NCBI RefSeq assembly: GCF_005796185.1
Contig: NZ_VAHM01000005.1
Coordinates: 1 to 64,000 of the forward strand
Source of the DNA: Pseudarthrobacter sp. NamB4
GTDB lineage: Bacteria; Actinomycetota; Actinomycetes; Actinomycetales; Micrococcaceae
Length of the DNA: 64,000 nt
Direction: 5' to 3'
Position numbers and translations under genes: made by a program. The notes under the pieces were generated by a model. The model was not told the DNA's origin and did no database searches. It was given only the letters and a program-made list of their open reading frames with translations. Below, piece by piece: positions 1 through 64,000 of the stretch (position 1 is its first letter; each line of letters begins with the position of its first letter).

Positions 1-333
1 TTCGAATATTCCCGAACCAATCCACTTTTCGTGAATTCACATTTCGTATTTCTTCGCTGCGATGTTTCAATCTTATTTGATTCAATTTCGCTTTGCAAAT
101 CCGGTTGTTTTCCCGGAATTCATCCAGCGGAATGAATCCACCCGCCATAAAATGGAGCAATTCTTCGTTCAGTGCTTCCGCACATGCTGAAGTTGCTTCA
201 GTTTTTGGTGGGTTTTGGTCGCTATTTTTCCGCTTCAGCGGCGGCGACTCAGAAAACATTACACGCTCCCCCGCGGCCGTGCAAATCGGCTGCGGAGGAG
301 CGTGCAGAGGTCTTTCGGGCGGCTGAGAAGAGC
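1..333 (-). promoter_or_regulatory. Putative rRNA operon promoter and leader region
   Basis: This stretch has no gene and is much more AT-rich than the rest of the window. It lies downstream of tyrS on the minus strand. That strand shows a strong promoter, a small hairpin resembling boxB at 187-201 and a boxA-like TTGCTCCATTTTA at 148-160, followed by A-rich leader-like sequence running off the edge. In several actinobacteria tyrS lies just before an rrn operon, so a 16S gene may begin just left of the window. The promoter and hairpin are visible; the rRNA assignment is inference. Confidence 0.6.
256..284 (-). promoter_or_regulatory. Sigma-70 type promoter, probably of an rrn operon
   Basis: On the minus strand TTGCAC (279-284) is separated by exactly 17 bases from TAATGT (256-261). 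The spacer is GC-rich and the downstream sequence turns AT-rich. It sits about 50 bases after the tyrS stop codon and points away from tyrS, towards the left edge. Confidence 0.6.
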
Positions 334-1647
334 CTAGGGGACCAGCACTTCCACCGTGGCCAGGTTTTTCTTTCCGCGGCGCAGGAGCAGGTACTGCCCA
401 TGCAGCAGCTCGGACTCGGAGATCACCGCTTCGGGGTCGGAGACCTTCTCGTTGTTGACGTAGGCTCCACCTTCACCAACGGTGCGCCTGGCTGCGGACT
501 TGCTTTCGGAAAGCCCCGAAGCAACCAGCAGATCCACGATTCCCATGGCATCCACCTGCACCGTGGCGGACGGCAGCTCGGACGTCGCCGCCTGGAGCGT
601 TGCCTTGTCCAGGGCAGAGAGGTCACCGTTACCGAAGAGAGCTGCGGATGCAGCAATCACTTTTTCGGTGGCTTCGACGCCGTGAACGAGGGAGGTCACT
701 TCGTAGGCGAGCTTCCGTTGGCCTTCACGTGCGAACGGCCGCTCAGCGACAGCAACAGCGAGCTCTTCGATCTCGGCACGGGTAAGGAACGTAAACACCT
801 TCAACCTGTCCACCACATCCGCATCGGCGGTGTTGAGCCAGAACTGGTAGAAGGCGTACGGGCTGCACATGCCGGCGTCGAGCCAGATGGCGTTGCCCTC
901 GCTCTTGCCGAACTTCGTGCCGTCGGCATTGGTAATCAGCGGTGTACCTAAAGCATGGACACTCTTGCCCTCAACCTTGCGGATCAGTTCCGTACCGCTG
1001 GTGAGGTTGCCCCACTGGTCAGAGCCACCGGTCTGCAGCACGCAGCCGTAATCCCGGTAGAGCTGGAGGTAGTCCATGCCCTGCAGGATCTGGTAGCTGA
1101 ATTCGGTGTAGCTGATGCCTTCGTCCGAATTGAGCCGGGAGGCTACGGCGTCCTTCCGCAGCATGGTGCCAACACGGAAGTGCTTCCCCACTTCACGCAA
1201 AAAGTCGATGGCACTCAGCGGCGCGGTCCAGTCCAGGTTGTTGACCATCCGCGCGGCGTTGTCTCCCTCGAAGCTGAGGAAGCGGCTCACCTGCGCCTGA
1301 AGGTATCCCACCCATTCGGCCACGGTGTCCTTGGTGTTCAGTGTGCGCTCGGCCGTGGGACGGGGGTCGCCGATCAGGCCGGTGGAACCGCCCACCAGCC
1401 CCAGCGGCTTGTGGCCTGCCAGCTGGAGCCGACGCATGACGAGCAGCTGGACGAGGTTGCCCAGGTGCAGGCTCGGCGCGGTGGGGTCGAAGCCGCAATA
1501 GTACGTGACCGGTGCACCGGCAAGGAGCTTTTCCAGCTCTGCTTCGTCGGTGGAAACGTGGACCAGGCCACGCCACTTCAGTTCCTGCCAGATGTTGGCG
1601 AAAGTGGGGTCGTTCTGCTGCGATTCGAGGCTGTTGATTTCGGACAC
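334..1647 (-). CDS. tyrS: Tyrosine--tRNA ligase
   Basis: This cytoplasmic class I aminoacyl-tRNA synthetase charges tRNA-Tyr with tyrosine. The protein shows the HIGH-type motif as HLGN in the N-terminal third, a tyrosine-binding region containing SDQWGN, the KMSKS-type motif as KFGKS, and a C-terminal S4-like RNA-binding domain (AARRTVGEGG). I chose the GTG at 1647, giving 437 residues, the usual family length. A longer reading from 1719 would overlap the upstream helD stop and adds a non-homologous tail. The start lies 34 bases after helD. The catalytic motifs are all present. Confidence 0.95.
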   Translation of the reverse strand: MSEINSLESQQNDPTFANIWQELKWRGLVHVSTDEAELEKLLAGAPVTYYCGFDPTAPSLHLGNLVQLLVMRRLQLAGHKPLGLVGGSTGLIGDPRPTAERTLNTKDTVAEWVGYLQAQVSRFLSFEGDNAARMVNNLDWTAPLSAIDFLREVGKHFRVGTMLRKDAVASRLNSDEGISYTEFSYQILQGMDYLQLYRDYGCVLQTGGSDQWGNLTSGTELIRKVEGKSVHALGTPLITNADGTKFGKSEGNAIWLDAGMCSPYAFYQFWLNTADADVVDRLKVFTFLTRAEIEELAVAVAERPFAREGQRKLAYEVTSLVHGVEATEKVIAASAALFGNGDLSALDKATLQAATSELPSATVQVDAMGIVDLLVASGLSESKSAARRTVGEGGAYVNNEKVSDPEAVISESELLHGQYLLLRRGKKNLATVEVLVP

Positions 1648-1681
1648 GCTTTCTAAGTTAGCAGTAATACCAGCCGCCGGA

Positions 1682-3910
1682 TCAGCGCCGGATCCCTGCC
1701 GGCACCGGTTCTGCGGCAATAAGACGCAGCCGCTGGGTGGCGCGCGTCATGGCCACGTACAAGTCCCCCACCTTGCCGTGCTCATGGTTCAGCATCATGG
1801 CCGGTTCCAGCACCACCACGCCGTCGAACTCCAATCCCTTGGCCTCCCGCGGGCTGATCACTACCATGTCCTGCTCATAGCTGCCGGCACCTGTTCCCAC
1901 CCGGCGGCCGTAGGCGGCGCGAAGGGCAGCGCTGGCCTCAGGCAGGAACTGGCCGTCTGCGATGACAGCCAGCAGGCCGCCGTCGAGCGCCTCCAGTTCC
2001 TCCGGCAGGACCTCAACCAGGCGCCTCACCACATCGCCGGGGGCCACTTCGTCGATGACTGGTGACCAGCGCCCTTCACGCACAGCCTTGGGGGCGGAGA
2101 CCACCAGGCCGGCCGCGTTGGCCATCCGGACCGCGGCTTCGGCGATCTGGGAAGGAGTGCGGTAGTTGACCGTCAGCTCCTCCAGTTGCCAGCGGTCGCC
2201 AAACATGGGGGCCAGCGCACCCTGCCAGGAGTTGGCGCCGGCCACTGAACTTGTCTGGGCGATGTCACCCACGATGGTGAAGGACTTCAGGGGGCAGCGG
2301 CGAACCAGCAGGCGCCATTGCATGGGCGACAGCTCCTGCGCCTCATCCACCACAATGTGGCCAAAGGCCCAGGTGCGGTCACTCGTGGCGCGTTCTGCAG
2401 CAGTCAGCCGGGCTTCCTGTTCCCGGTTCTGCTCGGCCAGCTCTTCGGCGGACATCAGCGGGTCCACCCCTGCAGCCTGCATGTTGACCAGCGTCTGCTT
2501 CGCGTTGGCGAGGTCACGGGCACGGTCGTGTTCCTGCTGGGCCAGTCCGCGGCCGGCCGCAGGATCCAGCTCGCCGAGCAGTTCGGCAGCTTCATCCAGC
2601 AGGGGAACGTCGGACTCGGTCCACTGGGCGTCGGCAGGGCGCAGCAGCAGGGCGCGCTCCTCAGGCGTCAGGTTGGGCGTGCACGCTTCAAGGATCGCGG
2701 GTTTGCTGAACAGCTCGGAGATGAGCTTCTCCGGAGTCATGGGCATCCAGCAGAGGTTCAGCGCAATCCTCACGTCACGGGCAGTGCGCACATCCTCCGC
2801 CAGGTACGAGCGGTCCGCGTTGTTGCCGATGTTTCCGGCCTCCACCAGCTCCGTCATCTGTTCCGTGAGTTCCCGCAGCAGGATCTTGACGAAGGTCACG
2901 CGTGCCTCGTTGTGCGGCTTGCCGGTGGAACGGGCCTTTTCCCTTGCGCGGCGCACCTGCCGCTGCGTCAGCACCAGCTTGCGGCCGTCAACTTCAAGGG
3001 TCCGGTCCTCGGCGGGCATCCGCTGCCGGTTCGCCACGGCTTTGGCCACGACGGCAGCCATATCCAGCCGCCCCTTGATTGCGGCGACCGCGGGGTCCTG
3101 CTCGGGCACGGCATGGATTCCGGCCATCAGGCGGCCCAGGCTGGCCATCACAACACCGGTCTCACCGAGGGACGGCAGCACCCGTTCAATGTACTTCATG
3201 AACGACGACGACGGGCCCACCAGCAGCACCCCTGCGGTCTTGAGGCGGTCGCGGTGGGTATAGAGGAGGTAGGCGGCACGGTGCAGCGCCACAGCGGTCT
3301 TGCCGGTACCCGGCCCGCCCTGCACTACGAGGGCACCCGAGATCGATGACCGGATGATGCGGTCCTGCTCCGACTGGATGGTGCTGACGATATCCGACAT
3401 GCGGCCGGTGCGCTTGGAGTTGAGCGCGGCGAGCAGGGCGCCTTCGCCCTGCAGCGATTCACTGTCCGCAAGCATCTCTGGATCGAGCACGTCATCCTCG
3501 ATGGCCTTGACCTCGCGGCCCTGCAGGATCAGGTGGCGGCGGCGCCGGACGCCCTGCCTGTCAAACGCCGTGGCCTGGTAGAAGTGGCCGGCCTCGGGCG
3601 CGCGCCAGTCAACCATCAGCCGCTGCAGGTCCTCGGTGGTAAGGCCGATGCGGCCGATGTACTGGGCTTCTCCGGAATCCAGGTCCAGCCGGCCGAAGAC
3701 CAGCCGGTCATCCACGGCGTCCAGCTGGGCGAGGCGGTCTTCATACAGTGCGGCGAACGCGTCGCGCTCGGAAACGTTCTGCATGGTGCCCACGGCCCCT
3801 GCCCGCCGGACCTGCGCCAACTGGCGGCGCTTTTCCTCGCGCAGTTCTTCCAGCCGCGCGTACAGGCCGGCAACATAGTCCCGTTCGTGGGCCAAATCGG
3901 CGTCGTGCAT
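1682..3910 (-). CDS. helD: HelD/HelR-like RNA polymerase-associated UvrD-family ATPase
   Basis: A 742-residue superfamily 1 helicase-like protein. The Walker A motif GGPGTGKT is at residues 198-205. A VVDEAQ Walker B, a GDIAQ motif III, an NYRT motif IV and a C-terminal VAMTRA motif VI follow. Residues 1-60 are charged and predicted to form the coiled-coil arm typical of HelD. HelD proteins strip stalled RNA polymerase from DNA, and the actinobacterial HelR branch is linked to rifampicin tolerance. It precedes tyrS on the same strand by 34 bases. The HelD rather than UvrD/PcrA assignment rests on the N-terminal arm and the size; the HelR sub-branch is not decided here. Confidence 0.85.
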   Translation of the reverse strand: MHDADLAHERDYVAGLYARLEELREEKRRQLAQVRRAGAVGTMQNVSERDAFAALYEDRLAQLDAVDDRLVFGRLDLDSGEAQYIGRIGLTTEDLQRLMVDWRAPEAGHFYQATAFDRQGVRRRRHLILQGREVKAIEDDVLDPEMLADSESLQGEGALLAALNSKRTGRMSDIVSTIQSEQDRIIRSSISGALVVQGGPGTGKTAVALHRAAYLLYTHRDRLKTAGVLLVGPSSSFMKYIERVLPSLGETGVVMASLGRLMAGIHAVPEQDPAVAAIKGRLDMAAVVAKAVANRQRMPAEDRTLEVDGRKLVLTQRQVRRAREKARSTGKPHNEARVTFVKILLRELTEQMTELVEAGNIGNNADRSYLAEDVRTARDVRIALNLCWMPMTPEKLISELFSKPAILEACTPNLTPEERALLLRPADAQWTESDVPLLDEAAELLGELDPAAGRGLAQQEHDRARDLANAKQTLVNMQAAGVDPLMSAEELAEQNREQEARLTAAERATSDRTWAFGHIVVDEAQELSPMQWRLLVRRCPLKSFTIVGDIAQTSSVAGANSWQGALAPMFGDRWQLEELTVNYRTPSQIAEAAVRMANAAGLVVSAPKAVREGRWSPVIDEVAPGDVVRRLVEVLPEELEALDGGLLAVIADGQFLPEASAALRAAYGRRVGTGAGSYEQDMVVISPREAKGLEFDGVVVLEPAMMLNHEHGKVGDLYVAMTRATQRLRLIAAEPVPAGIRR

Positions 3911-3947
3911 CTAACGTTCCCCTATCGCAAAAGACAGACCTACCATT

Positions 3948-4613
3948 CTACAACCTTTTCCCCTTAACCCCGTTTCGGAGCTTCGCTGCCTTGTACTGCG
4001 AAACGGTGGGGTCGCCGGTGATCCAAAAGCGCCAGGAGTATTGGTCCGTGCCGCCGGCGCCGGAGACGCCTACCCTCGGCCCGGAGCTCACCGACCCGCT
4101 GGGCCCAGGCGGAAGCACCAGCCCAAAAGGGGGCGCCAGGGCGTCTCGACCACTGTCTGCCGTCGTCAGGCCCAATGCTTTGGCCAGCCGCGCAGGCCCC
4201 CTGGCCAGATCTGAGGGGTTTTTCGACGTCGGTCTCCGCCGCTGGGCCAGTTCCAGGCCGTCCACGATTTCCCCTGCCCTCAGCAAGAGCGCAGATGCAA
4301 CCCCTTCCGGCCCGCACACGAGGTTGGTGCAGTGGTGCATGCCATAGGTGAAGTAGACGTACAGATGGCCCGCAGGGCCGAACATGGGGGCATTGCGGGG
4401 CGTGGGGCCGCGGTAGGTATGCGATCCCGGGTCCGGGTGCAGCGAATCCTCGGGCCCCAGGTAAGCCTCCACTTCCGTGAGCCGGACGGACACCGCACCG
4501 TCCCGGGACTCATGTGTCAGGACGGCGCCCAGCAGCAGCGGGGCCAGCTCCCGGGCGTCTCCTGAAAGGAACTCCCGCAGCGGCCGGCCGGCCGCCAGCG
4601 GATTTCTGCTCAT
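3948..4613 (-). CDS. mpg: DNA-3-methyladenine glycosylase (AAG/MPG family)
   Basis: A 221-residue base-excision repair glycosylase that removes 3-methyladenine, hypoxanthine and related alkylated purines. The family signature runs from the TEVEAY stretch with the catalytic Glu through SHTYRGPTPRNAPMFG to the VYFTYGMH segment. It has no signal peptide. It is divergent from the ada-alkA fusion with 115 bases between the two starts, so three alkylation-repair genes lie together. The C-terminal tail is short and basic. Confidence 0.93.
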   Translation of the reverse strand: MSRNPLAAGRPLREFLSGDARELAPLLLGAVLTHESRDGAVSVRLTEVEAYLGPEDSLHPDPGSHTYRGPTPRNAPMFGPAGHLYVYFTYGMHHCTNLVCGPEGVASALLLRAGEIVDGLELAQRRRPTSKNPSDLARGPARLAKALGLTTADSGRDALAPPFGLVLPPGPSGSVSSGPRVGVSGAGGTDQYSWRFWITGDPTVSQYKAAKLRNGVKGKRL

Positions 4614-4635
4614 GGCCAGACTCTATCCAAAACCT

Positions 4636-4669
4636 GCTGCCGGACCCCGGTATTACGTCGTCCGGCAGC
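4636..4669. promoter_or_regulatory. Perfect inverted repeat between mpg and ada-alkA
   Basis: GCTGCCGGAC (4636-4645) is repeated in inverted form at 4660-4669 with 14 bases between. It sits in the 115-base divergent promoter region. It could be an operator for the Ada-type regulator or a structured leader. The sequence alone does not decide, and it does not resemble the E. coli Ada box. Confidence 0.4.
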
Positions 4670-4728
4670 ACCACGGCCGTGTCCGATTTCCGCTAGCTGG
4701 ACTACCTGTGTGCTGGCAGGATGGGGGA

Positions 4729-6270
4729 ATGGACTTCTGGCAGCGCTACCGGGCGATAGATGCCCGCGACACCCGGTTCGACGGGCAGTTCTTTACTGCT
4801 GTCCGCACCACGGGCATCTACTGCCGCCCGTCCTGCCCGGCGCGGACACCCAAAGCTTCCAACGTCACTTTCTACGAGACGTCCGCGGCCGCCCACGACG
4901 CCGGCTACCGGGCCTGCAAGCGCTGCCTCCCTGAGGCAGTTCCCGGCACGCCCGCCTGGAATGTGCGCCAGGATGTGGCCGCGCGGGCCATGCGGCTGAT
5001 CAACGACGGAGTCGTGAACCGGGACGGCGTGGACGGACTGGCAGCCCGCCTCGGCTATTCCTCCCGGCAACTGAACCGCATTCTCAGCCACGAACTGGGC
5101 GCCGGTCCGCTGTCGCTCGCCCGGGCCGGGCGGGCGCAGACGGCCCGGACCCTGCTCGTGTCCACGTCCATGAAACTTGCCGACGTCGCCTTTGCCGCCG
5201 GGTTCAGCAGCGTCCGGCAGTTTAACGAAACGATGGCGGAGGTCTTCGACATGACCCCCTCGGCCCTGCGCGCCGCCAGTTCCCGGAAAACCAGCGGCGG
5301 TGCCTCCGCGCTGACCCTCAACCTCCCCTACCGTGAGCCGTTCGATCCTGGCATTTTCACCTTCCTGTCAGTGCGGGCCATCCCTGGAATCGAATCCGGG
5401 ACGGCAACGTCCTATGCACGTACGCTGGCGCTGCCGCACGGCGACGCCCGCTTCACGGTGGAGTACGACGCCGTCATGCCAGGGCGGACGTTGACCCTCA
5501 CCATCGGTGCGGTGGACTTGCGGGACCTGCCGGCCCTGCTGAGCCGCGTCCGGCGACTCTTCGATGTGGATGCAGATCCGGTGGCCATCGATACAGCACT
5601 GGCTGCTGATGCGCGGCTGGCAGCATCGGTCGCCGAGGCTCCGGGCATCCGAATGCCCGGGGCTCTGGACCCCGGCGAAATGCTGGTCAGGGCCATGGTG
5701 GGCCAACAGGTCACCGTGGCTGCCGCGCGGACGGCACTGACCCGGATTGCCGCCGTCGGGCGTCCAAGCCGCAACCCAGGCGAGGGCCTGGAGCGCATGT
5801 TCCCCACCGCCGCCGAAATCGCCGCTGACGGTTACGTTCTGGTGCGCGGACCCCGGAAGCGCGCAGAAGCACTTCGCGCTGCAGCCACCGCCCTCGCTGA
5901 GGGCGGCCTGGACTTCGGCTACGGCGACGACATGGGAACCCTGGCCGCGAAGCTGTTGCCGCTGCCAGGAGTGGGACCCTGGACCGCCGGTTACCTTGCC
6001 ATGCGTGTGCTCGGCGCCCCGGATGTTTTCCTGGGCAACGACGCGGCAGTACGGAACGGGGTTAAAGCCCTGGCCGCGCCAACCCCTGCCACTGCGAGCC
6101 GCGCCGGCGGGACGGCCAGCCCGGACTTCCGCGAGGTCAGCCCGTGGCGCTCCTACGCCACCATGCACCTGTGGCGGGCAGCAGCCCAACCGCGCACCAG
6201 GGCAGGACATGTGCCCATAACGAACAGCCGTGCCTCCAGCAGGCGAACTGCAGAGAAAGTGAACCGATGA
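4729..6270 (+). CDS. alkA: Ada-AraC-AlkA fusion: methyl-phosphotriester sensor and 3-methyladenine DNA glycosylase II
   Basis: A 513-residue fusion. Residues 1-75 form the Ada zinc-binding domain with Cys32, Cys36, Cys63 and Cys66. In Ada one such cysteine takes the methyl group from phosphotriesters. An AraC-type helix-turn-helix domain follows (about 80-185), then an AlkA N-terminal domain and an HhH-GPD glycosylase domain with LPGVGPWTAGYLAMR and the downstream GNDAAVRNG containing the catalytic-position Asp. The start is the ATG at 4729, just after GGGGGA. Its TGA overlaps the ogt ATG as ATGA. The protein likely both senses and repairs alkylation and activates its own operon. Confidence 0.92.
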   Translation: MDFWQRYRAIDARDTRFDGQFFTAVRTTGIYCRPSCPARTPKASNVTFYETSAAAHDAGYRACKRCLPEAVPGTPAWNVRQDVAARAMRLINDGVVNRDGVDGLAARLGYSSRQLNRILSHELGAGPLSLARAGRAQTARTLLVSTSMKLADVAFAAGFSSVRQFNETMAEVFDMTPSALRAASSRKTSGGASALTLNLPYREPFDPGIFTFLSVRAIPGIESGTATSYARTLALPHGDARFTVEYDAVMPGRTLTLTIGAVDLRDLPALLSRVRRLFDVDADPVAIDTALAADARLAASVAEAPGIRMPGALDPGEMLVRAMVGQQVTVAAARTALTRIAAVGRPSRNPGEGLERMFPTAAEIAADGYVLVRGPRKRAEALRAAATALAEGGLDFGYGDDMGTLAAKLLPLPGVGPWTAGYLAMRVLGAPDVFLGNDAAVRNGVKALAAPTPATASRAGGTASPDFREVSPWRSYATMHLWRAAAQPRTRAGHVPITNSRASSRRTAEKVNR

Positions 6271-6773
6271 AAGCCCAGCTGCTTCAGATGTCCACCCCCG
6301 ACGGCCCGTTCACTGTCCTTGCCCAGGACGGCGTTGTCCTTTCGAGCGGATGGACGGACAAGCCCGGCGACCTGATCGGGCAAATCCACCCCTCGCTGCG
6401 GCCCGCCACCGTCGAAGTGGTCACCGGGCCGGGAGGAATCAAGGCTGCCGTCGAAGCCTTTTACGCCGGCGATCCACTGCCGGCAATGCAGGTCCCGGTA
6501 GTGCAGAAGTCGGGCCCCTTCCGGGTGCATGCCTGGGACGTGCTGCGGCTGGTCCGGCCCGGATCCCCCGTCACCTACACCGAGTACGCGGGCCTGGCCG
6601 GCAACCCGAAAGCCGTCCGGGCAGCCGCCAGTGCCTGCGCCTTCAACGCGGCAGCCCTGTTTGTCCCATGCCACCGAGTGATCAGGACCGATGGTTCGCT
6701 CGGCGGTTTCCGCTGGGGCCCGGCCATCAAGGAAAGCCTGCTGGCGCGCGAGGCGGCCTGGCCGCGCCTGTGA
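6267..6773 (+). CDS. ogt: Methylated-DNA--protein-cysteine S-methyltransferase
   Basis: A 168-residue suicide enzyme that takes the alkyl group from O6-alkylguanine. The active-site PCHRVI motif carries Cys135. An N-terminal alpha/beta domain and the AsnArg-hinge-like GNPKAVRAAASA stretch precede it. The ATG overlaps the stop of the ada-alkA gene by four bases, so the two are translationally coupled in an adaptive-response operon. A small GGCC-AAAA-GGCC hairpin at 6779-6790 may act as a weak terminator. Confidence 0.95.
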   Translation: MKAQLLQMSTPDGPFTVLAQDGVVLSSGWTDKPGDLIGQIHPSLRPATVEVVTGPGGIKAAVEAFYAGDPLPAMQVPVVQKSGPFRVHAWDVLRLVRPGSPVTYTEYAGLAGNPKAVRAAASACAFNAAALFVPCHRVIRTDGSLGGFRWGPAIKESLLAREAAWPRL

Positions 6774-6802
6774 TACCCGGCCAAAAGGCCCTGGGGCAAC
6801 CG

Positions 6803-7573
6803 CTATTTGGGCGCCGGGGTTCCCGCCGGCCAGGGCAGCAGGGCCGGCAGGTCGGCACCGTCGGCCGCCGCCGATGCCCGCAGGCTGCCCAGCGTTGGTT
6901 CACGGCCGGCAAGCCAGGCCGCAATATCGGTGATCATGCCGCTGATGACCGTAGACCGGTTACCGGTGCCGATGCTGACGGGCGGGAGGCCAAGAGGCTG
7001 TAGCACCAGTTTGTCGTCCGGCTGCACGCGGGCGGCGAGGAAATCGAACAGATGCTCGCAGAAGGGGCGGCTCCAAGTTTCCGGTCCCCTGCCTGTCAAC
7101 AGGTCTGCGTTATGGATGACAAGTTCCCGCCACAGTGCAAGGCCCCCGTCCAGGACCACTCCACCCCGATAGGTGATGGGTGCCCACCAGCCCGTTTGGT
7201 TGGCCGAGGAATCCTTGACGCCGGGCAGCACATCGAACGCCTTCAGTGCCCGTAACACGGCCTTGTTCAGGTCCGCGAGGTGCGTGGCGGCGTCGTGCCC
7301 GGCAGCAAGGTCGATCGCCTTGTTCCTGCCGTCCATGCCGCCGTCGTACAGCTCTACGGCTTCCCCGCGGGCAGCGTATTCGAGCTGCCGCGCCATGGCA
7401 TTTGAGATGCCCGTGAGGTGGGCGAGTACGTGGCCGCGCGTCCAGCCAGGGAGCGCGGACGGTGCCCGCACATCCTCGTCGCTGAAGGTGGCGGCATCGG
7501 AGGTGACGTCGGCGGCGGCCTTATGGAGCCCTGCCAGCAGTTCATCAGGTGCGGGAGCTGTCATGGCGCTCAT
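6803..7573 (-). CDS. Maleylpyruvate isomerase family mycothiol-dependent protein
   Basis: A 256-residue DinB-like protein of the mycothiol-dependent maleylpyruvate isomerase family. The N-terminal helix bundle carries the family's LPGWTRGHVLAHL segment, whose histidines are the usual metal ligands. The C-terminal part is a family domain of lower conservation. Mycothiol is the main thiol of actinobacteria. The true substrate is unknown; most paralogues are annotated by domain only. The start is the ATG at 7573, one base after the stop of the upstream pyridoxamine oxidase-like gene; ATG 7564 is an alternative. Confidence 0.82.
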   Translation of the reverse strand: MSAMTAPAPDELLAGLHKAAADVTSDAATFSDEDVRAPSALPGWTRGHVLAHLTGISNAMARQLEYAARGEAVELYDGGMDGRNKAIDLAAGHDAATHLADLNKAVLRALKAFDVLPGVKDSSANQTGWWAPITYRGGVVLDGGLALWRELVIHNADLLTGRGPETWSRPFCEHLFDFLAARVQPDDKLVLQPLGLPPVSIGTGNRSTVISGMITDIAAWLAGREPTLGSLRASAAADGADLPALLPWPAGTPAPK

Positions 7574-7574
7574 C

Positions 7575-8111
7575 CTAGCCCCGGACGGCACCATCCGGCC
7601 CCAGGCGGTGCCGGACGTGCTCGCCGTCGTTGCTGGCCTGCCAGAACTCGTACTCCGTGGGCTGGAGTGCATAGAGCTGCCAGTGCGGATTGCTGCTGCT
7701 GTCCGCCCTCGGCCGCTCTGCCCAGTCCCGCGCCGACGCCTCTGCTGACAGCCGGACGACCGGTCCTGCGACGCGGACCTGCCGGCCGAGGGAAGCCCAG
7801 TAGAAATTCATGGCAGCCTGGGGCACCGTATCCAGTTCCTGCCCCTTGCGGGAAGTACTGGAGGTAGCGAAATGCCAGCCGTCGCCGTCGATGTTTTTCA
7901 GGATCAGCATCCTGGACGATGGCTGCTGCCCGGCGCTGACAGTGGCAAGGCTGAAGGCGTGCGGTTGCTGCTCCCCCGCGTCCAGCGCCTGGTCCAGCCA
8001 CTGCTTGAACAGTTCCACGGGGTTCCGCGGCGCTGTGGCCGGATCAAAGGCGGGAAGCTCAGCCGGAAAGTCGGGCAGGCCGCGAAGGAACTTGCGGAAG
8101 GTTTCGCTCAT
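7575..8111 (-). CDS. Pyridoxamine 5'-phosphate oxidase-family flavoprotein (PdxH-like)
   Basis: A 178-residue split-barrel FMN protein. The PdxH-type order is visible: an N-terminal NPVELFKQWLDQAL helix, SSRMLILKNID, SRKGQELD, AAMNFYWASLGRQVRV and the C-terminal PTEYEFWQAS. In PdxH this fold oxidises pyridoxine or pyridoxamine phosphate to pyridoxal phosphate. The protein is about 30-40 residues shorter than classical PdxH and lacks the usual terminal R-L-x-P end, so it may act on another substrate. The start is the ATG at 8111. It forms a two-gene unit with the isomerase-family gene, with a one-base gap. Confidence 0.8.
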   Translation of the reverse strand: MSETFRKFLRGLPDFPAELPAFDPATAPRNPVELFKQWLDQALDAGEQQPHAFSLATVSAGQQPSSRMLILKNIDGDGWHFATSSTSRKGQELDTVPQAAMNFYWASLGRQVRVAGPVVRLSAEASARDWAERPRADSSSNPHWQLYALQPTEYEFWQASNDGEHVRHRLGPDGAVRG

Positions 8112-8189
8112 GCGGCCATGGTAGCGGGCAGTGTTGCGCGTACACGGCCAACCCTCTCGCAGTTGATGCGTGAAAATTGGCAACGCGCC

Positions 8190-8254
8190 CTCACTTTCTT
8201 AGGGGAAGTGAGAGAGCGCTGGCCAAAAAGGGGCGTTAAGTGAGAGAGCGTTGG
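8190..8254. repeat. Paired AAGTGAGAGAGCG repeat with hairpin
   Basis: AAGTGAGAGAGCGCTGG (8206-8222) recurs with one mismatch at 8238-8254. The first copy also pairs with CTCACTT (8190-8196) to form a hairpin. It lies between the pdxH-like gene and the argH terminator, outside any gene. Confidence 0.7.
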
Positions 8255-8265
8255 TGAATCTGCAC

Positions 8266-8299
8266 GGAGTCCCCGCCCCCTGCGGACGGCGGGGACTCC
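8266..8299 (-). terminator. Intrinsic-type terminator of the arginine operon
   Basis: A perfect 12-bp stem (8266-8277 with 8288-8299) with a ten-base loop, 12 bases beyond the argH stop codon. It has no long T-run, as is common in GC-rich actinobacteria. Confidence 0.75.
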
Positions 8300-8311
8300 T
8301 TCGCGTGCCGG

Positions 8312-10986
<2,675 letters not shown>

Positions 10987-11028
10987 TTCACATGCTCCTT
11001 TGTGGGGTGTTTTGATTTGTCTTCAAGC

Positions 11029-11559
11029 TTAATGCCCGGCTTCTTCGGCCAGTTGCAGGAACCTGGCGGCGAGGTCCGGGCCGCCCTGCGGGTCACGGGC
11101 CACCAGCAGCACGGTGTCGTCCCCGGCGATGGTCCCCAGGATGGATGGCATCACCGAATGGTCGATGGCAAGGGCCAGGAAGTTTGCGGCCCCGGGCGGG
11201 GTGCGGAGCACCGCGATGTTCGCCGAGGCCTCCGCGGTGACCAGCAGTTCGCTGCAGAGCCTGGCCAGCCGGGCGTCCAGGATTTCCTGGCTCACCCCGC
11301 TTTTCGCAGTACGCTCACCGCCTTCGCCAGGTACCGCGTACACCAGCACGCCTTCCTTGCCGCGGACCCGGACAGCGCCGAGTTCCACCAGGTCCCGCGA
11401 CAGCGTCGCCTGGGTGACCTGCACGCCGTCGTCCGCCAGCAAGGCTGCCAGCTCCGCCTGGGAACGCACGGATTCCCCGGTGAGGATGGTGGCGATGCGT
11501 GCCTGGCGCGCAGTCTTGGTGGCCGGACTGGAGCCCGGCACCGACGGGCTGGTGGACAC
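11029..11559 (-). CDS. argR: Arginine repressor
   Basis: A 176-residue hexameric transcription factor that senses arginine. An N-terminal winged helix (about 18-85, with SQAELAALL and TQATLSRDLVELGA) binds DNA, and the C-terminal domain with GTIAGDDTVLLV oligomerises and binds arginine. It is the sixth gene of the operon, and its GTG overlaps the argF TAG by one base (TAGTG). It should repress the operon through the sites before argC. Confidence 0.95.
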   Translation of the reverse strand: MSTSPSVPGSSPATKTARQARIATILTGESVRSQAELAALLADDGVQVTQATLSRDLVELGAVRVRGKEGVLVYAVPGEGGERTAKSGVSQEILDARLARLCSELLVTAEASANIAVLRTPPGAANFLALAIDHSVMPSILGTIAGDDTVLLVARDPQGGPDLAARFLQLAEEAGH

Positions 11560-12569
11560 TAGAACGTGCTCTCCCCGGTACCTTCAACGGGGGCAAGGCC
11601 GTCCACGAACGCCAGGCGCGAGCGGTGCATCAGCCAGGCCATCAGGGCCTTCTGGGCATGCAGCCGGTTTTCGGCCTCGTCCCAGACGATGGACTGCGGT
11701 CCATCGATGACTCCGGCGGAGATTTCGTAACCCCGGTAGGCGGGCAGGCAGTGAAGGACGACGGCGTCTTCCGCCGCATGTGCCATTGCCGCCTCGTCCA
11801 CGGAGTACTCGCGGAACAGCTGCAGCCGGGCTTCCTTTTCGGCTTCCTGTCCCATGGATACCCAGGTGTCCGTTGCCACGACGTCGGCCCCCTTCAGGGC
11901 TTCCGCGGCGTCCGTGGTGATCAGCACGGAGCCGCCGGTTTCCGCTGCGCGCTCCTCGGCGGCAGCCACGATGTCCGCTGCCGGCAGATAGCCTTCCGGC
12001 CCGGCGATCCGGATATGCATTCCCGCCGTGACCCCCGCCAGCAGGTAGGAATTGGCCATGTTGTTGGCGGCGTCCCCCAGGTAGCTCATGGTGAGGCCCT
12101 TGAGTTCGCCCTTGTGCTCCTTGACGGTCAGCAGGTCCGCCAGCAGCTGGCACGGGTGGTAGTCGTCGCACAGCGCGTTGATGACGGGCACGCTGGAGTT
12201 CTCCGCCATTGCCACCAGGCCTGCGTGCGCCCCGGTCCGCCACACGATCGTGGAGACCATGCGCTCCAGCACCTTGGCGGTGTCCTGCACGGACTCCTTG
12301 TGGCCGATCTGTGCCTCACCCGGGTTGATGATGAGAGCGTTTCCGCCCATATCCGCGATGCCCGTGGCGAACGAGACCCGGGTCCTGGTGGAGGTCTTGT
12401 CAAAGATCACGGCCACGGTCTTGCGGCCGCTTCCCTCGCCGGCGAAGGGCTGGACGCTGTAGGGCGCCGCCTTCATGCGGGCTGCGAGGTCCAGCACCTC
12501 CGCCTGCTCTGCCGGGCTGAGGTCCGTGTCCTTGAGGAAGTGCCGGGTGGAGTTGGGTGCTGATGTCAC
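11559..12569 (-). CDS. argF: Ornithine carbamoyltransferase
   Basis: Converts ornithine and carbamoyl phosphate into citrulline. The 336-residue protein has the carbamoyl-phosphate motif STRTR in the N-terminal domain and the ornithine-binding HCLPAY motif near the C-terminus. The GTG start overlaps the argD stop by four bases (GTGA) and its own stop touches argR. Standard length and motifs. Confidence 0.97.
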   Translation of the reverse strand: MTSAPNSTRHFLKDTDLSPAEQAEVLDLAARMKAAPYSVQPFAGEGSGRKTVAVIFDKTSTRTRVSFATGIADMGGNALIINPGEAQIGHKESVQDTAKVLERMVSTIVWRTGAHAGLVAMAENSSVPVINALCDDYHPCQLLADLLTVKEHKGELKGLTMSYLGDAANNMANSYLLAGVTAGMHIRIAGPEGYLPAADIVAAAEERAAETGGSVLITTDAAEALKGADVVATDTWVSMGQEAEKEARLQLFREYSVDEAAMAHAAEDAVVLHCLPAYRGYEISAGVIDGPQSIVWDEAENRLHAQKALMAWLMHRSRLAFVDGLAPVEGTGESTF

Positions 12570-13831
12570 TGGGCGTCCTTAACTGCTTGGAGGATGGCCG
12601 GGAAGGCGTCGAGGAAGGAATCTGCCTGGGCCGTGGTGAGGACCAGCGGCGGGGCCAGACGGATGGTGCGGGGACCCGGGCTGTTGACGATGAAACCGGC
12701 GTCCAGGCCGGCCTGGACCACGGCCGGGGCCACGTCTGCGTCCAGATCAAAGCCGATGAGCAGGCCTTCGCCGCGCACCTCGGTGACGCCCGGGATGGCG
12801 GCCAGGGCCGAGCGCAAGTGCTCCCCCACCTCGACAACGTTCTCCAGGACATGCTGGTTCTCAATCGCGTGCAGGGTGGCCAGGGCGGCCGCTGTGGCCA
12901 CAGGGTTCCCGCCGAAGGTTGTGCCGTGCTGGCCCGGGGTCAATAACGACGACGTCTCCGCACCAAACGTGATCAAGGCACCGACAGGGAATCCACCGCC
13001 CAGGCCCTTCGCCAGGGTGACGGCGTCGGGCAAGATCCCGGCGTCCTGGCTGGCCAGCCACTTTCCGGTACGGCCGATGCCCGTCTGCACCTCGTCAAGG
13101 ATCAGCAGGGCTCCGGCTTTGCTGGTGAGCTCCCGTGCTGCCCGGAGGTAACCCGGGGGCAGCGGCCGCACCCCGGCCTCACCCTGAATGGGCTCCAGGA
13201 AGACCGCGGCAACAGTGTCATCGACGGCGGCCTTGAGTGCTTCCACGTCCCCGAAGGGGATATGGACCACGCCGCCCGGCAGCGGCTCGAACGGCGCCCG
13301 GTAGGCTTCCTTGGCGGTCAGGGCAAGGGCGCCCATGGTCCGGCCGTGGAAGGCTCCCTCAAGGGCGATGATTTTGGTCCGCTTGGCGTCCCCGCCACCC
13401 GTGTTGCGGCGGGCCAGCTTGAAGGCGGCCTCGTTGGCCTCGGTCCCCGAGTTGGTGAAGAACACCTTGGAGCCGGTCGGCGCGTAGGTGAGTGCCAGGA
13501 GCTTTTCAGCCAGCGCAATCTGGGTAGGGCTCGTGAAGAAGTTGGACACGTGCCCCAGAGTGGCCAACTGGCTTGCGATGACCGAAGTAACGAACGGGTT
13601 CGCATGGCCGAGCGCATTGACGGCAATGCCGCCCAGCAGGTCCAGATACTCCTTGCCGTCGGCATCCCAGACCAGGCAACCTGCACCGCGGACCAGGACC
13701 CGCTGCGGAGTGCCGAAGACACCCATCAGCGAGCTGGAGTAACGGGCCAGCCACTCGGAGCCGGCGTGGCCCGTGGTTTCCACCAGCTCAGCCACAGGTG
13801 TCCGGCGCTCGAGGTTTTCAGTCGTGTTCAT
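12566..13831 (-). CDS. argD: Acetylornithine aminotransferase
   Basis: A 421-residue class III pyridoxal-phosphate aminotransferase that converts N-acetylglutamate semialdehyde to N-acetylornithine. It contains the PLP Asp in [14 protein letters not shown] and the Schiff-base Lys in [14 protein letters not shown]. The ATG overlaps the argB TGA as ATGA. The paralogue SOS/DapC-type function is possible in this family, but the operon position fixes the role. Confidence 0.96.
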
Positions 13832-14787
13832 CCCTCGATCTCCTCGTCCGGAACCACCTGGGTGCCGATGCCTGCGGTGGTGAAGGTTTCCAGCAGCATG
13901 GAGTGCGCCAGCCGCCCGTCCACAATGTGCGCGCGTTCCACTCCCTCGTCGATCGCCTTGAGGCAGGCGGCCATCTTGGGAATCATGCCGGACTCGAGCC
14001 GGGGCAGCATGGCCCTTAGCTCGGAGGCGGTGAGGGAGGAGATGAGGGACGATTTGTCCGGCCAGTTGGCGTACAGTCCCTCCACATCCGTCAGGATCAC
14101 CAGCTTGGAAGCACCCAAGGCGGAAGCAACGGCGGCAGCCGCGGTGTCGGCGTTGACGTTCAGGACCTGGCCGGTGGTCTGGAAACCTGCCGTGCCAAGG
14201 AAGCCGTCGCCGTCGTCCACGATTTCGGGCGCGACCGTGGAGATGACGGGGATGCGGCCGGCGTCGAGGATGTCCACGATGCCTGCCGGGTCCACGCCCA
14301 CCACTTCACCCACCAGCCCGAGGTCCACTTCTTCGCCGTCCACCACGGTACCGGTGCGGACGGCGCGCAGCAGCCCGCCGTCTTCACCGGACATGCCGAC
14401 GGCGTAGGGTCCGTGGGAGTTGATGAGTCCCACCAGCTCGCGCCCCACCTGGCCGGTGAGGACCATCCGGACCACGTCCATGGCTTCGGGGGTGGTGACG
14501 CGGAGGCCGCCCTTGAACTCGGATTTGATGCCGAGCCGGGCCAGCATCGAGTTGATCTGGGGCCCGCCGCCGTGGACCACCACAGGGTGGATTCCCACGT
14601 GGTGCAGGAACACGATGTCCTCCGCGAAGGCCCGGCGAAGTTCCTCATTGACCATGGCGTTGCCGCCATATTTGATCACCATGGTGGTGCCGGCAAAGCG
14701 CTGAATCCAGGGCAGCGCCTCGATCAGGGTGGCCGCCTTGTCCTGGGCGTCGGACATGCTGGTGGTCTCGCGAGTCTGGGTGTTCAT
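13828..14787 (-). CDS. argB: Acetylglutamate kinase
   Basis: Phosphorylates N-acetylglutamate; usually the feedback-controlled step. It is an amino-acid kinase fold protein with KYGGNAM and HGGGPQIN near the N-terminus. The ATG at 14787 follows GGAAGAG and gives 319 residues. A GTG at 14811 (327 residues) lacks a ribosome site, and ATG 14757 is a further internal option. It is the third gene of the operon, overlapping argD by four bases. Confidence 0.95.
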
Positions 14788-14820
14788 ACCGTCTCTTCCG
14801 AAAGCTTCCACAAGGGGTGC

Positions 14821-15987
14821 CTAGCTTGAGTAGGCGCTGTTCTCGTGCACGTAATCGTGGGTGAGGTCGTTCGTCCAGATGGTGGCCTCGGCGTTACCGG
14901 CCTGCAGGTCGATTTCCACCAGGACTTCGCGCGGTTCCAGGTTGACGAGGCCGCGGTCGTCGCCGATGCTGCCGTTGCGGCAGATCTGGACGCCGTTCAT
15001 GGCAACGTTCAGCTGGTCCGCCTCGAACGCGGCGTCAGTGGTGCCCACCGCCGAGAGTACGCGGCCCCAGTTCGGGTCCTTGCCGAAGATGGCGGCTTTG
15101 AACAGGTTGGACCGTGCCACTGAGCGGCTGACGGTTTCGGCGTCGGCCTCGCTGGCGGCGTTGAAGGTGCGGATGGCGATGTCATGGCTGGCGCCTTCGG
15201 CGTCGGCGATGAGCTTGCGGGCCAGCTCGGCGCACACCTGGGTCAGTCCCGCTGCGAACACCTCGGCGGACGGCACTGCGCCGGAGGCCCCGGAAGACAT
15301 CAGGACCACGGTGTCGTTGGTGGACATGCAGCCGTCCGAGTCTGCCCTGTCGAAGGTAACGCGCGTTGCGTCCCGCAGGACGACGTCGAGCAGTTCCGAC
15401 TCCACCAGGGCGTCCGTGGTCAGGACCACCAGCATTGTAGCCAGGCCGGGCGCCAGCATGCCGGCGCCCTTGGCGATGCCGCCGATGCTGAATTCCTGGC
15501 CGTCCGCGTCCGTTCCGATGAACAGGGCGGACTTGGGGACCGAGTCCGTGGTCATGATGGCGATGGCTGCTGCCGGGCCGCCGTCGGCGCTCAGTTCAGC
15601 AGCAGCGGCTTCGACACCGGGAATTACTTTGCCCATGGGAAGCTGCTCACCGATGAGGCCGGTGGAGCAGACGAAGACGTCAGTGGCGGAAATGCCCAGC
15701 ACCTCGGCGACCTTCTCGGCGGTGCTGTGCGTGTTCTGGAAGCCGGTGGGGCCGGTGCAGGCGTTGGCGCCCCCGGAATTCAGGACCACGGCGTCGACGC
15801 GCCCGTCCGAGACAACCTGGCGGGACCAGTGGACAGGGGCGGCAGCCACCCGGTTGCTGGTGAAGACGGCGGCGGCGGCCTTTGCGGGTCCGTCGTTGAC
15901 CACGAGCGCGAGGTCCGGCTTGCCGGAGGCCTTCAATCCGGCGGCGACGCCGGAAGCACGGAAGCCCTGGGGTGCGGTAACGGTCAC
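14821..15987 (-). CDS. argJ: Glutamate N-acetyltransferase / amino-acid acetyltransferase
   Basis: Recycles the acetyl group from acetylornithine to glutamate and, in bifunctional forms, also uses acetyl-CoA. ArgJ self-cleaves before a Thr nucleophile, seen here in [12 protein letters not shown]. It is 388 residues from the GTG at 15987, which overlaps the argC stop as GTGA; the longer open frame to 16185 lies inside argC. Whether it is mono- or bifunctional cannot be read from the sequence. Confidence 0.95.
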
Positions 15988-17015
15988 GGGGCTACTCCCT
16001 GCAGGTTGAGGCCGGCAGTTTCCTGCAGGCCGAGTGCGATGTTCATGGACTGGACGGCTCCGCCGGCCGTTCCTTTGGTGAGGTTGTCGATGACGCAGGT
16101 GACAATAACCCGGCCGGCGTGCGGGTCGAAAACCAGCTGCAGCGCGGCATGGTTTGATCCCTGCACCGATTTGGTGCCCGGCCACTGCCCCTCAGGCAGC
16201 AGGTGCACGAACGGCTCGTCGTCGTAGGCGTCCGTCCATGCCTGGCGCAGCTGCTCTGCGCTGGTGCCCGGCTTCACCTTGGCCGTGGCGGTAGTGAGGA
16301 TGCCGCGGCTCATGGGCGCGAGCGTGGGGGTGAAGGAAACAGTGACCTGTTCACCGGCGGCGTTGGAGAGGCCCTGCTCGATCTCGGGGGTGTGGCGGTG
16401 GCCGCCGCCCACGCCGTAGGGGCTCATGGAGCCCATGACCTCTGCGCCGATCAGGTTGACCTTGGCTGCCTTACCCGCACCCGAGGTGCCGGACGCCGAA
16501 ACGATGACGACGTCGTCGGGCTGCAGCAGGCCGGCGGTGAACCCGGGCGCCAGGGCCAGCAGGGCCGACGTCGGGTAGCAGCCGGGAACGGCAATGCGTG
16601 TGGCACCCTTGAGCGCTTCGCGCTGGCCCGGCAGTTCGGGAAGGCCGTAGGGCCAGGTGCCGGCGTGGGCGGAGCCGTAGAACTTCTCCCACGCTGCGGG
16701 GTCCTCCAGCCGGTGGTCGGCACCGGCGTCAATCACCACCGTCCCTTCGGGCAGCCGGGCGGCGATCTCCGCTGATGCACCGTGGGGCAGGGCAAGGAAC
16801 ACCACGTCGTGTCCGGAAAGGTTTTCCACGGTGGTGTCTTCAAGGATGCGGCTGGCCAGTCCGTGGAGGTGGGGCTGCAGCTCGCCCAGCCGGGAGCCGG
16901 CGTTGCTGTGGGCGGTAATTGCCCCAATCGTGACATCCGGGTGCCCGGCAAGGAGCCGGAGGACCTCTCCCCCGGCGTAGCCGCTGGCTCCCGACACTGC
17001 AACAGAAATAGTCAT
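15984..17015 (-). CDS. argC: N-acetyl-gamma-glutamyl-phosphate reductase
   Basis: NADPH-dependent reduction of acetylglutamyl phosphate to the semialdehyde. The Rossmann motif GASGYAGGE is at residues 8-16 and the catalytic Cys lies in [11 protein letters not shown]. It is 343 residues from the ATG at 17015; the longer reading to 17171 runs through the divergent promoter region. It is the first gene of the arginine operon, with ArgR-like sites just upstream. Confidence 0.96.
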
Positions 17016-17023
17016 GATCCGAC

Positions 17024-17062
17024 TATACAGCAAAAGTATGCACTGATTCCGATATTTATGCA
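17024..17062. promoter_or_regulatory. argC: Putative ArgR operators before argC
   Basis: On the minus strand TGCATA occurs at 17057-17062 and again at 17037-17042, 20 bases apart, and the second is followed by a TGTATA half-site. Arginine boxes are AT-rich imperfect palindromes of about 18 bp, often paired about two helical turns apart. The site lies 9-47 bases before argC. Confidence 0.55.
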
Positions 17063-17149
17063 CCGGCGGAATGGCCCTGCCGGGAAGTGTCCCTAGGATG
17101 GTTCCAGCAGGCCGGGGCGGACCACGCCGGGCCCTTAAAAGGAGAGCCA

Positions 17150-18115
17150 ATGACGCATGCAATAGTCGCACGGGAAGCAGGCGGGCCGGAAGTCCTCACC
17201 TACACCCAGGTGGAACCTCCGGCCCCGGGCCCCGGGCAGCTGCTGATTAAAGTGACCGCAGCTGGAGTCAACTTCATTGATACCTATAAGCGCAGCGGCA
17301 CCTACAAGGTCCCTTTTCCCTTCACCCCCGGCTCCGAAGCCGCCGGAACAGTGGAAGCCGTGGGCGAGCGCGTCACCGCTTTCACCCCCGGCGACCGGGT
17401 GGCCACTGCCGAGGGCATCAACTGCTACGCGGATTATGCGCTGGTTGCGGAGGATGCCGCCCTGCCCATTCCTGCAGGACTGGATGATTTCACCGCCGCC
17501 GCACTCCCGCTGCAGGGAATGACGGCGCATTTCCTGATGAATTCCACCTTCAAGGTGGAACCCGGACACAGGGTGCTGTTGCATGCCGGTGCCGGCGGGG
17601 TGGGCCTGCTCCTGACCCAGTTGCTGAAGGCAAGGGGCGCCGAAGTCATCACCACAGTCTCAACGGGGGAAAAGGAAGGACTGGCGCTGGGCGCCGGCGC
17701 GGACCACGTACTGCCGTACAAGGGGTTCGCGGGACGCGTGAGGGAGATTACCGGCGGCACTGGTGCCGACGTGGTGTATGACGGAGTGGGAAAGGATACC
17801 TTCGACGGCTCGCTGGAAGCGTTGCGAACACGCGGAATGCTGGTCCTTTTCGGCGCCGCATCCGGGCCGGTACCGCCGGTGGATCCGCAGCGCCTCAACT
17901 CGGGCGGCTCCCTGTTCCTCACCAGGCCCACCATTGCCCACCATCTCAGGGACGCAGCGGAACGGCGCTGGCGCTCCAGGGAAATCTTTGCCGCGGCTGC
18001 CGACGGCAGCCTGGACGTCCGCATCGGGGCCCGCTATCCGTTGGCCCAGGCAGCACAGGCCCACCGCGACCTCGAGGGGCGGCGCACCACCGGAAAGGTC
18101 ATCCTGGTCCCGTAG
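17150..18115 (+). CDS. qor: NADPH:quinone oxidoreductase (zeta-crystallin-like)
   Basis: A 321-residue zinc-free medium-chain dehydrogenase. The nucleotide-binding [15 protein letters not shown] segment is near residue 140 and the N-terminal GroES-like domain has the [12 protein letters not shown] motif of quinone oxidoreductases. The zinc-binding cysteines of alcohol dehydrogenases are absent. It probably performs one-electron quinone reduction. The ATG follows a strong AAAAGGAGAG site. It is a single gene divergent from argC and ends at a bidirectional terminator. Confidence 0.9.
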
Positions 18116-18133
18116 CTGCATGCGCCCGGAAAA

Positions 18134-18175
18134 CGGAGAGTCCCCGCAGTTCAGGCCGGCTGCGGGGACTCTCCG
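18134..18175. terminator. Bidirectional terminator between qor and pheT
   Basis: A perfect 16-bp stem (18134-18149 with 18160-18175) with a ten-base loop lies between two convergent genes. AAAA precedes it and TTCA follows, which is adequate for both directions. Confidence 0.8.
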
Positions 18176-18193
18176 CTTCAGTAATGCGCGGCG

Positions 18194-20737
18194 TCAGCGC
18201 TGGACCGCTCCGAAACGCTCGCCGGCGACTGCCACGGCGCTTTCGCGCGCGGCCGACGCTTCGTCGGCCGTCAGCGTCCGGTCCGGGGCGCGGAAGCGCA
18301 GCCCAAAGGCCAGCGACTTCTTGCCGTCTTCGATGCCCTTGCCGGCGTAGACATCAAAGAGTGCAACGTCCTCAAGCAATTCGCCGGCACCTTCGCGCAG
18401 TGCCGCCAGGACGTCGTCCGCGGGCACGTCGGCGGGGACCACCAGGGCCACGTCCTGGGTTGCGACGGGGAAGGTGGAGATATGCCGGGCCACGATCACG
18501 TCGGGTGCGGCGTCGAACAGCGCGTCTGCGTTGATCTCGAGCGCAACAGAGCGGGCAGGCATGTCCGAAGCCGCCAGCAGCTTGGGGTGCAGCTCGCCTG
18601 CGTAACCCACCACTTCGCCGCTCCGCAGCGACAGCTGGGCTGTCCGTCCGGGGTGGAACGCCTGGTGGCTGCCCTGCCGGACCACCAGCTCCACGCCCAG
18701 GACGTCCCCGGCGAACCGGGCAATATCCAGGGCATCTGCCCAGTCCCAGGTCCGGGGGGCATGTGCTGCTGCTGCCGGGGAATCATGTCCAGTGAGCACT
18801 GCGGCGAGATGGAACGGCTGGGCCGGGACGCCGTCGTACAGGGCATCCAGTACCTCGTCGGCAGGCTTGGCGCCCAACGGCGGGATGGAGTCGGTGCCCA
18901 TCTTCTCAGCGGGCAGGAACACCAGGCCGGACTCGAAGAGCCCGAGGTCCCGGAAGCCCCGCGAGTGGTTGCGCTTCACCACCTCGATCAGCCCCGGCAG
19001 GATGGAGGTGCGCAGGTAGCCTTGCTCCTCGCTGATCGGGTTGGCCAGCTTGACGGCCGTCCTTGCCACGCCCTGTTCAGCCACGCCGAAGGTGTCATTG
19101 GCGGCCTTGGAGACAAACGGGTAGGACAGGACTTCGGTGAGCCCCGCGTCAGCGAGCGCCTGGACCAGGCGGCGGCGCTGCTGCTGGACCCGCGTCAGGC
19201 CGCGTCCCGGGGGCGCCACGGGAAGCGTGGCTGGGATCTTGTCGTAGCCCACCAGCCGGGCAATTTCCTCGGACAGGTCTTCCTTGGTCTCCAGGTCATT
19301 CCGCCAGCTGGGAGCCGTGACGGTCCAGCCGCCGTCGTTCTTCACTACTGCCGCACCGAGGTCCTCGAGGGACGTGGCTATCTGCTCTTCAGTGAAGTCG
19401 ATGCCGATCCGGGCGGCAGCGAAGGCCGCGGGCAGCTCAATCGTCACGGAGTCAGGTGCAGTTCCGACGTCGGTACCGGCTTCGTCCGCCGTCCCGCCGG
19501 CCAGTTCCACCAGGAGGTCGACGGCGCGCTGGGCGGCGATCCCTGCGACCTGCCAGTCCACGCCGCGCTCGAAGCGCTTGGAGGCTTCAGAGGGCAGCTT
19601 GTGGCGCCGGCGGGAGCGGGCAATGGAGACTTCCTCGAAGTGCGCGGCCTCCACCAGGATGTTCGACGTCGTGTCCCCCACTTCAGTGGCGGCACCTCCC
19701 ATCACGCCGGCGACGCCGATGGGGCCGGTGGCATCGGTGATCACCAGGTCCTCGGGATCGAGCGGACGTTCCTTGCCGTCGAGGGTGGTCAGCTTCTCAC
19801 CCGCAAGGGCCCGCCGGACCACAATGTCACCGGACAGCTTGTCCTGGTCATAGAAATGCAGCGGCTGACCGAGTTCCAGCATGACGTAGTTGGAGATGTC
19901 CACCGGCAGTGAGATGGAACGGATGCCGGCCAGTCGGAGCCGGGACACCATCCACTGCGGGGTCGGCCTGGCGGCGTCTACTCCGCGGACAGTACGGGCA
20001 ACGAAGCGGTCGCATCCCGGCTTGCCGTAGATGGGGGCGTCATCGTTGATTTTGACGCCGTAGCCCCCGGAGAGCGCCGCAGGAGCCAGGACCTTGCTGG
20101 CCGGGTCCGTAAACACTGTCCCGGTGGCATGGGCGTACTCACGGGCAACGCCGCGGATGGAGAAGGCATAGCCGCGGTCAGGGGTGACGTTGATTTCGGC
20201 GGCTTCATCGTAGAGGTTAAGGAGCTCCATGGCGTCCGTGCCCACCTCGGGGTCCAACCCGATGCGCGACAGCACCAGGATGCCGTCGTGGTCCTCGCCG
20301 ATCCCCAGCTCGCGGACGGAGGCGATCATGCCGGCTGAGAGGTGGCCGTAGGTCTTGCGGGCGGAGATGTGGAAGTCCCCCGGCAGCACGGCGCCCGGAA
20401 GGGTCACAACTACCTTGTCCCCCTCCACGAAGTTGTGGGCGCCGCAGATGATGCCCTGCACACCAGAGGGGTCGATGCCCTTGCCGGTGAGCTTCTGTTC
20501 CTGCCCCTCGGGGACAACCCGGACCTGGCACCAGTTGATGGTCTTGCCGTTGGTCTGCGGCTCCTTGACCAGGCTCAGCACCTGGCCCACCACGATGGGA
20601 CCCTTCAGGGTGTCGGTGGGACGGTGGACATCCTCTTCTTCAAAGCCAACCTTGACCAGCTCGGCCATCACGTCTTCGGCCATCGCTCCGGCCGGTACCT
20701 CTGCGAATTCACGCAGCCATGAAATTGGGATACGCAC
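18194..20737 (-). CDS. pheT: Phenylalanine--tRNA ligase beta subunit
   Basis: The 847-residue beta chain of the alpha2-beta2 enzyme that charges tRNA-Phe. An N-terminal tRNA-binding OB domain (about 40-160), B3/B4 editing domain, B5 domain, catalytic-like core and C-terminal ferredoxin-fold anticodon-binding domain follow the usual order. The start is the GTG at 20737, two bases after the pheS stop. Longer frames run into pheS. It is co-transcribed with pheS. Confidence 0.96.
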   Translation of the reverse strand: MRIPISWLREFAEVPAGAMAEDVMAELVKVGFEEEDVHRPTDTLKGPIVVGQVLSLVKEPQTNGKTINWCQVRVVPEGQEQKLTGKGIDPSGVQGIICGAHNFVEGDKVVVTLPGAVLPGDFHISARKTYGHLSAGMIASVRELGIGEDHDGILVLSRIGLDPEVGTDAMELLNLYDEAAEINVTPDRGYAFSIRGVAREYAHATGTVFTDPASKVLAPAALSGGYGVKINDDAPIYGKPGCDRFVARTVRGVDAARPTPQWMVSRLRLAGIRSISLPVDISNYVMLELGQPLHFYDQDKLSGDIVVRRALAGEKLTTLDGKERPLDPEDLVITDATGPIGVAGVMGGAATEVGDTTSNILVEAAHFEEVSIARSRRRHKLPSEASKRFERGVDWQVAGIAAQRAVDLLVELAGGTADEAGTDVGTAPDSVTIELPAAFAAARIGIDFTEEQIATSLEDLGAAVVKNDGGWTVTAPSWRNDLETKEDLSEEIARLVGYDKIPATLPVAPPGRGLTRVQQQRRRLVQALADAGLTEVLSYPFVSKAANDTFGVAEQGVARTAVKLANPISEEQGYLRTSILPGLIEVVKRNHSRGFRDLGLFESGLVFLPAEKMGTDSIPPLGAKPADEVLDALYDGVPAQPFHLAAVLTGHDSPAAAAHAPRTWDWADALDIARFAGDVLGVELVVRQGSHQAFHPGRTAQLSLRSGEVVGYAGELHPKLLAASDMPARSVALEINADALFDAAPDVIVARHISTFPVATQDVALVVPADVPADDVLAALREGAGELLEDVALFDVYAGKGIEDGKKSLAFGLRFRAPDRTLTADEASAARESAVAVAGERFGAVQR

Positions 20738-20739
20738 TG

Positions 20740-21801
<1,062 letters not shown>

Positions 21802-21822
21802 CTACTGTTCTTAGCTACGAGT

Positions 21823-21850
21823 CGTGGCTGCCGGTGAACGGGCAGCCACG
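21823..21850 (-). promoter_or_regulatory. Stem-loop in the pheS 5' region
   Basis: A perfect 10-bp stem (21823-21832 with 21841-21850) with an eight-base loop lies 22 bases before pheS. No Phe-rich leader peptide is visible, so classical attenuation is not supported. Its role is unknown. Confidence 0.4.
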
Positions 21851-22000
21851 TGCGGTTTCCCCGCGGCTTGTCCGTCACTGGCAGGTCATGGATGAATGCC
21901 CTCAATAATCAGCGCATCCAATGACCAGGTCAAGGCCCACCGGTGGAACCGGCGGCCACTGGCATCCAGTCTAATTCAAGGCCCCGGCTACCATGACGTC

Positions 22001-22519
22001 ATGACAGTGCTGCCGCGATCCGGAGGCCATGGACCCCTGACGGCTGCCCAGCGGCTGAGGCAGGGCGCAAACCTGGTCAACGGCACTACACTCCTTGGCC
22101 TTGCCGTTGCCGTCGCGGCCCGGACCGATCTGGCTGCAGGCCCCAGGGGCCTGCTCATTGCCGGTGAGTACCGCTGGCGACTGCCGTTCGCAGGAGCTTT
22201 TACCCTGGGAAATGTGGTTCTTTGCCGTTCCACTGCTGACGAACTACTGGCCCGGCATGAACTGCTTCGGCACGAGGAGAAGCACTCCAGCCAGTACGCC
22301 TGGTGCCTGGGCGTGCCGTTTCTACCGCTGTATTTCCTTGCCGCCGGTTGGTCAATGCTGCGGACCGGCAACCCGGGCACGTCCAACGTCTTCGAGCGGC
22401 ATGCGGGGCTCGCCGCAGGAGGCTACCCCCCCAAGGCATCCCTTCGTCATGGTCCTGCCCGGCCGGAGGTTCATGGCGTGGGCCTGCGGGGCAGGCGCCG
22501 GCGTCGGCACACGCCTTGA
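22001..22519 (+). CDS. Small HExxH metallopeptidase-like protein of unknown function
   Basis: I do not recognise a named family. The protein (172 residues from the ATG at 22001; the frame opens at 21896) has a hydrophobic N-terminal stretch near residues 25-40, an HEEKH motif at 91-95 that fits HExxH, an aromatic segment at 101-120, and an SNVFERHAGLAAGG segment with Glu132. HExxH plus a downstream Glu is the gluzincin ligand pattern. Residues 141-172 are Pro/Arg-rich and may be non-conserved. It is a plus-strand gene before the radical SAM gene. Peptidase activity is a guess from the motif. Confidence 0.6.
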   Translation: MTVLPRSGGHGPLTAAQRLRQGANLVNGTTLLGLAVAVAARTDLAAGPRGLLIAGEYRWRLPFAGAFTLGNVVLCRSTADELLARHELLRHEEKHSSQYAWCLGVPFLPLYFLAAGWSMLRTGNPGTSNVFERHAGLAAGGYPPKASLRHGPARPEVHGVGLRGRRRRRHTP

Positions 22520-22526
22520 CTTTGAT

Positions 22527-22542
22527 TCGAACATAACTTCGA
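22527..22542. promoter_or_regulatory. LexA (SOS) box before the radical SAM gene
   Basis: TCGAACATAACTTCGA matches the actinobacterial consensus TCGAAC-N4-GTTCGA at every fixed base but one. It ends 8 bases before the ATG at 22551, a position where LexA would block transcription initiation or elongation. Confidence 0.75.
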
Positions 22543-22550
22543 ATGGTGTT

Positions 22551-23657
22551 ATGAGATGGGACGCGCAGACTTTGATGCCGCCACCGGGGGAAGCTTCGGT
22601 GGGAGCCGCTCCGGCGCTCCTGCCCCTGGCGGGACTGGTGCGCTCCGTCACCACCCCGGAGTTCGCAGGCATCACTTTCCATGAGGTCACCGCCAAGTCG
22701 GTCCTGAACAGGGTGCCCGCCGGCTCCCGGATGCCGTTCGAGTGGACCATCAATCCCTACCGGGGCTGCAGCCATGCCTGCGTCTACTGCTTCGCACGCA
22801 AGACCCACACTTACTTGGATTTCGACGCCGGGCTGGACTTTGACCGGCAGGTGGTCGTCAAAGTCAACAGTGCGGAAGTGCTCCGCAAAGAGCTGGCCAA
22901 ACCGTCCTGGGGCCGTCACCAGGTTGCCCTGGGCACCAACACCGACCCCTACCAACGGGCCGAGGGCCGGTACCAGCTGATGCCGGGCATCATCACCGCT
23001 TTGGCCGAGTCAGGCACGCCCCTGTCCATCCTCACCAAGGGGACGCTGCTGGCACGGGACATTCCGCTGCTCAAAACCGCCGCCAGCCAGGTGCCGGTGG
23101 GCCTGGGGATTTCGCTGGCCATGACGGACGAGGCACTTTCGGAAGCCGTGGAGCCTGGAACGCCGGGACCGCGGGCCCGGCTCAAGCTCGTCTCCCGCCT
23201 CCGTGAAGCGGGCCTTCCATGCGGCGTCATGGCCATGCCCATCCTGCCGTGGCTCTCGGACAGTGACGAGGCCCTGGATTCCCTCTTTTCATCCCTTGCG
23301 GCAGCAGGGGCCACCGGCGTCACCGCCGGCGCCCTCTACCTCAAGCCCGGCGGCACCAGGGAGTGGTTCATGACATGGATCGCCGCCCATCATCCCGAGC
23401 TAGCCGGCCGTTACCGCCGGCTTTACGGCTCAGGCTCCTATGCCGCCAAGGAGTACCGCTCCTGGCTGGCAGGCAAAGTCCGGTACTTCAAAGCCCGGCA
23501 TGGTTTCAGCAATTCGTCCGGCTTCAGCCACAGGGACCTGGAGGACGATCCCCGGGGCGAGGAAGCTGAGTACCCCGCGGGCATCATCCCGCAAAGACCA
23601 GCGGGTACTCCAGGCTCCGGCACTCCTGCAGGCGCCAGCCAACTGACGCTGTTCTAG
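22551..23657 (+). CDS. Rv2578c-family radical SAM protein
   Basis: A 368-residue radical SAM protein. The [4Fe-4S] ligands are Cys73, Cys77 and Cys80 in GCSHACVYC, preceded by the family's NPYRGC stretch. This is the Rv2578c/SplB-like branch related to spore photoproduct lyase-type proteins; the substrate is not known. It starts at ATG 22551 with the typical MRWD beginning, directly after a LexA box, so it should be DNA-damage inducible. The C-terminal tail of about 50 residues is Gly/Pro-rich. It is convergent with the NUDIX gene. Confidence 0.88.
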   Translation: MRWDAQTLMPPPGEASVGAAPALLPLAGLVRSVTTPEFAGITFHEVTAKSVLNRVPAGSRMPFEWTINPYRGCSHACVYCFARKTHTYLDFDAGLDFDRQVVVKVNSAEVLRKELAKPSWGRHQVALGTNTDPYQRAEGRYQLMPGIITALAESGTPLSILTKGTLLARDIPLLKTAASQVPVGLGISLAMTDEALSEAVEPGTPGPRARLKLVSRLREAGLPCGVMAMPILPWLSDSDEALDSLFSSLAAAGATGVTAGALYLKPGGTREWFMTWIAAHHPELAGRYRRLYGSGSYAAKEYRSWLAGKVRYFKARHGFSNSSGFSHRDLEDDPRGEEAEYPAGIIPQRPAGTPGSGTPAGASQLTLF

Positions 23658-23678
23658 TTCCCTGGCGTCTGGATTGCC

Positions 23679-23708
23679 GGCCGTTCAGTTGGCCCGGGCC
23701 GTTCAGTT
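23679..23708. repeat. Short direct repeat between convergent genes
   Basis: GGCCGTTCAGTT occurs at 23679-23690 and 23697-23708. The second copy overlaps the stop of the NUDIX gene. It is probably a local duplication. Confidence 0.5.
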
Positions 23709-24152
23709 TGCTGTTTGGCCCGCCGGCGTAGACAACGTAGACAACAGGGCCCGCACGATCGGAAAATCGGCCGGGATCCACGGCAGGCCAAGAACGGCGT
23801 CCGTTTCAGCCAGCGGCACCCAGCGCAGCTCGTCATGGTCTTCGAGCGGCCGTGCCACCCCGTGGGCGATCTCCGCGAACCACACCCGCATGCTGGCGCG
23901 GTCGTTCAGCGGCCATCCGGTGGGCAATTCCGAAACCAGCTCGTTACCCAAGCGAACTCCAATTCCCAGTTCCTCGAACAGCTCCCGAACCAGTGCCTCC
24001 TCCGGCGCCTCGCCGGGTTCCACCTTGCCGCCCGGAAATTCCCAAAGGCCGGCCAGGTTCTCGGGCGCGCTGCGCTTGGCCACGAGCAGCAGGGAAGGGT
24101 CCGCGAGGCTGTCCACGACCGCTGCGCCCACTACCTGTATCAGTCCACTCAC
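23703..24152 (-). CDS. NUDIX hydrolase, MutT-like
   Basis: A 149-residue NUDIX protein. The NUDIX box starts at GGKVEPGEAPEEAL and continues with the RELFEELGI end (G-x5-E-x7-R-E-x2-E-E-x-G). Such proteins clean oxidised nucleotides such as 8-oxo-dGTP, but the exact substrate is not fixed by the motif. The start is a GTG at 24152. It is divergent from the MFS gene and convergent with the radical SAM gene. Confidence 0.88.
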   Translation of the reverse strand: MSGLIQVVGAAVVDSLADPSLLLVAKRSAPENLAGLWEFPGGKVEPGEAPEEALVRELFEELGIGVRLGNELVSELPTGWPLNDRASMRVWFAEIAHGVARPLEDHDELRWVPLAETDAVLGLPWIPADFPIVRALLSTLSTPAGQTAN

Positions 24153-24310
24153 CGCCCCATTCTATGGGGGACAATGATGGGACCGGACACACCTTGCCCG
24201 CCTCGGGAATACCCCTCCGCCTTTCCGGGTTGCTTGCAGGGACCGGCCTGACCAGCCCCACTGCCGTGGCTTCAGCACCCTTCCCGTTCCATCCTCGAAA
24301 AAGCAGGCAT

Positions 24311-25519
24311 ATGAGCAGCGTCCTCGAAAAGTCCACGGCATTCCCCACCAGGTCCTCCAACCTTGCGATGGCCATCCTCTCCCTGGCCATGGGCGGAGTG
24401 GGTATCGGGGTGACGGAGTTCACCATGATGGGCCTGTTGAAGGAAGTGGAGCAAGGACTTGCCATCTCTACGCCGGAAGCCGGCCACCTCATCTCAGCCT
24501 ACGCGCTGGGCGTGGTGGTGGGAGCTCCCCTGTTGGCCGCCGTCGGCGCCAAACTCCCCCGCAAGCATCTGGCACTCGGGCTGATGCTGTTCTTTACCGT
24601 CGCCAACTTCGCCTCCTACCTCGCGCCGGATTACGGAACGATGCTCGCCTCACGGTTCGCGGCGGGCCTGCCGCACGGCGCCTTTTTCGGCGTGGCAGCT
24701 GTGATCGCCGCATCCCTGGTTCCGCCAACCCGGCGTGGGTGGGCGATTTCCATGGTGATGGCAGGGCTGAGCATCTCGAACGTGGTGGGAGTTCCCTTCG
24801 CCACGTGGCTGGGGCAGACGTACGGCTGGCGGCTGCTGTTTATCCTGGTGGGCTTCATTGGCTTGCTGACCCTGGCGCTGGTGTGGAAATTTGTCCCCTT
24901 CCAGGAGGCCCATCCCGACGCCAGCATCAGGCGGGAACTTGGCGCACTTAAACGGCTGCAGGTTTGGCTGGCCATTCTGATCGGGATTGTGGGATTCGGC
25001 GGATTTTTCGCCACCTACACCTACATTTCCCACACCATGACGCTGGTCGCCGGAATCCCCTCCGCGCTGATTCCGCTGGTGGTGGCCCTGTACGGCCTGG
25101 GAATGGTGGCGGGCAACATCGTTGGCGGCAGGATTGCGGACAGGTCGGTCATGGGAACGCTGTACAAAGTATTGCCCGCCATTGCTGTTGCTTTGGTGGT
25201 CTACGCTGTGGCCGCCCATTGGCCCTGGTCCGCATTTGTCATGGTGTTCGTAGTAGGTGCCTCGGGATCCATGCTGATCCCCGCGCTTCAGACACGGCTC
25301 CTGGACGCATCGCCGGACGCCCCTTCCCTGGCCTCGTCACTGAACCACGCAGCACTGAATGTCGCCAACGCCCTTGGCGCTTTCCTTGGCGGACTCGTCA
25401 TCGCGCTGGGCTGGGGCTACGTGGCACCGGCGCTGGTGGGTGCCGTCCTCGCCCTGTTGGGATTGGGCGTTGCGGTAGCGAGCGGCCTCCTCGAGCGCAA
25501 AAGGCCGCTGACTGCCTGA
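24311..25519 (+). CDS. MFS transporter, DHA1-type efflux permease
   Basis: A 402-residue inner-membrane protein with about 12 hydrophobic segments and the loop 2-3 motif A as VGAPLLAAVGAKLPRKHL. The N-terminal FTMMGLL segment and this motif match the AraJ/YdhP-like drug or sugar exporter subgroup. The substrate cannot be named. The start is ATG 24311; frames further upstream run into the intergenic and NUDIX region. Confidence 0.85.
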   Translation: MSSVLEKSTAFPTRSSNLAMAILSLAMGGVGIGVTEFTMMGLLKEVEQGLAISTPEAGHLISAYALGVVVGAPLLAAVGAKLPRKHLALGLMLFFTVANFASYLAPDYGTMLASRFAAGLPHGAFFGVAAVIAASLVPPTRRGWAISMVMAGLSISNVVGVPFATWLGQTYGWRLLFILVGFIGLLTLALVWKFVPFQEAHPDASIRRELGALKRLQVWLAILIGIVGFGGFFATYTYISHTMTLVAGIPSALIPLVVALYGLGMVAGNIVGGRIADRSVMGTLYKVLPAIAVALVVYAVAAHWPWSAFVMVFVVGASGSMLIPALQTRLLDASPDAPSLASSLNHAALNVANALGAFLGGLVIALGWGYVAPALVGAVLALLGLGVAVASGLLERKRPLTA

Positions 25520-25698
25520 TCCTGGACCCTGTCAGCACGCAGCCCGGTCACCCCGCAAATGGCTCCCAAAGTTCTGCACAACCGCGGCCCTGCGCCAAGC
25601 GCCAAATTGGCTTTCCAGAAGCCTGCTGACTTTATATGGCGTTATGTTAGCTTAGCCTCATCGGGACCATCACAGCCCGGTAAACATAAGGAGGAGAG

Positions 25699-25974
25699 AT
25701 GGGTTTTCTTGCTTGGATCATCCTCGGCCTCATTGTAGGGGCCATCGTTAAGGCGGTCATGCCGGGACGGGTTGGCGGCGGTTGGGTCACCAGTCTTGTT
25801 CTGGGCGTAGTGGGCGCCATCGTTGGCGGCTGGGTCGGCAGCCTCCTGTTCAACCGGGGCGATCTGGCTTTCTTCGACCTCGGCACCTGGATTCTCGCCA
25901 TCGTCGGTGGCCTGGTGGTCGCCGGCATCTACGGGGCCATCACAGGACGCGGAAAGGCAACCCGCGCACCCTGA
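25699..25974 (+). CDS. GlsB/YeaQ/YmgE-family stress membrane protein
   Basis: A 91-residue integral membrane protein with three Gly-rich hydrophobic segments and the family features ILGLIVGAIVKAVMPG and a terminal AGIYGAITGRG. Members are induced by general stress; the molecular job is unknown. The start has an excellent AAGGAGGAGAG site. It is a single gene ended by a hairpin terminator. Confidence 0.9.
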   Translation: MGFLAWIILGLIVGAIVKAVMPGRVGGGWVTSLVLGVVGAIVGGWVGSLLFNRGDLAFFDLGTWILAIVGGLVVAGIYGAITGRGKATRAP

Positions 25975-26004
25975 TGTGCACCGCGCCGAACATCCAGCAG
26001 CACC

Positions 26005-26029
26005 AAGGCCCCGGCTCATCCGGGGCCTT
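26005..26029 (+). terminator. Terminator after the GlsB-like gene
   Basis: A 10-bp perfect stem (26005-26014 with 26020-26029), a five-base loop and then ATTTCGTT. It lies 30 bases after the stop. Confidence 0.8.
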
Positions 26030-26033
26030 ATTT

Positions 26034-26078
26034 CGTTCCGCAACATTTCGTTCCTCAACACGTCGTTCCGCAACACTG
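26034..26078. repeat. 15-bp tandem repeat, three copies
   Basis: CGTTCCGCAACA-type units start at 26034, 26049 and 26064, a period of exactly 15 bases with few changes. It lies in the gap before the SpoU methylase stop. It reads as short repeats on the minus strand but is not in a supported gene. Confidence 0.6.
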
Positions 26079-26136
26079 GACTGGGAACTTACTGATGTCC
26101 GGAGTGCCGGAAGGAGCCAGGAAGCGGCGCAGGTTC

Positions 26137-27048
26137 CTAGCCGCTGACCGCTGCGTGCACCTGCTGGGAACGTGCGCTGGCATAGAGGCAGACCGTGGCC
26201 GCTGTTCCCAGATTGAGGCTCTCTGCGGATCCGTAGACCGGTACCGCAACCCGGTGGTCGGCCAGTGCAAGTTCTTCCTCGGACAGGCCCTGGGCCTCGT
26301 TCCCGAACAGCCAGGCAGTGGGCTGCTCCAGGGCATAAGCGGATTCGGGCCCCTCCCCGGTGAGCCGGCGCCGGGCATTTTCATCCTGAAGGGTATCCAG
26401 GTTGAGGGATCCGTAGCCGTCGGCCGCCAGGATGCCGATCCCCCTGGCCCGGCAGGCAGACGTAAGTTCCCCAATGTCCGCCCCCAACACCACTGGAAGG
26501 TGGAACAGGGAACCCGCGGTGGAGCGGACAGCCTTGGGATTGTAGATGTCAACGCTGGAAGCCGTCAGGACCACGGCATCGGCGCCCGCTGAATCGGCCG
26601 CACGGAGGACCGTTCCTGCGTTCCCTGGATCCCTGACCTGGCAGAGCACGGCAATCAGGCGCGGACCGGCGTCGAGCACTTCCCCAAGCGGAACGTCCAC
26701 GAAACGGCAGACGGCAATGATGCCTTGGGGATTGACGGTGTCGGCCATGGCAGCCAGGACCTCGTCGGTGGCAAGGCGGGCATTCACCCCCTGCGACAGC
26801 TCTACAAATTCAGGGAAACGGTCCAGGCAGTTGTCGCTCGCGAACACTTCAGTGACCACACCGGCTGCCCCGGCTGCCAAACGCTGTTGATGGAGCTTGA
26901 GGGCTTCACGGACAGCCTGCGGCCCCTCCGTGAGGAAATGGCCCCGCTTTAAACGGGCCGGGCGCCCTGCAAGTCTTGCCACGTCCCTCACCCGATCAGC
27001 TCGGGGATTGGACAGTGGGGAATCTTGCGGGCGCCCGGTTTCGTTCAT
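26137..27048 (-). CDS. TrmH/SpoU-family RNA 2'-O-methyltransferase
   Basis: A 303-residue SPOUT-class methyltransferase, probably acting on rRNA or tRNA. The three motifs are visible: NAGTVLRAADSAGA (motif 1), LFGNEAQGLS (motif 2) and VPVYGSAESLNLGTAATVCL (motif 3). The N-terminal part is a substrate-binding domain. It follows rplT by 63 bases in the infC-rpmI-rplT unit, a common actinobacterial order. The exact target base is not decided. Confidence 0.9.
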   Translation of the reverse strand: MNETGRPQDSPLSNPRADRVRDVARLAGRPARLKRGHFLTEGPQAVREALKLHQQRLAAGAAGVVTEVFASDNCLDRFPEFVELSQGVNARLATDEVLAAMADTVNPQGIIAVCRFVDVPLGEVLDAGPRLIAVLCQVRDPGNAGTVLRAADSAGADAVVLTASSVDIYNPKAVRSTAGSLFHLPVVLGADIGELTSACRARGIGILAADGYGSLNLDTLQDENARRRLTGEGPESAYALEQPTAWLFGNEAQGLSEEELALADHRVAVPVYGSAESLNLGTAATVCLYASARSQQVHAAVSG

Positions 27049-27111
27049 ATAAGAACTGTAGTGGCTGGAGCCACGCGTTCCTGAACTGCTCCTGGGAGGG
27101 ACCTGCGGTTG

Positions 27112-27498
27112 CTAGGCAACAGCCTTCTTGGCGGAGGTGTCGGCAGGCAGGGAGTCCTTGGCAACCTTGACCAGCGCTGCGAAGGCGTTGGCGTCGGAAA
27201 CGGCCAGCTCGGCCAGCATACGGCGGTCAACCTCGACCTGGGCAGCCTTCAGGCCCTGGATCAGGCGGTTGTAGGTGAGACCGTTGGCGCGGGAAGCAGC
27301 GTTGATGCGCTGGATCCAGAGGCGGCGGAAGTCACCCTTCTTCTTCTTGCGGTCACCGTAGCTGTACACAAACGAGTGCAGCAGCTGCTCTTTGGCCTTG
27401 CGGTACAGGCGCGAACGCTGTCCCCGGTAGCCCTTTGCGCGTTCGAGAACAACCCGGCGCTTCTTGTGGGCATTGACAGCCCTCTTCACACGTGCCAC
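27112..27498 (-). CDS. rplT: 50S ribosomal protein L20
   Basis: A 128-residue basic ribosomal protein that binds 23S rRNA early in assembly. The start is the GTG at 27498, after GAAGGAG; the frame to 27582 adds a non-homologous tail. The stretch [14 protein letters not shown] and the [13 protein letters not shown] core are typical. L20 commonly represses its own operon. Confidence 0.97.
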
Positions 27499-27616
27499 GT
27501 GCGTACTCCTTCGAAAATCTGATCCCAAGCATCTACTGCCGGTGTCCCGGCGGCCTGAGAAGGCTTTTTGGCAGGTGACCATCCACCAAGCGGTGGCTGG
27601 TCAAAGAACTTGGAAA

Positions 27617-27811
27617 TTAGATGCCGAGCATCTTCCGGATGACCTTGGCGTCGCCCTTGAAGACGATCCTGTCGCCGGCAAGACGACGGGTCAGCCGCGA
27701 GGACTTGTGCTCGAGGTAGTGGCGGCGGTTGGCCTGCTGGCGGCGCAGCTTGCCGCTGCCGGTCAGCTTGAAGCGCTTCTTGGCACCACTGTGGGTCTTC
27801 ATCTTCGGCAT
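27617..27811 (-). CDS. rpmI: 50S ribosomal protein L35
   Basis: A 64-residue basic protein starting [15 protein letters not shown]. The start is ATG 27811; a much longer open frame (to 28279) overlaps infC and is not real. It is the middle gene of infC-rpmI-rplT. Confidence 0.97.
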
Positions 27812-27929
27812 GGGAACCGATCTCCTTACGTATCCGCAGGCTGGGCCTGCAGCTCTATCGCGCAGCCGCCCCTTCGGGCAGCATGCTGGTTGCTGACTGC
27901 CGGAGGGACAAACCCCCGGCAGCTGTGAA

Positions 27930-28949
27930 CTAAGTGGTCTTCTTGCCGGCCGGCTTGGCCGCTGCCTTGGGGACAGGGCGGGCAGCAGGCTTGGGCGCAG
28001 CGGGCCTGGCCATCGGCTTCGGCGGAGCCGGAACCGCTGCCGGCTTGGGCGCAGCAGGGGTGGCTGCAGCAGCAGGCTTGGCGGCTTCGGGCTTCGGCGC
28101 GGGAACAGCCTTGGGCTCCGCGGCCTTTGGTGCAGCCTTTGCCGCGGCTGCCTTTGGAGCTGCCTTTGGCGCCTCCTGCCTGGGTGCCTCCGCAACCTCC
28201 GCGGGAGCTTCGGCTGCGGCAGGTTCGACGGCGGCAGCCGGCTCCTGCACCGGCGTTTCGGCTTCTGCAGCAGGCTCACTCGAAACGGTGAAGCCCTCGG
28301 GCAGCAGGTCCGCCAGGGACTGGGTCATGGGGGCCTGGTCATTCCCGGCAGTGTCCACCCGGCCCGACGCCTTGGCTTCGTTCTGCGCTTTTGCCTCAGC
28401 ACGTTGCGTGGCGCGGCGCGCTTCGGCCTTGGCCTCTGCCTTGTTCTTCAGCGGACCGACCACCATGACCATGTTGCGGCCGTCAATCCGGGGGCTGGAT
28501 TCCACCACACCGACTTCTGCAACGTCCTCGGCGAAGCGCTGGAGCAGGCGGATGCCCATTTCCGGACGCTGCTGCTCGCGGCCGCGGAACTGGATCATGG
28601 CCTTGACCTTGTCCCCGGCGCCGAGGAAGCGCAGCGCGTGCCCGCGCTTGGTCTCGTAGTCGTGGGTGTCGATCTTCAGGCGAAAGCGGATTTCCTTCAG
28701 AACGGTGTTCGTCTGGTTCTTCCGGGCTTCACGTGCCTTAACCGCGGCCTCGTACTTGTACTTGCCGAAGTCCATCAGCTTGCACACCGGAGGCTTGGCC
28801 TGAGGTGCAACTTCAACGAGATCAAGATCGGACTCGGCAGCCAGACGCAGGGCATCCTCAATACGGACGATTCCTACCTGTTCACCTGCAGGGCCGACCA
28901 GCCGCACCTCGGGGACGCGGATACGCTCATTGATTCTTGGCTCGCTAAT
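27930..28949 (-). CDS. infC: Translation initiation factor IF-3
   Basis: Binds 30S subunits and checks start-codon pairing. The homologous part starts [16 protein letters not shown], so translation must begin at the ATT at 28949 rather than the GTG at 28907; GGAG lies just upstream. A rare ATT start is the classical IF-3 self-control. The protein is 339 residues: the usual two domains to about residue 185, then a tail of about 140 residues rich in Ala, Pro, Lys and Glu, as in other actinobacteria. Confidence 0.95.
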
Positions 28950-29192
28950 GTTAAAGCTCCTGTTGTTGTTGTGGATTCCCGGAAACTGGAGAAGGCCCCC
29001 AACTGCCGGAGCAATCGAAGGCCTCTAAAAGATTGGATGCGGGTCCCTGTCAGAGACTGCATGCACGTGATCCGGCGAACGCCGGAACCATGCCCAACCA
29101 GGTACCCGGCAACCTTACATCCAGGATGTGTTCGTGATGAACACCCGGAACAGCGGCTGACGCGGGTGGGAGAGAACTCCGCTTGCAAACTG
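28950..29192 (-). promoter_or_regulatory. infC: Long leader of the infC operon
   Basis: About 240 bases lie between the likely promoter and infC, with no gene. A 6-bp TCCGGC/GCCGGA hairpin with a GAAC loop is at 29071-29086. Long leaders before infC operons often hold L20 or attenuation control; no known riboswitch was recognised here. Confidence 0.45.
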
Positions 29193-29198
29193 CATGTC

Positions 29199-29204
29199 AT
29201 TCTA
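29199..29204 (-). promoter_or_regulatory. Probable -10 element of the infC operon
   Basis: TAGAAT on the minus strand fits the -10 consensus at five of six bases. A TTGACG lies 13 bases upstream, too close for a normal -35, so the -35 is uncertain. Confidence 0.4.
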
Positions 29205-29308
29205 CAGAAAAAATTCCCGTCAACGCAGTAAAGCGCCGGTGGGAACCTGATTGGTGGTGCAATCCCTGAAATAACGACATCCAGTCGGTCTGTGTCAAGC
29301 TTACCAGT

Positions 29309-29692
29309 ATGAGCACCCCAGACAGTAATTCACACGTTTTCGAACCGGCTGGCCCCGGCGAGGTCTCCCAGCAGATCCGGGACATCTCTGAAGTGCCCGC
29401 CATCGAGGTCATCACCACCGCAGCCGTGCACCTGATGAGCGCCGCTGCCGTCAAGCTTGGGCTTGCCGCCGAGGACAACGCCGAGGAACTCAAGGACCTG
29501 GACGAAGCCCGGAAGCTGATCACCGCGCTGGCAGGCCTGGTCACGGCGGCCGCCCCGGAGATCGGGTCCCAGCATGCCGGCCCGTTGCGTGACGGCCTGC
29601 GCTCGTTGCAGCTTGCCTTCCGCGAAGAGTCACTGATCCCCGACGCCCCGGGCAAGGGTCCCGGCGAGAAGTACACGGGGGCAGTCAACTAA
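29309..29692 (+). CDS. DUF1844-domain protein
   Basis: A 127-residue cytoplasmic protein of unknown function. The DUF1844 core covers the SEVPAIEVITTAAVHLMSAA stretch and the following helices, and the Ala-rich helices suggest an all-alpha fold. It is divergent from the infC operon, a placement seen in other actinobacteria, and ends at a strong terminator. Confidence 0.85.
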   Translation: MSTPDSNSHVFEPAGPGEVSQQIRDISEVPAIEVITTAAVHLMSAAAVKLGLAAEDNAEELKDLDEARKLITALAGLVTAAAPEIGSQHAGPLRDGLRSLQLAFREESLIPDAPGKGPGEKYTGAVN

Positions 29693-29708
29693 AGCTCCCC
29701 TGGCAATC

Positions 29709-29750
29709 CGCGACGGCGGGCCGGCCTCCAAAGGCCGGCCCGCCGTCGCG
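29709..29750. terminator. Bidirectional terminator
   Basis: A perfect 19-bp GC-rich stem (29709-29727 with 29732-29750) closed by a CCAA loop, followed by CTTTACC. It lies between the convergent DUF1844 and MFS genes. Confidence 0.85.
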
Positions 29751-29786
29751 CTTTACCCCACTCCCCAGGAAGAACCCTCAGCGGGC

Positions 29787-31079
29787 TTACGCTGAAACCC
29801 TGCGCCGGCGCCGCGGCTGCAGGACCAAACCCGCGAAACAGAGCGCCACGCCGGCCACCCCCACCGAGACAAAACCTCCCGAAGGTCCCGTGCTGTCGAT
29901 GAAGACGCCGGCAAGCGGCGCACCTAAGGCAACCCCGGCGGTCAGCGCGGAGCCGTACCAGCCCATGGCTTCCCCGCGCCGTTCCTCAGCCACCAGGTCC
30001 GCCACCTTTTCCGAAGCCGAGGACAGTACGGGCGCGCACAGCAGTCCCGGCAGGAGTGAAGCGAACGCCAGCGTCCAGGTGTCATGGGCAAAACCCATGG
30101 GGATGGTCAGGGCAGCCATGCCCAGCAGCAGGACAATGGGCGAGACGGGCCGGTGCATTGCCCCGTAGACGAGGCCGCCCACCACGGAGGCGGCGCACCA
30201 AAAGAGAAAGACAATGCCAATCTCGCGCTGGTGCCCACCCAGCTCCAGGGCCGCGACAATCCCCACGTCTGTACCGCTCAGCACCATGCCGGCGCCTGCC
30301 GCCGCGGCGAAAACGGCAGCGACTGCGGCAGTCAACCACCCAAAGTTGTGGGCCACCTTGCCCCGGAGGCCCGGCCTCCCACGTGCTTCCGCATGCGCCA
30401 GTTCCGCAGCCGGCTCCTGGAGGTGGGCGGGGGCGGCGGTGACGACGGCGGCTTCGGCAGCGTGGCGTTCGTCGTCGCCGCGTTCCACCGTCTGCGCCGC
30501 ACTCCTGGTGGGCGGGTTGAACCACATCAGGAACAGTCCGGCCAGTGACGTGGAAACCCCCACCACGGTCAGGCCCAGCACCGTAAATCCGCTGGTGGCC
30601 ACGATGGCACCGGCAGCGGGACCGATCATGAACACTATCTCGGTGGTGATCGCGTCCAGGGCGAAGGCGGTGCGCCGCTGGTCTCCGTCCGCCAATACGC
30701 CGAGGGACTGGCGCACCACGCTGAAGATGGGGAGCGTCAGCAGTCCGCCCACAAACACCAGCGGCAGAAGCCACTGGTAGGACACATGGGGAACAATGGA
30801 CCAGATGACTGTTTCCGAGATCACCGAAGGGATCAGGGCCGTGCGCAGTCCGACGGTGTCCACCCGCCGCCCGCGCCAGGGAGCACCAACGGCGATGCCG
30901 ATGGTCATCACGGCCGCGGCAGCACCCGCTGCCGCGTACCCCTGGTGCAGGGTGAGGACGATGTGCAGGGTCAGCAGCACGCCTGCGGCGGAGTGGGGAA
31001 TCCGGGCAACCATGCCCACCAGCAGCAGCCGGCGGATGGGCCGGACGGCGAGCAACTCCCGGTAGAGAGCGAAATTCAC
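29787..31079 (-). CDS. MFS transporter
   Basis: A 430-residue membrane protein with about 11-12 hydrophobic segments. A hydrophilic loop of about 50 residues near 195-245 divides the two halves, which is larger than usual. The substrate is unknown. The start is a GTG at 31079. It is 57 bases after the SseB-like gene and is the last gene before a terminator in the his cluster direction. Confidence 0.82.
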   Translation of the reverse strand: MNFALYRELLAVRPIRRLLLVGMVARIPHSAAGVLLTLHIVLTLHQGYAAAGAAAAVMTIGIAVGAPWRGRRVDTVGLRTALIPSVISETVIWSIVPHVSYQWLLPLVFVGGLLTLPIFSVVRQSLGVLADGDQRRTAFALDAITTEIVFMIGPAAGAIVATSGFTVLGLTVVGVSTSLAGLFLMWFNPPTRSAAQTVERGDDERHAAEAAVVTAAPAHLQEPAAELAHAEARGRPGLRGKVAHNFGWLTAAVAAVFAAAAGAGMVLSGTDVGIVAALELGGHQREIGIVFLFWCAASVVGGLVYGAMHRPVSPIVLLLGMAALTIPMGFAHDTWTLAFASLLPGLLCAPVLSSASEKVADLVAEERRGEAMGWYGSALTAGVALGAPLAGVFIDSTGPSGGFVSVGVAGVALCFAGLVLQPRRRRRVSA

Positions 31080-31136
31080 GAAAGTGATCCTTAAGTCTGC
31101 CGCAGTGGGCCGGGGATCATGCCGCCTTGCTGCCGG

Positions 31137-32018
31137 CTAGTGGTCGGCGCGCCTCAACTTGATGTCTATCGAGTCGACGCGCTCCCCAAACAATACATTC
31201 CGCGACCACTGCGTTTGGAGCCCCGCCACCAGCTCCTGCACCCCCGCGGCGTCCAGTCCGTCCTCAAGGTAAAGCACTACCTGCAGTTCAGGGCCTGCGC
31301 CGCCGCCTGCCACGACAGATCCGTCCGCTGCGCGCGAGGCCACTCCCCTGCCGGGCAGCAGTTCAATGCTCCGGACGGCGGAAAAACCCGCGGCGGCGCG
31401 GCCCATTTCGGCAGCGAGCTCCTCGTCTGCATAGGACGGGATCCAGTCATGCTGCTGCGCCAGCGCCCATACTGCCGGACGGCGCACAACGAAGGTGAAG
31501 TCCGAGCCGGGGTCCAGGACCAGCAGCTCCGCGCCTTCGGCAACGGCGGAAAGGGCAGCCCGGGCAGCGTAGACGGCAACGGGCCTCGCTTCAGGATGCC
31601 AGGCCGTCAACGCCGCGGTGGAGGTGAAGGCGGGCAACGCGGTCCTGCCGTCGGCCGCCTTGAGCGTTACGAGTGCCATGTCTGCCTGCTTATCGGAGTG
31701 CAGCCCGTGCGCTCCGTCTGCCTCCTCAGCGAGCTGAGCGACGATGGGGATGAAGACGCGAGCCGTCGCCAGCGAGGCGACCACGCCGGCTTCGTTCCCT
31801 GTTCCGCCCCGAAGCGCCGCTACCGCGGCGAGGTAGCTGTCGTCGGCCGTTCCGTCGTCGTTGTCGAAGTTATGGATCCTGGCCTGCTCGCCTGCCAGGC
31901 TCCGGCCCGCCCAAGGCTGGCCAGCGGAGTCCGCCCCACCGCCCGCGCCGGCCAGCGCGGCAGCAATGTGCCCGGGAAGCGGGCGCGGGGACGGAGCGGC
32001 GGGTTCGTTGCTGGCCAT
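31137..32018 (-). CDS. SseB-family protein
   Basis: A 293-residue protein with an SseB-type domain over about residues 60-200, including the DKQADMALVTLKAADGRTALPAFTS-like region. The function is unknown; in E. coli SseB is associated with serine/cysteine metabolism. The start is ATG 32018. A longer open frame up to 32615 is a priA overlap and was dropped. It follows priA by 28 bases. Confidence 0.82.
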   Translation of the reverse strand: MASNEPAAPSPRPLPGHIAAALAGAGGGADSAGQPWAGRSLAGEQARIHNFDNDDGTADDSYLAAVAALRGGTGNEAGVVASLATARVFIPIVAQLAEEADGAHGLHSDKQADMALVTLKAADGRTALPAFTSTAALTAWHPEARPVAVYAARAALSAVAEGAELLVLDPGSDFTFVVRRPAVWALAQQHDWIPSYADEELAAEMGRAAAGFSAVRSIELLPGRGVASRAADGSVVAGGGAGPELQVVLYLEDGLDAAGVQELVAGLQTQWSRNVLFGERVDSIDIKLRRADH

Positions 32019-32046
32019 GGCGGTGCCTTCGGTCCGGGCGGGACGC

Positions 32047-32793
32047 CTAGCGGCGGCCGGCGACGTCGAGTGCCTCGGGCAGCGTGAATGCGTTGGCGTA
32101 GAGTGCCTTGCCCACGATGGCGCCTTCAACGCCGAGGGGAACCAGTGAACGCAGGACCTTGAGGTCGTCGAGGCTGGAGATGCCGCCCGATGCCACCACC
32201 GGCTTGCCGGTCTTCTCCACCATCTGGCGCAGGAGTTCCACGTTAGGGCCCTGAAGAGTGCCGTCCTTGGTGACGTCCGTGACCACATAGCGGCTGCATC
32301 CGGCTTCCTCGAGGCGTCCCAGGACATCCCAGAGGTCCCCTCCCTCCTTGGTCCAGCCCCGGCCGGCCAGGGTGGTGCCGCGCACATCCAGGCCCACGGC
32401 GATTTTGTCGCCAAAGCGCTCGATGGCCCGGCGGGTCCACTCGGGGTTCTCCAGCGCGGCTGTTCCCAGGTTGACGCGGGCGACGCCCAGGTCCAGGGCC
32501 GCTTCAAGGGTCTGGTCGTCCCGCAGTCCGCCGGAAAGCTCCACCTTGATGTCCAGCCGGCCCACCACCTCGCGGAGCAGTTCCGCGTTGGAGCCGCGGC
32601 CGAAAGCGGCGTCAAGGTCCACCAGGTGCACCCATTCGGCGCCCTGCTGCTGCCAGTTCAGCGCGGCCTCCAGCGGGGTTCCATAGCTGGTCTCACTGCC
32701 CGCTGCACCCTGGACCAGCCGGACGGCCTGGCCGTTGACGACGTCGACGGCGGGCAGCAGTTCAAGAACCGGCAGATCGGTGGCGGTGGTCAT
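32047..32793 (-). CDS. priA: Bifunctional HisA/TrpF isomerase PriA
   Basis: A 248-residue TIM-barrel isomerase. It acts on ProFAR in histidine synthesis and, in most actinobacteria, also on phosphoribosylanthranilate in tryptophan synthesis. The [15 protein letters not shown] start, the catalytic Asp in it and the C-terminal [13 protein letters not shown] phosphate-binding loop are present. A plain HisA cannot be excluded by eye, but the lineage favours PriA. Confidence 0.92.
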
Positions 32794-32832
32794 GTCTATC
32801 CTCAGGGTTGGGGGAAGTGGGGGAATCGCCGG

Positions 32833-32991
32833 TCAGGCGGCCGGCAGCGTCAGCAGGTAGGCGGCCAGCAGCGACATGCCCGCCAGGACGTAAAACGAAA
32901 TCTGGGTCCAGAGCGGTTTGTGCTGCTGCCTAAAGGAGAGGGCGCCGCCAATGAGCAGTCCGGCGAGCCCCATGAGAAGGACGGACCACAT
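32833..32991 (-). CDS. Small two-helix membrane protein in the his cluster
   Basis: A 52-residue ORF that begins MWSVLLMGLAGLLIGGALSF, with a second hydrophobic segment from residue 31 on (ISFYVLAGMSLLAAYLLTLP). The two segments are joined by the short polar stretch RQQHKPLW. Its ATG follows immediately after the hisH TAG and it lies 41 bases before priA, so it fits the operon. I do not recognise the family. Its shape and place suggest a real gene of unknown role. Confidence 0.6.
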   Translation of the reverse strand: MWSVLLMGLAGLLIGGALSFRQQHKPLWTQISFYVLAGMSLLAAYLLTLPAA

Positions 32992-33753
32992 CTAGGCGGC
33001 GCCGCCAGCCGGCGCCTGTGTGCCAGTTTCCGGGGTGCCTGCCGGCCTGCGCAGGGCCTCAACCCAGTTGTGCAGCAGGCGGGCGCCGGCGTCCCCGGAT
33101 TTCTCCGGGTGGAACTGAGTGGCACACAGCGGACCGTTTTCGACGGCGGCGATGAACGGCGCGCCGTGCTCGGACCAGGTCACCAGGGGCGGAGCCATCC
33201 GCGGCTGGACAACGTCGAAGTTCCATTCCTGGACACCATACGAGTGCACAAAGTAGAACCGCTCGTTCTCGACGCCGGCAAACAGCTTGGAGCCCTCCGG
33301 CGCCTTTACGGTGTTCCAGCCCATGTGCGGCACAACCTCCGCCGGCAGGAGCTCAACCTTTCCGGGCCACTCACCGATGCCTTCCGCCTCGGTGCCGTGT
33401 TCGACGCCGGCCTCAAAGAGCACCTGGAGGCCTACGCAGATGCCCAGGACGGGGCGTCCGCCCGCAACGCGCCTGCCGATGAGGCGGATGCCGTCCACGG
33501 CTTTGAGCTCACGCATCACAGTCTCAAAGGCGCCGACGCCGGGAACCACCAGGCCATCCGCGTTCAGGACGTCCTCCGGCTTGGAGCTGAGGATGACCTC
33601 TGCGCCCGCCCGCTCCAGGGCGCGCACGGCGGAGCGGACGTTCCCGGAACCGTAGTCCAGGACGGTGACAGTCGGTTTTCCCTCAGGCGATGGCAGCTTG
33701 CGCGAGGCCGAGGGGTCAATGATGGCGCCGTCCCGAAGGACCTGGCCGCTCAC
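32992..33753 (-). CDS. hisH: Imidazole glycerol phosphate synthase glutaminase subunit HisH
   Basis: The class I glutamine amidotransferase half of the HisH-HisF enzyme, making ammonia from glutamine. The catalytic Cys106 is in GICVGLQ, and the His and Glu partners are in ATQFHPEKS. The 253 residues include an N-terminal extension of about 27 residues before [11 protein letters not shown]. The GTG overlaps the hisB stop by four bases. hisF is not in the window. Confidence 0.95.
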
Positions 33754-34376
33754 AACGCACCCTTGGTAGAGGGGATTCCCTCAACCCGGGGGTCCGGTTC
33801 CACGGCCGCGCGCAGCGCCCTGGCGAAGGCCTTGAACTGGGCCTCAACGATGTGGTGCGGGTCCCGGCCGGCGATAACGTTCATGTGCAGGCAGATGCCT
33901 GCGTGCAGCGTGATTGCTTCGAAAACGTGGCGGGTGAGGGAGCCGGTGAAGTGTCCGCCGATCAGGTGGTACTCCTGGCCGGCGGGCTCGCCGCCGTGCA
34001 CCAGGTAGGGACGCCCGGAAACATCGACGACGGCGTGGGCCAGGGCTTCATCCAAGGGGACGGTGGCTTCGCCGAAGCGGCGGATGCCTGCCTTGTTGCC
34101 CAGCGCGGTGCGCAGCACCTCCCCGAAGGTGATGGCGACGTCCTCCACTGTGTGGTGGACATCAATGTGGATGTCGCCGGTGGCCTTGACCGTCATGTCA
34201 ATCAACGAGTGCTTGCAGAGAGCCGTCAGCATGTGATCGTAGAACGGCACTGAGGTGTCGATGTCCGAGCTGCCGGTGCCGTCAAGGTTGATTTCGACAA
34301 GCACGGACGACTCGCTGGTGGCGCGTTCCATGCGGGCAGTCCGGGCCGCAGCCACGTTCGATCCGGTGGTACTCAT
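33750..34376 (-). CDS. hisB: Imidazoleglycerol-phosphate dehydratase
   Basis: Dehydrates IGP to imidazole acetol phosphate. The 208-residue monofunctional HisB shows the metal-binding [11 protein letters not shown] and HHTVEDVAI motifs. It has no phosphatase domain. It overlaps hisH by four bases and follows hisC by 60. Confidence 0.96.
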
Positions 34377-34436
34377 GCTTGGGGTCCTTTTGGGCAGGAA
34401 ATGGGTTGTTCGGGCGGTCAGCGCCGTACTTCCAGT

Positions 34437-35555
34437 CTAGGCGGGAAGCGCGGCCTGACTTGCAAGGATGTTTTCCAAGGAGGTGAGGAAGGCTGTGGTT
34501 TCGGTCTCAGTTCCCGCGGTGACACGCAGATGCCCGGGGATCCCCACATCGCGGATGAGCACACCGGCGTCCAGCAGTTCCTGCCAGACTCGGTGGGGGT
34601 CTTCCAGGCCGCCGAAGAAAACATAGTTGGAGTCTGAGGCGGCAGGCTTGAGCCCCATTCGCGTTAGCTCGGCTACGATGCGGTCCCGCTGCTTTTTGAT
34701 GTCTTCCACATCCGCCATCAGCGCCCCACGGTGCTGGAGCGCAGCGAGGGCCGTTGCCTGCGTGATGGCGGAGAGGTGGTACGGAAGCCGGACAAGCCGC
34801 AGGGCATCAGTAACTTCGGGGGCCGCCGCCATATAGCCGAGGCGGGCCCCGGCGAGGGCGAATGCCTTGCTCATGGTCCGGGAAACGATCAGCCGTTCCC
34901 GCCCGGGGAGCAGCGTCAGGGCGCTGGGCGTTCCGTCATGGGCGAACTCGTGGTACGCCTCATCGACGATGACGATGGTTTGGCTGGCTTCGCCGGCCTC
35001 GTAGACGGCTTCCACCACGTCCAGTCCCAGACCTGTTCCCGTGGGGTTGTTGGGCGAGCAGAGGAACACGATGTTGGGGTGGAGTTCCTCAACCTGACGT
35101 GCAGCAGATTCCGCGCTGAGGTCGTACCCCTCAGCCCGCTTCCCCACGATGTATTCGGTGTCCGTTCCGGTGGCGAGCAGCGGATACATGGAGTACGTGG
35201 GCGGGAAGCCGAGCGCTCTACGCCCCGGGCCACCGAAGGCCTGGAGTATCTGCTGGAGCACCTCATTGGACCCGTTGGCGGCCCACAGGTTGGACTCATC
35301 CAGCCCGTGGCCCAGGTATTCCGCCAGCGCTTTCCGCAGCTCGGTGAATTCGCGGTCGGGATAGCGGTTGAGTCCCGCGGCAGCCTCGGAAACAGCCTTC
35401 GTGATCGCTGCCCGGACGTCCGCCGGGACACCATGGGTGTTCTCGTTGACGTTGAGAAGAATGGGGACGTTCAGCTGCGGAGCACCGTAAGGGGTAAGCC
35501 CGCGAAGGTTGCTGCGGAGGGGAAGCCGGTTCAGGCGCTCTAGCTGGTCATTCAC
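34437..35555 (-). CDS. hisC: Histidinol-phosphate aminotransferase
   Basis: A 372-residue class I/II PLP aminotransferase of the histidine pathway. The Schiff-base Lys230 lies in SRTMSKAFALAGARLG; the DEAYHEF segment holds the PLP ring contact. It is the first of the four his genes here; no hisD is visible upstream. Related enzymes can act on other aromatic acids, but the operon supports HisC. Confidence 0.94.
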   Translation of the reverse strand: MNDQLERLNRLPLRSNLRGLTPYGAPQLNVPILLNVNENTHGVPADVRAAITKAVSEAAAGLNRYPDREFTELRKALAEYLGHGLDESNLWAANGSNEVLQQILQAFGGPGRRALGFPPTYSMYPLLATGTDTEYIVGKRAEGYDLSAESAARQVEELHPNIVFLCSPNNPTGTGLGLDVVEAVYEAGEASQTIVIVDEAYHEFAHDGTPSALTLLPGRERLIVSRTMSKAFALAGARLGYMAAAPEVTDALRLVRLPYHLSAITQATALAALQHRGALMADVEDIKKQRDRIVAELTRMGLKPAASDSNYVFFGGLEDPHRVWQELLDAGVLIRDVGIPGHLRVTAGTETETTAFLTSLENILASQAALPA

Positions 35556-35660
35556 CTGAACAGTTTAGTGCCCGTGCGGGACGCCCGAAAATGTGACGGC
35601 CCCGTGTTCGCCTTCAGCGTTGCCTCCCGGTCAGGGCTCCAGCAGGCAGAGCACGATGGC

Positions 35661-36083
35661 CTAGGCCTTGGCGGCTGGCACGAACAGCTGCTGGCCCGGG
35701 AAGACAGCGCCGGAAGAAAGGTTGTTCAACTGCACGATGTCCGCAACAACGTCGCGCGCGTCACGCTGGGGGGCCACGCTGGCCGCAATGCCCCAAAGGG
35801 ACTCGCCGGACTGGACTGTCACCGTGACTGTGGGTGTGGCCGCAAGGTCCTCGGCAGAGTCCGACGCCTTGGCCGGCGCGTTGAAAAAACCTGCCAGTGA
35901 GAGCAACAGGGCTGCCAGCAGGATGAGGGGAATTCCTATCAGCACGATACGCCCGCGGCGGGTGAGGCGCAGGGGCGGAAGGGACGCCGGCCGCACCTCC
36001 GGCCGCTCCCCCGATTCGGAGAAGAGGTGCTGCACCGGGTGCAGCTGTTGACGTGAACTCCGCGAAACAGATGTAGCTGACAT
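35661..36083 (-). CDS. LysM membrane protein divergent from lexA (YneA/ChiZ/DivS-like)
   Basis: A 140-residue protein with a polar N-terminus, a single membrane span (about 45-68) and a C-terminal LysM domain (about 88-138) with QSGESLWGIAASVAP. LysM proteins beside lexA in Bacillus (YneA), Corynebacterium (DivS) and Mycobacterium (ChiZ) halt cell division during the SOS response. The AGGAGGG site precedes the ATG at 36083. A LexA box 133 bases upstream supports SOS control. No catalytic domain is visible. Confidence 0.82.
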   Translation of the reverse strand: MSATSVSRSSRQQLHPVQHLFSESGERPEVRPASLPPLRLTRRGRIVLIGIPLILLAALLLSLAGFFNAPAKASDSAEDLAATPTVTVTVQSGESLWGIAASVAPQRDARDVVADIVQLNNLSSGAVFPGQQLFVPAAKA

Positions 36084-36215
36084 GACCTTAGCCCTCCTGG
36101 ACCATACTGTGCTGCCCGGATGTCTTCCCTTTGCCTGCCTGCCTTCCGGCGACGACCACCTTCCCGGCGCCGACTCGCTTCCGACAGAATCTTCGAATAC
36201 TTCAGGCACTGAGTA

Positions 36216-36231
36216 GAACACATGTTCTAAC
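36216..36231. promoter_or_regulatory. LexA box, LysM/lexA intergenic region
   Basis: TAGAACACATGTTCTA is a perfect palindrome around GAAC-N4-GTTC, the core of the actinobacterial SOS box. It is nearer the LysM gene. Confidence 0.85.
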
Positions 36232-36280
36232 TTGGCTTTCTCTGTTTTAGCACTTATCGACGAACAATGTCGAGACTCGC

Positions 36281-36296
36281 TAGAACAAATGTTTGA
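36281..36296. promoter_or_regulatory. lexA: Second LexA box, nearer lexA
   Basis: TAGAACAAATGTTTGA keeps GAAC and most of the other half, with one change in GTTC. It lies 141 bases before the lexA start. Confidence 0.7.
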
Positions 36297-36436
36297 AAAA
36301 GCACTGCGGCTGGCCTAGCTTTGAACGAAAGAACAACCACCCGGACAGTCGATCAGCAGGGTCTGACATTTGGGGCGGGATCTTCCAGCGCACCGCCGCG
36401 GGAAGGCCCGGTGGAAACCGAAAGGCATTGGCGAAT

Positions 36437-37171
36437 ATGGCAGCAGCAGCCGCCGGGAGCAGGGGAACCGCGCAACCGAGGAAGACCGCCAAGGGCCTTA
36501 CACCACGGCAAAAAAGGATTCTCGAAACCATCCAGCGCTCCGTCAACGAGAATGGATATCCCCCCTCGATGCGGGAGATTGGGGACATCGTTGGCCTGGC
36601 GAGCCTTTCCAGCGTCACGCACCAGCTGTCCCAGCTCGAAAAACTCGGCTACCTCCGCCGCGACCCCAAACGGCCGCGGGCCATGGAAGTACTGATGCCC
36701 CTGACCCTGGACGGTGGTGCCGCAAAGACCCCGGCACAGCCGGACAACCTGCTTTCACCGGCCTCCGCAACGGTGACGGAGCTGCCCACCGCACTGGACA
36801 CCGCCATGGTTCCCCTGGTGGGCCGGATCGCTGCGGGCGGTCCCATCCTTGCGGACCAGCTCGTCGAAGACGTCATGCCCCTCCCGCGCCAGCTGGTCGG
36901 CCAGGGTGAACTGTTCATGCTCAGGGTTGCCGGGGACTCCATGGTGGATGCTGCCATTTGCGATGGTGACTGGGTGGTGGTCCGCAGGCAGGCGGACGCA
37001 GCAAACGGCGACATCGTGGCAGCCCTTCTTGATGACGAGGCCACAGTGAAAACGTTCCGGCAGCGGGACGGGCATACCTGGCTGCTCCCCCAGAACACGC
37101 AGTACGAGCCCATCCTTGGGGACCACGCCACCATTATGGGCAAGGTCGTTTCAGTGCTCCGTTCGCTGTAG
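36437..37171 (+). CDS. lexA: LexA repressor
   Basis: The SOS master repressor, 244 residues. An N-terminal winged helix (about 20-85) with [13 protein letters not shown] precedes a S24-type autoprotease domain. The cleavage site is Ala133-Gly134 in RIAAGGPI, the nucleophile Ser168 is in GDSM, and Lys205 is in ATVKTF. The start is the ATG at 36437; the longer frame to 36293 runs through the second LexA box. It is autoregulated by the two boxes. The first 20 residues are Ala/Gly-rich. Confidence 0.97.
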
Positions 37172-37181
37172 CAGGGAGCAC

Positions 37182-39239
37182 TCAGGCGTTTGCCCGGGCC
37201 AGCCTCTCCAGCGCCGCCACCGCGGTCTTCCGGTCTGTTGTCGCCCAGAAAGGGGGCAGTGCCGCGCGGAGGAACCCAGCGTAACGCTCGGTGGCAAGCC
37301 GTGAATCGAGCACGGCCACTACTCCTTTATCCCCCGTGGACCGGATGAGCCGGCCTGCCCCCTGGGCAAGGCGGATGGCGGCATGGGTGGCAGACACGGA
37401 CATGAAGCCGTTCCCGCCCGCCTGCGCGACAGCCCGTGAGCGGGCCGTCATGAGGGGATCGTCCGGCCTGGGGAACGGGATGCGGTCTATGACCACCAGG
37501 CGGCACGAACCCCCGGGAACATCCACGCCCTGCCACAGGGACATGGTGCCGAAGAGGCAGGTATCGGGCTCGTCCGAGAACTGCTTCACCAGGGCCGTCA
37601 TGGTGGAATCGCCCTGGCACAGGATGGTCATGCCCAGTTTTGGCCGCAGGGCTTCCGCAGCTTCCTCTGCGGCACGCCGGGACGAAAACAGGCACAATGC
37701 ACCACCGTTGGAGGCCCGGATCAGGGCTTCCAGTTCCGCCAGCGATTCCGGCGATGCCCCTCTGCCCGGCTTCGGCAGGTGGCCGGCCACGTACAGGATG
37801 CCCTGCTTCTGATAATCAAAGGGCGACCCCACGTCCACGCCGGTCCAGCTGGGGGCTCCTTCCCCGACAAGACCCAGCCCGCCGGCGGCAGGTTCGAAGG
37901 CGGAACCAATGGCCAGGGTTGCCGAGGTAAGCACCACGGTATGCCCGGAAAAAAGGCCTTCCCGCAGCCTGCCCGCAACGGAAAGCGGCGCAACGTTGAT
38001 CACGGCCGGCGCAGTGTCATCCGGCTGGGAGTATCCCTGGTGCGGGTCGAAGGAACTGGCCCTGGACATCCATACCACTTCCCTGTTCTCACGGGCTGCG
38101 AGGAGCCTTTCACACAGTTCGAGAATGAGCATCAGCCGGGAGCGGGCAAGCTGCCTCCCGCCGTCGGCTGATGTACTGCTGTCCCCCTTTGAATCGGAGA
38201 GCGCCGCACGGCAGGCGTCACGCAGCTGGTCCACACAGTCCAGCTGGCCGTCATTCAGGCCATTGGGCAGCAGCCCGTTCGGCACTCCGGCGAGGGCAAC
38301 CTCCAGGTTGGCGGCTGCCGCGTTGAGGGCGTCAACCGTGATGGCTGTGTGTTTCCGGGCACCGGCGGCCGCAGCGTGGACCATGGCCACCGACAGCTGG
38401 CCGGAAACCGCTCCGGTGACCCGGTCCTGCAGTTCGTGGGCCTCGTCGACCACTACGACGTCGTACTCGGGAAGCACTGCCAGTCCTTCAAAGGCGCTGA
38501 CCGCAAGCATCGCATGGTTGGTGACCACCACATCCGCGTCCGCTGCGTCCTGGCGCGCAAGTTCACTGAAGCATTCTGCTGCCATGGGACACTTCTGGGC
38601 GCCCAGGCACTCCATGGAGGTGACGGAAACCTGCCGCCAGGCCCGGTCCGTGACACCGGGCAGGAGCTCATCGCGGTCGCCGGTGACAGTCTTTCCCGCC
38701 CACTCCCGCAGCCGCACCACCTCCTTGCCGAGCTGGGATGAGGGGCCGCCTACTGCAGCAGCAAAATGCGGGACACTGGTGTCCTCGCCCAGGGAGAATA
38801 GCTGGCCCTCGGCCGGTTCCTCTGAAGGAAAGCCGCCTTCCAGCTTGTGCAGGCAGACATAGTTCGAGCGTCCCTTGACGAGCGCCACCTTGACGGGCCG
38901 GTCCAGTGCCGGGGTGATCGCCTTGAGCAGCCGGGGCAGGTCCCGGCCCACGATCTGCGTCTGCAGGGACAGCGTTGCGGTGGATACCAGGGCGGGCTTG
39001 TTGCTTTCCAAAGCGTGCGCGATGAGGGGGATCAGGTAAGCCAAGGACTTTCCGGTTCCCGTCCCGGCCTGAACCAGCAGGTGGTCCCCGCTTTCGATGG
39101 CGCGGGCCACCTGCCTGGCCATCTCGTGCTGACCGTCCCTGCTCTGCCCGCCCATGGCGGCGACAGCCCGGTCGAGCAGGTCGATCACGAACTGCTCGCC
39201 GGGCGTGCCCGTGGCCTGTGCAGCCACGGGGTCAGTCAT
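37182..39239 (-). CDS. dinG: DinG-family ATP-dependent DNA helicase
   Basis: A 685-residue Fe-S superfamily 2 helicase. The Walker A motif is QAGTGTGKSLAYL, the Walker B box is VVVVDEAHEL, and iron-sulfur-type cysteines are at YVCLHK and in ECLGAQKC...ECF. A late WQGVDVPGG motif follows. DinG-type enzymes unwind D-loops, R-loops and forks. The ATG at 39239 overlaps the hflX stop by eight bases. It is convergent with lexA; no LexA box was seen before it. Confidence 0.9.
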   Translation of the reverse strand: MTDPVAAQATGTPGEQFVIDLLDRAVAAMGGQSRDGQHEMARQVARAIESGDHLLVQAGTGTGKSLAYLIPLIAHALESNKPALVSTATLSLQTQIVGRDLPRLLKAITPALDRPVKVALVKGRSNYVCLHKLEGGFPSEEPAEGQLFSLGEDTSVPHFAAAVGGPSSQLGKEVVRLREWAGKTVTGDRDELLPGVTDRAWRQVSVTSMECLGAQKCPMAAECFSELARQDAADADVVVTNHAMLAVSAFEGLAVLPEYDVVVVDEAHELQDRVTGAVSGQLSVAMVHAAAAGARKHTAITVDALNAAAANLEVALAGVPNGLLPNGLNDGQLDCVDQLRDACRAALSDSKGDSSTSADGGRQLARSRLMLILELCERLLAARENREVVWMSRASSFDPHQGYSQPDDTAPAVINVAPLSVAGRLREGLFSGHTVVLTSATLAIGSAFEPAAGGLGLVGEGAPSWTGVDVGSPFDYQKQGILYVAGHLPKPGRGASPESLAELEALIRASNGGALCLFSSRRAAEEAAEALRPKLGMTILCQGDSTMTALVKQFSDEPDTCLFGTMSLWQGVDVPGGSCRLVVIDRIPFPRPDDPLMTARSRAVAQAGGNGFMSVSATHAAIRLAQGAGRLIRSTGDKGVVAVLDSRLATERYAGFLRAALPPFWATTDRKTAVAALERLARANA

Positions 39240-40905
39240 TGCTGGCGAAGGGTTCCAGTTCAGCCGCGAGGCCTTCCCGGACTTTAACAACCGCCCGGGT
39301 ACCGGCTTCATCGTGGTCGACGCTGATGATTTCGGCGTCCGATTCGTGCAGCTTGCTGACCAGGTCCCCGCGGTCGTAGGGGATGAGCAGCTCGAGCTTC
39401 ACGGAAGGCCGCGGAATAGCGTCACTGATGGCCTTGAGCAGCTCCGAAACGCCTTGACCCGTACGTGCCGACACCACAACGTGGCGCGGTTCGCGCTGCT
39501 TGAGCCGCTCCACCACAAAGGGATCGGCCGCATCTGCCTTGTTCAGGACGATGATCTCCGGGACCTTGCGGGCGTCCACCTCGCTGAAGACCTTACGGAC
39601 TGCGGCGATCTGGCCTTCAGGATCCGGGTGCGACACGTCCACCACGTGCAGGATCAGGTCCGCGTCCGCCACCTCCTCCAGCGTGGAGCGGAACGCCTCC
39701 ACGAGCTGGGTGGGCAGGGACCTCACAAAACCCACGGTGTCCGCCAGCGTGTAGCCCAGGCCATCGGCCGTCTCGGCCTTGCGCACGGTGGGATCCAGCG
39801 TGGCGAACAGAGCGTTCTCCACCAGGACTCCGGCGTCGGTGAGGCGGTTCAGCAGCGAGGACTTGCCGGCGTTGGTATACCCGGCAATGGCCACCGAGGG
39901 CACTTCATTACGACGGCGGTTGGCCCGTTTGGTCTCGCGCGCGGGCTTCATCCCGGCGATCTCACGCCGCAGCTTGGCCATGCGCGTACGGATCCGGCGG
40001 CGGTCCAGCTCGATCTTGGTTTCACCGGGACCGCGCGACCCCATGCCGGCGGCGGCGCTGCCCACCTGGCCACCGGCCTGGCGGGACATCGACTCGCCCC
40101 AGCCGCGGAGGCGCGGCAGGAGGTACTCCAGCTGCGCCAGCTCCACCTGGGCCTTGCCCTCGCGGCTCTTGGCGTGCTGGGCGAAGATGTCCAGGATCAG
40201 GGCCGTCCGGTCAATGACCTTGACCTTGACGATGTCCTCCAGGCCGCGGCGCTGGGAGGGTGCAAGCTCGGCGTCCACCACCACTGTGTCAGCGCCGGTG
40301 GACATCACGATGTCCCTAAGTTCAAGGGCCTTGCCTGACCCAAGGAAGGTTCCGGGGTCCGGCTTGTCCCGGCGCTGGACCAGTCCGTCCAGGACCTCGG
40401 AGCCGGCTGTTTCGGCGAGGGCGGCGAGTTCCCGCAGGGAGTTCTCGGCATCTGCAAGGGTTCCCTCGGACCACAGCCCCGCCAGGACCACCCGTTCGAG
40501 GCGCAGCTGGCGGTACTCAACCTCGGTGACGTCTTCAAGCTCGGTGGAAAGGCCTGCCGTGCGGCGCAGCGCGCGACGTTCCTCCAGATCCTGCTGGTCG
40601 CCGTCGTACGTTGTGTGTTCTTCGTCCAGGCTGGATATTGCCTGGGCCTTGCCGAACACTGTCTTGCCGCCCCGGCCTTCCTCACCCCCGCCTGCAGTGC
40701 TGAGGTTCCTGGCCGGTACGTCCTTGGAGAGGATCCGGTCGATCACAGCCTGGATTTCCTCAGGGCTCATGTCCTGGGCTGCTGGATCTGATCCGGTGTT
40801 GGGCTGGCTGGTCATGGTCTCCTTTGAAGATTCGGCAGTTCCAGAATAGTGCTGATTAGAGCTGATTGGGGAAGTATTCGCGCTGGGCTGACGGCCTGCG
40901 GTCAT
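39232..40905 (-). CDS. hflX: GTPase HflX
   Basis: A ribosome-splitting GTPase used in heat and stress recovery. The N-terminal HflX domain is followed by a G domain with G1 in AGYTNAGKSSLLN, G3 in DTVGFVRSLP and G4 in VLNKAD. Starting at 40905 gives 557 residues and has AGGAGG five bases upstream; ATG 40815 (527 residues) has a GGAG site only three bases away, so I prefer the longer start. It overlaps dinG by eight bases. Confidence 0.93.
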   Translation of the reverse strand: MTAGRQPSANTSPISSNQHYSGTAESSKETMTSQPNTGSDPAAQDMSPEEIQAVIDRILSKDVPARNLSTAGGGEEGRGGKTVFGKAQAISSLDEEHTTYDGDQQDLEERRALRRTAGLSTELEDVTEVEYRQLRLERVVLAGLWSEGTLADAENSLRELAALAETAGSEVLDGLVQRRDKPDPGTFLGSGKALELRDIVMSTGADTVVVDAELAPSQRRGLEDIVKVKVIDRTALILDIFAQHAKSREGKAQVELAQLEYLLPRLRGWGESMSRQAGGQVGSAAAGMGSRGPGETKIELDRRRIRTRMAKLRREIAGMKPARETKRANRRRNEVPSVAIAGYTNAGKSSLLNRLTDAGVLVENALFATLDPTVRKAETADGLGYTLADTVGFVRSLPTQLVEAFRSTLEEVADADLILHVVDVSHPDPEGQIAAVRKVFSEVDARKVPEIIVLNKADAADPFVVERLKQREPRHVVVSARTGQGVSELLKAISDAIPRPSVKLELLIPYDRGDLVSKLHESDAEIISVDHDEAGTRAVVKVREGLAAELEPFASND

Positions 40906-41263
40906 TCAAGCCTCCTGGCTTGTTGGGCCGGACGATGCTGAAAGCGTCGACGGCGGACGTGCCACGCCCTTGATGCGTGGCAGATGCGGAAGCAGCCGGA
41001 AACGGCGGGAAGTCCAATGAAAGCTGGCTCTCGAGTGTTGTCCGGCGACCGGATCAAACGGGTGGGCTTGGTCCGGTGCACGCAGCGGAAGGCACAGAAA
41101 ACCTGCGTCGCTGGGCGGGACAGGCTGTCGCTGGAGGACAGGCTTCGGGACGGGCTGTGCCCGTGCCGGTTACTCGAAGATCAAGAACATGCCATTCAGG
41201 GTAGCAGAGCAGCCCGGGGCGGATTTTCACTTTAAGCTGCAGGGGGAACTACTCTGGCCAGTT
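40906..41263. other. Gene-poor gap between hflX and the methyltransferase
   Basis: About 360 bases between two divergent genes. It must hold two promoters. A short plus-strand open frame at 40984-41235 contains RVGLVRCTQRKAQ, which faintly resembles the start of a DUF6884-like domain, but the rest does not match, so I do not call a gene. Confidence 0.3.
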
Positions 41264-41887
41264 ATGGAGTCCGCACATTATTTCAGCGCAACGCCCGCCG
41301 GCCCGTTCACCCGCAAGCCCCTCACGGTCGAGCTTGCCGGGCAGACGCGCAGGCTGCAGACTTCCGGCGGCATCTTCAGCCCGGACGGCATCGACAAAGG
41401 CACCGCCATCCTCCTTGCCGAGGTTCCGGCGCCGGCACCGCAGGGAAATCTCCTGGACATCGGCTGCGGTTGGGGGCCGATTGCCCTGACCATGGCCCTG
41501 CGGGCACCCTCCTCCACGGTCTATGCAGTGGACGTCAACGAGCGCTGCATCGCCCTGACCAACGAGAACGCCGCGGCACTGGGACTTACCAACGTCACGG
41601 CCAGCACGCCCGAGGCTCTGGACCCGGCGATCCGTTTTGACACCATCTGGTCCAACCCGCCCATCCGGATTGGCAAGGACGAACTGCACTCGCTCCTGAT
41701 GATGTGGCTGCCGCGACTGGCGCCGGGGGGGACGGCGTGGCTGGTGGTCCAGAAAAACCTGGGCTCGGACTCGCTTCAGCGCTGGCTTGCTGCTGAGCTG
41801 GACGAATCGTTCAGTGTCAGCCGGGAAGCGACGTCCAAGTCATTCAGGATCCTGAAGATCAAGAAAGCGTCCCAGTTGCCACAATGA
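41264..41887 (+). CDS. RsmC/RlmG-like class I methyltransferase
   Basis: A 207-residue SAM-dependent methyltransferase with the SAM-binding DIGCGWGPIALTMAL segment and the NPPIRIGK motif in place of NPPY, as in the small-domain MTS family of rRNA guanine N2 methylases. The full RsmC N-terminal pseudo-domain is absent. The exact rRNA target is unknown. The start is ATG 41264; the frame opens at 41189. It runs 29 bases into the 3' end of the convergent dapF. Confidence 0.86.
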   Translation: MESAHYFSATPAGPFTRKPLTVELAGQTRRLQTSGGIFSPDGIDKGTAILLAEVPAPAPQGNLLDIGCGWGPIALTMALRAPSSTVYAVDVNERCIALTNENAAALGLTNVTASTPEALDPAIRFDTIWSNPPIRIGKDELHSLLMMWLPRLAPGGTAWLVVQKNLGSDSLQRWLAAELDESFSVSREATSKSFRILKIKKASQLPQ

Positions 41888-42803
41888 CCGCGGGGCCGCT
41901 GAGTTCCACATGCTCGTGGCCGGCGGGGCCGGCGAAGAACTTGACGCCCACCACTCCTCCCGGGACGTGGATGCGCCAGGTGTCCGGGGCTTCTGCGCCG
42001 GCCCAGTGCCGGATGGCAACCGCCGCCGCGCAGGCACCGGTTCCGCATGACTGGGTCTCCCCCACGCCGCGTTCGTGCACGCGCATGGTCACCGAGCCGA
42101 CGCCGTCGTGCACCAGGGGTTCGGACGGGACTACGAACTCGACGTTGGTGCCGTTGGCCGGGACAGGATCCACGGCGGGCGCGGTAAACAGCCTTGTTCC
42201 GGCAAGTTCGGAGAGTTCCGCGAGGGCAACAACGGTGTGCGGGTTGCCCATACTGACGGAGAGTGCGGGGCGTGGAACTTCCAGGCCTTCGGCGGTCACC
42301 AGCGAATCCATCCCCTTGGCGGTCGCTTCGCCGGGGAAGATGAACGCCCAGGGGCCCATGTCCACGGCATAGTCGTCGCCTATCCGCACTACGGTCTTAA
42401 CCCCGGCCCGGGTACCGATGGTGAAGGCGCCGCCGTCGGGCAGGTCAATTAAGCCCTCCGTGCGGAGGAAATGGACGAAGACGCGGACGCCGTTGCCGCA
42501 CATTTCGGACAGGGAACCGTCGCCGTTCCGGTAATCCATGAACCACTCGGCGTGGGGGGCCGCGGCCAACAGTTCGCGGCCTTCGGGCAGGAAGCGCGAT
42601 GGAACCGCCCGGATGAGCCCGTCGCCACCGATCCCGCGGTGCCTGTCGCACAGTGCTGCCACTTCCTCCGCCGCCATGGCGTGGACGCCGTCGGGATCCG
42701 CCACCAGGACGAAGTCGTTGCCGGTGCCGTGCCCCTTCGAAAAGCGGAGCCCGCTGAGGGTACGGAAAGCCGGCTCGGTGGTCTTTGCGAGGGTGGTGTC
42801 CAT
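41859..42803 (-). CDS. dapF: Diaminopimelate epimerase
   Basis: Converts LL- to meso-diaminopimelate for lysine and peptidoglycan. The 314-residue protein has the two catalytic cysteines in EMCGNGVR and in SCGTGACA. It overlaps the end of the convergent methyltransferase gene by 29 bases. miaA lies 56 bases upstream. Confidence 0.95.
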   Translation of the reverse strand: MDTTLAKTTEPAFRTLSGLRFSKGHGTGNDFVLVADPDGVHAMAAEEVAALCDRHRGIGGDGLIRAVPSRFLPEGRELLAAAPHAEWFMDYRNGDGSLSEMCGNGVRVFVHFLRTEGLIDLPDGGAFTIGTRAGVKTVVRIGDDYAVDMGPWAFIFPGEATAKGMDSLVTAEGLEVPRPALSVSMGNPHTVVALAELSELAGTRLFTAPAVDPVPANGTNVEFVVPSEPLVHDGVGSVTMRVHERGVGETQSCGTGACAAAVAIRHWAGAEAPDTWRIHVPGGVVGVKFFAGPAGHEHVELSGPAVIVATGTLS

Positions 42804-42859
42804 GGTTTCTAGGTTACCGGCCGGGCCGAGCTGGTTTGAAACGGCGGGATAGATAGCCT

Positions 42860-43756
42860 TTATCCGCAGAGCGAGGCGGCGCGGGCAGTCAGTTCAGGGT
42901 CCTGCCAGTCCAGCCACTGGATGCGGGGATCCGCTCGGAACCAGGTGAGCTGGCGCCGGGCGAACTGGCGGGTGGCAACGATGGTGTCCTCCGCGGCCTC
43001 GGGTATGGTGAGCTCGCCGTCGATGACGCGCAGGAACTGTGAGTATCCAAGGGCGCGGGGAGCGGTCTTTCCTTGCCGCAGCCCTTGGGCGTCGAGGCGC
43101 TGGACTTCCGTGAGCAGGCCGCTGTCCACCATACGGTGGACCCGCGCGGCCAGCCGCTCCCGGAGCATGTCACGGTCCACGGTGAGCCCGATCTGGACGG
43201 CCGGCTGCAAGTACTCGCGCTGTGGCATGAAAGAACTGAATGGGCGGCCAGTCAGCTCGTAGACCTCCAAGGCACGGATGATCCGCCGTGCGTCGGAGAT
43301 CCTTCCCGCGGACTCCGGGTCCACCGTGCGCAGGCGCTCCAGCAGTTCCGGAGCCCCCTTGGCGGTGAGTTCGTCTTCCAACTGCTGCCGCAGGGCTGCA
43401 TCTGTTCCCGGAAACTCGAGGACATCCAAGGCTGCCCGCACATACAGGCCGGAGCCACCGGCCAGGATTGCACGCTTCCCTCGGGCATGGATGCCGGCAA
43501 TGGTGTCCCTGGCCTGCTGCTGGAACTGCGAAACGCTCGCTTCCTGGGTGACGTCCAGGGTGTCGAGCAGATGGTGCGGCACTCCCCTGCGCTCCGCCCA
43601 GGTGATCTTGGCCGTGCCGATATCCATGCCACGGTAGAACTGCATGGCATCGGCGTTGATGACCTCGCCGTCAAGCTCCTGGGCAAGGCTGACGGCGAGG
43701 TCCGATTTCCCTGAACCGGTGGGGCCGACGACGGCGATGACTGGCGGTGCGGGCAC
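42860..43756 (-). CDS. miaA: tRNA dimethylallyltransferase
   Basis: Adds the isopentenyl group to A37 of UNN-decoding tRNAs, using DMAPP. The P-loop [13 protein letters not shown] is at the N-terminus and the [15 protein letters not shown] segment follows. The 298 residues fit the family. It lies three bases after miaB; the two act in one pathway. Confidence 0.96.
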
Positions 43757-43759
43757 CGG

Positions 43760-45319
43760 TCAGCGGGTGCGCACTGGCAGCGGCGGCATGCCCAGCGACA
43801 CGCCCTTGGCACCTGTGCCGGCACCCGGCACCGGTGCCCCGCAGGAATCTGCCTGGGACCTGTCCCAGGCGTCACCGGCACGGGAACGCCTGAGGCTGTA
43901 GTCCTCAAGGGTGGGGTCCGCTACGAGGTGGAACGAGGCCGCCTCGGTGATGGTGACGGTGACGAGGTCTCCCGGGCGCGGGGCGGGAGCACCGTCGGGA
44001 ACCGAGAAGTGGACCAGCCGCTGGTCCCGGGAACGTCCGGAGAGCCGGTGGGTCTCCCCTGCCTTGCGTCCTGACTGTGCCGTCACCATGACCTCAACCC
44101 TTCGGCCCACCTGCTTGCGGTTCTCCTCCGCTGCAATCCGGTCCTGCAGGGCGGTGAGCCGTTCAAAGCGTTCCTGCACCACGGACTTGGGCAGCTGGTC
44201 CGGCAGTTCGGCAGCAGGGGTACCGGGGCGCTTGGAGTACTGGAAGGTGAAGGCGGTAGCGAAGCGGGACTGCTCCACCACGTCCAGCGTCGCCTGGAAG
44301 TCCTCTTCGGTTTCCCCGGGGAAACCTACGATGATGTCCGTGGAGATTGCTGCGTGCGGAATTTTCTCCCGAACCTTGTCCAGGATGCCGAGGAACTTGG
44401 TGGACCGGTAGGACCGTTTCATCGCCCGCAGGATGCTGTCCGATCCTGATTGCAGCGGCATGTGCAGCTGCGGCATGACATTGGCGGTCTCGGCCATGGC
44501 GTCGATGACGTCGTCGGTAAAGGCGGCGGGGTGCGGGCTGGTGAAGCGAACCCGTTCCAGGCCCTGGATGTCGCCGCACGCCCGCAGCAGCTTCGAGAAC
44601 GCCTGCCGGTCGCCGAACTCCAGGCCATAGGAGTTGACGTTCTGGCCAAGGAGCGTGACCTCGATGGCGCCGTCGTCCACGAGCGCCTGGATCTCCGCGA
44701 GGATGTCGCCCGGCCGGCGGTCCTTCTCTTTTCCGCGCAGGGCGGGGACGATGCAGAAGGTGCAGGTGTTGTTGCAGCCGACGGAGATGGACACCCAGCC
44801 CGAGTAGACCGAGTCGCGCTTGGTGGGAAGGGTGGAGGGAAAGACGTCCAGCGACTCCAGGATCTCCAGCTGCGCCTCGTCGTTGTGCCGGGCCCGGTCC
44901 AGCAGGGCGGGCAGGGCGCCCACATTGTGGGTGCCGAACACGGCGTCCACCCACGGTGCCTTCTTCAGGATGGTTTCCCGGTCCTTCTGCGCCAGGCAAC
45001 CCCCCACGGCAATCTGCATGCCGGGGTTTGCCGCCTTCACCGGCGCCAGGATCCCCAGGTTGCCGTAGAGCTTGTTGTCGGCATTCTCGCGCACGGCGCA
45101 GGTGTTGAACACCACGACGTCGGCCTGGCCGCCCTCAGCCGGTACATATCCCGCGTCCTCAAGCAGGCCAGCCATGCGCTCCGAGTCGTGGACATTCATT
45201 TGGCAGCCGAACGTGCGGACTTCATAAGTGCGCGGCTTTGAGGCGCCTGACAGTGGGGCGCCGACGGCTTCTGCGGAGGGGCCGGTACCGGAAAGGGAGG
45301 AAGGGATGGTCAAACTCAC
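43760..45319 (-). CDS. miaB: tRNA-2-methylthio-N6-dimethylallyladenosine synthase
   Basis: A radical SAM methylthiotransferase that thiomethylates i6A37. It has an N-terminal UPF0004 domain with cysteines in TFGCQMN, NTCAVRE and GGCLAQ, the radical SAM triad in GCNNTCTFC, and a C-terminal TRAM domain. The 519 residues include a Gly/Pro-rich tail beyond TRAM. The start is a GTG at 45319. It follows recX by 18 bases. Confidence 0.95.
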
Positions 45320-45337
45320 CTGTTAAGGGTACCGGCT

Positions 45338-45976
45338 TTACGCTTGGCCACCGTCGGAAAAAGCATGCTCTTCAAGGACCTCGTTCACGATCCGGAACGC
45401 CTTGGACGGCTCGTAGCCCTTGCGCGCCAGCATTGACGCCAGCCGCCGGGCCGCTTTGTCCCGATCCGCCCGGTCCTGAAGATCCAGCCCCGGGCGGATC
45501 TTGCGCTCCACCAGTTGCCGTGCTGCAGCTTCCTCATCGGCATCCGAAAGCTGTTCCAAGGCTGCAGCGGCAGTTTCCTGGTCGATGCCCTTGTCCGCCA
45601 GTTCACGTCGAAGGGCGCCTTTCGCCAGTTTCCGCGACTGGGCACGGCTCCGGACCCACATCTCCGCGAACTCGGCGTCGTTGATCAGGCGGGCCTCTTG
45701 GAACCTGTCCAGTACTGCCTCAGCGACGTGCTCGGGAATGTTCCGCTCGGCCAGCTTCTGCGCGAGCTGAAGCCTGCTCTTCGCCGAAGCGGTGAGCTGC
45801 CGGTAGACAATGGACTGCGCCACGGACACCGGATCCGGTTCTGCGTCGGCGGCAACCGGCGAGTCGGGATCCGGGCCGTCCTGGAAAGCAACGCCATAGG
45901 AAGCACCTTCAGAGGATGCACCATGCCGCCCACCGGCCTTCCGCCGGCAGGGACGGGCGCTCTCAAAGCCTGTCAA
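45338..45976 (-). CDS. recX: RecA regulator RecX
   Basis: A 212-residue helical-repeat protein that binds and restrains RecA filaments. The core (about 50-205) has the ARLINDAEFAEMWVRSRAQ and GYEPSKAFRIVNEVL parts. The start is probably a TTG at 45976, three bases after the recA stop, so it is read through from recA. The N-terminal 45 residues are weakly conserved in type. Confidence 0.9.
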   Translation of the reverse strand: MTGFESARPCRRKAGGRHGASSEGASYGVAFQDGPDPDSPVAADAEPDPVSVAQSIVYRQLTASAKSRLQLAQKLAERNIPEHVAEAVLDRFQEARLINDAEFAEMWVRSRAQSRKLAKGALRRELADKGIDQETAAAALEQLSDADEEAAARQLVERKIRPGLDLQDRADRDKAARRLASMLARKGYEPSKAFRIVNEVLEEHAFSDGGQA

Positions 45977-45979
45977 CGG

Positions 45980-47035
45980 CTAGAACCCGTCAACGGCCTT
46001 CAGCTTCGGGGAGTCCTTGGACTCCGGCTCCGCGGGCTTTACACCCACGCCCAGCTTTTCCTTGATCAGCCGCTCAAGTTCAGCGGCCAGCTCCGGGTTA
46101 TCGCGCAGGAACCGGCGGGAGTTCTCCATGCCCTGGCCGAGCTGGTCGCCATCGTAGGTGAACCAGGAGCCGGACTTCTTGATGATGCCGTGCTCCACGC
46201 CCATATCGATGATCCCGCCCTCGCGGGAGATGCCCTGGCCATAGATGATGTCGAACTCAGCCACCTTGAAGGGCGGGGCCATCTTGTTCTTGACGATCTT
46301 GGCCTTGGTGCGGTTACCGACCGAGTCCGCGCCTTCCTTGAGGGTCTGGATGCGCCGGACGTCGATGCGGACAGACGCGTAAAACTTCAGCGCCTTACCA
46401 CCCGTGGTGGTTTCCGGGGAGCCGAAAAAGACACCGATCTTCTCGCGGAGCTGGTTGATGAAGATGGCGGTGGTCTTGGTCTGGCTAAGGCGGCCGGTAA
46501 TTTTACGCAGTGCCTGGCTCATGAGCCGTGCCTGGAGGCCGACGTGGCTGTCACCCATATCGCCTTCAATTTCCGCGCGCGGCACCAGGGCTGCCACGGA
46601 GTCGATAACGATGATGTCCAGCGAGCCGGACCCCACCAGCATGTCCATGATCTCCAGGGCCTGCTCACCGGTGTCCGGCTGCGAGACGAGAAGGGCGTCC
46701 GTGTCCACGCCAAGCTTGGCAGCGTAATCCGGGTCCAGTGCGTGCTCGGCGTCGATGAAGGCCGCGATGCCGCCGGCGCGCTGGGCGCTTGCTACTGCGT
46801 GCAGGGCAACGGTGGTCTTACCGGAGGATTCCGGTCCGTAGATTTCAATGACCCGGCCTCGGGGCAGGCCGCCAATTCCCAGGGCAACGTCCAGGGCTAT
46901 GGAACCGGTAGGAATAACCTCGATCGGGGCGCGTACTTCATCGCCGAGCCGCATGACCGACCCTTTACCGAACTGCTTGTCGATCTGGGCAAGGGCTGCT
47001 TCGAGCGCTTTTGCACGATCCGGGGCTGCCGCCAT
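45980..47035 (-). CDS. recA: Recombinase RecA
   Basis: Drives strand exchange and triggers LexA self-cleavage. The Walker A motif GPESSGKT is at residues 67-74; the length is 351. The conserved [15 protein letters not shown] start and the [12 protein letters not shown] segment are typical. A LexA box lies 144 bases upstream. recX follows in the same unit, and an unusual gap with DUF3046 upstream keeps the promoter between the two genes. Confidence 0.98.
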
Positions 47036-47179
47036 GGTTCACACCTCTAATGCTTTCTCGCTGTGGAGTGGCCTCAGCGGCCGTTTATTGGTCATCTCTG
47101 ACGCTAATGGGACCCACTGACATTCCGGCCGGAAGACGGCGGCTATGTGGATAACCCGCTGGGAAAAGCATATCTTTAC

Positions 47180-47195
47180 CCGAACAGGTATTCGA
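47180..47195. promoter_or_regulatory. recA: LexA box of recA
   Basis: CCGAACAGGTATTCGA fits the actinobacterial SOS consensus with two changes and is very like the mycobacterial recA box. It lies between recA and the DUF3046 gene. Confidence 0.7.
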
Positions 47196-47225
47196 ACAGG
47201 AGCTCGGCGTGTCCAGGGAATCCGG

Positions 47226-47450
47226 TCAGTCCGTGCGGGGTTTGATGTCGCGGCCGAGCCTGCGCTCAGGGGGCACATCCTGCACGTCGCAGACAGCCAG
47301 CCACACCTGGCGCGGCTCAACGCCGGCAGCCAGCGCCTGGTCTGCGGTGCGTCCGCCCACTCCGGCAAGAACAAGGCTGCTGCTGAGGACCCGCGAGTAC
47401 CCGGCACCAAATTCGTCGTCCATGAGTCGCCAATAGTCGCTGATTCGCAC
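47226..47450 (-). CDS. DUF3046-domain protein
   Basis: A 74-residue protein with the DUF3046 pattern: MRISDYWRLMDDEFGAGY near the start and GGRTADQALAAGVEPRQVW later. The function is unknown. A gene of this family lies just before recA in many actinobacteria. The start is a GTG at 47450. The first base of the adjacent MarR gene is 42 bases away on the other strand. Confidence 0.85.
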   Translation of the reverse strand: MRISDYWRLMDDEFGAGYSRVLSSSLVLAGVGGRTADQALAAGVEPRQVWLAVCDVQDVPPERRLGRDIKPRTD

Positions 47451-47491
47451 CAGAAAATTCTCTCACGGACGCACGCCCTAGAATTGTTGCC

Positions 47492-48028
47492 ATGAGCAAC
47501 TCCCCCGATGCCCCCTCCGTGGAAGGCCGCCCGGACGAAGCGGACGTGGACGCAGCCGTGCAGAACGTGGAACACCAGATAAGCCTTTTTTGGCGGCGCG
47601 CACGGGCAATTTCCAACCAGCTCTCCCGCCAGGTCCATCCGGATATGGAGCCGGCAGCCTATGGCCTGCTGGCGGTGATCCGCCGGGAGGGTCCCATCCG
47701 CCTCACTGACCTTGCAATGAACATCGGGGTGGGAAAACCGTCCGTCAGCCGGCAGATCGCCTTCCTCGAAAGCCTCGGCCTCGTGTCCAAGGAGGCCGAC
47801 CCGCTGGACGGGAGGGCCCAGGCAATCCGGCTGACTCCCAAGGGGGAAGAGAAGATGCATCAGGTCCAGGATGCCCGGCGGCAGGTCTTCCGCGAACGGC
47901 TGGGCGAATGGCCGGTAGAGGACCTGCAGGAACTGGCACGGTACATGGCCAAGCTCAACGCCACCTACGAGCGTGACGGGTTTCCGAGGGATGGCTCGCT
48001 GGCGGACCCGGACGGCACGCAGGAGTAG
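47492..48028 (+). CDS. MarR-family transcriptional regulator
   Basis: A 178-residue winged-helix regulator. The DNA-binding part covers the LTDLAMNIGVGKPSVSRQIA segment and the DPLDGRAQAIRLTPKG wing. The ligand and targets are unknown. It is divergent from the DUF3046 gene and ends at a hairpin terminator shared with clgR. Confidence 0.9.
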   Translation: MSNSPDAPSVEGRPDEADVDAAVQNVEHQISLFWRRARAISNQLSRQVHPDMEPAAYGLLAVIRREGPIRLTDLAMNIGVGKPSVSRQIAFLESLGLVSKEADPLDGRAQAIRLTPKGEEKMHQVQDARRQVFRERLGEWPVEDLQELARYMAKLNATYERDGFPRDGSLADPDGTQE

Positions 48029-48033
48029 ACATG

Positions 48034-48067
48034 CTGAAGCCCCCGGTGCGTTGCCGGGGGCCTTCAG
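48034..48067. terminator. Terminator between the MarR gene and clgR
   Basis: CTGAAGCCCCCGG (48034-48046) pairs with CCGGGGGCCTTCAG (48054-48067) with one bulged base and a seven-base loop. It lies six bases after the MarR gene and beyond the convergent clgR end. Confidence 0.75.
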
Positions 48068-48118
48068 TATGTTCAGCTTTTGGTGGGTGTCCCCTGCCTT
48101 GCCCTTCGGCGCAAACCC

Positions 48119-48571
48119 CTACCGGGCGCCGGAGAGAAGGCCAGTGGAAAGTTCGTCGTCGAGATCAGTGTTCAGGTCGCGCTCAAGGTCGCGGCCGTAA
48201 CGCTGGGAGAATTCCTGCGGAACGGTGTCCGGAACTGCGACGCCTTCCGCCACTGCCACCCGGTCGCTCACTTCCCGAAGCATGCTGGACAACGGAACAT
48301 CCAGTGCCGAGCAAATCGAGGACAGAAGCTCGGACGACGCTTCCTTCTGGCCGCGCTCCACTTCACTGAGGTAACCCAGGGAGACACGGGCGCTGTGCGA
48401 AACTTCACGGAGCGTACGCCCCTGACGCTGGCGGACATCGCGCAGGACATCACCAATTTCGTGACGAAGTACAACCATCTTGCGCTCCTTCTGTTCGCTC
48501 TTACCCTGATCGGCGAGGCCCACATCCTTCCAGCGGACAACGCCGTTTACGGATACGGGCTGCTTTACCAT
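48119..48571 (-). CDS. clgR: Clp protease gene regulator ClgR
   Basis: A 150-residue XRE-type activator that turns on clp protease and other stress genes in actinobacteria. The helix-turn-helix spans [19 protein letters not shown] and is preceded by the conserved [12 protein letters not shown] segment. The start is taken as ATG 48571; the internal ATG 48478 begins at MVVLRHE. It lies near recA and pncC, as in many relatives. The protein is itself a Clp substrate in relatives; its C-terminus here ends in GAR. Confidence 0.88.
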
Positions 48572-48738
48572 CTGTATCGCCTTGCTCCCTCATAGGTCAG
48601 GTCCGCCGTGAAGCGAACCGTCGTGGTGATTTCATCCTAGGCGCCTCCACTCTCCGGAAGCGACACAATGTAATAACTAATCGGTACCGGCTTTTGTTCC
48701 CGTCAACTTTACGCCCGGTAACATAGTCCGGCCAGCGG

Positions 48739-49233
48739 TCACAGGGACAGGACTTCGAAAAGCCTTTCCAGGGCCGCTCCGCAGGCCTGCCCGCGGATTT
48801 CTGCCCTGCTTCCTGAAAACAGGTACTCGAATCCATGTGTTCCCGCCGCAGTGGCGATGCCGATGTACACAGTTCCCACCGGCTTGCCGTCGTGCGCTTC
48901 CGGCCCGGCCACCCCGGTTGTGGCCACGCCGATATCAGCGCCAAGGGCCGTACGGGCGCCTGCGGCCATGGCGGCGGCCACTCCGCCGTCCACGGATCCG
49001 ACGTCGGCCAGCAGCTCCTGGGAGACCTTCAGCAGGTTCGCTTTCACCGAGTTCTGGTAAGCCACAACACCGCCCTGCAGCATCCCGGAGGCACCCGGCG
49101 TGTCGGCCAGGACTGCGGACACCATGCCGGCGGTCAGGGATTCGGCCGTCGCCACGGTCCGCCGAAGTTCCAGGGCTTTCTGCACCGCCTGTTCAGACAG
49201 CTGGTGCAGGGAAAGATGGTGCTGGTTGCTCAC
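48739..49233 (-). CDS. pncC: CinA C-terminal type nicotinamide-nucleotide amidohydrolase
   Basis: A 164-residue stand-alone CinA C-terminal domain. It deamidates NMN in NAD recycling in characterised members. The ATAESLTAGMVSAVLAD and GVATTGVAGPEAHDGKPVGTVYIG-like parts are present. There is no N-terminal COG1058 domain. The GTG overlaps the pgsA stop by four bases. Confidence 0.9.
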   Translation of the reverse strand: MSNQHHLSLHQLSEQAVQKALELRRTVATAESLTAGMVSAVLADTPGASGMLQGGVVAYQNSVKANLLKVSQELLADVGSVDGGVAAAMAAGARTALGADIGVATTGVAGPEAHDGKPVGTVYIGIATAAGTHGFEYLFSGSRAEIRGQACGAALERLFEVLSL

Positions 49234-49874
49234 GCCTGCTCCTGTCCGTTGCCGGCCTTTGCCTGCAGCTTTCCTTTGGCCCGCAGGCGCATCGCCTCAA
49301 CGACGTAGTCGACGCCGGTCCAGACGGTGATGACCACCGCAGCAAGCATCACGGCAAACGCCACCCACGCCAGCCACGGGGCGAACGCCGCCAGTGGCAG
49401 GAGGTAGAGGAAGATCGCGGCAGTCTGCACTACAGTCTTCAGCTTGCCGCCGCGCGAAGCCGGGATCACCCCGTAGCGGATCACGAAGAAACGCAGCCCG
49501 GTAATGCCCCACTCCCGGACCAGGATCACCAGGGTCATCCACCAGGGCAGCTCGCCCAGTACCGACAGCATCACCAGCGCGGAACCGGTGAGGAGCTTGT
49601 CTGCGATGGGGTCGGCGATCTTGCCGAAATCCGTGACGAGGTTCCGGCTCCGGGCGATGTCTCCGTCGAGTTTGTCGGTGTAGATCGCGACGGCAAAGGC
49701 CACCACGGCTGCCCAGCGCCAGGGTCCTGACTCGCTCTCCAGGCCGGGGGCATCGGCGATCAGGAACCACACGAAGAACGGCACCAGCGCGATGCGGATC
49801 ATGGTCAGGATATTGGGAAGGTTCCAGACCCCGGCACGGCCTGGGCCGGCCGCGGTGGCATCGGTGCTAGTCAC
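49230..49874 (-). CDS. pgsA: CDP-diacylglycerol--glycerol-3-phosphate 3-phosphatidyltransferase
   Basis: An integral membrane enzyme of phospholipid synthesis. The CDP-alcohol phosphatidyltransferase motif D-G-x2-A-R-x8-G-x3-D-x3-D is complete (DGDIAR, then G, then D and D in GKIADPIAD). Of the 214 residues, about four to six segments are hydrophobic. It overlaps pncC and follows ftsK by 23 bases. The motif does not distinguish PgsA from a related transferase, but the context does. Confidence 0.92.
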   Translation of the reverse strand: MTSTDATAAGPGRAGVWNLPNILTMIRIALVPFFVWFLIADAPGLESESGPWRWAAVVAFAVAIYTDKLDGDIARSRNLVTDFGKIADPIADKLLTGSALVMLSVLGELPWWMTLVILVREWGITGLRFFVIRYGVIPASRGGKLKTVVQTAAIFLYLLPLAAFAPWLAWVAFAVMLAAVVITVWTGVDYVVEAMRLRAKGKLQAKAGNGQEQA

Positions 49875-49897
49875 GTTTCTAGGCTACAGTCTCTGGG

Positions 49898-52813
49898 CTA
49901 GCGGCCGGTGAGGGACCAGGCGTCCTCGGAGCCGTCGTCGTCGTCATAGCCGCCAGGCGCGGAATCCGAGCCGTCGTAATATTCAACGTTTTGCTTGCGC
50001 TTGTCGAGGTCGGCAGCGACGAGGTCCTCGGCGTAGCCGCCCTGGGGGATGTTGGCGTTGGCGTTGTCGCTCAGTGCCGCCGTCTGGGCGTCCGGCGCGG
50101 CTGGGGCGTCCTGGCCCTTCATCGCGGCCAGGACCGGCGCAAGGTCGTCGGGCTTGACCAGCACGTCGCGGGCCTTCGAACCCTCGGACGGGCCCACCAC
50201 TCCCCTGGACTCCAGCAGGTCCATGAGCCGGCCCGCCTTCGCAAAGCCCACCCGCAGCTTGCGCTGGAGCATGGAGGTGGAGCCGAACTGCGTGGTAACC
50301 ACGAGTTCCGTGGCCTGCAGCAGGACCTCGAGGTCGTCCCCGATGTCGTCGTCGATCTGCTTCTTTTCCGCTTCGGGAGCGACGTCGTCACGGTAGACAG
50401 CCTGGAGCTGTGTCTTGACGTGCTCCACCACTTTGTGAATCTCGGATTCAGTAACCCATGCGCCCTGGACGCGCATGGCCTTGGAAGCGCCCATCGGCAG
50501 GAACAGCGCATCACCCTGGCCGATGAGCTTCTCGGCGCCCGGCTGGTCCAGGACCACGCGGGAGTCGGTCACGGATGACGTGGCGAAGGCCATGCGGGAG
50601 GGCACGTTCGCCTTGATCAGTCCGGTCACCACGTCCACTGACGGGCGCTGCGTGGCCAGGACCAGGTGGATGCCAGCGGCGCGCGCCAGCTGGGTGATCC
50701 GGACAATCGAGTCTTCCACGTCCCGCGGCGCCACCATCATGAGGTCGGCGAGCTCGTCAACGATCACCAGCAGGTAGGGGTACGGCCGGATGACGCGCTT
50801 CGAGTCCGGCGGCGGCTGGACCTTGCCGGCCCGCACGGCCTTGTTGAAGTCGTCGATGTGTTTGAAGCCGTAATTGGCGAGGTCGTCATAGCGGGCGTCC
50901 ATCTCGCGCACCACCCACTGCAGGGCTTCCGCCGCCTTCTTGGGGTTGGTGATGATAGGCGTGATGAGGTGCGGTACGCCCTCGTAGGCAGTCAGTTCCA
51001 CCCGTTTGGGATCCACCATCACCATGCGCACTTCGTCCGGGGTGGCCCGCATCAGGATGGACGTGATCATCGAGTTCACGAACGAGGACTTACCGGCGCC
51101 CGTGGCACCGGCCACCAGCAGGTGGGGCATCTTGGCGAGGTTGGCCACCACGTAGCCGCCCTCCACGTCCTTGCCCACGCCCATCACCATGGGGTGGTCC
51201 GTCCGCCGGGCATTCTGGCTGCGGAGGACGTCGCCCAGGGATACAGTTTCGCGGTCCGTGTTGGGGATCTCAATGCCGATGGCCGACTTGCCCGGGATGG
51301 GGCTCAGGATGCGGACGTCGCTGGAAGCCACCGCATAGGAGATGTTCTTGGACAGTGCCGTGACGCGTTCCACCTTGGTGCCCGGCGCCAGTTCAATCTC
51401 GTACCGCGTCACGGTGGGACCGCGGCTGAAGCCTGTCACGGTGGCGTCGACATTGAACTGCTGGAGGGTGTCCGTCAGGGCGGCGACGACGGCGTCATTG
51501 GCTTCGGTGCGCTCCTTGGGGATGGAGCCGGGCGTGAGGTAGTCCGAGGCAGGCAGCGTGTAGGTGACGTCGCCGGCGAGCGACAGCTGCTCGGTGCGCT
51601 GCGGGATGGGTACGGGCGGCGGTGCGGGCGCCACAGGGTTGGAGGGCACGGTGGGTGCGCTGGCAGGCTTGGCGGCAGCTGCAGCCATCCCGGGGGTGAT
51701 CATGGGAATGGCTTCGGTCGCGTTTTCCGCGCCCGAAGCAGCCGGCCGGGAGGTAGCGGCACCCAGGCCCTGGGCCGCTTTGATCTTTTCGACGGCGATC
51801 TCGGCCTGGGTGGGGCGGCGCACGCCCGGCGCGGGGCGCGGCTGCTGCGGTTCGTCGTCGTCGATCACTGCGTGCTCGAAAGCTTCGTCGCCCACGTAGC
51901 CGTCCAGGGCGGCGCCGCCCTCCTCCTCGTCCTTGCCGAACAGGCGGCGCTTCTTTTTCTTCGGCGTGCTTTTGGCCAGGGCCTGCGCAGTCCGCTCCAG
52001 GTAGCTGCGGTCGTGGGTGTTCCGGTCCTGCTCATCCATCAGGTCGATGCCCATCAGGTGCTCGTAGGCAGCGCGCAGCCGGCGCGGAATCGCGGTGAAC
52101 GGGGTGGCGGTGATGATCAGCAGCGAAACGAAGGCCAGCAGGGAGTACAGGACGAGCGGAACTGCCAGGTGGATGGCAGCCAACGGCGATGCGGCAAGGA
52201 ATCCCAGCATGCCGCCCGCCTGCCGGAGGCCGTCGAAGCCCTGGGCAACGGTGGGTTGCCCACCCAGGATGTGGGCCAGCCCGCAGCCGGCAAACGTCAT
52301 GATGAGGAAGCCGATGCCCACCCGGTTGTTGCCCCGGCCGTCTGCGGGCTGGCGAAAGAGCCGGAAGGCGCACGCAAACAGCATCAGGGGAAGCAGCAGC
52401 GAGACCCAGCCGAAGGTGCCGTTGACTACGGCATAGACGGCGTCCGGGAACCAGCCGGTGAGGCCCCACCAGGCAAAGGTGGCGATGAAGATGCCGAGGG
52501 CAAGGTTGAACAGCGCCGCGCCGTCACGGCGCTCGTCGGCGGGCAGGTCGCTTACGTCGTGGCCGATCCGCCGCACTCCTCCGCCCACCAGGTGGCCGAG
52601 GCCCAGCCATGCCCCGCCCACCACGCGCAACAGCCACGGCTGGTGGTTTTCGACGGCGGGAAGCTGGCGGGTGCGAGCAGTGCTGGACGAGCCGCCGGCT
52701 CGTCCTGTTTTAGCGGCCGTGGAGCCTGAACCGCGTCCGGAGGAGCGGCCGGTTTTGCTGCCGGCACTGCCCCTGCTGGATCCATTGGGCGCGGGAGTAG
52801 TACGTGTGGCCAT
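49898..52813 (-). CDS. ftsK: DNA translocase FtsK
   Basis: A 971-residue chromosome pump at the division septum. An N-terminal basic, low-complexity stretch (about 1-50) is followed by four membrane segments (about 100-260), a long Pro/Ala-rich linker and the motor domain with VAGATGAGKSSF near residue 570. The C-terminal gamma winged helix ends the protein. It is a typical actinobacterial FtsK/SpoIIIE. pgsA and pncC follow on the same strand. Confidence 0.96.
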   Translation of the reverse strand: MATRTTPAPNGSSRGSAGSKTGRSSGRGSGSTAAKTGRAGGSSSTARTRQLPAVENHQPWLLRVVGGAWLGLGHLVGGGVRRIGHDVSDLPADERRDGAALFNLALGIFIATFAWWGLTGWFPDAVYAVVNGTFGWVSLLLPLMLFACAFRLFRQPADGRGNNRVGIGFLIMTFAGCGLAHILGGQPTVAQGFDGLRQAGGMLGFLAASPLAAIHLAVPLVLYSLLAFVSLLIITATPFTAIPRRLRAAYEHLMGIDLMDEQDRNTHDRSYLERTAQALAKSTPKKKKRRLFGKDEEEGGAALDGYVGDEAFEHAVIDDDEPQQPRPAPGVRRPTQAEIAVEKIKAAQGLGAATSRPAASGAENATEAIPMITPGMAAAAAKPASAPTVPSNPVAPAPPPVPIPQRTEQLSLAGDVTYTLPASDYLTPGSIPKERTEANDAVVAALTDTLQQFNVDATVTGFSRGPTVTRYEIELAPGTKVERVTALSKNISYAVASSDVRILSPIPGKSAIGIEIPNTDRETVSLGDVLRSQNARRTDHPMVMGVGKDVEGGYVVANLAKMPHLLVAGATGAGKSSFVNSMITSILMRATPDEVRMVMVDPKRVELTAYEGVPHLITPIITNPKKAAEALQWVVREMDARYDDLANYGFKHIDDFNKAVRAGKVQPPPDSKRVIRPYPYLLVIVDELADLMMVAPRDVEDSIVRITQLARAAGIHLVLATQRPSVDVVTGLIKANVPSRMAFATSSVTDSRVVLDQPGAEKLIGQGDALFLPMGASKAMRVQGAWVTESEIHKVVEHVKTQLQAVYRDDVAPEAEKKQIDDDIGDDLEVLLQATELVVTTQFGSTSMLQRKLRVGFAKAGRLMDLLESRGVVGPSEGSKARDVLVKPDDLAPVLAAMKGQDAPAAPDAQTAALSDNANANIPQGGYAEDLVAADLDKRKQNVEYYDGSDSAPGGYDDDDGSEDAWSLTGR

Positions 52814-52896
52814 GCTGGCAACGCTACCGGAGTTCGGCTGGTTTTCCGGGGATTTGGGGCCCTGCGGGCCCCGGTTCCCGCTCTTAAAGGGCTGGA

Positions 52897-52928
52897 GCCG
52901 GCATTCCCGCTGGTACAGGAATGCCGGC
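52897..52928 (-). terminator. Terminator of the RNase J gene
   Basis: GCCGGCATTCC pairs perfectly with its complement at 52918-52928 over a ten-base loop. It lies about 20 bases beyond the rnj stop codon and 83 bases before ftsK. Confidence 0.75.
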
Positions 52929-52947
52929 CGCTTGCCTTGGATGGCCG

Positions 52948-54639
52948 TCAGGCCTCGAGCACCACGGGAATGATCATGGGCTTGCGTCGCAGCTTGCGGT
53001 TGACCCAGGTGCCCACCACGCGGCGGACCACCTGCTGGAGCTGGTGGCTGGTGTGGTCCGCGTGGTTGAGGACAGCCTCCTCAAGAGCGGCATTGATCTT
53101 GGGGATGATGTCGTCGAACACGGAGTCGTCTTCCGCCACGCCCCGGGCATGGATCTCGGGCCCGGATACCACCTTGCCGGTGGCGCGGTGAATGACGGTG
53201 ATGATCGAGATGAAGCCTTCGTCACCCAGGATGCGGCGGTCCTTGAGGTCGGCGTCAGTGATCTCACCCACGCTGGAGCCGTCCACATAGATGAAGCCGA
53301 CTTCAACCTGTCCCACCACGTCAGCCCGGTGGTCCTTGAGGTCGATGACCGTGCCGTTGTCGGCGAGGATGACGCTGGCTTCGGGGACGCCGGACTCGAT
53401 GGCGATTTTTCCGTTGGCGATCAGGTGGCGGGTTTCCCCGTGCACCGGCATGGCGTTGAGCGGCTCCAGGATGTTGTAGCAGTACAGCAGTTCACCGGCG
53501 GCGGCGTGGCCGGAAACGTGGACCTTGGCATTGCCCTTGTGGATGACGTCGGCGCCGAGCTTGAGCAGTCCGTTGATGATCCGGAAGACAGCATTCTCGT
53601 TGCCTGGGATCAGGCTCGAGGCGAGGATGACGGTGTCACCTTCGCCCACCACCACACGGTGGTCGCCGTTGGCCATCCGGGACAGGGCGGCCATGGGCTC
53701 GCCCTGGGAACCGGTGGACATCAGCACCACGCGGTTGTCCGGCAGGTTGTCGATGTTCTTGATGTCCACGATCAGGCCCGGCGGGACGTCCAGATAACCC
53801 AGCTTTTCCGCAATCGCCATGTTCCGGACCATGGAGCGGCCAACGAAGGCCACTTTGCGGTTGTGCTTGGCCGCTGCGTCCAGCACCTGCTGGACCCGGT
53901 GCACGTGGGACGAGAACGAAGCGACGATGATCCGCTTGGTCGCCTGGCCGAAGAGCCGTTCGAGCGTGGGGCCGATTTCCTTCTCCGCGGTGGTGAAGCC
54001 GGGGATGTCCGCATTGGTGGAGTCGGACATGAAGAGGTCCACGCCCTCCTCGCCGAGTTTGGCGAAGTGGCGGAGGTCCGTGATGCGCCCGTCCAGCGGA
54101 AGCTGGTCCATCTTGAAGTCGCCGGTGTGCAGGACAGTGCCGCCAGCGGTACGGATGAACACGGCCAGGGCGTCGGGAATTGAGTGGTTGACGGCCACGA
54201 ATTCGCACTCGAACGGGCCGAACTTTTCCACCTGCCCTTCCTCCACCGTGAGCGTGTACGGCCGGATGCGGTGCTCCTGCAGTTTCGCTTCGATCAGGGC
54301 AAGGGTGAGCTGCGAGCCTACCAGCGGGATGTCGTTGCGGCGGCGCAGCAGGTACGGAACGGCTCCGATGTGGTCTTCATGGCCATGCGTGAGCACCACG
54401 GCCACGACGTCGTCCAGGCGGTCCTCGATGTAGGAGAAATCGGGCAGGATCAGGTCGACGCCTGGCTGGGTTTCCTCCGGGAAGAGGACGCCGCAGTCAA
54501 CGATCAGCAGCTTGCCGTCGATTTCGAACACGGCCATGTTCCGGCCGATCTCCCCCAGCCCGCCGAGCGGAACGATCCGCAGCGTGCCCTGGGGCAGACG
54601 CGGAGGGGTGACAAGGCCGGTGAGGGCGGTTTGGGTCAT
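52948..54639 (-). CDS. rnj: Ribonuclease J
   Basis: A 563-residue metallo-beta-lactamase-fold ribonuclease with 5'-3' exonuclease and endonuclease activity in RNA decay. The HGHEDH metal motif is at residues 85-90; the beta-CASP domain with SSHVHRVQQVLDAA follows. The start MTQTALTGL gives the usual length. It is 40 bases after dapA, an order common in actinobacteria. Confidence 0.95.
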   Translation of the reverse strand: MTQTALTGLVTPPRLPQGTLRIVPLGGLGEIGRNMAVFEIDGKLLIVDCGVLFPEETQPGVDLILPDFSYIEDRLDDVVAVVLTHGHEDHIGAVPYLLRRRNDIPLVGSQLTLALIEAKLQEHRIRPYTLTVEEGQVEKFGPFECEFVAVNHSIPDALAVFIRTAGGTVLHTGDFKMDQLPLDGRITDLRHFAKLGEEGVDLFMSDSTNADIPGFTTAEKEIGPTLERLFGQATKRIIVASFSSHVHRVQQVLDAAAKHNRKVAFVGRSMVRNMAIAEKLGYLDVPPGLIVDIKNIDNLPDNRVVLMSTGSQGEPMAALSRMANGDHRVVVGEGDTVILASSLIPGNENAVFRIINGLLKLGADVIHKGNAKVHVSGHAAAGELLYCYNILEPLNAMPVHGETRHLIANGKIAIESGVPEASVILADNGTVIDLKDHRADVVGQVEVGFIYVDGSSVGEITDADLKDRRILGDEGFISIITVIHRATGKVVSGPEIHARGVAEDDSVFDDIIPKINAALEEAVLNHADHTSHQLQQVVRRVVGTWVNRKLRRKPMIIPVVLEA

Positions 54640-54679
54640 ATTGCACTTCTTTCCAGGCGGAAGGTGCCGGTCTTAGTCC

Positions 54680-55588
54680 TCAGGAAAAGACCAGCCCCCC
54701 TTCCGCCAAATCCCCGCGGATGGTTTCGATCTCGGCTTCGTCCGGCTCCACGAGGGGCAAACGGACAATCGAGTTGGGCAGGACTTCCTGCCATTTAAGA
54801 ATCTGCTTGGCCGCCACAGCCCCCTGGACCCGCGTCATGGTGGCGCGGACTACGGGCTGGAGTTCAAAGTTGATTTTCCGGGCGGTGCTGAGGTCGTTCG
54901 CGTTGACGGCGTCGATGAGTTCACGGAAGCGGCGGGTGGCCACGTGCGTTGTGACGCCCACCAGGCCGACGGCGCCTAGGGCCATCCACGGCAGGGTCAG
55001 TCCGTCGTCGCCCGAGTAGAACAGAAGGTCCGTCTCGGCCATGACACGCGTGGCGGCGACGAAGTCGGCCTTGGCGTCCTTGACCGCAACAATGTTGGGG
55101 TGCTGCGCCAGGCGGATCATGGTGTCCGGCTCGATGGCGATGGAGGAACGGCCGGGAATGTCGTACAGCATGACGGGGACGTCGACGGCGGAGGCGATTG
55201 TCTCGAAGTGTGCGCGGACGCCTGCCTGGCTTGGCTTGTTGTAGTAAGGCGTTACCAGGAGAAGGCCGTCGACGCCGAGGGCTGCTGCCTGCTGGGAGAG
55301 GTGGACTGAGTGGGCGGTGTCGTTGGTGCCCGTGCCGGCGATGATCGCAGCCCGGCCGCCCACCGCATCCTTGACGGCGCGGAACATGCCGAGGTTCTCC
55401 TCGTCGGTCAGCGTGGACGTTTCGCCGGTGGTGCCGGTGACCACAAGGCCGTCACAGCCGTCGTCGACCAGCTTGCTCGCCAGCGCCGCCGCCTGCTCGT
55501 AATCCACTGCGCCGTCCTTCGTGAACGGCGTGACCATGGCGGTCAGAAGAGTACCGAGGGCAGGGAGATGCGCGGATGTGTCAGCCAT
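54680..55588 (-). CDS. dapA: 4-hydroxy-tetrahydrodipicolinate synthase
   Basis: Condenses pyruvate and aspartate semialdehyde in the lysine/DAP pathway. The 302-residue TIM barrel has the Schiff-base Lys170 in NIVAVKDAK and Tyr142 in LYDIPGR. The start is ATG 55588; upstream frames are not conserved. It precedes rnj on the same strand; dapB is at 57951. Confidence 0.95.
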   Translation of the reverse strand: MADTSAHLPALGTLLTAMVTPFTKDGAVDYEQAAALASKLVDDGCDGLVVTGTTGETSTLTDEENLGMFRAVKDAVGGRAAIIAGTGTNDTAHSVHLSQQAAALGVDGLLLVTPYYNKPSQAGVRAHFETIASAVDVPVMLYDIPGRSSIAIEPDTMIRLAQHPNIVAVKDAKADFVAATRVMAETDLLFYSGDDGLTLPWMALGAVGLVGVTTHVATRRFRELIDAVNANDLSTARKINFELQPVVRATMTRVQGAVAAKQILKWQEVLPNSIVRLPLVEPDEAEIETIRGDLAEGGLVFS

Positions 55589-55722
55589 GGAAAAAACGTT
55601 ACCCTGTCCGCGGCTGGTTAGGACAATGCCGCGGACGTGATGCACGTCAAATTACCCCGAGACGCCTCAGCCAGCCGCACCTCCCCCGTACCGGAACCCT
55701 CTACGCCGCCAACGGCTGCCAG

Positions 55723-56082
55723 TCAGGACGCGGGGCGGCTGGCGGGGCGGGGCGCTGCCGCGGGTGGGTGGCAGTAGCGGCCTACCGCTGTCTGCCGCAG
55801 CCCCTCCGCCCACGAGGCGAGCCGCTGGGCGGCCCGGACGTAGTGGAACAGCTCCACGGGCGTCAGGGCGTCAATGTCCGTCTCGGAAAGCCGGCGCGCA
55901 AGTTCGGCACCCTCGGGCTGCGCGTCGAGGCTGATGCCCTCCTGTTCCCACTGGACATCCTCCGGCGGACGGCCAGTGACCAGCTGGCGGAAAAGGTAGT
56001 CGACGACACCTGGGCTCATGGCCTTCATGAGTCCGCCACTGCCCGGCTCGGAAGCAGGAATTCCTGGCGATGGATTGTTCAT
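55723..56082 (-). CDS. Short SOS-boxed protein resembling the N-terminus of DUF222/13E12 proteins
   Basis: A 119-residue ORF from ATG 56082. The segment LTPVELFHYVRAAQRLASWA resembles the start of DUF222 (13E12-type) HNH proteins, which then continue for several hundred residues; here the frame ends in a Pro/Ser-rich tail soon after. It may be a remnant or a distinct small SOS protein. A LexA box lies 14 bases before the ATG. It is divergent from the acyltransferase-like gene. I am not sure it is a functional gene. Confidence 0.5.
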   Translation of the reverse strand: MNNPSPGIPASEPGSGGLMKAMSPGVVDYLFRQLVTGRPPEDVQWEQEGISLDAQPEGAELARRLSETDIDALTPVELFHYVRAAQRLASWAEGLRQTAVGRYCHPPAAAPRPASRPAS

Positions 56083-56095
56083 GGAGCAATAGTAT

Positions 56096-56111
56096 TCGAA
56101 CATATATTCGA
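56096..56111. promoter_or_regulatory. LexA box before the short DUF222-like ORF
   Basis: TCGAACATATATTCGA fits TCGAAC-N4-GTTCGA except for one base. It lies in the 85-base gap between two divergent genes, 14 bases before the ORF at 55723-56082. Confidence 0.75.
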
Positions 56112-56167
56112 AGACAAGGAAGATTTCCTGACGACCGGGGCACAGGCAGGTGTGAGACGATCTGGTC

Positions 56168-57403
56168 ATGACGTCCCGTAACGCGGCAAGATTAGCGCGC
56201 ACAACCGGCAGTCAGCCCGGTGCGGGACGCCTCCATGGTGTCGACGCCGCACGCGGCCTTGCCCTGCTGGGCATGATGGCCACGCACCTGCTCCCTACCT
56301 TCCAGTCGAACGCCGACCTGACACCTACGTGGATTGGGCTCACGTTCTCCGGACGGGCGGCGGCCCTGTTCGCCGTCCTGGCGGGCGTGGGGCTGGCCTT
56401 GTCCACCGGGAAGCAGAAGCCGCTGGCGGGTCCGGAACTCTCGGCGGCCCGGCGTGGGGTGGCCTTGCGTGCCTTGGTGATTGCCGCCGTCGGACTTACC
56501 TTGGGCGGGGTGGAGGTCAACCTGGCCATCATCCTGGTCCATTACGGGGTGCTGTTCCTGTGTGTCCTGCCTTTCCTCGGGATGGGGCTGAAACGGCTGC
56601 TCGCCTGGGCCGGCGGCTGGATCCTTGGGTCGCCCGTGCTGGCCTACCTGCTCCGCCCGTGGCTCCTTGCGGCAGAACCGCCGCTCCAGCTGGGACACAA
56701 CCCGTCATGGGAGGACCTCGCCACACCGTCCAGGCTTCTCGCGGACCTCTTCTTCACCGGTTACTACCCAGTGTTCCAGTGGCTGTCGTACCTGCTGGTG
56801 GGGCTCGTCGTCGGCCGGCTGATGCTGGGCAAGGCGATGTTGCCGGCGTTTTTGCTGGTGGCCGGCTCGGTGGCCGCCGTCCTTTCAAAAGCGCTGGGCG
56901 TCGCGGCGATGGAAGACTGGGGCGGCCGGGCTGCATTGGAAAAGGTGCTCAACTCGCCGGGCTACCCCCTGCACAGCGTCCTGCAGGTCAACCTCACGGG
57001 GATTCCACAGGAAGGATCGTGGTGGTGGCTGGCCTCCGCCGCGCCCCATTCGGGCACCACCTTGGACCTGGTGCATACCTCTGCGGTGGCGGTCGCGGTG
57101 ATCGGCGCCTGCCTTCTGCTGGGCCGGCTGGCGGAGTGGGTGGACCTGGACCTGCTGCTGCCGCTGCGTGGTCCCGGCGCCATGACCCTTTCCCTCTACA
57201 CGGTTCACGTCTGGGTGGTGTCCGGGTTCTACCTCAAGCCGCTCCCCGCGGGCTGGACGGAGGACGGGATGTACTTTGCCCAGGCCGCCACTGCCATTGT
57301 GGTGGGGATGGTGTTCGTCCTGCTCAAGTGGCGCGGTCCGCTGGAATGGCTGGGCCATGCCGCTAACCAGGCGGGCCGCGGCCAGGTCAGGAACCTGCGG
57401 TAG
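56168..57403 (+). CDS. Heparan-alpha-glucosaminide N-acetyltransferase-like membrane protein
   Basis: A 411-residue membrane protein with about ten hydrophobic segments and the family's HGVDAARGLALLGMMATHL segment near the N-terminus. Such proteins are proposed acyltransferases of envelope sugars; the substrate is unknown. DUF1624/DUF418-type relatives are the alternative label. It is divergent from the short SOS-boxed ORF and may be controlled from the same gap. Confidence 0.78.
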   Translation: MTSRNAARLARTTGSQPGAGRLHGVDAARGLALLGMMATHLLPTFQSNADLTPTWIGLTFSGRAAALFAVLAGVGLALSTGKQKPLAGPELSAARRGVALRALVIAAVGLTLGGVEVNLAIILVHYGVLFLCVLPFLGMGLKRLLAWAGGWILGSPVLAYLLRPWLLAAEPPLQLGHNPSWEDLATPSRLLADLFFTGYYPVFQWLSYLLVGLVVGRLMLGKAMLPAFLLVAGSVAAVLSKALGVAAMEDWGGRAALEKVLNSPGYPLHSVLQVNLTGIPQEGSWWWLASAAPHSGTTLDLVHTSAVAVAVIGACLLLGRLAEWVDLDLLLPLRGPGAMTLSLYTVHVWVVSGFYLKPLPAGWTEDGMYFAQAATAIVVGMVFVLLKWRGPLEWLGHAANQAGRGQVRNLR

Positions 57404-57467
57404 CGCCCACCTGGCGCCGCAAGGCCAAACCCTCCCTTGGTGCCGCGGCAACCTGCTCGAAGGTCAG

Positions 57468-57947
57468 CTACGCCGGAACCTTGCCGCGGAAGAGCCTGAC
57501 GGCGTCGCGCATGGATGCCCGGGCGCGCTTGCGGTCGCCCGCGGCATCGTACGCGCAGCTCAAACGGAACCAGGAGCGCCAATCGTCGGGAGCCGCCTCC
57601 GCCTCGGCACGGTATTTCTCGAACTCGGCGTCGGCTGCTGAGCGTACGATCCGGCCGGCGGGCGTGCGGGGCAGATCGTCCACGGGCAGGCCGCCCTCGG
57701 CTTCCAGGACCCTTGCCATCTGCTCCGTCCGGGCGCCGAACATCAGTTCACGGATCAATGCCCATGCGCCGATGACAGGCAGCACCAGGTAGGCCGCTCC
57801 GATCGCCACGGCTGCCGGGTTGCTGTCCGTCAGCAGGAGGATGGACCGCTGGAAGGACACCACCAGGTAGAAAACCAGGAGCAGTGTCACTGCCCCTACC
57901 CAGATCTTGGTGCGGTTCTTCCCGAACGCTGCCACCAGCCCGCCCAT
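57468..57947 (-). CDS. Two-span membrane protein with TPR-like C-terminus
   Basis: A 159-residue protein with two hydrophobic segments (about 14-35 and 46-66) and a C-terminal helical region SWFRLSCAYDAAGDRKRARAS resembling a TPR unit. I do not recognise the family. It follows dapB by three bases and is probably co-transcribed. Confidence 0.72.
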   Translation of the reverse strand: MGGLVAAFGKNRTKIWVGAVTLLLVFYLVVSFQRSILLLTDSNPAAVAIGAAYLVLPVIGAWALIRELMFGARTEQMARVLEAEGGLPVDDLPRTPAGRIVRSAADAEFEKYRAEAEAAPDDWRSWFRLSCAYDAAGDRKRARASMRDAVRLFRGKVPA

Positions 57948-57950
57948 GGC

Positions 57951-58721
57951 CTAGAGTCCCAGGTCCAGGTAGCCGTCCAGCCCCACAGTCAGTCCGGGGT
58001 GGGCGGCAACGTTGCGCACGCCCAGAAGGACGCCCGGCATGAAGGACGCGCGGTCAAAGGAATCGTGGCGCAGGGTCAGCTGCTCCCCCGCACCGCCAAG
58101 CAGGACTTCCTGGTGGGCAACAAGGCCGCGGAGCCGCACGCTGTGGACCCGAATGCCGTCCACCTCGCAGCCGCGGGCACCGGCGAGTTCGCTGGTGGTG
58201 GCGTCGGGGCTGGGCGGGACCTGTGCAGCGGCACGTTCGGCTGCGATCAGCTGTGCGGTACGGACTGCGGTTCCCGACGGCGCATCCACCTTGTCCGGGT
58301 GGTGCAGTTCGATGATTTCCACCGATTCGAAGTACTTGGCTGCCTTCGCAGCGAAGGCCGAGGCGAGCACCGAGCCGAGGGCAAAATTGGGGGCGATCAG
58401 GACGCCGGTTTCCGGCTGGCCTGCCAGCAGATGCCTCAGGGCCGAGAGCTTTCCTTCATCCCAGCCGGTGGTGCCAACAACGGCGTGGATGCCGTTTTCG
58501 ACGGCGAAGCGGACGTTCGCTTCGGTGCTTTCCGGCACAGTCAGGTCCACCACGAATTTTGCGCCGGCGGCAGTCACCTGGTCCAGGGAGTCGCCGCGGC
58601 CGAGGGCGGCGACCAGCTTCATGTCGGGCGCGGCTTCAATGGCTTTCACGGCTTCGGCGCCCATGCGCCCGCTAGCGCCCAGCACGGCTACGGGCAAGGG
58701 AGCAGAGAGTTGTTCGGTCAT
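57951..58721 (-). CDS. dapB: 4-hydroxy-tetrahydrodipicolinate reductase
   Basis: The second step of the DAP branch. The nucleotide-binding GASGRMG is at residues 15-21 and the conserved ELHHPDKVDAPSGTA stretch holds the catalytic His and Lys region. The start is ATG 58721 (256 residues). The longer frame to 59015 runs into moaE. The short membrane protein follows at three bases. Confidence 0.95.
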   Translation of the reverse strand: MTEQLSAPLPVAVLGASGRMGAEAVKAIEAAPDMKLVAALGRGDSLDQVTAAGAKFVVDLTVPESTEANVRFAVENGIHAVVGTTGWDEGKLSALRHLLAGQPETGVLIAPNFALGSVLASAFAAKAAKYFESVEIIELHHPDKVDAPSGTAVRTAQLIAAERAAAQVPPSPDATTSELAGARGCEVDGIRVHSVRLRGLVAHQEVLLGGAGEQLTLRHDSFDRASFMPGVLLGVRNVAAHPGLTVGLDGYLDLGL

Positions 58722-58854
58722 GGCTTTAAGCCTACCGGGGGGCATGCACCGCGCAGGAAACGGGGAGTGTGCGTTACCTCGCAGGAAGCGGCGCTTCCCC
58801 TGAAAGGGCGAAACCAACGGATATGCGCCAGTTACCTTATTGTGCCCGGCAGCG

Positions 58855-59328
58855 TCAGCCGCCCGCACCCACCCATTCCACGCTTCCGTCGGCAAAGAAC
58901 TGTTCTTTCCAGATGGGAACCTGCTCCTTGATCCGGTCCACCAGTTCGGAGCACACTGCGAAGGCCTGGCCGCGGTGCGCGGCCGATACCGCGCAGACCA
59001 GCGCGGGATCGCCAATGTGGAGCATGCCGATCCGGTGGGCTGCCCAGATGCGTACGGGCTGCGAGGTTCCGCCGCCTTCCCCGCTGGCTGCCGCCTGTTC
59101 GGCGGCCAGCTGCGCGACGACGTCGGACATCACCTGGTGGGCCGTGGGATGCGCGCTGTAGCTGAGGCGCTCCACCGCTTTGCCGCCGTCGTGGTTCCGT
59201 ACGACGCCGCTGAAGCTGACCACCGCGCCGGCGGTATCGCTTTCCACCGCCGCGATGGCCTGGTCGACGGAAATCGGCTCCGCGCTCAGGACGGCGTTGA
59301 CTACCTCGAATGCCGCTTCAGTGCCCAT
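58855..59328 (-). CDS. moaE: Molybdopterin synthase catalytic subunit MoaE
   Basis: Transfers sulfur from thiocarboxylated MoaD to precursor Z to form molybdopterin. The 157-residue protein has the GVVRNHDGGKAVERLSY segment, the AAHRIGMLHIGDPA core and the conserved Lys of PIWKEQFF. It overlaps mog by 11 bases. MoaD is encoded at 63242, on the other arm of the island. Confidence 0.93.
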   Translation of the reverse strand: MGTEAAFEVVNAVLSAEPISVDQAIAAVESDTAGAVVSFSGVVRNHDGGKAVERLSYSAHPTAHQVMSDVVAQLAAEQAAASGEGGGTSQPVRIWAAHRIGMLHIGDPALVCAVSAAHRGQAFAVCSELVDRIKEQVPIWKEQFFADGSVEWVGAGG

Positions 59329-59842
59329 GTCCGCCTTCCAGCTGGTCGCAAAGATGCCCGATCACCGGGTCGAGGACGCTTAGTCCGTCCATGACTCCCT
59401 TTGGTGAGCCGGGCAGGTTGATGATGAAGGTCTTTCCCGCGGCACCTGCGTGTCCGCGGCTGAGGACCGCCAGCGGAGTCTTCACGGCACCGGCGCGGCG
59501 GATCGCTTCCATGATGCCCGGGATCTCACGGTCCAGCAGCGGCAGGGTGACCTCCGGTGTCCTGTCATCCGGGCTCAGACCGGTGCCGCCGCTGGTAATC
59601 ACGACGGCGGGGCGCTGGGTGAGGAGCGCCCGGAGGGCGGCCCCAACGGGCTCACCGTCGGGAACCACCATGGCAGGAAAGACGTCAAAGCCGTGTTCCG
59701 TAAGCCAGTCGGTGATCACGGGCCCGGTTTCGTCGTCGTAGATGCCGGCGGCGGCACGCGTGGAGGCGATCACGACGCCGGCCTTCCGGCCCTGGACGTC
59801 GCCGTGACGGTGGGGTTCGGGGGCGTTGAGGGTGCTGGTCAC
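59318..59842 (-). CDS. mog: Molybdopterin adenylyltransferase (MogA/MoaB family)
   Basis: Activates molybdopterin by adenylation before metal insertion. The 174-residue protein has the [14 protein letters not shown] motif and the NLPGSPKGV end. The first 20 residues are a variable extension. It overlaps moaC by four bases and moaE by 11. Confidence 0.9.
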
Positions 59843-60333
59843 AGTGTCCAGTCCCCGCTCTTGCCGCCGCTCTTGGCCAGCACCTTGATGTCGTTCAGGA
59901 CGGCGTGCTTGTCCACGGCCTTGATCATGTCGTAGACGCTCAGCGCCGCGACCGAGGCAGCGGTAAGGGCCTCCATTTCCACCCCGGTCACGCCGCGGGT
60001 CTTGACGGTGGCGAGAATGGCCACGGACTCCGCTTCGAGCTCGAAGTCAACGGTGACCTTGGACAGCGGCAGCGGGTGGCACAGCGGAATCAGCTCCGGG
60101 GTCCTCTTGGCCGCCATGATGCCGGCCACCCGGGCCACGGCCAGGGCGTCCCCCTTGGGCAGGCCGCCGGTTCCTAGCAGGCCCATCACCTCTGCCGTGG
60201 TTTGGACGGTGGCTCTGGCGGTGGCCTCGCGGGTGGTTTCGGCCTTGGCGGAAACATCCACCATCTGGGCGCTGCCGTCCTGGCGCAGGTGCGTCAGTCC
60301 GGCAGGGGTCTGTTCTGCATTCACAGCATCCAT
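59839..60333 (-). CDS. moaC: Cyclic pyranopterin monophosphate synthase MoaC
   Basis: Converts the MoaA product to cPMP. The 164-residue protein has the [19 protein letters not shown] segment with the active-site residues, and a [16 protein letters not shown] lead-in. It overlaps moeA by 13 bases. Confidence 0.94.
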
Positions 60334-61631
60334 ACTTCCACCTCCTCCCCCGCCGCGAGCGCGCCCACTCCTGCCGGGACGTGGACCAGCACGTTTGAAC
60401 CGGCCAAGGCGTGCATCAGGTGCGAGCTTTCCCCGCCTTGCAGTGCCACTGTCCCGTCCGGGCCGAGGGTGCCGCGGCGGACCTGGTGTTTATTTTCCGG
60501 GGAGGTGAGGGGCTGACTCAGGCGCGCGCGCAGTGGCAGGCGCGGTGCCGGAGCACCGAAGAGGCCGGCGAGGACGGGGCGGAGGAACATTTCAAAGGAC
60601 ACGAGGCAGCTGACTGGATTGCCCGGAAAGCCCAGGAAGGGCCGCCCTTCGAACGTGCCGATTCCTTGCGGGCCGCCCGGCTGCATTGCCACGTGCAGGA
60701 AATCCGCCGGCTGGTCCGCCATGGCCTGCCGGACCACCTCGTACGCGCCCTTGCTGACCCCGCCGGTCGTGACGATCAGGTCAACACCCGCGCCTTCGCT
60801 TCGCAGCAGCTGTCGAAGTGCTTCCGGATCATCGGTGGCGATTCCTGCACGCCGGACCTCCATCCCTGCCTGCTTCATGGCAGCTTCCAGGAGCGTGCCG
60901 TTGGAGTCGTAGATTTTTCCGGCCGGCAGCGCCTGCCCGGGCTGGACCACTTCGTCACCGGTGGTGACGAGCAGGACTGTCACGGCCCGGTGGACAGCCA
61001 CCTCCGGGATGCCCAGCGCCGCGAGCAACCCGAGCTGCGCCGGCCCCAGGAAGGTGCCGGCGGCCAGAGCCGTTTCGCCGGCCCGCACATCGCTGCCGGC
61101 CTCCCGGACAAAGGTGCCGGGGGTTGCCGGGGGCAGCCACACCGTCGCCTCCGTGCCCAGCCCGGCATGCGGCAGGAATCGGTCCGGGACAGCCCTTTCA
61201 ATGGGAACGACGGCGTCGGCCCCATCCGGGAGCATGGCGCCGGTCATGATGGGCGCAGCCATCCCGGACTCGAGTGCTGCGGGCCTGGCGCCCGCCGGAA
61301 CGGCAGGCATGACGCGCAGCCCTGCTCCGCCGTCGGGCACGTCTGCGGAACGGACGGCATAGCCGTCCATCTGCGAGTTGGCGAAAGGCGGAAGACTGAT
61401 GGGTGCGCGGACATCCTCGACCAGGCCGCGGCCCAGCGCTTCCTGCAGGGGCAGCATTTCAGTCCGCTCCGGTGACCGCATCGGCTGGAGGAGCTCAGCG
61501 ACGGCGGCCGCATGGTCAGCGATGGACCAAGACTGGTGTCCGGCATGGTGCCTGGCCGCAGGGGTAGTTCCGCTGCCGCCGTGATGCAGCGTGTTCTCCA
61601 GTGAGGCTCCGTGCGGTTCCGGGCTGGTCAT
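60321..61631 (-). CDS. moeA: Molybdopterin molybdenumtransferase MoeA
   Basis: Inserts molybdenum into adenylated molybdopterin. The 436-residue protein has the N-terminal [13 protein letters not shown] segment, the [11 protein letters not shown] motif and the [12 protein letters not shown] end. An N-terminal stretch of about 35 residues is non-conserved in type. It is the first gene of the moeA-moaC-mog-moaE unit. Confidence 0.95.
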
Positions 61632-61653
61632 GGTTCCACCTTCAGTTCAGCCT

Positions 61654-62069
61654 TCAGGGTTGCACATCCACTCTAATCGTGTGCAGGCCTGTTGCTCCGT
61701 CCGGGGCTACCGGCCGGCCCTGCTCCTCCTGGACGCGGCCGGCGGGATCCGTGGCTCTGGCCTGGACCTCATACTGCCCTTCAGTCATGTCCACTGCCAG
61801 CTTCCATTGATACCAGGTGTCCAGCGAGATGCTCTGGGACAGGTCCGCCTGTTGCCAGGGGCCGCGGTTTACGCGCAGCTCCACCTTCCCAATCCCCGTG
61901 TACTGGGCCCAGGCGTCTGCGCCGGGGTCAAGACAGCCAGCAGGCCCACTCCACCGGCCGGGCTGATGAAGCCGTGGCTGGGAGCTGTCCACACCTCAAG
62001 CATAGGTTCGGGAGTGACCCGGGGGACCTGTTCGATTGCAGGTTCTGCTGCTGCGCCTTCAGCCGTCAC
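61654..62069 (-). pseudogene. Frameshifted remnant of a probable sulfite-oxidase-type molybdoenzyme, C-terminal part
   Basis: The frame 61654-61992 encodes WAQYTGIGKVELRV, then TWYQWKLAVD and later DGATGLHTIRVDV, the pattern of the Mo-cofactor dimerisation domain of sulfite-oxidase-like enzymes. Upstream, the continuation lies in another frame (61869-62069, AGGVGLLAVL), so a frameshift near 61920-61930 breaks it. No Mo-binding domain is found, so at least two-thirds of the gene is missing. Its place inside the molybdopterin island fits a lost cofactor user. The reading is from pattern, not an alignment. Confidence 0.55.
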
Positions 62070-62108
62070 GGGTGTGATGCACGCCCCAAGGTGGCGTAGC
62101 CTGAATTC

Positions 62109-63236
62109 ATGAGTGTCCAGCTAGGCATGCCGCAGCCCCGGGAGGAAGCAGCCGGTGCCCTGCCGTCGGTACCCGCTGCCCGTCCCGCCGATGCTCCGCC
62201 CGGGTTGGCTGACCGGTACGGCCGGCGCGCCACGGACATGCGGTTGTCCTTGACTGACAAGTGCAACCTTCGCTGCACCTACTGCATGCCGGCGGAGGGG
62301 CTGGAATGGCTCTCGAAGCAAGCGGTGATGTCTGCGGAGGAGATCGTTCGGATTGTCCGGATCGGCGTTGAGCAACTGGGCGTGCGGGAACTGCGGCTGA
62401 CGGGCGGAGAACCGCTGGTGCGGCACGACCTGGTGGAGATCCTCGCCGCCCTGCGCAGCAACCACCCCAGCCTTCCTGTCTCGATGACCACCAACGGCGT
62501 GGGTCTGGCGAAAAAAGCCGCGGCGTTGAAGGCGGCAGGCCTCACCCGCATCAATGTTTCCCTGGACTCCCTGCACGAGGAAACCTTCACCCAACTCACG
62601 CGACGGCCGTTCCTGAACCAGGTGCTGGCGGGCGTTGATGCCGCCTGGGCCGCCGGCTTGGGGCCCGTAAAGCTCAACGCCGTCCTGATGCGTGGCATCA
62701 ACGACGCTGAGGCGCCGTCGCTGCTCGCCTGGGCGCTGGGGCGGGGGTACGAGCTGCGCTTCATTGAGCAGATGCCCCTTGACGCCGACCACGGCTGGAC
62801 CCGCCGGAACATGATTACGGCCGCCGAAATCCGCGAGCTGCTGTCTTCTGATTTTGTCCTGAGCCCGGATCCGCGTGCGCGTGACGGCGCCCCCGCGGAG
62901 CGGTTTGAAGTACGACGGCGGGCGGCAGGGTCCGCGGTTGCGTCCGGCCCGGTGCTGGGGACTGTGGGGATAATCGCCTCGGTCACGGAACCCTTCTGCT
63001 CGGACTGCCGGAGGACCAGGATAACGGCCGAAGGCAAGATCATGAGCTGCCTCTTCTCCCGGGAGGAGTTTGACCTGCTGGGCCTGCTGCGTTCGGGGGC
63101 GAGCGATGAAGCCCTCGCCAAGCGGTGGCAGGACGCCATGTGGCTCAAGCCAAAGGCCCACGGAATGGACCACGTGGGACTCGATGCTCCGGACTTCGTC
63201 CAGCCGGACCGCAGCATGAGCGCCATCGGGGGCTGA
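62109..63236 (+). CDS. moaA: GTP 3',8-cyclase MoaA
   Basis: The radical SAM enzyme that starts molybdopterin synthesis from GTP. The SAM cluster is in CNLRCTYC and the second cluster ligands in PFCSDCRRTRITAEGKIMSC. The C-terminus ends in IGG, the GG end needed for catalysis. It is 375 residues. It is divergent from the remnant and the moeA unit and precedes moaD by five bases. Confidence 0.96.
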   Translation: MSVQLGMPQPREEAAGALPSVPAARPADAPPGLADRYGRRATDMRLSLTDKCNLRCTYCMPAEGLEWLSKQAVMSAEEIVRIVRIGVEQLGVRELRLTGGEPLVRHDLVEILAALRSNHPSLPVSMTTNGVGLAKKAAALKAAGLTRINVSLDSLHEETFTQLTRRPFLNQVLAGVDAAWAAGLGPVKLNAVLMRGINDAEAPSLLAWALGRGYELRFIEQMPLDADHGWTRRNMITAAEIRELLSSDFVLSPDPRARDGAPAERFEVRRRAAGSAVASGPVLGTVGIIASVTEPFCSDCRRTRITAEGKIMSCLFSREEFDLLGLLRSGASDEALAKRWQDAMWLKPKAHGMDHVGLDAPDFVQPDRSMSAIGG

Positions 63237-63241
63237 CACCT

Positions 63242-63508
63242 ATGAACGTACGCTACTTCGCTGCCGCACGCGCTGCGGCGGGCCTGGAGGAGGAGAGCTT
63301 CGACCTGGCGCAGGGCGCTACCGTGGCCGACCTCCTGAAGACGGTCCTGTCTGTTGAGCGGCCGGAGCCTCCTGCCGGAACTCCCCCGCTGCCCCGCATC
63401 CTGTCGCGTAGCAGTTTTCTGCTCAACGAGGTGGCAGTGCGGGACCATTCGACGGTCTTGGCTCCGGACGACGTAGTGGACGTGCTGCCTCCCTTTGCGG
63501 GGGGCTAG
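63242..63508 (+). CDS. moaD: Molybdopterin synthase sulfur carrier subunit MoaD
   Basis: An 88-residue ubiquitin-like protein ending in AGG; the terminal Gly becomes a thiocarboxylate that feeds MoaE. The DVVDVLPPFAGG end is typical. The ATG at 63242 lies five bases after moaA. It is the partner of the moaE product. Confidence 0.94.
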   Translation: MNVRYFAAARAAAGLEEESFDLAQGATVADLLKTVLSVERPEPPAGTPPLPRILSRSSFLLNEVAVRDHSTVLAPDDVVDVLPPFAGG

Positions 63509-63683
63509 GAGCACCTTTCGACGTTTGGTTCGCGCGGCCGCGTGGATTGTCGGTGCCTGCGTGGATGATGCTCGTATGAAGCAGATGATCGCGGGGGCGG
63601 CGGCCTTGGTCGGTGCCGCGACTGCTCCGGACCTCCCATCAACTGCACCCCGGAATGTCAGACCCTCCGGGGATGATGTTGGC

Positions 63684-64000
63684 ATGGAAAACAGCACGGG
63701 TCCGGGATCGGTGATGGATGGCATTGAGGCCTCTGTTGCCGGGCTCGGTGCGCTGTTTGCCGAGGATGCTGCCCTGGCCGCTGCTGACGGTGTTGCCGGG
63801 GGCAGTGTCCCTGCGATGGATAGGTTGCAGCGGGCGTACGGGATCCGGCTGGACCGGATGGCGGTGATGAGGCGGCTGGAAGCCCAGATCGCGGCGCTGA
63901 AGGCCCGGGACGCGGCCGAAGCCATCGGCCTGCAGCACGCGATGACACCGCCGGAGGCACCGGTGCAGGAGCGGACCTTCAACGAGATCTCCACGATCGA
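63684..64000 (+). CDS. DUF222/13E12-type HNH endonuclease, N-terminal part (truncated by window edge)
   Basis: An open frame with no stop to the right edge, about 105 residues. The start ATG 63684 gives MENSTGPGSVMDGIEASV; an in-frame ATG at 63576 is possible but its codons look less coding. The later LEAQIAALKARDAAEAIGL and the PVQERTFNEIST part match the usual Micrococcales 13E12-type proteins. The nuclease end, if present, lies beyond the window. Confidence 0.65.
   Translation, partial: MENSTGPGSVMDGIEASVAGLGALFAEDAALAAADGVAGGSVPAMDRLQRAYGIRLDRMAVMRRLEAQIAALKARDAAEAIGLQHAMTPPEAPVQERTFNEISTI

Follow-up and report, generated by a model that had tools for sequence, protein, structure and literature searches.

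A LexA-boxed radical SAM gene of the Rv2578c family encodes a protein with an SPL-like predicted fold, divergent catalytic residues and a putative clamp-binding tail

Introduction

The established chemistry of the radical SAM superfamily is the cleavage of SAM to a 5′-deoxyadenosyl radical; to our knowledge, very few enzymes use radical chemistry to reverse DNA damage directly. In spore photoproduct lyase (SPL), the thymine radical receives its hydrogen atom from a cysteine (C141 in B. subtilis, C140 in Geobacillus), and a tyrosine pair (Y97/Y99 in B. subtilis, Y96/Y98 in Geobacillus) returns it (PMC5368176). The C. acetobutylicum enzyme carries its cysteine at a different position (PMC5368176).

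For several phyla, SplB-like radical SAM genes are already known to be under SOS control. LexA control is described for such genes in alpha- and betaproteobacteria (PMC3323433) and in Bacteroidetes and "several species" (PMC8565304), and an SplB-like gene is placed in the core Gram-positive SOS regulon, on the basis of a comparison in which M. tuberculosis, C. glutamicum and Leifsonia were represented (PMC7739468). In S. venezuelae, LexA binds a radical SAM gene, vnz_31145, whose expression rises 20-fold with mitomycin C (PMC9380542). Proteins of the damage response can also carry short motifs for the β sliding clamp, whose consensus is given as QL[S/D]LF (Dalrymple 2001, as cited in PMC3716654), and mycobacterial ImuB does not function in damage tolerance without its QLPLWG clamp motif (PMC10421592). 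Here, we describe a radical SAM gene of Pseudarthrobacter sp. NamB4 in which a LexA box, an SPL-like predicted fold and a terminal clamp-like motif come together.

Results

An ordinary member of the Rv2578c family

The gene lies in a 64,000-nt stretch of contig NZ_VAHM01000005.1 (positions 1 to 64,000), hereafter the window, whose relevant features are collected in Table 1. Its product scores 508.6 bits against the profile of the Rv2578c family (NF038135), above the curated cut-off of 430, with residues 1-319 aligned to profile positions 1-316/317, and PF04055 (radical SAM) is its sole Pfam match. The three cluster ligands sit in CSHACVYC and are the sole invariant cysteines in an alignment of 44 sequences; the earlier note's reading of a Rv2578c-like radical SAM gene with Cys73/77/80 is borne out by the profile score and this motif. 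The protein shares the motif and length region of the family, which NCBIfam also models in an intein-containing form (NF038136), and is an ordinary member of it, with no feature that sets this copy apart. Four relatives have an intein exactly in the cluster-binding site, inserted at the last of the three motif cysteines (CAYC followed directly by VSPSTLVLMADG).

Table 1. Features of the radical SAM locus and of the SOS genes in the window
Feature	Position	Strand	Evidence
-35-like hexamer TTGACT	22516..22521	+	TTG[AC] upstream of -10 in aligned promoters
LexA operator (SOS box) TCGAACATAACTTCGA	22527..22542	+	Sequence match; kept in 177/190 orthologues
-10-like hexamer TCGAAT (presumed -10)	22539..22544	+	Overlaps operator right arm
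Rv2578c-family radical SAM protein gene	22551..23657 (ATG to last base of stop codon)	+	ORF translation, 368 aa; NF038135 match
Cys73-x3-Cys77-x2-Cys80 motif, [4Fe-4S] cluster	22767..22790	+	PF04055 match; invariant in 44 aligned sequences
G-T129-N-T-D-P-Y-Q loop, Thr129 at SPL catalytic Cys140/141 site	22932..22955	+	Alignment
Variable linker, residues 320-363	23508..23639	+	Mostly low confidence; unalignable
Putative clamp-binding motif QLTLF, residues 364-368	23640..23654	+	Terminal motif in relatives; consensus match
lexA, presumed regulator	36491..37165	+	TIGR00498, 223.9 bits
lexA operator-like sites TAGAACACATGTTCTA, TAGAACAAATGTTTGA	36214-36229 and 36281-36296		Box scan
recA, inducer of LexA cleavage	46058..47020	-	TIGR02012, 560.6 bits
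recA overlapping box-like sites	47180-47207		Box scan

The LexA box is conserved in a fixed register

As the earlier note had stated, the box differs from the consensus at a single position and its 3′ end lies 8 nt before the ATG; compared with TCGAACNNNNGTTCGA, the change is C for G at position 11. Nine sites with at most two mismatches are present in the window compared with 2.0 expected, a count reached in 0/100 shuffles. Across the 3.8-Mb genome, however, one-mismatch sites number 19, against 31 for a reversed control pattern, and because the genome-wide counts do not exceed this control, a one-mismatch box would be unconvincing on its own.

Profiling of orthologues, which the earlier note had suggested as a check, is decisive here. 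The comparison drew on 80 close relatives and on orthologues taken more widely, from the order (198 genomes) and the phylum (296 genomes), and a box was scored as conserved if at least 10 of 12 positions matched within 80 nt upstream. Such a box is found in 177/190 orthologous upstream regions, against 0.2% of shuffled sequences, and in 166 of these promoters 7-9 nt separate its end from the start codon. Several regions that score below 10/12 have a near miss at the same place. The conservation spans families of the class, so the SOS control proposed earlier is strongly supported at the level of sequence. It is this fixed register in orthologues, rather than the mismatch count, that marks the box as a real operator, and LexA almost certainly represses the gene here.

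Position 11 varies by lineage. It is G in none of 81 promoters of the Arthrobacter/Pseudarthrobacter group (A, C or T in 81/81) and G in 84/88 promoters outside it. The lexA boxes of the window keep G at this position. A second strong box, TCGAACATATATTCGA at 56096-56111, resembles the radical SAM box in having no G there; it lies 13 nt upstream of a short minus-strand ORF (ATG 56082, MNNPSPGIP..., about 120 aa), which is possibly a remnant of a larger protein.

The operator overlaps a candidate leaderless promoter

Alignment of 169 promoters reveals a common pattern of CTTGAC, 17 nt, TCGAAT or TCGACT, with the start codon following after about 5-7 nt. The -10-like hexamer, which starts within the box's right arm, reads TCGAAT in 129 of these promoters and TCGACT in another 19, and TTG[AC] lies exactly 17 nt 5′ of it in 138/169. 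A generic sigma-70 scan did not list the TTGACT/TCGAAT promoter because it demands A at position 2 of the -10 element. Since the 6-7 nt from the -10 hexamer to the ATG leave no room for a Shine-Dalgarno sequence, the mRNA would be leaderless in most of the class, and ATG 22551 would here also be the transcription start. LexA bound to its operator would block polymerase directly at the overlapping -10.

A different layout is seen in six orthologues, among those scoring below 10/12, of a family that is probably Streptomycetaceae (f21): their GGGAACNNNNGTTCTA sites lie 30-31 nt upstream of the ATG, and a good Shine-Dalgarno sequence, GAGGAGG, is present, in contrast to the leaderless arrangement found elsewhere. 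The published box sequence of vnz_31145, used as a pattern, had no match in 393 genomes of a Streptomycetaceae-like genus; vnz_31145 is a possible counterpart of the Rv2578c-family gene.

SPL-like fold with different catalytic residues

An AlphaFold2 model of the protein, built from 44 relatives, has a mean pLDDT of 85.4 and a pTM of 0.83. Its nearest solved structures are all SPL (Foldseek E 5.5e-9), with VIA-align Z scores of 20.0-20.5 to six SPL entries compared with 16.1 for the next family; the fold common to it and SplB (PDB 4fhc) superposes with an rmsd of 3.7 Å over 280 residues (Z 20.5). Searched against the PDB, the family sequence profile places SPL as the only family below 0.01 (E 4e-4), followed by marginal matches, and the single protein sequence has no match. 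The SplB-like relation claimed in the earlier note therefore holds at the level of the fold.

The alignment with SPL retains CxxxCxxC, the tyrosine before the last cysteine (Tyr79, at the SPL Tyr96 position) and a conserved Lys163. The site of the second relay tyrosine (Tyr98/99 in SPL, position 81 here) is Phe in 29/31 close relatives. At the site of the catalytic cysteine, Thr129 is present in 31/31 close relatives, and 13 distant ones have Gly, Ser, Thr, Val or Ala, never Cys; the surrounding region reads ALGTNTDP in the Rv2578c family versus FELSCYTDP in the genome's own SPL. The model and alignment thus describe a protein that is SPL-like in fold but not SPL by its catalytic residues. Because Thr129 replaces the hydrogen-donor cysteine of SPL, the substrate or the radical-return route would have to differ from that of SPL.

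The Pfam SPL model (PF20903) does not match the protein, whereas it matches two others of the genome, the SPL-family proteins at G000:C7:84726-85781 and G000:C6:87575-88600. One of them scores 277.6 bits and has the catalytic cysteine. Neither gene has a convincing LexA box upstream, and both proteins lack the C-terminal clamp motif. In f21, one SPL-family protein carries PEQQALFGW close to its N-terminus, where QQALF may be a clamp motif.

A conserved C-terminal motif matches clamp-binding sequences

The protein ends in ...GASQLTLF, behind a linker whose blocks from residue 321 have pLDDT values of about 44-51. The terminal QLTLF accords with a motif of the QL[S/D]LF type in an accessible position after this low-confidence segment. 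Short motifs of this kind can arise by chance, but a terminal QxxL[FL] is present in 1/306 ORF tails from the window, whereas Qxx[LIM][FLIM] stands exactly at the C-terminus (in a few cases with a final P) of 111/125 complete relatives. Some of the 14 that deviate, for example QLPLAL, resemble a longer clamp motif. Binding of the β clamp through the tail is probable on this pattern. Clamp tail and fixed-register LexA promoter alike appear, from the aligned sequences, as traits of the whole Rv2578c family and not of this copy alone. A literature search covering few subscription papers found neither a link of the family to the sliding clamp nor a description of its fixed-register promoter, and searches on Rv2578c, PA0069 with LexA, PA0069 fitness and a radical SAM clamp motif returned nothing relevant.

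PA0069 proteins of other phyla share the tail and LexA boxes

The protein is also homologous to the PA0069 family (NF033668), scoring 216.8 bits over residues 42-286, below the cut-off of 360. Its loop reads GTNTDPYQRAE, compared with SGVTDPYQPVE or G[TA]NTDPYQP[IV] in that family. PA0069 members of other phyla, taken from plasmid-collection records, likewise end in a clamp-like motif: QLSLF (Paracoccus), QLSLL (Sinorhizobium), QLTMF (Azospirillum), QLRLF (Aeromonas) and QGELF (Sphingomonas), with QLDLF close to the C-terminal end in Legionella. In actinobacterial relatives of the PA0069 type (L217-L223), the C-terminus is QPxL[FL], in most cases followed by one extra residue.

Several of the proteobacterial genes lie just downstream of clade-specific LexA boxes, GTTCACGTAATGTTC in Paracoccus and GTTCGCTTTATGTTC in Sphingomonas (GTTCN7GTTC, the alphaproteobacterial type) and CTGTATATATAAACAG in Aeromonas (CTGTN8ACAG); the Legionella copy has no box of the types searched. 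On a Sphingomonas plasmid (L251, 1-2652), the PA0069 gene adjoins a dnaE gene (alpha subunit of DNA polymerase III), possibly that of the SOS polymerase, dnaE2.

Neighbouring genes

The regulator lexA, the inducer recA and the radical SAM target lie within 25 kb. The adjacent NUDIX gene runs antiparallel to the radical SAM gene and shares no operator with it; it is kept in 56/80 close relatives, mainly of the same family (Micrococcaceae) and in few outside. An HExxH motif is encoded upstream in 26/80 close relatives only. The earlier note had taken these two neighbours as a repair context, a suggestion that fails on the antiparallel orientation of the one and the poor conservation of the other, and an operon with either gene is rejected.

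Discussion

We propose, with a probability of about 0.66, that the gene encodes an SOS-induced radical SAM enzyme that the sliding clamp recruits to DNA and that repairs a lesion other than the spore photoproduct. The locus would form a single-gene SOS unit. In the undamaged cell, LexA would occupy the operator over the -10 of the TTGAC-N17-TCGAAT promoter and block RNA polymerase; after damage, RecA-promoted cleavage of LexA would free the promoter for synthesis of an mRNA that is probably leaderless. In the product, a predicted SPL-fold enzyme, the [4Fe-4S] cluster on Cys73/77/80 would cleave SAM to the 5′-deoxyadenosyl radical, and the disordered tail with its QLTLF motif would dock the enzyme on the β clamp and so deliver it to forks, gaps or repair patches in the DNA, where it would most likely reverse a lesion directly by radical chemistry. 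That the enzyme acts on DNA damage is likely, and if it does repair DNA, the lesion is very probably not the spore photoproduct. The repair role suggested in the earlier note stands in part: its DNA-directed side gains independent support from the conserved clamp motif, but Thr129 argues against SPL proper.

The enzyme could instead be part of the SOS response but act on a substrate other than DNA, such as a nucleotide, tRNA or rRNA, or a protein, its QxxLF end being fortuitous or serving another contact. Enzymes that modify RNA, nucleotides and peptides share the radical SAM fold, MiaB, RlmN, viperin and RiPP maturases appear lower among the structure matches, and a NUDIX gene adjoins the radical SAM gene in Micrococcaceae. 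We nevertheless consider this unlikely, given that the SPL scores stand clearly above those of other families, that the clamp motif is kept in several phyla behind an unalignable linker, and that the NUDIX gene is antiparallel and no conserved neighbour beyond Micrococcaceae. The related idea that the protein repairs or sanitizes nucleotides jointly with the adjacent NUDIX and HExxH proteins draws on their proximity in the window and on how often close relatives keep the NUDIX gene; with opposite strands, no shared operator, a neighbourhood lost beyond Micrococcaceae and an infrequent HExxH motif, it is very improbable.

A true SPL acting on 5-thyminyl-5,6-dihydrothymine would account for the fold, the cluster motif and Tyr79, yet it is improbable and disfavoured above all by the missing hydrogen-donor cysteine. 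The C. acetobutylicum enzyme, with its cysteine elsewhere (PMC5368176), keeps this absence from being fully decisive by itself; here, however, no invariant cysteine exists beyond the cluster motif, the Tyr98 site is mostly Phe, and the genome owns a better SPL as well as a second SPL-family protein. As for the box being a chance match upstream of a gene outside LexA control, the genome-wide counts of one-mismatch sites would allow it, but its fixed register and conservation in orthologues reject it, and we regard it as having next to no likelihood.

Many actinobacteria and, as PA0069, proteobacteria have the family, with LexA control maintained despite differing clade operators and with a clamp tag, a spread that suggests a repair reaction of value to many bacteria. 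Rv2578c, the gene that gives the family its name, is that of Mycobacterium tuberculosis, to which the reaction would then extend. More tentatively, and at somewhat less than even odds, Rv2578c and PA0069 may together form one widespread replication-coupled branch, SOS-induced and clamp-riding, that performs a non-SPL radical reversal of a DNA lesion for which no direct-reversal enzyme is known. The clamp motif and the Thr129 substitution make this family of unclear function open to direct testing.

Among known systems, the LexA-regulated splB genes (PMC3323433, PMC8565304, PMC7739468) and vnz_31145 (PMC9380542) resemble this locus in placing an SplB-like radical SAM protein under LexA, and the accessible text of those reports does not describe the fixed-register promoter and clamp motif seen here. 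UmuC (QLNLF, PMC3716654) and ImuB (QLPLWG, PMC10421592) are damage-induced and carry the same kind of short clamp motif, but both serve translesion synthesis, in contrast to the radical SAM enzyme described here. What we put forward as new is a reading of the Rv2578c family as a clamp-recruited, SPL-fold enzyme whose catalytic residues differ from those of SPL.
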